Source: a virus. From it: a stretch of DNA of 20,221 bases. The DNA is taken from IMG/VR virus record IMGVR_UViG_3300043640_000037, positions 1 through 20,221 of that record; one strand, given 5' to 3'. Position numbers and translations under genes: made by a program. This document shows, in pieces, positions 1-20,221 of this stretch. Under the pieces are notes generated by a model. The model was given only the letters and a program-made list of their open reading frames with translations. It had not been told where the DNA came from and made no database searches. Position 1 is the stretch's first letter; every line of letters starts with the position of its first letter.

Positions 1-1
1 A

Positions 2-505
2 CGTCTTGGACTTGATCGGTACTTCACTGGCCGGCCGTGCAAGAGCGGCCATTTAGCCGAGAGACGAACGGTTTCCTGTCATTGCACCGAGTGCGCCAGT
101 CTGGCTAGCATGGCATCTGCCAAGAAAGATTTACCACGACGGCGGGGAAATAATCTGGTGTTCCGGTCCAGCAATCCTGAAAAGATAAGGGAGTATAGGC
201 TCCGGAGCAAATACGGCATCAGCTTAGAAGATCATGATCGCATGTTTGCGTCGCAGGGCAGGTGTTGCGCTATTTGTCGCTCTGACGATCCGGGCAGCTA
301 TGGCCGGTGGCAAACCGATCATTGCCACAAGACAGGCGCAGTGCGAGGCATCCTTTGCCAGCCCTGCAATACTGCTCTTGGCTTTGTCCGTGACTCAATT
401 CCGGTGCTCGAAAACATGATCGAGTATCTTGATAACCACGCCACGGCGCGCGGCAATGCGGCCAATGCCGATGCGAGCGCCACGCAAGCACCGGTGCCGG
501 CGTAA
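2..505 (+). CDS. Endonuclease VII-like HNH nuclease (5' end outside window)
   Basis: Probably a phage recombination endonuclease VII-type nuclease that cleaves branched or packaged DNA during head filling. The core is clear: a CAIC zinc pair (nt 266-277), the active-site-like DHCHKTG (from nt 317) and a second pair in GILCQPCN (Cys at nt 356 and 365), followed by a helical tail and an Ala-rich end. The first ATG in the window is at nt 110, but the same frame is open to the left edge and encodes YFTGRPCKSGHLAER plus a further Cys/His group (C-H-C-x2-C, nt 77-94). That N-terminal zinc-ribbon-like block is usual in phage HNH/VII nucleases, so the true start lies upstream and nt 110 is an internal Met. 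The stop overlaps the next start (TAATG). Function follows from the motifs; the cleavage target is not visible. Confidence 0.85.
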   Translation, partial: RLGLDRYFTGRPCKSGHLAERRTVSCHCTECASLASMASAKKDLPRRRGNNLVFRSSNPEKIREYRLRSKYGISLEDHDRMFASQGRCCAICRSDDPGSYGRWQTDHCHKTGAVRGILCQPCNTALGFVRDSIPVLENMIEYLDNHATARGNAANADASATQAPVPA

Positions 506-711
506 TGAAACTCTCAATGTCGATCCATCGCTTCAGCCATCCCTATGCCGACAAGCAGTTCAACCCGCTGGAGGCCGTGATTGTCGTTTCTGACGGCAAC
601 TTTGGCCGTACCGTATCTATCGTTTCGGACAGCAAAGATCAGTTCAAGCCAGAAGCCCTTTACGTGGCGTTCCGAGAGCTTGCGCGCAGCCTTGAGACAA
701 TGCCCGCGTGA
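505..711 (+). CDS. Small phage protein of unknown function (68 aa)
   Basis: I do not recognise this protein. It starts at an ATG overlapping the nuclease stop (TAATG) and its own TGA overlaps the GTG of the next gene, so it sits in a coupled cluster. The 68-residue product is soluble, with no signal peptide or membrane segment. It has a mixed alpha/beta look: a short beta-like stretch around EAVIVVSDGNFGRTVSIVS and a C-terminal amphipathic helix (ALYVAFRELARSLE). An internal Met at residue 5 is an alternative start. Position between a packaging-type nuclease and a Bbp19-like gene suggests an accessory role in the late region, but nothing more specific can be said. Confidence 0.7.
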   Translation: MKLSMSIHRFSHPYADKQFNPLEAVIVVSDGNFGRTVSIVSDSKDQFKPEALYVAFRELARSLETMPA

Positions 712-1076
712 CCGACGAAATCAAACCGCTATCAAAACGCGGCGGCAGGCGCGAGGGTGCGGGGCGAAAGCCAAACACCCAGAACGAGGACATAGCGTCG
801 CTGATCGAGGCGTTACGGCCGGTCAGGGTAGGGCGCGGCAACTACACGAGACAGGACCGCTATCGGGACTTTTCGAGGGTTTTTCACGGGACCGACGAAG
901 GACGTCGAGTTTTGGCCCAGATAATCGATGCTTGCGAGGGCCAGCAATTGCTTGAAGGGGACCTCAACAACCACGCGCTGCTCGCCGCGCGCGCATGGTC
1001 ACGACGAATTGGGGCTTTGATATCGGCATGGGCATCCGTGCCGCCACCGAAAGACGAAACGCCCGCGCAGGGCTGA
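708..1076 (+). CDS. Bbp19-like phage protein with basic N-terminal arm (122 aa)
   Basis: The middle of the protein (about residues 45-105) has the pattern YRDFSRVF-x4-EGRRVLAQI followed by a segment ending in an Arg-rich helix (AARAWSRRIGALI). This recalls the Bbp19 family of small proteins found next to head genes in podoviruses related to Bordetella phage BPP-1; the match is from memory. Residues 10-24 form a basic, Gly-rich arm (RGGRREGAGRKP), a motif often seen at the start of terminase small subunits and other phage DNA-binding proteins. Start is GTG at 708 in a GTGA overlap with the previous stop. It ends 14 nt before the convergent minus-strand gene. Role unknown; a DNA-packaging or head-assembly accessory is the reasonable guess, and a divergent terminase small subunit is the alternative. 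Confidence 0.7.
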   Translation: MTDEIKPLSKRGGRREGAGRKPNTQNEDIASLIEALRPVRVGRGNYTRQDRYRDFSRVFHGTDEGRRVLAQIIDACEGQQLLEGDLNNHALLAARAWSRRIGALISAWASVPPPKDETPAQG

Positions 1077-1090
1077 AATTCAAACTGCAA

Positions 1091-1321
1091 TCAAACAGGA
1101 GCAGGTTCTTTTGCAAGGGCGGCGTCGATCATCACCGGCCATCCAATTCCGGTTTCGAAGTCAGCACGCGCCTTTTCGCAGGCGTCCCACATTTCCGGGG
1201 TCGGCTCTCGCATCGCTTCGATAGCGGCGCGGGCCATTTCCTCAAAGCGATACGCGAAGACCGGTTTTTCGCCGCTAGCCTTGGCAATCGCCATAGTGAC
1301 CCGCTCGACCATTTCTGACAT
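1091..1321 (-). CDS. Lone minus-strand phage hypothetical protein (76 aa)
   Basis: This is the only convincing minus-strand gene. The start at 1321 is chosen over the longer reading from 1375 because an AGGAG Shine-Dalgarno (nt 1328-1332, minus strand) sits 6 nt before it, and because the family-like N-terminus MSEMVERVTMAIAKA begins there. The product has an MVERV...A block, then RFEEMARAAIEAMREPT, then PEMWDACEKAR, and ends with W-x-V-M-I-DAAL. This layout is recurrent in small accessory proteins of alphaproteobacterial prophages, whose function is unknown. It is convergent with the Bbp19-like gene (14 nt apart) and divergent from the 72-aa gene (74 nt between start codons). It probably needs its own promoter, but none is evident in the 74-nt gap. 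Confidence 0.75.
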   Translation of the reverse strand: MSEMVERVTMAIAKASGEKPVFAYRFEEMARAAIEAMREPTPEMWDACEKARADFETGIGWPVMIDAALAKEPAPV

Positions 1322-1327
1322 TCCGCG

Positions 1328-1332
1328 CTCCT
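1328..1332 (-). promoter_or_regulatory. Ribosome binding site deciding the start of the minus-strand gene
   Basis: AGGAG on the minus strand, 6 nt before the ATG at 1321. It favours the 76-aa product over the 94-aa reading that starts at 1375. Confidence 0.75.
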
Positions 1333-1395
1333 GATTTGAAGCGCAAACCCTACCACAATTTGAATCTTCCAACAATCAAACCACAGGAGAACGCC

Positions 1396-1614
1396 ATGAG
1401 TGCTCTATCGGCTATCCACGACTATCTGAAGACCCATTTCGCCGGCCACGACACCGCGACGCTGATGCAGAACTTCGAAGCGGCCATCGAGGCCAAGGTC
1501 GAAGCCGGCTTGGCCGACGTGAAGCAGGAGATCGCCGATCTGAAGGCGCAGATCGTGCCCGCGAAGCCTGATCCGGTCGCTACGACTGTCACCACGACGG
1601 AGACCGCCAAGTGA
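1396..1614 (+). CDS. Small head-region protein, helical with Pro/Thr tail (72 aa)
   Basis: The start at 1396 is preferred over an in-frame ATG at 1336. AGGAG (nt 1385-1389) lies 6 nt upstream, and starting at 1336 would add 20 residues with no protein-like character. The product begins with a helix (SALSAIHDYLKTHF), continues with a charged helix (residues about 28-55, KVEAGLADVKQEIADLKAQ) that could form a short coiled coil, and ends in a flexible Pro/Thr-rich tail. It is coupled to the scaffold gene by a GTGA overlap. I do not recognise a family. Position just before a scaffold gene suggests a small assembly or internal head component. Confidence 0.75.
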   Translation: MSALSAIHDYLKTHFAGHDTATLMQNFEAAIEAKVEAGLADVKQEIADLKAQIVPAKPDPVATTVTTTETAK

Positions 1615-2588
1615 GCGATACCCCCGCAGTCCCCGCCGCGGCTCCTGCCGCTCCCGCCAGTGCTGCGCCTGCCGCCCCGGCCGCGCCCGCTGCTGGATCG
1701 GTTCCTGCTGCTGGTAGTCCCGCTCCTGCTGCTGGCGCACCTCCCGCGATTCCTGCGGCTGGAGATCCGGCTGCTCCGGCAGCTGCGGATCCGACCGCGG
1801 CTATCGCCGATTGGCGCGCGGGCATCACCGATCCCGACGCCAAGGAGTTTGCTACCCGTCTTGCCAGTCCCGCCGACGCCGTGAAGGTCGCGCTCGACCT
1901 GCGCAAGGCCAATTCGGCCATGATCAAGGTCCCCGGCAAGGACGCCAAGCCCGAGGACATCGCGAAGTTTCACAAGGCGATCGGCGTTCCCGAGACCGTC
2001 GATGGCTACAAGTACGAAATGGGCGGCCGCGAGGCCACGCCAGCCGACAAGGCCATCCAGGGCGAATTGTCCAAGGTGGCGCTCGCCGCCGGCGTGCCTG
2101 CATCGGCCATGGCAGCCCTATCCAAGACCGTCACGGCGCTGGCAACCGCGCAGATGGACGAGCAGAACCGCGTCGCTATTGAAGGCCGCGCCTCGGCTGA
2201 AGCAGCGCTGCGCAAGGAATGGGGCGCCGACTACGACGCCAACAAGACCCTTGCCACCCGTGCCGTCCAGGCGTTCGGCGAGATCAAGTCCCACCCCGAG
2301 GTGATCGACTTCTTCGACAAGACGATGGTGAACGGCCAGAAGCTCGGCGATCACCCCGTCATGGTCCGGATGCTCGGCAATATCGGCCGGCGCATGGGCG
2401 AGGGCGATTTCATCGGCGCGGTCGGCGGCAGCGAGCGGACCTCGTTGCAGACCGAGGTGAACAACCTGATGTCGGCCAATCCCCCGGGCACCGAAGGCTA
2501 CAAGAAGGTGGCCGGCCGGATCATGGAAATCAATGAGCAGCTGCACGGCACCGGCGGCATCGTCGGGCAGTCCGGCCGCTCGGTTTGA
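1611..2588 (+). CDS. Scaffold-like capsid assembly protein (325 aa)
   Basis: This is likely the phage head scaffolding protein, which guides procapsid assembly and is then lost. Residues 1-64 are a Pro/Ala low-complexity arm, disordered in appearance. Then comes the usual scaffold-type body: WRAGITDPDAKEFA, a paired-helix stretch VALDLRKANSAMIKVPG, and the hallmark sequence in which a lysine-rich turn is followed by EDIAKFHKAIGVPETVDGY. The rest is mostly helical with charged segments (EGRASAEAALRKEWG) and a C-terminal helix (YKKVAGRIMEINEQLHG) followed by a Gly-rich end. Start is GTG at 1611, overlapping the previous stop. Alternative starts inside the Pro/Ala arm cannot be excluded. The call rests on these sequence features and on lying upstream of the capsid gene, although 3.4 kb separate the two. 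Confidence 0.75.
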   Translation: MSDTPAVPAAAPAAPASAAPAAPAAPAAGSVPAAGSPAPAAGAPPAIPAAGDPAAPAAADPTAAIADWRAGITDPDAKEFATRLASPADAVKVALDLRKANSAMIKVPGKDAKPEDIAKFHKAIGVPETVDGYKYEMGGREATPADKAIQGELSKVALAAGVPASAMAALSKTVTALATAQMDEQNRVAIEGRASAEAALRKEWGADYDANKTLATRAVQAFGEIKSHPEVIDFFDKTMVNGQKLGDHPVMVRMLGNIGRRMGEGDFIGAVGGSERTSLQTEVNNLMSANPPGTEGYKKVAGRIMEINEQLHGTGGIVGQSGRSV

Positions 2589-2599
2589 GGTAACAGATC

Positions 2600-3415
2600 A
2601 TGCTCTACATAGCTGAGTATTCCGACATCGGCAGCACGACGCGCGGAAGCATCGCCATTCCGCTTGAGCCGCCGATCGGCGAGCAGGCGCTGGATGTGAC
2701 GCCCAACAGCGGGCAGTCAACGGCTTTCAAGCCCGGGACCTGCATCGTCAAGCTGCTCAGCGATGAAGACTGCATGATCGATATCGGGGTTACCCCGGAT
2801 GCGACCAACAGCGCGCGCAAACTGACGGCCGGAAACGAGCGGACAGTCTCGGTCCCGGCCGGGATGAATTTCAAGATCGCGGTTATGGCCTCGAACACGG
2901 GATCGGTCACCGGAATGGACAGTCTCGAATCCCTGATGAAGCTTCTGGCTTCCCCCACCGATGCGCAAAAACAGTTCGCCGTGTTGCAGGATAACGTCGC
3001 CAAGATGACCGCGGCGGCCAAAGACCTGCGCGCGGCCGCCGCCGAAAGCAAAACCGCCCGCGACCAGATGGTGCAGGCGACGCAAGACGCCGCCAGCGCC
3101 AAGGCAACAACCGACAAGGCTGCGGCCGATGTTGCTGTGCGCGAAGCGGCATTCGACAAGGACTCCCAGGATCATGCCGACAAGGTAGCGGCGGACAAGG
3201 CCGCATCCGACGCGCGGTCAAAGGTGCTTGACCAGCGAGAGGCGGCGCTGGCATCAAACCAAGCCGATCTGGACAAGAAAGCCGCAGCGCTCACCGCGAC
3301 ATCGGTCGAGCTCGATGCGCGCGAGAAGGATCTGGTGACGCGAGAAAACGCGGTTGCCGCATCTCAGGCGGATTACGAAGCCCGCATCGGCAAGCTGAAG
3401 GCGCTGGCAAGCTGA
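2600..3415 (+). CDS. Head-region protein: beta-rich N-terminal domain plus long coiled coil (271 aa)
   Basis: Residues 1-98 form a compact beta-rich domain beginning LYIAEYSDIG-x3-RG. Residues about 122-270 are an uninterrupted Ala/Lys/Asp-rich helix with heptad-like spacing (for example DQREAALASNQADLDKKAAA and LDAREKDLVTRENAVAA), read as a long coiled coil. The N-terminal domain is a clear paralogue of the whole next gene: both open with an IAEY(S/A)DI signature and share spacing of TEQ/GEQ, TR/TC and VPAG/FPGD positions. No signal peptide or membrane segment is visible. A weak GAGG-type Shine-Dalgarno lies 9 nt upstream, 12 nt after the scaffold stop. A virion-associated fibrous or assembly protein is plausible, but I know of no characterised family and infer the role from position only. 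Confidence 0.8.
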   Translation: MLYIAEYSDIGSTTRGSIAIPLEPPIGEQALDVTPNSGQSTAFKPGTCIVKLLSDEDCMIDIGVTPDATNSARKLTAGNERTVSVPAGMNFKIAVMASNTGSVTGMDSLESLMKLLASPTDAQKQFAVLQDNVAKMTAAAKDLRAAAAESKTARDQMVQATQDAASAKATTDKAAADVAVREAAFDKDSQDHADKVAADKAASDARSKVLDQREAALASNQADLDKKAAALTATSVELDAREKDLVTRENAVAASQADYEARIGKLKALAS

Positions 3416-3416
3416 G

Positions 3417-3722
3417 ATGGCGAACCGCCTGTTCATTGCCGAATACGCCGACATTGCCGAAACGGTGCGAGGTACGGCGCAAGCTCCGAAAGATCCGTGC
3501 ATCACTGAGCAGGTGGTTACAATCGGCGCCGGCTCAGTCCTGTCAGCCCCTTTCGACCCTGCAACCCGCTTCATCCTGATCACGACCGACACGATTTGCA
3601 GCGTGCTGGTGGGCGGCTTGAATCCGGTTGCCACGACATCAAGCCACCGGATGGCTGCGGATCAGGCCGAGTTTCGCGGTGTTTTTCCCGGCGACAAGCT
3701 TGCGGTCATCTCAAACACCTGA
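3417..3722 (+). CDS. Single-domain paralogue of the preceding protein (101 aa)
   Basis: The whole protein is one beta-rich domain homologous to residues 1-98 of the gene before it, sharing the start signature (RLFIAEYADIAETVRGTAQ against MLYIAEYSDIGSTTRGSIA), the central hydrophobic strands and the C-terminal segment before which the other gene adds its coiled coil. Sequence identity is modest, so the duplication is not recent. The ATG follows the previous stop by one base, suggesting translational re-initiation. There are no catalytic-looking residues. Being short, beta-rich and in the head cluster, it could be a capsid decoration or small virion protein; this is inference. Confidence 0.8.
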   Translation: MANRLFIAEYADIAETVRGTAQAPKDPCITEQVVTIGAGSVLSAPFDPATRFILITTDTICSVLVGGLNPVATTSSHRMAADQAEFRGVFPGDKLAVISNT

Positions 3723-3747
3723 TCACGCGCACAATTGGAGAAAATGA

Positions 3748-4155
3748 ATGTCTGTCGTCTACGCGGCTACACTGAAGACCAACCGCATGCAGTTGGTGGC
3801 AGATTTGATTGCCGCCAAGACTGCCGCGGCTTCGACCGGATCCGCTACCGCGGGCCAGCTTGTCATCGGTACCTCGGGCCTTTCGGGCGCTACTGGCGTG
3901 CTCGCCACCATCCCGCTTGGCACCGCGCCGTTCACGATCTCGGGCGCCGTTGCCACGCTTGCCGGCGTTCCTCTGTCGGTGGCCGCTTCCGCTTCCGGTA
4001 CCGCGGCCTTGGCCGAGCTGCGCAATAACTCTGGCACCACGGTTGTTTCCGGTCTGACGGTCGGGACCTCGCTCACGGATATCATCCTCGGCACCACCAC
4101 GATTACCTCGGGCGGCACCGTCACGATCACGGCTGGCACTATAACACACGGTTAA
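3748..4155 (+). CDS. Small beta-rich phage structural protein (135 aa)
   Basis: The protein starts YAATLKTNRMQLVADLI, then is almost entirely Gly/Ala/Thr/Val-rich beta sequence (LVIGTSGLSGATGVLATIPL, then GAVATLAGVPLSVAAS, then VVSGLTVGTS) and ends TVTITAGTITHG. This matches a recurrent type of small uncharacterised protein in head-tail regions of alphaproteobacterial phages, where the 'N-R-M' opening, the L-x-I-G-T strand and the VSGLTVGT segment recur; the comparison is from memory. A GGAGA Shine-Dalgarno precedes the ATG at 3748; an ATG at 3744 is in another frame. A virion surface or decoration role is plausible. Confidence 0.75.
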   Translation: MSVVYAATLKTNRMQLVADLIAAKTAAASTGSATAGQLVIGTSGLSGATGVLATIPLGTAPFTISGAVATLAGVPLSVAASASGTAALAELRNNSGTTVVSGLTVGTSLTDIILGTTTITSGGTVTITAGTITHG

Positions 4156-4170
4156 GCGAGGCGCGCATCC

Positions 4171-5811
4171 GTGGCGATCACTCGAGACGGTAGCGCAGTC
4201 AAAAAGGACGATAGCAGCAAAAACACAATTGCCGCCGCTATCACCACGGCGACGGCTGGCGATGTCATCATTCTGCGGTATGCCGGGCAAGGCGACGCAA
4301 CCAACAGCCCGGTAATTACGTCGGTTTCGGGCGGTGGGTTGACGTGGACAAAGCAATCCGCGCGAACAACCTTTGGTTCACCGCACGATATTGGAAACGG
4401 CGTTGCCTCGCTCGCCATTGAAACGTGGTGGGCATTTGCAAGCGGAACGCTAACCGCGCAAACAATTACTGCAACCACAACCGGGTTTTACAACGCCGCA
4501 ACGATGGTGTTGACGGCGCATAAGGGCGTCAATACTTCAACCCCGTTCAATGCAACGGCACAAGCCGGAAGCGCGGCGCCTTCAACGGCTTCGATTCCGA
4601 CCGTCACTGGATTTACGACAACCAACGCCAATTGCGAAATATTGGCTAATATGGGCAGCCAGGACGGCAACACGCCGACTGCCGGAAGCGGATATACGCT
4701 CGATTATGGCTTTGTGAACGGCGCAACGTTCACCAATGAAGCCCAAGGCGCGCAAGCCAAAGTCGTAACAGTAACTCAATCTTCAGTCTCTGTGGTGTTT
4801 GGAACATCGCAGCAAGATTGGTTGATGACCGTTGACGCGTTGCAGGCGGCGGCGGGCGGCGCTTCTCCGACCGGAACGCTCGCAACCACGGAAACTAAAG
4901 ATACCGCCGCACTCACCGGCTCGTTTGCTAATCAAGGCGCGCTGGCTGCCACGGAATCGAAAGACGCTGCCGCGTTCAACGGCAACACGGTTGTTTCCGG
5001 CGCGCTGTCCACAACCGAAGGAACCGATGCAGCAGCCTTTAACGGCGTCTTCGGAGTTGCCGGGACGCTTGCTGCTACGGAGACGACAGACACAGCCGCC
5101 TTTGCCGGCGCGATCTCCGATCAGGGCGCGCTTGCGGTCACTGAGGGCGCGGATGTCGCAGCGTTCAGTGGTAATGCGGGTGTCTCTGGCACATTCGCGA
5201 CAACGGAAGGTATAGATACAGCATCTTTCAGCGGCGTCTTTGGCGTCGCAGGCTCGTTGGCAGCAACGGAAGCAACCGATACCGGGTCATTCGCCGGTTC
5301 GCTTTCGATCAACGGAACGCTATCGACAGCGGAGGCAACAGACGCTGCTTCGTTCAGTGGCGGTTTTGCAATTCTTGGCACGTTCAGCGCCACGGAAACG
5401 ACGGACATCGCGAGCTTTGCCAGTAGCTCGTCCGTCTCCGGCACGCTCGCGGCGACAGAATCCACCGATAGCGCGAGCCTGTCAGGTAACGCGGGCGCAA
5501 GCGGGTCGCTCTCGACCACGGAAGCAAAGGACACTGCAAGCCTCTCGGGGAACGCCGGTGTTTCGGGAGCGCTTTCAACCACTGAAACTGCGGATATCGC
5601 CGCATTCGCGTCGGGCAATCTCGGAACGCTCGCAGTTACAGAAACGACGGATACCGCAAACATCAGCGGTCTCTTCAAGATATTCGGCACGCTTTCGGTA
5701 GTCGAATCGCCGGACATTGCGGCGTTCTCGTCCATTCCGCCGCCATCAGTCATAGCCAAACAACGCCCGGTTCTCTTCATGTCCAATGTCGGACGAATGA
5801 TGAACCGCTAA
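4171..5811 (+). CDS. Virion-associated protein with fourteen 21-residue repeats (546 aa)
   Basis: Residues 1-234 are a beta-rich domain of a type seen in phage tail and head appendage proteins: an opening DGSAVKKDDSSKNTIAAAI, then GDVIILRYA, VSGGGLTWTK, a W-W motif (IETWWAFASGTLT) and YNAATMVLTAHKGV. Residues 235-521 are fourteen tandem repeats, 21 residues each except the twelfth (19), with consensus G-(T/A)-L-(A/S)-(A/T)-T-E-x-x-D-(T/A)-A-(A/S)-F-(S/A)-G. Residues 522-546 form a basic tail (IAKQRPVLFMSNVGRMMNR). Start is GTG at 4171, 15 nt after the previous stop. Local GC (about 50-57 % in sampled lines) is visibly lower than in neighbouring genes, suggesting separate acquisition. It is possibly a fibrous or adhesive head decoration; the function is not established. 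Confidence 0.8.
   Translation: MAITRDGSAVKKDDSSKNTIAAAITTATAGDVIILRYAGQGDATNSPVITSVSGGGLTWTKQSARTTFGSPHDIGNGVASLAIETWWAFASGTLTAQTITATTTGFYNAATMVLTAHKGVNTSTPFNATAQAGSAAPSTASIPTVTGFTTTNANCEILANMGSQDGNTPTAGSGYTLDYGFVNGATFTNEAQGAQAKVVTVTQSSVSVVFGTSQQDWLMTVDALQAAAGGASPTGTLATTETKDTAALTGSFANQGALAATESKDAAAFNGNTVVSGALSTTEGTDAAAFNGVFGVAGTLAATETTDTAAFAGAISDQGALAVTEGADVAAFSGNAGVSGTFATTEGIDTASFSGVFGVAGSLAATEATDTGSFAGSLSINGTLSTAEATDAASFSGGFAILGTFSATETTDIASFASSSSVSGTLAATESTDSASLSGNAGASGSLSTTEAKDTASLSGNAGVSGALSTTETADIAAFASGNLGTLAVTETTDTANISGLFKIFGTLSVVESPDIAAFSSIPPPSVIAKQRPVLFMSNVGRMMNR
4873..5733 (+). repeat. Fourteen tandem 63-bp coding repeats
   Basis: In-frame repeats encode 21-residue units; unit 12 is 2 residues short and unit 14 is cut after 16 residues. 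The nearly invariant core is T-E at positions 6-7 and D at position 10. DNA copies have diverged at synonymous and some non-synonymous sites, so the array is old or under selection for the protein pattern rather than recently amplified. Confidence 0.9.
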
Positions 5812-6000
5812 TTCCGGAAACGGATATCTAAACGAGCCACCACCGGCCACCCGCAAGGCCCCGGTCACGGCTCACCCGCCCACCATCACTTGCAAAGCCC
5901 CTGATCTGACGACGCACGGCCCCGAAAGGCCACCCGTGTCCGTCCGCGCAGCCACGCGACCGCGAGTGCTTCCCGCAACGCTCACCAAGGAAGCATTCCC
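5812..6000 (+). other. 189-nt non-coding leader before the capsid gene
   Basis: This is the longest intergenic stretch in the structural region. It is C/G-rich and carries two copies of GGCCACCCG (5845-5853 and 5928-5936), with related GGCCCCG words nearby and a short CACGG/CCGTG inverted pair around 5915-5938. No poly-T terminator and no convincing sigma70 promoter were seen. AGGAAG at 5988-5993, 7 nt before the ATG at 6001, is the capsid ribosome binding site. It could act as a structured leader, a phage promoter region or the remnant of an insertion boundary. Confidence 0.5.
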
Positions 6001-6897
6001 ATGAGCACGTCTATTTCCAATGCCTTTATCCAAACGTACCAGGCCGAGACCAAGGCCCTCTATCAGCGTCAGGGCTCGATCCTGCGCGGCACCGTCCGCG
6101 TCAAGGACGGCGTTGTCGGTGCGACCACCACGTTCCAGAAAATCGGCAAGGGCACGGCAAGCGTCAAGGCGCGCGCCGGCGTCATTACCCCGATGAACCA
6201 GGATCACACCGCGATCCCGTGCACCATCGCCGACTTCTACGCCGGCGACTGGGTCGACAAGCTCGACGAGGCCAAGACCAACATCGACGAGCGCATGGCT
6301 ATCGCGCAAGGCGGTGCTTGGGCCCTTGGCCGCAAGACCGACGACCAGATCATCACGGCGCTGGGCACCACCACCCAGACCGCTTCGAACTGGACCGTCA
6401 CCTCACAGGCCGCCATCCGCAACTCGGCCATCAACTTCGTTACTTCGTTGCTCGCCAACGACGTTCCGAACGATGGCAACATCTTCTGTCTGGTGGGAGC
6501 CAAGACCTGGGGCTTCCTGATGACCGTAGATGAGTTCAAGCGCTCGGACTACGTGACCGACGTGAACCTGCCCTATGTGGCCGGCGCACCTGTCATGACG
6601 TTCAAGCGCTGGATGAATGCCAACTGGTGCGTTCACACCGGCATCGCCGGCGCGGGCACTTCCACGGCCACCCTGCTTGCCTATCACAAGCTGTCAACCG
6701 GTTACGCGACCGGCGCAGTGGCGGGCAACGTCGCGGCCACCGATGGAGGCGCCGCGGTTGGTGCCGACATCACCTGGCACGGTGACCGGGCGTCGTTCTT
6801 CGTCAACCACTGGATGTCCGGTGGAGCGGCGCTGATCGATGACACCGGCGTCATCAAGGGCACCGTGGATGAAACCGCGGCTCTCCCGACTTCCTGA
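6001..6897 (+). CDS. Major capsid protein (298 aa)
   Basis: This is probably the main shell subunit. The sequence has the layout of the short-tailed-phage capsid family of about 300 residues: an N-terminal helix (AFIQTYQAETKALYQRQGS) followed by LRGTVRVKDGVVGATTTFQK, an acidic-basic loop GDWVDKLDEAKTNIDERM, a helix AIAQGGAWALGRKTDDQIIT, the domain containing NIFCLVGAKTWGFLM and DEFKRSDYV, and the C-terminal WHGDRASFFVNHWMSGGAALID with a beta end. The fold is presumed HK97-like. The region around DWVDKLDEAKTNID is typical of this family, in my recollection, including BPP-1-like phages. AGGAAG lies 7 nt before the ATG. A strong intrinsic terminator follows 8 nt after the stop, as expected for an abundantly expressed gene. 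Confidence 0.85.
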   Translation: MSTSISNAFIQTYQAETKALYQRQGSILRGTVRVKDGVVGATTTFQKIGKGTASVKARAGVITPMNQDHTAIPCTIADFYAGDWVDKLDEAKTNIDERMAIAQGGAWALGRKTDDQIITALGTTTQTASNWTVTSQAAIRNSAINFVTSLLANDVPNDGNIFCLVGAKTWGFLMTVDEFKRSDYVTDVNLPYVAGAPVMTFKRWMNANWCVHTGIAGAGTSTATLLAYHKLSTGYATGAVAGNVAATDGGAAVGADITWHGDRASFFVNHWMSGGAALIDDTGVIKGTVDETAALPTS

Positions 6898-6905
6898 TCC
6901 ATTGT

Positions 6906-6938
6906 CCCGGCGGGGAAACTCGCCGGGCTTTTCGTTTT
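6906..6938 (+). terminator. Intrinsic terminator after the capsid gene
   Basis: Perfect 7-bp GC stem CCCGGCG/CGCCGGG (6906-6912 and 6921-6927) with an 8-nt loop, followed by the T-rich tract CTTTTCGTTTTCC. It is placed 9 nt after the capsid stop. Confidence 0.88.
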
Positions 6939-6950
6939 CCATCTCATCTT

Positions 6951-6956
6951 AGGAGG
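6951..6956 (+). promoter_or_regulatory. Perfect Shine-Dalgarno AGGAGG
   Basis: AGGAGG, 5 nt before the ATG at 6962. It is the strongest ribosome binding site seen in the window and implies that the 140-aa product is made in large amounts. Confidence 0.85.
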
Positions 6957-6961
6957 GCCAC

Positions 6962-7384
6962 ATGGCTCAGACTTTCGGCGTCCAGTCGGCAAAGGTGCTT
7001 GGTCCCACCAAGTCCACCCCTTCGCCCGGCTATGTTCACGGTTCGGTGCGTAACTTCTCCGAGCAGGTTACCCTCGCGGCTCAGGCATCCGCCGATACTA
7101 TTGTCGTCGGCCTCATTCCGAAGGGCGCGATCTTCCTGTACGGCGTCCTGACGAGCGATACGTCGCTTGCCACGGCCACGATCGCGATCGGCAACTCCAC
7201 CACGGCCGGCAAGTATCGTGCGTCGGCAGTGTTCACCGCAGTCGATACCCCGACGCTGTTCGGCGTCACTGCGGGCGAAGACGTCGCCAATACGGTCGAT
7301 GAAAGCGTGCTCATCACCGTGGCGACGGCAGCCCTGCCGGCTTCCGGCAATCTAAAGATCCAGCTGTTCTACAGTTTCAACTAA
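6962..7384 (+). CDS. Abundant small head protein, probable decoration or cement protein (140 aa)
   Basis: This beta-rich protein is rich in Ala, Thr, Val and Gly, with almost no Cys or Trp. It opens AQTFGVQSAKVLGPTKSTPS, then has repeated strand-like segments (VTLAAQASADTIVVGLIPKG, then YGVLTSDTSLATATIAIGNS) and ends in NLKIQLFYSFN. The gene sits directly after the major capsid gene, between two intrinsic terminators, and has a consensus AGGAGG ribosome binding site. This context is typical of stoichiometric shell-associated proteins. I do not recognise a named family, so cement/decoration is inferred from position, strong translation signal and beta content. Confidence 0.8.
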   Translation: MAQTFGVQSAKVLGPTKSTPSPGYVHGSVRNFSEQVTLAAQASADTIVVGLIPKGAIFLYGVLTSDTSLATATIAIGNSTTAGKYRASAVFTAVDTPTLFGVTAGEDVANTVDESVLITVATAALPASGNLKIQLFYSFN

Positions 7385-7390
7385 CCACGG

Positions 7391-7420
7391 CGGGGGCTTT
7401 CGAGCCCCCGTTTTCTTTTC
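7391..7420 (+). terminator. Intrinsic terminator with UUCG tetraloop
   Basis: Perfect 8-bp stem CGGGGGCT/AGCCCCCG (7391-7398 and 7403-7410) closed by the stable TTCG tetraloop, then TTTTCTTTTC. It begins 7 nt after the stop of the 140-aa gene. Confidence 0.92.
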
Positions 7421-7438
7421 TCCCACCATGAGGCCTCT

Positions 7439-7879
7439 ATGTCCGATCTCCGCGCCAATCCGAAAGACGTTTGCATGTCGGATTCCATGCCATTCGCGCA
7501 GCGCTGGACCGCGCGCACGACCTGGCCGCTCGCCGACGTGCTCAACGACGACTATTTCCTCAACATGCGCCAGACGCTCCGCGCCGGCGACACCATCCGA
7601 ATTTCCCGCTTCGACCGCAATGACAGCAATGATCGCGATGCGAAGCTGCTGGAGACCTGCGAAGTCATCATCGTCTCGTCCGGCCCTACGGCAAAGGCGG
7701 TCAAACTCGCTGTGATCGGTCAACTGATCCTGTTGGCTGAAGGTCCTCCGATGGGCGAGTTCGAGGTGCGCCGCGGACAAGCCGGCAAGTTCAAGCTGAT
7801 GCGCGGCGATGAAGTGCTGGAGGAATTCGGCAGCAAAGCCGAGGCAGAGGCCGCGATGACCAAGAAGATCGCCGCGTGA
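7439..7879 (+). CDS. Phage structural-region protein of unknown function (146 aa)
   Basis: The ATG at 7439 is preceded by GAGG (7430-7433) with 5 nt spacing. The product has an N-terminal part with FAQRWTARTTWPLADVLNDD, then a beta-rich centre where RAGDTIRISRFDRND is followed by strands ending in VIIVSS, and a C-terminal module (FEVRRGQAGKFKLMRGDEV plus an Ala/Glu-rich helix) resembling a short strand-strand-helix wedge. It lies just after the terminator and overlaps the gp11-like gene by GTGA. Its place between capsid and tail adaptor suggests a head-tail joining or virion accessory role, but no family is recognised with confidence. Confidence 0.75.
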   Translation: MSDLRANPKDVCMSDSMPFAQRWTARTTWPLADVLNDDYFLNMRQTLRAGDTIRISRFDRNDSNDRDAKLLETCEVIIVSSGPTAKAVKLAVIGQLILLAEGPPMGEFEVRRGQAGKFKLMRGDEVLEEFGSKAEAEAAMTKKIAA

Positions 7880-8586
7880 CAACCGCAACGGAACTCGTCA
7901 ACGCAGCTTTGCGTCGCGGCGGCGGTGCCAAGCGCATCCTCAGCCTGGACGATTCAGTCGGCAGCGCCGGCATTGCGGCGGATGTTCTCAGCACCGAACT
8001 TGAAGACCTGATGCGGTCCGGTGTTTGGAATTTCGCCGTCACCCGGGCAAAGCTGGCGCAGCTTACGACCTTGCCTGTGTTCCAGTGGCAATTTGCCTAT
8101 GGGCTGCCGTCAGACTGCGACCGCGTGGTTTCGGTGCACGATAACGAGACCGGTTGTGGCGAGGTTCCGTACAAGCTGGAAGCGCTGCAACAGCCCGATC
8201 AGAGCTATATCAACGTCATTTGCTCGAACGCCAACACGATCTACCTGCGCTACTGCCGTTCCGTCACCGATCCGAACCTGATGACGGCTTCGTTCCGGCA
8301 GGTCCTGATCCTGCGGCTGGCGAAAATCTTCGCGGTGGCCATCGCGAAGTCAAACACGCTGTTCCAATCGCTCGACGCCGAAGAAAAGCTGATGTTCCAG
8401 CGCGCCAAATCGATCGACGGCGTGGAAGATTGGCCGGAGAAATTCCCGGAAGGAAGCTGGGCCACCAGCCGAAGGGGCTGGGGCAGTCGTGGCGGCGGCG
8501 GTTTTGGGTTCGGTTCGCAAACAATAGAAGCTACGGGCATGGCCTTTGATGTCGGCGCCTTCGACCCCGGAGGGTTTGATATCTAA
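7876..8586 (+). CDS. Tail tubular protein A (T7 gp11-like head-tail adaptor)
   Basis: The recognisable core is the adaptor-type sequence: TELVNAALRRGG-x-KRI, then ADVLSTELEDLMRSGVWNFA, then a stretch ending QWQFAYGLPSDCDRVVSV, an I-x-L-x-Y strand and a long helix in FRQVLILRLAKIFAVAIAKS. T7 gp11 (196 aa) forms the ring between portal and nozzle; this protein is longer (236 aa) because of a Gly/Arg-rich C-terminal tail (residues about 196-236, WGSRGGGGFGFGSQT onward). Start is GTG at 7876, coupled through GTGA, and it ends in a TAATG overlap with the next gene. Confidence 0.85.
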   Translation: MTTATELVNAALRRGGGAKRILSLDDSVGSAGIAADVLSTELEDLMRSGVWNFAVTRAKLAQLTTLPVFQWQFAYGLPSDCDRVVSVHDNETGCGEVPYKLEALQQPDQSYINVICSNANTIYLRYCRSVTDPNLMTASFRQVLILRLAKIFAVAIAKSNTLFQSLDAEEKLMFQRAKSIDGVEDWPEKFPEGSWATSRRGWGSRGGGGFGFGSQTIEATGMAFDVGAFDPGGFDI

Positions 8587-9485
8587 TGGCCAACATCACC
8601 ATTAAGCACCGCACCGTCTCGGATAAGCTGAGGGGCGCAGACCCATCGCGCATATCCGGCCCGGACTGGAATGATGTGCATGCCGTGACGGGGCTTGAGA
8701 ACGTTGACAATACCAGCGACGCCGGTAAGCCGGTTTCGGCAGCGCAGGCGGTGGCTGACGCGGTTGTGGCGGCAAACGCTGCCAATGCATCCAACCTGAC
8801 CAGCGGAACGGTTCCGGCTGCACGGTTGCCGAGCCCGTCGTCTACCACATTGGGCGGCGTGATGTCCGTTGCCGCTGCTTCGCACCAGTGGGTTGCCTCG
8901 ATTTCGACGAGCGGCGCTCCGTCGCTCTCGCAACCTCTATTTTCTGACATCTCTGGAAACGTCGCCGTAACCCAACTCAACGGCGGGACTGGCGCGTCAT
9001 CTTCTACCTTCTGGCGTGGTGACGGAACGTGGGTCACGCCGGCTGGCGCGGGAACGGTAACGAGCGTTGCAACCTCGGGACTGGCAACGGGCGGCCCGAT
9101 TACCGCTTCCGGAACCGTCACTGTAGCGGCGGCGTCCAAAGCCAATCAGCAGACCGGAACAAGCGCTGTCGTTGCCGTTACGCCATCGCAGCAGCAACAG
9201 CACGACAGTAGCGCAAAAGCATGGATCAGTTTCGTTGGATCAACGGGGGCTGTGCTCGCATCCTATAATGCAACGGTGTCCCGTACTGTCGCTGGCAATT
9301 ACACCGTGACATTTACGGTGCCATTCGCAAGTGCGAACTACGCGTGCGTCGGCTCAACGGATACGAACTTTTCTTACGTCAGCTTTTTCAGCAAAGTTGC
9401 TGGCAGCATCGGCGTCCTCACTGCGGTTAGTGGGACCGCGGGGGACGCGGCCCAGATTGATATTGTTTGTTTCGGGCGCCAGTAG
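8586..9485 (+). CDS. Fibre-like tail protein (299 aa)
   Basis: The N-terminal 50 residues (ITIKHRTVSDKLRGADPSRI then DWNDVHAVTGLENV) look like a fibre attachment region. A Gly/Ser/Thr-rich shaft follows, including GTVTSVATSGLATGGPITAS, typical of trimeric phage fibres, then a short poly-Gln stretch (PSQQQQHDSSAK). From residue about 208 there is a compact beta tip beginning AWISFVGSTGAVLASYNATV with Y-x-V-T-F-T-VPFASANYACVGS, which recurs at the C-terminus of tail fibres and is presumably receptor-binding. It is located between the gp11-like and gp12-like genes, where T7 has nothing. The tip half is less GC-rich than its surroundings, consistent with exchange of host-range modules. The fibre call is firm; the receptor is unknown. 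Confidence 0.75.
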   Translation: MANITIKHRTVSDKLRGADPSRISGPDWNDVHAVTGLENVDNTSDAGKPVSAAQAVADAVVAANAANASNLTSGTVPAARLPSPSSTTLGGVMSVAAASHQWVASISTSGAPSLSQPLFSDISGNVAVTQLNGGTGASSSTFWRGDGTWVTPAGAGTVTSVATSGLATGGPITASGTVTVAAASKANQQTGTSAVVAVTPSQQQQHDSSAKAWISFVGSTGAVLASYNATVSRTVAGNYTVTFTVPFASANYACVGSTDTNFSYVSFFSKVAGSIGVLTAVSGTAGDAAQIDIVCFGRQ

Positions 9486-9491
9486 GATCAA

Positions 9492-12422
9492 ATGGTAAAA
9501 GCGGCACCCTATATTCCATCAAGTAACGGGGGAGAATTTTCCCCGCGGATGGACGGCCGTGTTGACTTCGACAAATATGCCGCCGCGATCTCGCGCGGGG
9601 AAAATCTGATCTGCCTGCCGCAAGGTGGTGTCACGTTCCGGCCTGGCACTCGCTTCATCAAGGAGATCAAGAACTCGGCTTCGGTCGCGTCCCTGATGTC
9701 GTTCGAACCGGTTTCGGGTCAAGCCTATATGATCGAGACCGGCGATCTGTATTTCCGGTTCTTTCGCAACCAGGGGCAGATCGCCGCGCTTCCGACAACG
9801 ACGGCTCTTGGGAGCTGGTCCGATCGATCGACTGGCGGCACCGCAACCGCCGTAGGTTCCGGCACGTCTCTTGGTCTGACGGGCGCTGGTAACGGATATG
9901 CGTGGGGCGAGAATGTGCTTAACATGGACCCGACTTTCGCCAACCAGATCCATGTCATCAAGTTCCAACTGATCGGCAATCCAAACAGTAGCATCACCGT
10001 TCAGGTAGGCTCCGATTCTACCAAATCAGACCTTGCCATATCCCGCAACATGGGTATGGGCTGGCATACGATCGGCTTCAGTCCGGACGGCGACAACTCC
10101 GTCTTTCTGCAATTCATCAATGAAAATGCAGATAATGTCGGCGTCTTAAACATTCGCGTCATGAGTGGCGAGCCGATCGAGTTAACGTCGCCTTACCCGG
10201 CCTCGGTTGTCGGCGCGCTTCGTTGGGCGCAATCCGCCGACGTCAATTACATCTTCCATGATGACTTCCCGCCCTACAAACTGGAGCGGCGGGGAGATAC
10301 ATCATGGTCGCTGGTCAAGGTGTTCTTTGCGGACGGTCCGTGGCTCGGCATCAATCCGGATACCGATCTCACCAAAAGCGATCTCATTCAAAACGGCAGC
10401 TTCAGCAACGGCATCGACAAGTGGACGCAAGCCACGACCGGCAACGGCTTCGTTGATTTCGCCACCAACGGGAATGCGGTGCTTCTGCAATCTGCGTTGG
10501 ACGGCGCGGCGTCAAGTTTGGTCTTTCAGGCGGTAGCCACGGCCGCGCCTACAAAAGTGCACACGCTGCATTTCCAGATCGTCGGCGGCGGGACCGTCGT
10601 GCCGACGGTAGGAACGACATCGGGCGGAAATAATATCCTTGCGCCCGGCGCATTGAGTGCGGGCTGGTACACTTATTCGTTCACGCCGGGGACTTCTCCG
10701 TTCTACCTCCAGTTCACTTCAAGCCCCGCGTTCGCTGCGATCTCAGGCGGCGTAAGCGGTGCATTCTGCTACAATACCAGCGCGAAACTGCTGAAGCCGA
10801 ACGGCACCACGGGGGGGACCACCGTCACCGCCTTGGGTGATTTCAGGCCGTTCGTTTCCAGTGACGCTGGGCGGATGATCCGTTTCGAGTATCCGGGGCG
10901 AGAGCCTGGATGGGGCATCATTTTGAATGTCGTCAGTTCGCAGGTTTGCGGCGTGCAGCTGTTCCGCGATTTGCCGAGTACGGAGCCGCTGGAATCCTGG
11001 CGGATGGGCGCGTGGTCCGACACGACGGGATGGCCACACACGGGGACATTCTATCAGCAACGATTGTTTGCATGCCGCAACGCCAACCAGCCGCAGACCC
11101 TTTGGGCGTCGCAGTCCGGCGACTTCGAAAACATGCGACCGGATTCCTGGGTAGCCGGCGCGCCTTCAATTCAGGACACCAATGCGCTGAACTTCACCTT
11201 GGCATCAGGCATCGCCAGCCCGATTGTATGGATCATGGGCTCGCGCAGGCTGGTGGTCGGGACAGCGATCGGGCAATGGGCCATTCAATCGAAGGGCGCC
11301 GCGCTGACGCCAAGCGACTTTGCGGCCGATCCTGAAACTTCGGTGCGCGCTTACGATGCGCCGCCGGTTCAGATCGACAGCGGCGGGGTATTTATTCAGC
11401 GCGCGCAACGCGCGCTTTACGATCTCGGATATAATTTTCAGATCGACGCCTTGAAGGCCTCCGATGTGACGATCCTGTCGGATCACATCGGCAAGGGCAA
11501 CTTCGCGCAGATCGTCTACCAGGCCGAGCCGCTGTCGCTGGTGTGGTCAAGGTTATTGACCGGCACGCTGACCAGCATGACCTACAAGCGCGACCAGAAC
11601 GTGGTCGGCTGGACGCCGTGTACGCTCGGGGCTTCCAAGGCCGGGCCAGCCGTGGTCGAGAGCATTTCCGTCATCCCCGGCGCTTCCGATCCTGGGCAGG
11701 TCTATTCGTCGATCAACCGTGATGAATTGTGGATGATCGTGCGCCGGACCATCGATGGCATCCCCCAGCGCTATATCGAGATGATGGAAGGCTATTTCGA
11801 CGGGCCGAACCGGGCGTCCTATCTCGACAAAAGCGAGTGGCGCGCGGACATGAAGGTGGCCCAGGTGGATGCGTTTCACGTCGATTGCGGGCTGACCTAC
11901 AAGGGCGTCTTGACTTCGACGATCAGCGGTCTGGGTCATCTGGAAGGTGAAATCGTCAAGGTCATCGCGGATGGCGCGGTACAGGCCGACAAGACGGTTT
12001 CCGGAGGATCGATCACACTGGATATTGCAGCTTCGACAGTGCAAGTCGGGCTTTCCTACGGCTGGATCTATCGCGGCATGAAGTTGCCCTATGGCTCGCA
12101 GTCCGGCGCCGGCGTGGGCCAGACAAAATCGGTCAACGGGCTGGTGTTCGTCCTGCGGGATTCTGCGTCGTTCGATTACGCGATTGATCTTTCCGGCGAT
12201 GGCGATGAAGAGGCGGGGCCGATTTCATTCGACGCGGTGCCGTTCCGCAAGCCGACCGACGATATGTCGCAAGCCTATCCTTTGTTCAGCGGCGAGGTTC
12301 AGGTCGATTCTCCAACTGGAAATGGTTTCAGCACCGATCCGCGCATTGTGATGATGGGAACGGCGCCGATGCCGTGGACCTTGCTCGGCATCAACCCGCG
12401 CATTTCCGAGTCCGAACTTTGA
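9492..12422 (+). CDS. Tail tubular protein B (T7 gp12-like nozzle), 976 aa
   Basis: The family signatures are strong: N-terminal SSNGGEFSPRMDGRVDFDKY, LPQGGVTFRPGTRFIKEI, and the middle block WRMGAWSDTTGWPHTGTFYQ-QRLFACR followed by QPQTLWASQSGDFENM. In T7, gp12 (794 aa) forms the hexameric nozzle at the tail tip. Here two extra segments, about residues 105-225 and 297-430, are mutually similar beta-rich modules and explain most of the extra length. The C-terminal half carries WTPCTLG, a stretch ending YIEMMEGYF, and a final strand set ending APMPWTLLGINPRI. The stop overlaps the TTG start of the gp13-like gene. Possible roles of the inserts are carbohydrate contact or fibre docking. Confidence 0.9.
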   Translation: MVKAAPYIPSSNGGEFSPRMDGRVDFDKYAAAISRGENLICLPQGGVTFRPGTRFIKEIKNSASVASLMSFEPVSGQAYMIETGDLYFRFFRNQGQIAALPTTTALGSWSDRSTGGTATAVGSGTSLGLTGAGNGYAWGENVLNMDPTFANQIHVIKFQLIGNPNSSITVQVGSDSTKSDLAISRNMGMGWHTIGFSPDGDNSVFLQFINENADNVGVLNIRVMSGEPIELTSPYPASVVGALRWAQSADVNYIFHDDFPPYKLERRGDTSWSLVKVFFADGPWLGINPDTDLTKSDLIQNGSFSNGIDKWTQATTGNGFVDFATNGNAVLLQSALDGAASSLVFQAVATAAPTKVHTLHFQIVGGGTVVPTVGTTSGGNNILAPGALSAGWYTYSFTPGTSPFYLQFTSSPAFAAISGGVSGAFCYNTSAKLLKPNGTTGGTTVTALGDFRPFVSSDAGRMIRFEYPGREPGWGIILNVVSSQVCGVQLFRDLPSTEPLESWRMGAWSDTTGWPHTGTFYQQRLFACRNANQPQTLWASQSGDFENMRPDSWVAGAPSIQDTNALNFTLASGIASPIVWIMGSRRLVVGTAIGQWAIQSKGAALTPSDFAADPETSVRAYDAPPVQIDSGGVFIQRAQRALYDLGYNFQIDALKASDVTILSDHIGKGNFAQIVYQAEPLSLVWSRLLTGTLTSMTYKRDQNVVGWTPCTLGASKAGPAVVESISVIPGASDPGQVYSSINRDELWMIVRRTIDGIPQRYIEMMEGYFDGPNRASYLDKSEWRADMKVAQVDAFHVDCGLTYKGVLTSTISGLGHLEGEIVKVIADGAVQADKTVSGGSITLDIAASTVQVGLSYGWIYRGMKLPYGSQSGAGVGQTKSVNGLVFVLRDSASFDYAIDLSGDGDEEAGPISFDAVPFRKPTDDMSQAYPLFSGEVQVDSPTGNGFSTDPRIVMMGTAPMPWTLLGINPRISESEL

Positions 12423-12859
12423 TCGAAGTCAGGGCAGCGCGATTGGGAGATATCGAAATCATCGGCAATAATGCGGCCGAGGAATGGGTACGCGGCGTCA
12501 TCAAGGCCGGCGCTGACTTCTCGCAACTGATCTCGGCGCCGTTTACGAATGTCGCGCTGATCGATGGCGAGCCGGTAGCGGCCGGCGGCTTCATCAACAG
12601 GGAAAACGGCAACGCCATCGCATGGTCGTTGGTCGGGATCATACCGACGCACATGTTTGTCGGGCTGTGCCGGGTGTTCCGGCGGCAGATCGAAGCCACG
12701 CCGTTCAAATGGATTGAGGCGCATTGCATCGCGACCTTCCATCAATCGCATCGCTGGGTCACTTGTCTTGGGTTCGAGCCCGTGAACGGCGAGCGTTGTT
12801 TTACGCCTGACGGTCGCGAGTTTCACAAATTCGTTTTTAGGAATCGTCATGGGGATTGA
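12419..12859 (+). CDS. Internal virion protein gp13-like / GNAT-like (146 aa)
   Basis: This resembles the short T7 gp13-type proteins encoded between nozzle and ejection genes, with a GNAT-acetyltransferase-like shape: IEVRAARLGDIEIIGNNAAE, then VALIDGEPVAAGGFI, W-S-LVGIIP, a helix CRVFRRQIEA and a final HRWVTCLGFEPV. The start is chosen as TTG at 12419, overlapping the nozzle stop (TTGA), because the family pattern begins at once with I-E-V-R. An upstream ATG at 12374 would add 15 residues overlapping the nozzle gene. T7 gp13 is about 138 aa, close to this length. Whether it has enzymatic activity is unknown; the acetyl-CoA loop is not clearly conserved. Confidence 0.75.
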   Translation: MIEVRAARLGDIEIIGNNAAEEWVRGVIKAGADFSQLISAPFTNVALIDGEPVAAGGFINRENGNAIAWSLVGIIPTHMFVGLCRVFRRQIEATPFKWIEAHCIATFHQSHRWVTCLGFEPVNGERCFTPDGREFHKFVFRNRHGD

Positions 12860-13313
12860 GACACTGGCGATTGCCGGCCTTGCGGGCGGGGCGCTGAGCG
12901 CGGTTGGTTCGCTTGCCAAGGGATCGGCCACCAACCAGGCTGCTCAGTACAATGCCAGCGTCGATACGACAAAGGCCGCGGAAGAGGTAGATCAGGCTGG
13001 AGCGTCCACGCAGGATTTCATCCGCAAGGGGTCGGACCAGGAAGCCTCTCAGGTCGCCAGCCAAGGATCATCCGGCGTCACCGGCTCGGGCTCGCCCTTG
13101 ATGGTGGACGAGAACACGGTTCGTCAGGTCGCGCTTGGTGCAGCCCGCACCTTGCAAGGCGGCCAGCTCAGGGCCTCTCGCGACCTCGATGAGGCCAAGT
13201 TGCAGAAGATGAACGGTCAGAATGCAGTCACGGCGTCGTATCTTGATGCGGGATCTTCGCTCCTGACCAGCGTTGGCAAGTTCGGCGGCATGAAAACCGG
13301 AGTGACCGCCTGA
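12849..13313 (+). CDS. Internal virion protein gp14-like (154 aa)
   Basis: Small Ala/Gly-rich protein with a hydrophobic N-terminal segment (ETLAIAGLAGGALSAVGSLA) followed by polar helical sequence (AAQYNASVDTTKAAEEVDQA, then the Gln-rich FIRKGSDQEASQVASQGSSG) and a C-terminal Gly-containing helix. T7 gp14 (196 aa) inserts in the outer membrane as the first part of the DNA ejection channel; this protein has the same position, similar size and amphipathic/glycine-rich nature. The ATG has AGGAA (12839-12843) upstream and lies inside the end of the gp13-like gene; the stop overlaps the next start (TGATG). Confidence 0.7.
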   Translation: MGIETLAIAGLAGGALSAVGSLAKGSATNQAAQYNASVDTTKAAEEVDQAGASTQDFIRKGSDQEASQVASQGSSGVTGSGSPLMVDENTVRQVALGAARTLQGGQLRASRDLDEAKLQKMNGQNAVTASYLDAGSSLLTSVGKFGGMKTGVTA

Positions 13314-15499
13314 TGGCCGTCACCGTCAAACTGCCCGGCGCCGATGCAATTCCGGACGTTGCGCCGGCGCGCGATCCCGGTGTGCAGGCCACGCCTAATG
13401 ATTTCGGAGCGCAGATCGGCGCCAGTGCGGCCAATCTCGGCAACGCCGCGGTTTCGCTCAGCGCACATCTCTACAACAAGACGCAGGATGCGCAGGATCA
13501 GGTCTACGTCCAGACCCATCAGGTCAGCATGGCGCCGGCCATTGCGCAGGCTCAGTTAGATGCGCAGAAGGCGTTTCCGGACGGCGGCCCGGAATACATG
13601 GCCGACCTCAATCAGCGGCTCCAGTCGGCCAATGACGGGGTTACGCAGGGCCTCGCGCAGCGGGGCTTGCAGCCGTCCAAGACGGCGCAGGCGCGGGTCG
13701 ATACGCAGTTTGCCGGGATGCAGGCCGACGCGCTGGTCAAGGGCGTCGTGGTCGCCAATAATCAGAAGGTTACCGCGCTTCAAACCACGCTGAACGACAA
13801 TGTGGACGCGCTCAAGTCGCAGGTGTTGTCCGGCTCGATGAGCGTAGACGATGCCCTGAAGGGCGTCGAAGGCAACGCAGCAAGCGGAAAATCCCTTTGG
13901 GGCGGCGCGCAGCTCGTCGATCAGAAGGACAAATGGCAACAGGGCGTCATCGACGCCGCGATTGAAAGCAAGACCAAGGCCGGCGATCTGCAGGGCGCGC
14001 AGGGCCTGCGAGACAAATACTACGGTTCGGTCCCGAAATTCGGTGACAGTCAGGCCGGCGGCGTCGCGCGCGTCGCCAACAATCTAGGCATTGCCCCTCG
14101 AGACCTCGCCGCAGTGATCTCCTACGAGACCGGCGGCCGTTTCGATCCGACCATGATGGGCGGCAAGGGCGGCAACTATCAGGGCCTCATTCAGTTTGGC
14201 CCCGAGGAGCGCGCCAAATACGGCGTGAAGCCGGGACAATCCTTCAACGATCAGTTGCCCGCGGTCGAAAACTATCTCCGCGACCGCGGCGTCAAGCCCG
14301 GCATGGGGCTGGCGCAAATCTACTCCATCGTGAATGCCGGTTCACTGGATGCCAACGGCCAACCGCGCTGGGCGGCCTCGGACGGCAACGGCAACATCGC
14401 GTCGCATGTCCAGACCATCCAGCGGGAGCACTATTCGAGCGCCGATGCGTTTCTGGCGAACGGCCGGGCATCCGGTAGCGCTCCTAGTGTCAAGGTCGCG
14501 AGCGCCGATAGCAGCGCGGTCATTCCTGATGCCACCAAGCCCAACGCCGACGCCAGCGGGGACACGACGGACGCCAGCAGCGGCGACGCTGCGCCGGTGC
14601 TGCCGAATGCCACCAAGGCGCTGTATTGGGATCATCAGTTTCACGCGGCTGGAGTTGACCAAAAACAGGCCGATGCGCGCCGTGCGGCGGCAATCAAGAC
14701 TGCTTCCGACAATCGCGAGTTGGAAGTCTTCAAGGATATCCATTCCGACCAGCCGCAACTCAGTGGTCGGGACATCCTCAACGACACGACGCTGACCAAG
14801 GACGCCAAGGAAAAACTGTTCAACGTCAAGGCGGCGACGGGCGGCGGCGAGAAGGCCGATAAGACCTATGGGCCGGGCTTCACCCAACTCTATCAGCAAG
14901 TCCACGCCGCCGATAACGATCCGAACCGGCTGACTGATCCCGCGTCGCTCTATGCGCATGTCGGCCCGAATGGCGATTTGACCGTGGCTGGCGTGGACAA
15001 GCTGGTGACGGAAATTCAGGGCCGCAAGACGCCCGAAGGTGTGGCTGAAGGCGAGATGAAACAGCAGTTTTTCAAGCTCGCCAAGGCCCAGATCAGCGGA
15101 TCGGACGAAGGCCTGCACCTGAAAGACCCGAAGGGCGACGAGCTCTACCTGAAATTCATGGCGCAAGCGCTGCCGGCTTACGATGCCGGACGCAAAGCGG
15201 GAAAGTCGGCCACCGAATTGCTCAATCCCGACAGCCCTTCCTACATCGGCAAGGCCATCGAAGGCTTCAAACGTCCCGTGGATCAGTGGTTTTCCGACAC
15301 GATCGGCGGCAGCCCGACCCATAAGGGCGAAGCGCCGACCGCATTCGATCCGAAATCCGTCAAATCGCTGGATGATCTGGTCTCGGCCTACCGCGCCGGC
15401 AAGATCCCCAAGGCGCAGGCCGATCAACTGGCAATCGATCGAGGCTGGGCCGTGCGCAAGACCAGCGCTCAAGCCGCGCAAGTCCCGGTGAGCCAGTAA
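13313..15499 (+). CDS. Ejection protein with lytic transglycosylase domain (gp15-sized, 728 aa)
   Basis: Residues about 250-380 form a lysozyme-like domain: LAAVISYETGGRFDPTMMGG with the probable catalytic Glu at residue 272, then GGNYQGLIQFGPEERAKYG and helices down to YSIVNAG. Such domains locally cleave the peptidoglycan glycan strand during DNA entry. The N-terminal 240 residues are helical and coiled-coil-like (Gln/Ala-rich), and the region after 400 is a Ser/Ala/Asp linker and further helices, giving a long elongated protein. Its 728 residues match T7 gp15 (747), but in T7 the transglycosylase resides in gp16, so domain distribution is different here. ATG is coupled by TGATG to the gp14-like gene. 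The stop overlaps the following start (TAATG). Confidence 0.85.
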   Translation: MAVTVKLPGADAIPDVAPARDPGVQATPNDFGAQIGASAANLGNAAVSLSAHLYNKTQDAQDQVYVQTHQVSMAPAIAQAQLDAQKAFPDGGPEYMADLNQRLQSANDGVTQGLAQRGLQPSKTAQARVDTQFAGMQADALVKGVVVANNQKVTALQTTLNDNVDALKSQVLSGSMSVDDALKGVEGNAASGKSLWGGAQLVDQKDKWQQGVIDAAIESKTKAGDLQGAQGLRDKYYGSVPKFGDSQAGGVARVANNLGIAPRDLAAVISYETGGRFDPTMMGGKGGNYQGLIQFGPEERAKYGVKPGQSFNDQLPAVENYLRDRGVKPGMGLAQIYSIVNAGSLDANGQPRWAASDGNGNIASHVQTIQREHYSSADAFLANGRASGSAPSVKVASADSSAVIPDATKPNADASGDTTDASSGDAAPVLPNATKALYWDHQFHAAGVDQKQADARRAAAIKTASDNRELEVFKDIHSDQPQLSGRDILNDTTLTKDAKEKLFNVKAATGGGEKADKTYGPGFTQLYQQVHAADNDPNRLTDPASLYAHVGPNGDLTVAGVDKLVTEIQGRKTPEGVAEGEMKQQFFKLAKAQISGSDEGLHLKDPKGDELYLKFMAQALPAYDAGRKAGKSATELLNPDSPSYIGKAIEGFKRPVDQWFSDTIGGSPTHKGEAPTAFDPKSVKSLDDLVSAYRAGKIPKAQADQLAIDRGWAVRKTSAQAAQVPVSQ

Positions 15500-18400
15500 T
15501 GGACGTTCAATTGCCTGGGACAGAGACGCAACCGGCCACGCCGGCGCTCGCCGCCGACAATTCAGCGCCGGTAGCCGCCGCGCCGCACGATGTTGACGAG
15601 CTTTTCCCGCCGCAAGCGAAGTCGGTTGACGAATTGTTCCCGCCCGAGGTCGAAAAGGATCGCTATCGAAGGCAAACGCTCGGCACATCGCCTATTCAAG
15701 ACCTGATCTTCGGTGACACGACGGTCAACCCGGTCGCGCGCGTGCTGGACTCGTTCGGACAGGGCGCAAAGCAGGGCTGGGGCGCCGAGCCGGGCGGCTT
15801 ATCGCAGGAAACGACCGATTTCCTCAAGAAGGCCGGCATTTTCAACGATTATGACAAGGGCCAGCGCAGCGTCATCAAGGCCGCGAATGAATCGCTATTC
15901 CGATCGGCCGCTGTCGGCCTTGTCGATCCGATCATGCGCGGATTGCCGGCGATGTTTGCCGGTACGCAGGCAGCGGTAGCGCAGATCGGCGAGGAAGCCG
16001 GCCAACCGAAACTCGGTCGCGAGGCTGCCGCGGCATTCGAGGCGTTCCCGACGGGCATGCGCGCGCCGACAGGCATTCCGCATGGCGTACCCCATCCGGC
16101 ATTGGCTGAGATCGAACAGGCCAAATCGCTCAACGTCATCGGCGCCGGTGAGGATGGCTATTTCGGCACTGCGCCGACGCCGGAAGTGCCTATCTCAGGC
16201 GATCAACCCGCAGTCATCAAGGCCGAGGAAGCCGCAGCGCCCAAGCCCGGCGTTGCTCCGCTCGAAACGCCGGCTCCCGAGCACGCGCCGGCTGCCGAGC
16301 CGGGAATTCCCGCCGCAGATACGGGACCGGCACCGGTGGAAGCCGGCCCGAATCCCATCGTGGCGGACGTGACGCAAAAGCTGATCGACGCTGGCCGTCC
16401 AGCGGACGAGGCCAGCGCATCGGCGCAGATCATCGCATCCCATTACGAGGCGCGCGCGGCGCGGTTCGAGGGCGCCAAAGGCACCGCTGAGGAGCTTTAC
16501 GCGGCCGAAGGGCCCGACATCTGGCCGGGCGATGGCGTTGCGCCGTCACGGTCTGAGCCGATCAGGCCGGCGCCAGAAGGCGATGCGGCTGCTGCCGTTG
16601 AGGAGCCGACCAAGCCCGAGGGCGGCGCTGGCGCCGTCGAGCCCGTTCCGGCGCTCACGCTGGACCAGATCAAGCGCGGCAAGATTGTCCTGCGCGGCGA
16701 CGCCAAACCGATCATCACGCTATTCAAGGACTCGAACGCTTCCACCTTCATCCACGAAACCGGCCACCAATGGCTGGAAGAACTGATGAAGGATGCGGAC
16801 CATCCGGCGTCGCCGGGTTCGCTGCGCGACGATGCGGATGCGGTTCGCAATTGGCTTGGCGTCCACAGCGCCGAAGACATCAAAACCAGCCATCATGAGA
16901 AGTTCGCCCGCGGGTTCGAGCGCTACATGATGGAAGGCAAGGCCCCGACCCAGGCCCTCGCCGGCGTGTTCGCCAAGTTCAAGGACTGGCTGACCAAAAT
17001 CTACCAGACCGTCACCCGGCTAAAATCCCCCATAAACGACGAAATCCGGGGCGTTTTCGACCGTTTGATCAGCCTGCATCCGGAAGACGTTCGGATCGAG
17101 CCCGAGACCCCGCCGAAGGCCTTCGCCGACATCCATGAGGCCGACGCCGAGCATACCCCGCCGGAAATGGCGCATCCCGCCGCCGAGACAATCCAAGGCG
17201 AACGTGATAGCGTCGCCGCGCGGCACGCTCCAGAGGACAACAATGCCCGACTTGAAAACACTCCAGACCAAGCTCGCCGGAGTGAGGCAGGAAATCAGCA
17301 ACCTGCAAGTAATGCAGATGCGACCGGGACAGACACCGGAGAAGCTGGAAGTTCTGAAGCAACTGGAGCGATCGGCGCGGGCGGAAATGAAGCTACGCCA
17401 ACGGGCAGTAGATCACCAGAAGTCGCTCGAACCCAAGAGCCGGTAAGCGCGCACGACAAGTTCCCTGACAAGGCCGGCAATATCCGGCTCGACAATCTGC
17501 ACACGTCGGAGGATCTTAACCAGATCATCCGGCAGACCGCCGAAGAGAACGGCGACTTTCAGAACGTCCGCGGCCCGGTCTCGGACGCGCAGGTCCTGGA
17601 CCTTGCGGAGGCCGCCGGTGTTGACGCTGCCTTTATCGACTCCCGCAAGATCGGCGAAGCATGGACGGCGCCGCAGATCGTGGCGCTGCGTAGGCTCTTG
17701 ATCCAGTCCGCCCAATCGGTTCACGACCTCGCCATGAAGGCTGCAACAGGCGGCGAGGCCGAGGTGATGGCCTACGCGGAAGCCAAGGCCCGGCACCAGC
17801 TTATTCAGGAGCGCGTCTCCAGCGTCACGGCTGAGGCGGGGCGGGCTCTTCGGGCGTTCCAGGCCAAGTTCACCGAAGGCGTGGCAGGCGATGTCAGCGC
17901 CTTCCTGAAGGACGCGACCGGCAAAACCCTGTTCCAGCTTCAACAGGAAGCCAAGTTCATTTCCAAACTGCAAACGCCACAGCAGACCTCGAAATTCGTC
18001 ACCGACACCACCAAAGGCACCTTCCGAAATGCGATCCTCGAATACTACATCAACGCGCTGATCTCGGGGCCGGTCACCCATACCCGGTACATCGTAAGCA
18101 ACGCGGTCAATGCGCTGTACACGCCGCTGATCGAAATCCCGATTGCTTCAGCCATCGGCAAGGCCCGTGAAGTCGTCAAGGGCGAGGCTGTCGAGCGCGT
18201 GCGTTTGGGTGAGGCCGGTGCGCAGCTTTACGGCATGGTCAAGGGCTCGCGTGACGGGTTGAGTGCTGCGATCGAGGCGTTCACGTCTGGCGTTTCGCCG
18301 CCGTTACCTGGTGAGCGCGTCTCGCCGCACTTCGCTCAGGCGCAGCGCGCTATACCGGGCATGGTCGGGGAAATCCTGCGCACGCCGAGCAAATCGGTCG

Positions 18401-19695
18401 CGGGCATTCATAGCTTTTTCAAGGCGCTTCGGTACGAACAGAACTTGCAGGCGCTGGCATATCGCACCGCGGCACAGGAAGGCTTGGCCGGGGAGGCATT
18501 CAGCAACCGGATCGCCGATCTCACGACCAGCCCGACCGAAGCGATGATGACGGATGCGACCGGTAATGCTCTCAAAGAGCTTTACATGTCGCCGACCGAT
18601 TATCACTCCAGCACGGCTGGTTTGGTTCGCTTCACCAACAATAATCTTGCCGCGAAGATCGTCGTTCCCTTCATGAAGATCGGTTCGCAGATCACGCGCA
18701 ATGCCTTCATCGAGCGGACGCCGCTCGGCATTCTCGACAAGAAGGTCCGCGCCAATCTGTCGGGCGAGATGGGCGGTGCCGAAGTCGATTTCCAGGCCGC
18801 CAAGATCACGGCAGGCGTGGCGTTGATGAGCATGAGCGTCGGCCTGATGGGCGAAGGCATGATGACCGGCGACGGCCCGACCGATCCCGCGCAGCGCTCC
18901 GTCTGGCTGCTCAGCCACAAGCCGAACACGATCCAGATCGGCGACATCACGTTTGCTTATGGCAATACCGGCCCGCTCGGCATGCTGATGCGGTTTGCGG
19001 CCAACACTTACGAGACCGCGCACGGTTCGAGCGACAAGGACATGGCAACGCTGGCGGTGTCGTTCTTCGAAGGCTTTGCCCATAGCGTGCTGGATGAAAC
19101 CTTCCTCCGTGGCGTCAAGGACATGCTCGACGCCATGTTCCATCCGAAAGAATACGGCGGTCGGTACATCAAGGGCATGATCACGAACTGGATGCCGTGG
19201 TCGGTCGGCCTCGGCCAGACGGCCCGCAAAATCGATCCCTACCAGCGCGAATCCCAAGGCATCTGGGAAGCCGCACAGGCGAAAATCCCGTGGCTGTCGG
19301 AAAGCCTGATGCCGCGCCGGGATATGTTCGGCGAGCCGATCCCGAACGGTGGCGCGATCCCGGTCTATGCGAACGATCCCGTCGTCAAGGCGATGGACGA
19401 TCTTCACATGGGCATCGGCAAGATCGGCAAGAAAATCCGCGGCATCGACCTGACCGAACAGCAATATGACGACATGTCCAGGATCGCCGGCCGCATGGCA
19501 AAGATGAAATTGAATGCACAGGTCTCGATCATCAGCAATCCGAACGTGCCCCCGGCGCAGCGGATTGAAATGATCAAGACTGCGATCTCGTCGTCACGCG
19601 AAGCCGCGCGCGATTTGATCCTGATGCAAAATCCGTCGCTCATCAAGCAAGCGCGCGAAGCCAAGACCTCGCAGCTTCAAAAAGCCGCTGCCTAA
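15499..19695 (+). CDS. Giant ejection/polyvalent protein with zinc-protease motif (1398 aa)
   Basis: Likely the largest ejected virion protein, similar in size to T7 gp16 (1318 aa). Domains in order: an N-terminal stretch with VDELFPP twice (residues 32-38 and 43-49); an alpha-helical region to about 190; a Pro/Ala/Glu linker (about 229-385); a zincin domain with FIHETGHQWLEEL (HETGH at 419-423) and a downstream acidic helix HEKFARGFERYMMEG (467-481) that could supply the third zinc ligand; a low-complexity linker (about 580-650) that overlaps a nested ORF; a helical domain from KAGNIRLDNL to AEAGRALRAF; a hydrophobic stretch near 852-890; and a block containing GEGMMTGDGPTDPAQ and NTGPLGMLMRFAANTYE, seen in phage polyvalent-protein C-termini. 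Peptidase activity is predicted, not shown. The protein may be two modules fused at the linker. Confidence 0.85.
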   Translation: MDVQLPGTETQPATPALAADNSAPVAAAPHDVDELFPPQAKSVDELFPPEVEKDRYRRQTLGTSPIQDLIFGDTTVNPVARVLDSFGQGAKQGWGAEPGGLSQETTDFLKKAGIFNDYDKGQRSVIKAANESLFRSAAVGLVDPIMRGLPAMFAGTQAAVAQIGEEAGQPKLGREAAAAFEAFPTGMRAPTGIPHGVPHPALAEIEQAKSLNVIGAGEDGYFGTAPTPEVPISGDQPAVIKAEEAAAPKPGVAPLETPAPEHAPAAEPGIPAADTGPAPVEAGPNPIVADVTQKLIDAGRPADEASASAQIIASHYEARAARFEGAKGTAEELYAAEGPDIWPGDGVAPSRSEPIRPAPEGDAAAAVEEPTKPEGGAGAVEPVPALTLDQIKRGKIVLRGDAKPIITLFKDSNASTFIHETGHQWLEELMKDADHPASPGSLRDDADAVRNWLGVHSAEDIKTSHHEKFARGFERYMMEGKAPTQALAGVFAKFKDWLTKIYQTVTRLKSPINDEIRGVFDRLISLHPEDVRIEPETPPKAFADIHEADAEHTPPEMAHPAAETIQGERDSVAARHAPEDNNARLENTPDQARRSEAGNQQPASNADATGTDTGEAGSSEATGAIGAGGNEATPTGSRSPEVARTQEPVSAHDKFPDKAGNIRLDNLHTSEDLNQIIRQTAEENGDFQNVRGPVSDAQVLDLAEAAGVDAAFIDSRKIGEAWTAPQIVALRRLLIQSAQSVHDLAMKAATGGEAEVMAYAEAKARHQLIQERVSSVTAEAGRALRAFQAKFTEGVAGDVSAFLKDATGKTLFQLQQEAKFISKLQTPQQTSKFVTDTTKGTFRNAILEYYINALISGPVTHTRYIVSNAVNALYTPLIEIPIASAIGKAREVVKGEAVERVRLGEAGAQLYGMVKGSRDGLSAAIEAFTSGVSPPLPGERVSPHFAQAQRAIPGMVGEILRTPSKSVAGIHSFFKALRYEQNLQALAYRTAAQEGLAGEAFSNRIADLTTSPTEAMMTDATGNALKELYMSPTDYHSSTAGLVRFTNNNLAAKIVVPFMKIGSQITRNAFIERTPLGILDKKVRANLSGEMGGAEVDFQAAKITAGVALMSMSVGLMGEGMMTGDGPTDPAQRSVWLLSHKPNTIQIGDITFAYGNTGPLGMLMRFAANTYETAHGSSDKDMATLAVSFFEGFAHSVLDETFLRGVKDMLDAMFHPKEYGGRYIKGMITNWMPWSVGLGQTARKIDPYQRESQGIWEAAQAKIPWLSESLMPRRDMFGEPIPNGGAIPVYANDPVVKAMDDLHMGIGKIGKKIRGIDLTEQQYDDMSRIAGRMAKMKLNAQVSIISNPNVPPAQRIEMIKTAISSSREAARDLILMQNPSLIKQAREAKTSQLQKAAA
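17232..17237 (+). promoter_or_regulatory. Shine-Dalgarno for the nested ORF
   Basis: AGAGGA lies inside the 1398-aa gene, with its GAGG (17233-17236) 6 nt before the ATG at 17243. This is better spaced than many real sites here and supports internal initiation. Confidence 0.55.
17243..17446 (+). CDS. Candidate overprinted small gene nested in the 1398-aa gene (67 aa)
   Basis: This ORF is in the +1 frame relative to the giant gene. The product begins MPDLKTLQTKLAGVRQEISN and is charged and helical with Leu spacing typical of a coiled coil (LEVLKQLERSARAEMKL), ending in a basic stretch. It starts at an ATG with a GAGG ribosome binding site. By hand count about 46 of 66 codons end in G or C (about 70 %), while the giant gene's frame over the same bases has about 24 of 68 (about 35 %), against roughly 65-80 % just outside. 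The encoded linker of the giant protein is low-complexity Gly/Ala/Thr/Glu. This pattern suggests the nested frame is, or was, the selected one. Function unknown; no membrane segment, so not a typical holin or spanin. Confidence 0.6.
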   Translation: MPDLKTLQTKLAGVRQEISNLQVMQMRPGQTPEKLEVLKQLERSARAEMKLRQRAVDHQKSLEPKSR

Positions 19696-19714
19696 TCAGC
19701 GGGGAAGGAATCGC

Positions 19715-20221
19715 ATGACCATTGCATCGCAAACGTCTCGCATCAGTTACGTCGGCGACGGCGCCACGACTTCATTCCCGATACCCTTTCTTTTCCAGTC
19801 GAACGCCGATATCACGGTAATGCTGCAAAGCAGCGCCGGCGTGCAGACGACGCTTACGCTCGGCACTGGCTACACTTTGACGGGAGCCGGCGTTTCTTCC
19901 GGCGGTACTGCCACGATCACGCCTGCACCGACCGCACTGAGCGGCGCCGTCATCACGATTTTCCGCGATCCTCCGGTGACGCAGACGACCTCCTACAATA
20001 ACAATGATCCTTTCCCCGCGAAATCCCATGAGAACGCGCTGGATAAGCTAACGATGCTTGAGCAGCGCAGTCGCGATCTGGGGACGCGCTCGCTCCAGCT
20101 TCGCGAATCCGATGCAGCCGTTGACATGCATCTGCCAGCCAACCGGCAGAACAAGTTGCTGGGCTTCGATGGTTCGAACAATCCGATCGCGGTGTTCGGT
20201 CCGAGTTTCGTTGGTTCAACC
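19715..20221 (+). CDS. Tail fibre, T7-type N-terminal domain (3' end outside window)
   Basis: The open frame runs to the right edge, giving 169 residues in view. It starts with the classic virion-attachment pattern of T7 gp17-like fibres: SRISYVGDGATTSFPIPFLF, a strand with ITVMLQSSAGVQTTLTLGTG and YTLTGAG, then a stretch ending FRDPPVTQTTSYNNNDPFP, and the helical lead-in AKSHENALDKLTMLEQRSRD to the shaft. AAGGAA (19705-19710) lies 4 nt before the ATG, 19 nt after the giant gene's stop. The receptor-binding tip is beyond the window. The domain call is firm. Confidence 0.9.
   Translation, partial: MTIASQTSRISYVGDGATTSFPIPFLFQSNADITVMLQSSAGVQTTLTLGTGYTLTGAGVSSGGTATITPAPTALSGAVITIFRDPPVTQTTSYNNNDPFPAKSHENALDKLTMLEQRSRDLGTRSLQLRESDAAVDMHLPANRQNKLLGFDGSNNPIAVFGPSFVGST

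Follow-up and report, generated by a model that had tools for sequence, protein, structure and literature searches.

A probable overlapping gene for a small helical hairpin within the linker of a giant phage ejection-protein gene

Can a frame of only 67 codons, lying wholly inside a giant phage gene on the same strand, be a gene in its own right, or is it the trace of an old gene fusion or of base composition? We examined this question in a 20,221-nucleotide stretch of viral DNA (IMG/VR record IMGVR_UViG_3300043640_000037, hereafter the window), for which the original prediction had offered two readings, an overlapping gene and a fusion scar. The surrounding host gene is organized as follows.

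15499–19695, plus strand: host gene for a 1398-aa ejection (internal virion) protein, assigned from PHROG matches and phage relatives
16636–17133, plus strand: zinc-metallopeptidase-like domain with HETGH at 16753–16767, its function assigned by motif only
17242–17445, plus strand: host-frame linker sharing its DNA with the nested gene, acidic, of low complexity (pI 4.4) and under relaxed constraint
17467–19692, plus strand: gp16-like C-terminal domain, beginning DKAGNIRLDN about 20 nt past the nested stop codon

The host protein thus runs from an N-terminal region through an HExxH peptidase-like domain and a linker to a gp16-like domain. Its middle matches PHROG 9880 (E=3.1e-49) and its C-terminal half matches the internal virion protein family PHROG 6651 (E=6.6e-21), which places the gene with the gp16-type internal virion proteins, and the protein is probably injected into the bacterial host. 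The order of tail protein, smaller virion genes, giant gene and tail fibre fits the podovirus type, and both this order and the C-terminal part of the protein resemble the T7 gp16-type ejection proteins of podoviruses (PHROG 6651), to which the host protein adds the N-terminal region and the HExxH domain. Within the latter, the H-E-x-x-H motif and a later H-E are invariant in 12 aligned sequences. None of the Pfam or NCBIfam models matches this domain, with the Pfam peptidase and LPD models staying below threshold, so we use the term zinc peptidase because of the motif and because zincin-like metallopeptidase domains are described as prevalent among the polyvalent proteins of phages (Iyer et al. 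2017, PMC5512222). Like those polyvalent proteins, the host protein is multidomain, probably injected, and carries HExxH among modular domains; unlike them, it scores below threshold with the Pfam polyvalent-domain models. A text search of PMC5512222 found no mention of an overlap.

Elsewhere in the window, the 976-aa tail protein (9492–12422) aligned near end to end with the 712-position phrog_376 and holds an insertion of about 260 residues. The tail fibre gene begins at 19715 and is cut by the window end at 20221; this part matches the T7 tail fibre N-terminal domain weakly (E=2.8e-4, below the gathering score). Two antisense ORFs of 448 and 386 aa (minus strand, 14342–15688 and 18304–19464), which face the upstream virion gene and the giant gene, respectively, are probably high-GC artefacts.

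The features of the nested frame are these.

17232–17237, plus strand: Shine-Dalgarno-like AGAGGA, 5 nt before the nested ATG
17243–17446, plus strand: putative nested overlapping gene (class A) for a 67-aa basic protein, a predicted two-helix hairpin, from comparison and an AlphaFold2 model
17252–17320, plus strand: predicted helix 1, residues 4–26 of the nested protein, from the AlphaFold2 model
17336–17428, plus strand: predicted helix 2, residues 32–62, with a conserved motif, from the AlphaFold2 model and alignment

The ORF reads from ATG to TAA through 67 codons in the +1 frame relative to the host ORF, and its translation is MPDLKTLQTKLAGVRQEISNLQVMQMRPGQTPEKLEVLKQLERSARAEMKLRQRAVDHQKSLEPKSR. 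Both the frame and its own Shine-Dalgarno had been foreseen from the bare sequence and are present; AGAGGA doubles there as part of the host codons Pro-Glu-Asp. The hand-counted shift in third-position GC (about 70% against about 35%) was reproduced by computation, the nested frame having a GC3 of 0.69 and the host frame 0.35 in the overlap, between values of 0.79 in the 300 nt before it and 0.81 after it. The host protein across the nested ORF is, as described, a bland run of Gly, Ala, Thr, Ser and Glu residues. An in-frame ATG at 17135 lengthens the mechanical ORF to 103 aa; since several relatives have stops in this extension, the likelier start is 17243. When the host codons are reshuffled synonymously, 86% of the reshuffles leave the +1 frame open, a figure that favors an open frame driven by composition and devoid of function. 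A +1 frame of this length is therefore unsurprising by itself, and the evidence has to come from conservation rather than from openness.

We therefore turn to the substitutions that separate the window from its nearest relative, L001, counted by host codon position in host-based alignments. Positions 1, 2 and 3 carry 15, 10 and 44 substitutions in the 300 nt upstream, 30, 14 and 14 inside the nested ORF, and 8, 1 and 41 downstream of it, so that the pooled flanks (23/11/85) differ strongly from the ORF (chi-square p = 2e-8). Because the third position of the nested frame coincides with host position 1, this pattern marks the nested frame as the one under selection at the protein level. Within the ORF, identity to L001 is 0.72 in the +1 frame and 0.49 in the host frame, and the relation is reversed in both flanks. 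Across the family, identity is higher in the nested than in the host frame in 296 of 300 pairs (25 members) in an alignment built on the nested protein, with which the host-based alignments of the window and L001 agree, and in 994 of 1081 pairs among 47 distinct class-A loci. Substitution pattern and pairwise identities alike thus indicate purifying selection on the nested protein. The comparison of change in both frames, which the original prediction had proposed as a check, names the nested frame as the constrained one, the opposite of the refuting case it had named, a broken nested frame beside a conserved host linker. A +1 ORF near the same place in the peptidase-less relatives L122–L126, which served as a control, shows the opposite, non-coding pattern and was rejected as a nested gene. 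Overprint-like windows turned up at one further place in those genes that have a counterpart in L001, at 9909–10100; the alignment there has 23% identity, and they look like noise. A point on the other side is that the nested protein, with a mean distance of 1.47, diverges faster than the host domains flanking it (0.68 and 0.87).

How widely is the frame kept? Homology searches with the host protein returned 23 loci; 16 of these carry the nested peptide, each time in the same frame relative to the host, and none of the 23 has an interrupted host frame. A further search with an alignment of the gp16-like N-terminus gave 80 loci, 75 of them distinct, of which 55 carry the peptidase domain in the same ORF and 20 do not. 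A nested ORF of class A and/or of class B (a different small +1 ORF, discussed below), homologous or analogous, is found in 54 of the 55 peptidase-bearing relatives and in none of the 20 distinct gp16-type relatives that lack the HExxH domain. The single exception, L116, has an unrelated 71-aa +1 ORF with a GGAGG Shine-Dalgarno at the same junction (3783–3998), where host GC3 drops; it is a possible fourth nested class. Every complete peptidase-bearing relative accordingly has a +1 ORF between the peptidase and gp16-like domains. All 62 profile hits in the 80-locus set (E<1e-3) lie in the host +1 frame and none elsewhere, with a median profile coverage of 0.94 and a minimum of 0.69, and the nested stop coincides with the beginning of the gp16-like domain, at a median of 0 nt from the anchor. 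As the carriers form one related group, the association with the peptidase may trace to few events, and even a single old event within one clade could account for it. At the class A position, L005 has a TTG-started +1 ORF with a strong Shine-Dalgarno (AAAGGAG; 7850–8035) that barely resembles class A (E=0.24) and for which no relative was found; we tentatively label it class C, a class of one sequence, and L064, considered as its relative, was a false hit.

The same loci bear on the fusion reading, according to which a peptidase gene, a small gene and a gp16-like gene once stood apart and readthrough of a frame that happens to be open now joins them. The bland linker, the nested stop at the gp16-like boundary and the more typical GC3 of the nested frame would all suit such a history, as would the short free-standing gp16-like gene that lies directly 3' of another large gene in some peptidase-less relatives; the peptidase-bearing part may thus at some time have been joined to a gp16-like gene. 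However, relatives with the three genes apart, which the original prediction had suggested looking for, number none among the 75 distinct loci, and none of the relatives shows a sign of a small gene caught in such a joining. The nested frame is conserved at the coverage given above rather than decaying, and no peptidase-bearing relative has a broken host frame. We consider a fusion scar quite improbable, and an ancient fusion a possible origin of the arrangement.

Stand-alone copies of the nested protein were sought as well. Class A and class B queries found none in 50,697 phage records (two matches at E=4 were noise), about 680 sampled genomes gave none apart from the prophage-like copy in Rhizobium sp. 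BK313 (L023), and the remaining parts of the related phages' records gave none beyond a 15-residue match at E=0.5.

If the frame is translated, how does the ribosome reach it? A Shine-Dalgarno of the GGAG/GAGG type precedes the nested start codon in most relatives and is weak in a few (L023, L025, L029, L031). At nested starts the mean duplex energy is -6.3 kcal/mol, whereas 1069 other out-of-frame ATGs average -2.6 kcal/mol (p = 5e-10). The region around the start also tends towards less structure than the remainder of the host gene. At the level of sequence, most relatives thus keep a start signal of their own. Programmed frameshifting, which would yield a truncated peptidase-hairpin fusion and no separate protein, would be served by the shared strand, the +1 frame and the short distance past the peptidase domain. 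It is very improbable: in L026 the nested ATG directly adjoins a nested-frame TGA, which argues against this route; in L015, L001 and L003 only 1 to 9 codons of open frame precede the ATG, so these relatives lack a frame that is open far ahead of the start codon; and the Shine-Dalgarno is conserved at the start codon. That conservation, the codon-position substitution pattern and the retention of the ORF by dozens of phages also make a functionless, composition-driven frame scarcely credible. Since dozens of related viruses keep it, 17243–17446 is, on comparative evidence, almost certainly a real overlapping gene.

The predicted product is a basic protein of 67 aa (7.8 kDa, pI 10.4), for which AlphaFold2 gives a two-helix hairpin at a pLDDT of 95; helix 2 holds the conserved motif LERSARAExxLRxKAL. 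The helical character anticipated from the sequence is therefore retained, while the label coiled coil is better replaced by two-helix hairpin. With a maximum 19-residue hydropathy of -0.03 the protein is predicted to be soluble, and it has no transmembrane segment, lipobox or cysteine. Sequence and profile searches gave no significant match in Pfam, PHROGs, NCBIfam or PDB sequences, and a fold search with the model returned generic helical hairpins only (best E 0.17). Taken together, a genuine same-strand overlapping gene with this hairpin as its product is very probable, apart from any partner role. Among known systems, phiX174 E within D and Rz1 within Rz of lambda are small same-strand genes in another frame with their own starts, and both encode lysis proteins. 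The nested gene shares this layout with them; unlike them, it encodes a protein without a transmembrane segment, which makes a lysis role unlikely, and it sits in the linker of an ejection protein. In some relatives the host gene contains two nested genes of different kinds.

The second of these is class B, which lies after an extra domain, DX, and before the gp16-like domain; DX itself sits between the peptidase and gp16-like domains in some relatives. Class A and class B occur together in L014, L037, L040, L041 and L088, with class B at the following positions.

L037, 7790–7993: class B nested +1 gene, class A also present
L040, 5956–6219: class B nested +1 gene, class A also present
L041, 7784–7993: class B nested +1 gene, class A also present
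L014, about 9221–9409: class B nested +1 gene, class A also present

Nested identity exceeds host identity in 42 of 45 class-B pairs, and the class B model is again a two-helix hairpin (pLDDT 79). Profile-profile comparison of the two classes was not significant with shallow profiles; with deeper ones it reached P=0.003 at a probability of only 10%, which hints at a common origin. DX, found between the two nested genes at L041 7165–7780 and L040 5250–5955, is conserved among relatives, has no significant match in Pfam or NCBIfam, and is possibly another effector-type module.

What might the hairpin do? We propose that ribosomes would initiate internally at the Shine-Dalgarno of the nested gene, within the mRNA of the giant ejection-protein gene, and release a 67-aa basic, soluble protein predicted to fold as a two-helix hairpin. 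The nested frame bears the constraint, and the host frame in the overlap provides only a flexible acidic spacer between the peptidase-like and gp16-like domains. The hairpin may then act as a small partner of the giant protein, as an assembly factor or chaperone or perhaps as a co-packaged protein; where its gene lies, and the association of that gene with one form of the ejection protein, point to such a partnership, which we put forward tentatively. Against it speak the distance correlations given below, which single out neither flanking domain, and the chance that one early event underlies the link with the peptidase. T7 gp6.7 and gp7.3 are small ejected virion proteins encoded by separate genes, and as ejection-associated small phage proteins they may offer a functional analogy only.

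A narrower role, as a dedicated regulator of the upstream metallopeptidase domain with class B as the matching partner of DX, is a live though less likely alternative. Such a regulator would be an inhibitor or immunity-like partner that prevents premature cleavage before ejection. Class A directly follows the peptidase domain, nested genes occur only where that domain is present, class B lies between DX and the gp16-like domain, and the peptidases of polyvalent proteins have been proposed to self-process the polypeptide (PMC5512222). Phages with class B only, however, retain the peptidase domain without class A, and the distances of the nested protein correlate with those of the peptidase and gp16-like domains without preference (0.23 vs 0.25). 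In addition, inspection by eye of 12 distant phages with a peptidase or gp16-like domain revealed no obvious class A- or B-like ORF, including after peptidase domains in other giant proteins.

Overlapping genes are already well known in phages, and a review of such genes exists (PMC8227390). For the class A family, its position, its conservation and the nesting of two genes, we found no precedent in the family libraries or the open-licence literature searched, and an earlier mention is possible. Gene finders usually discard one of two fully overlapping ORFs, which would explain why the family is missing from the libraries.

The proposed partnership of hairpin and ejection protein might extend to a cassette structure, in which the ejection protein consists of effector domains each followed by an overprinted partner gene in the next linker (peptidase with hairpin A, DX with hairpin B). 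This idea is rather unlikely; if true, each hairpin would be a dedicated inhibitor or chaperone of the preceding domain, and shuffling would move both. The locus turns the overlap around, in that the small gene is the constrained one and the giant gene supplies a mere spacer. Two hairpin genes at two linkers of one gene suggest that ejection-protein linkers are a recurring home for overlapping genes, and the nested family may offer a handle on how giant ejection proteins are restrained or assembled.
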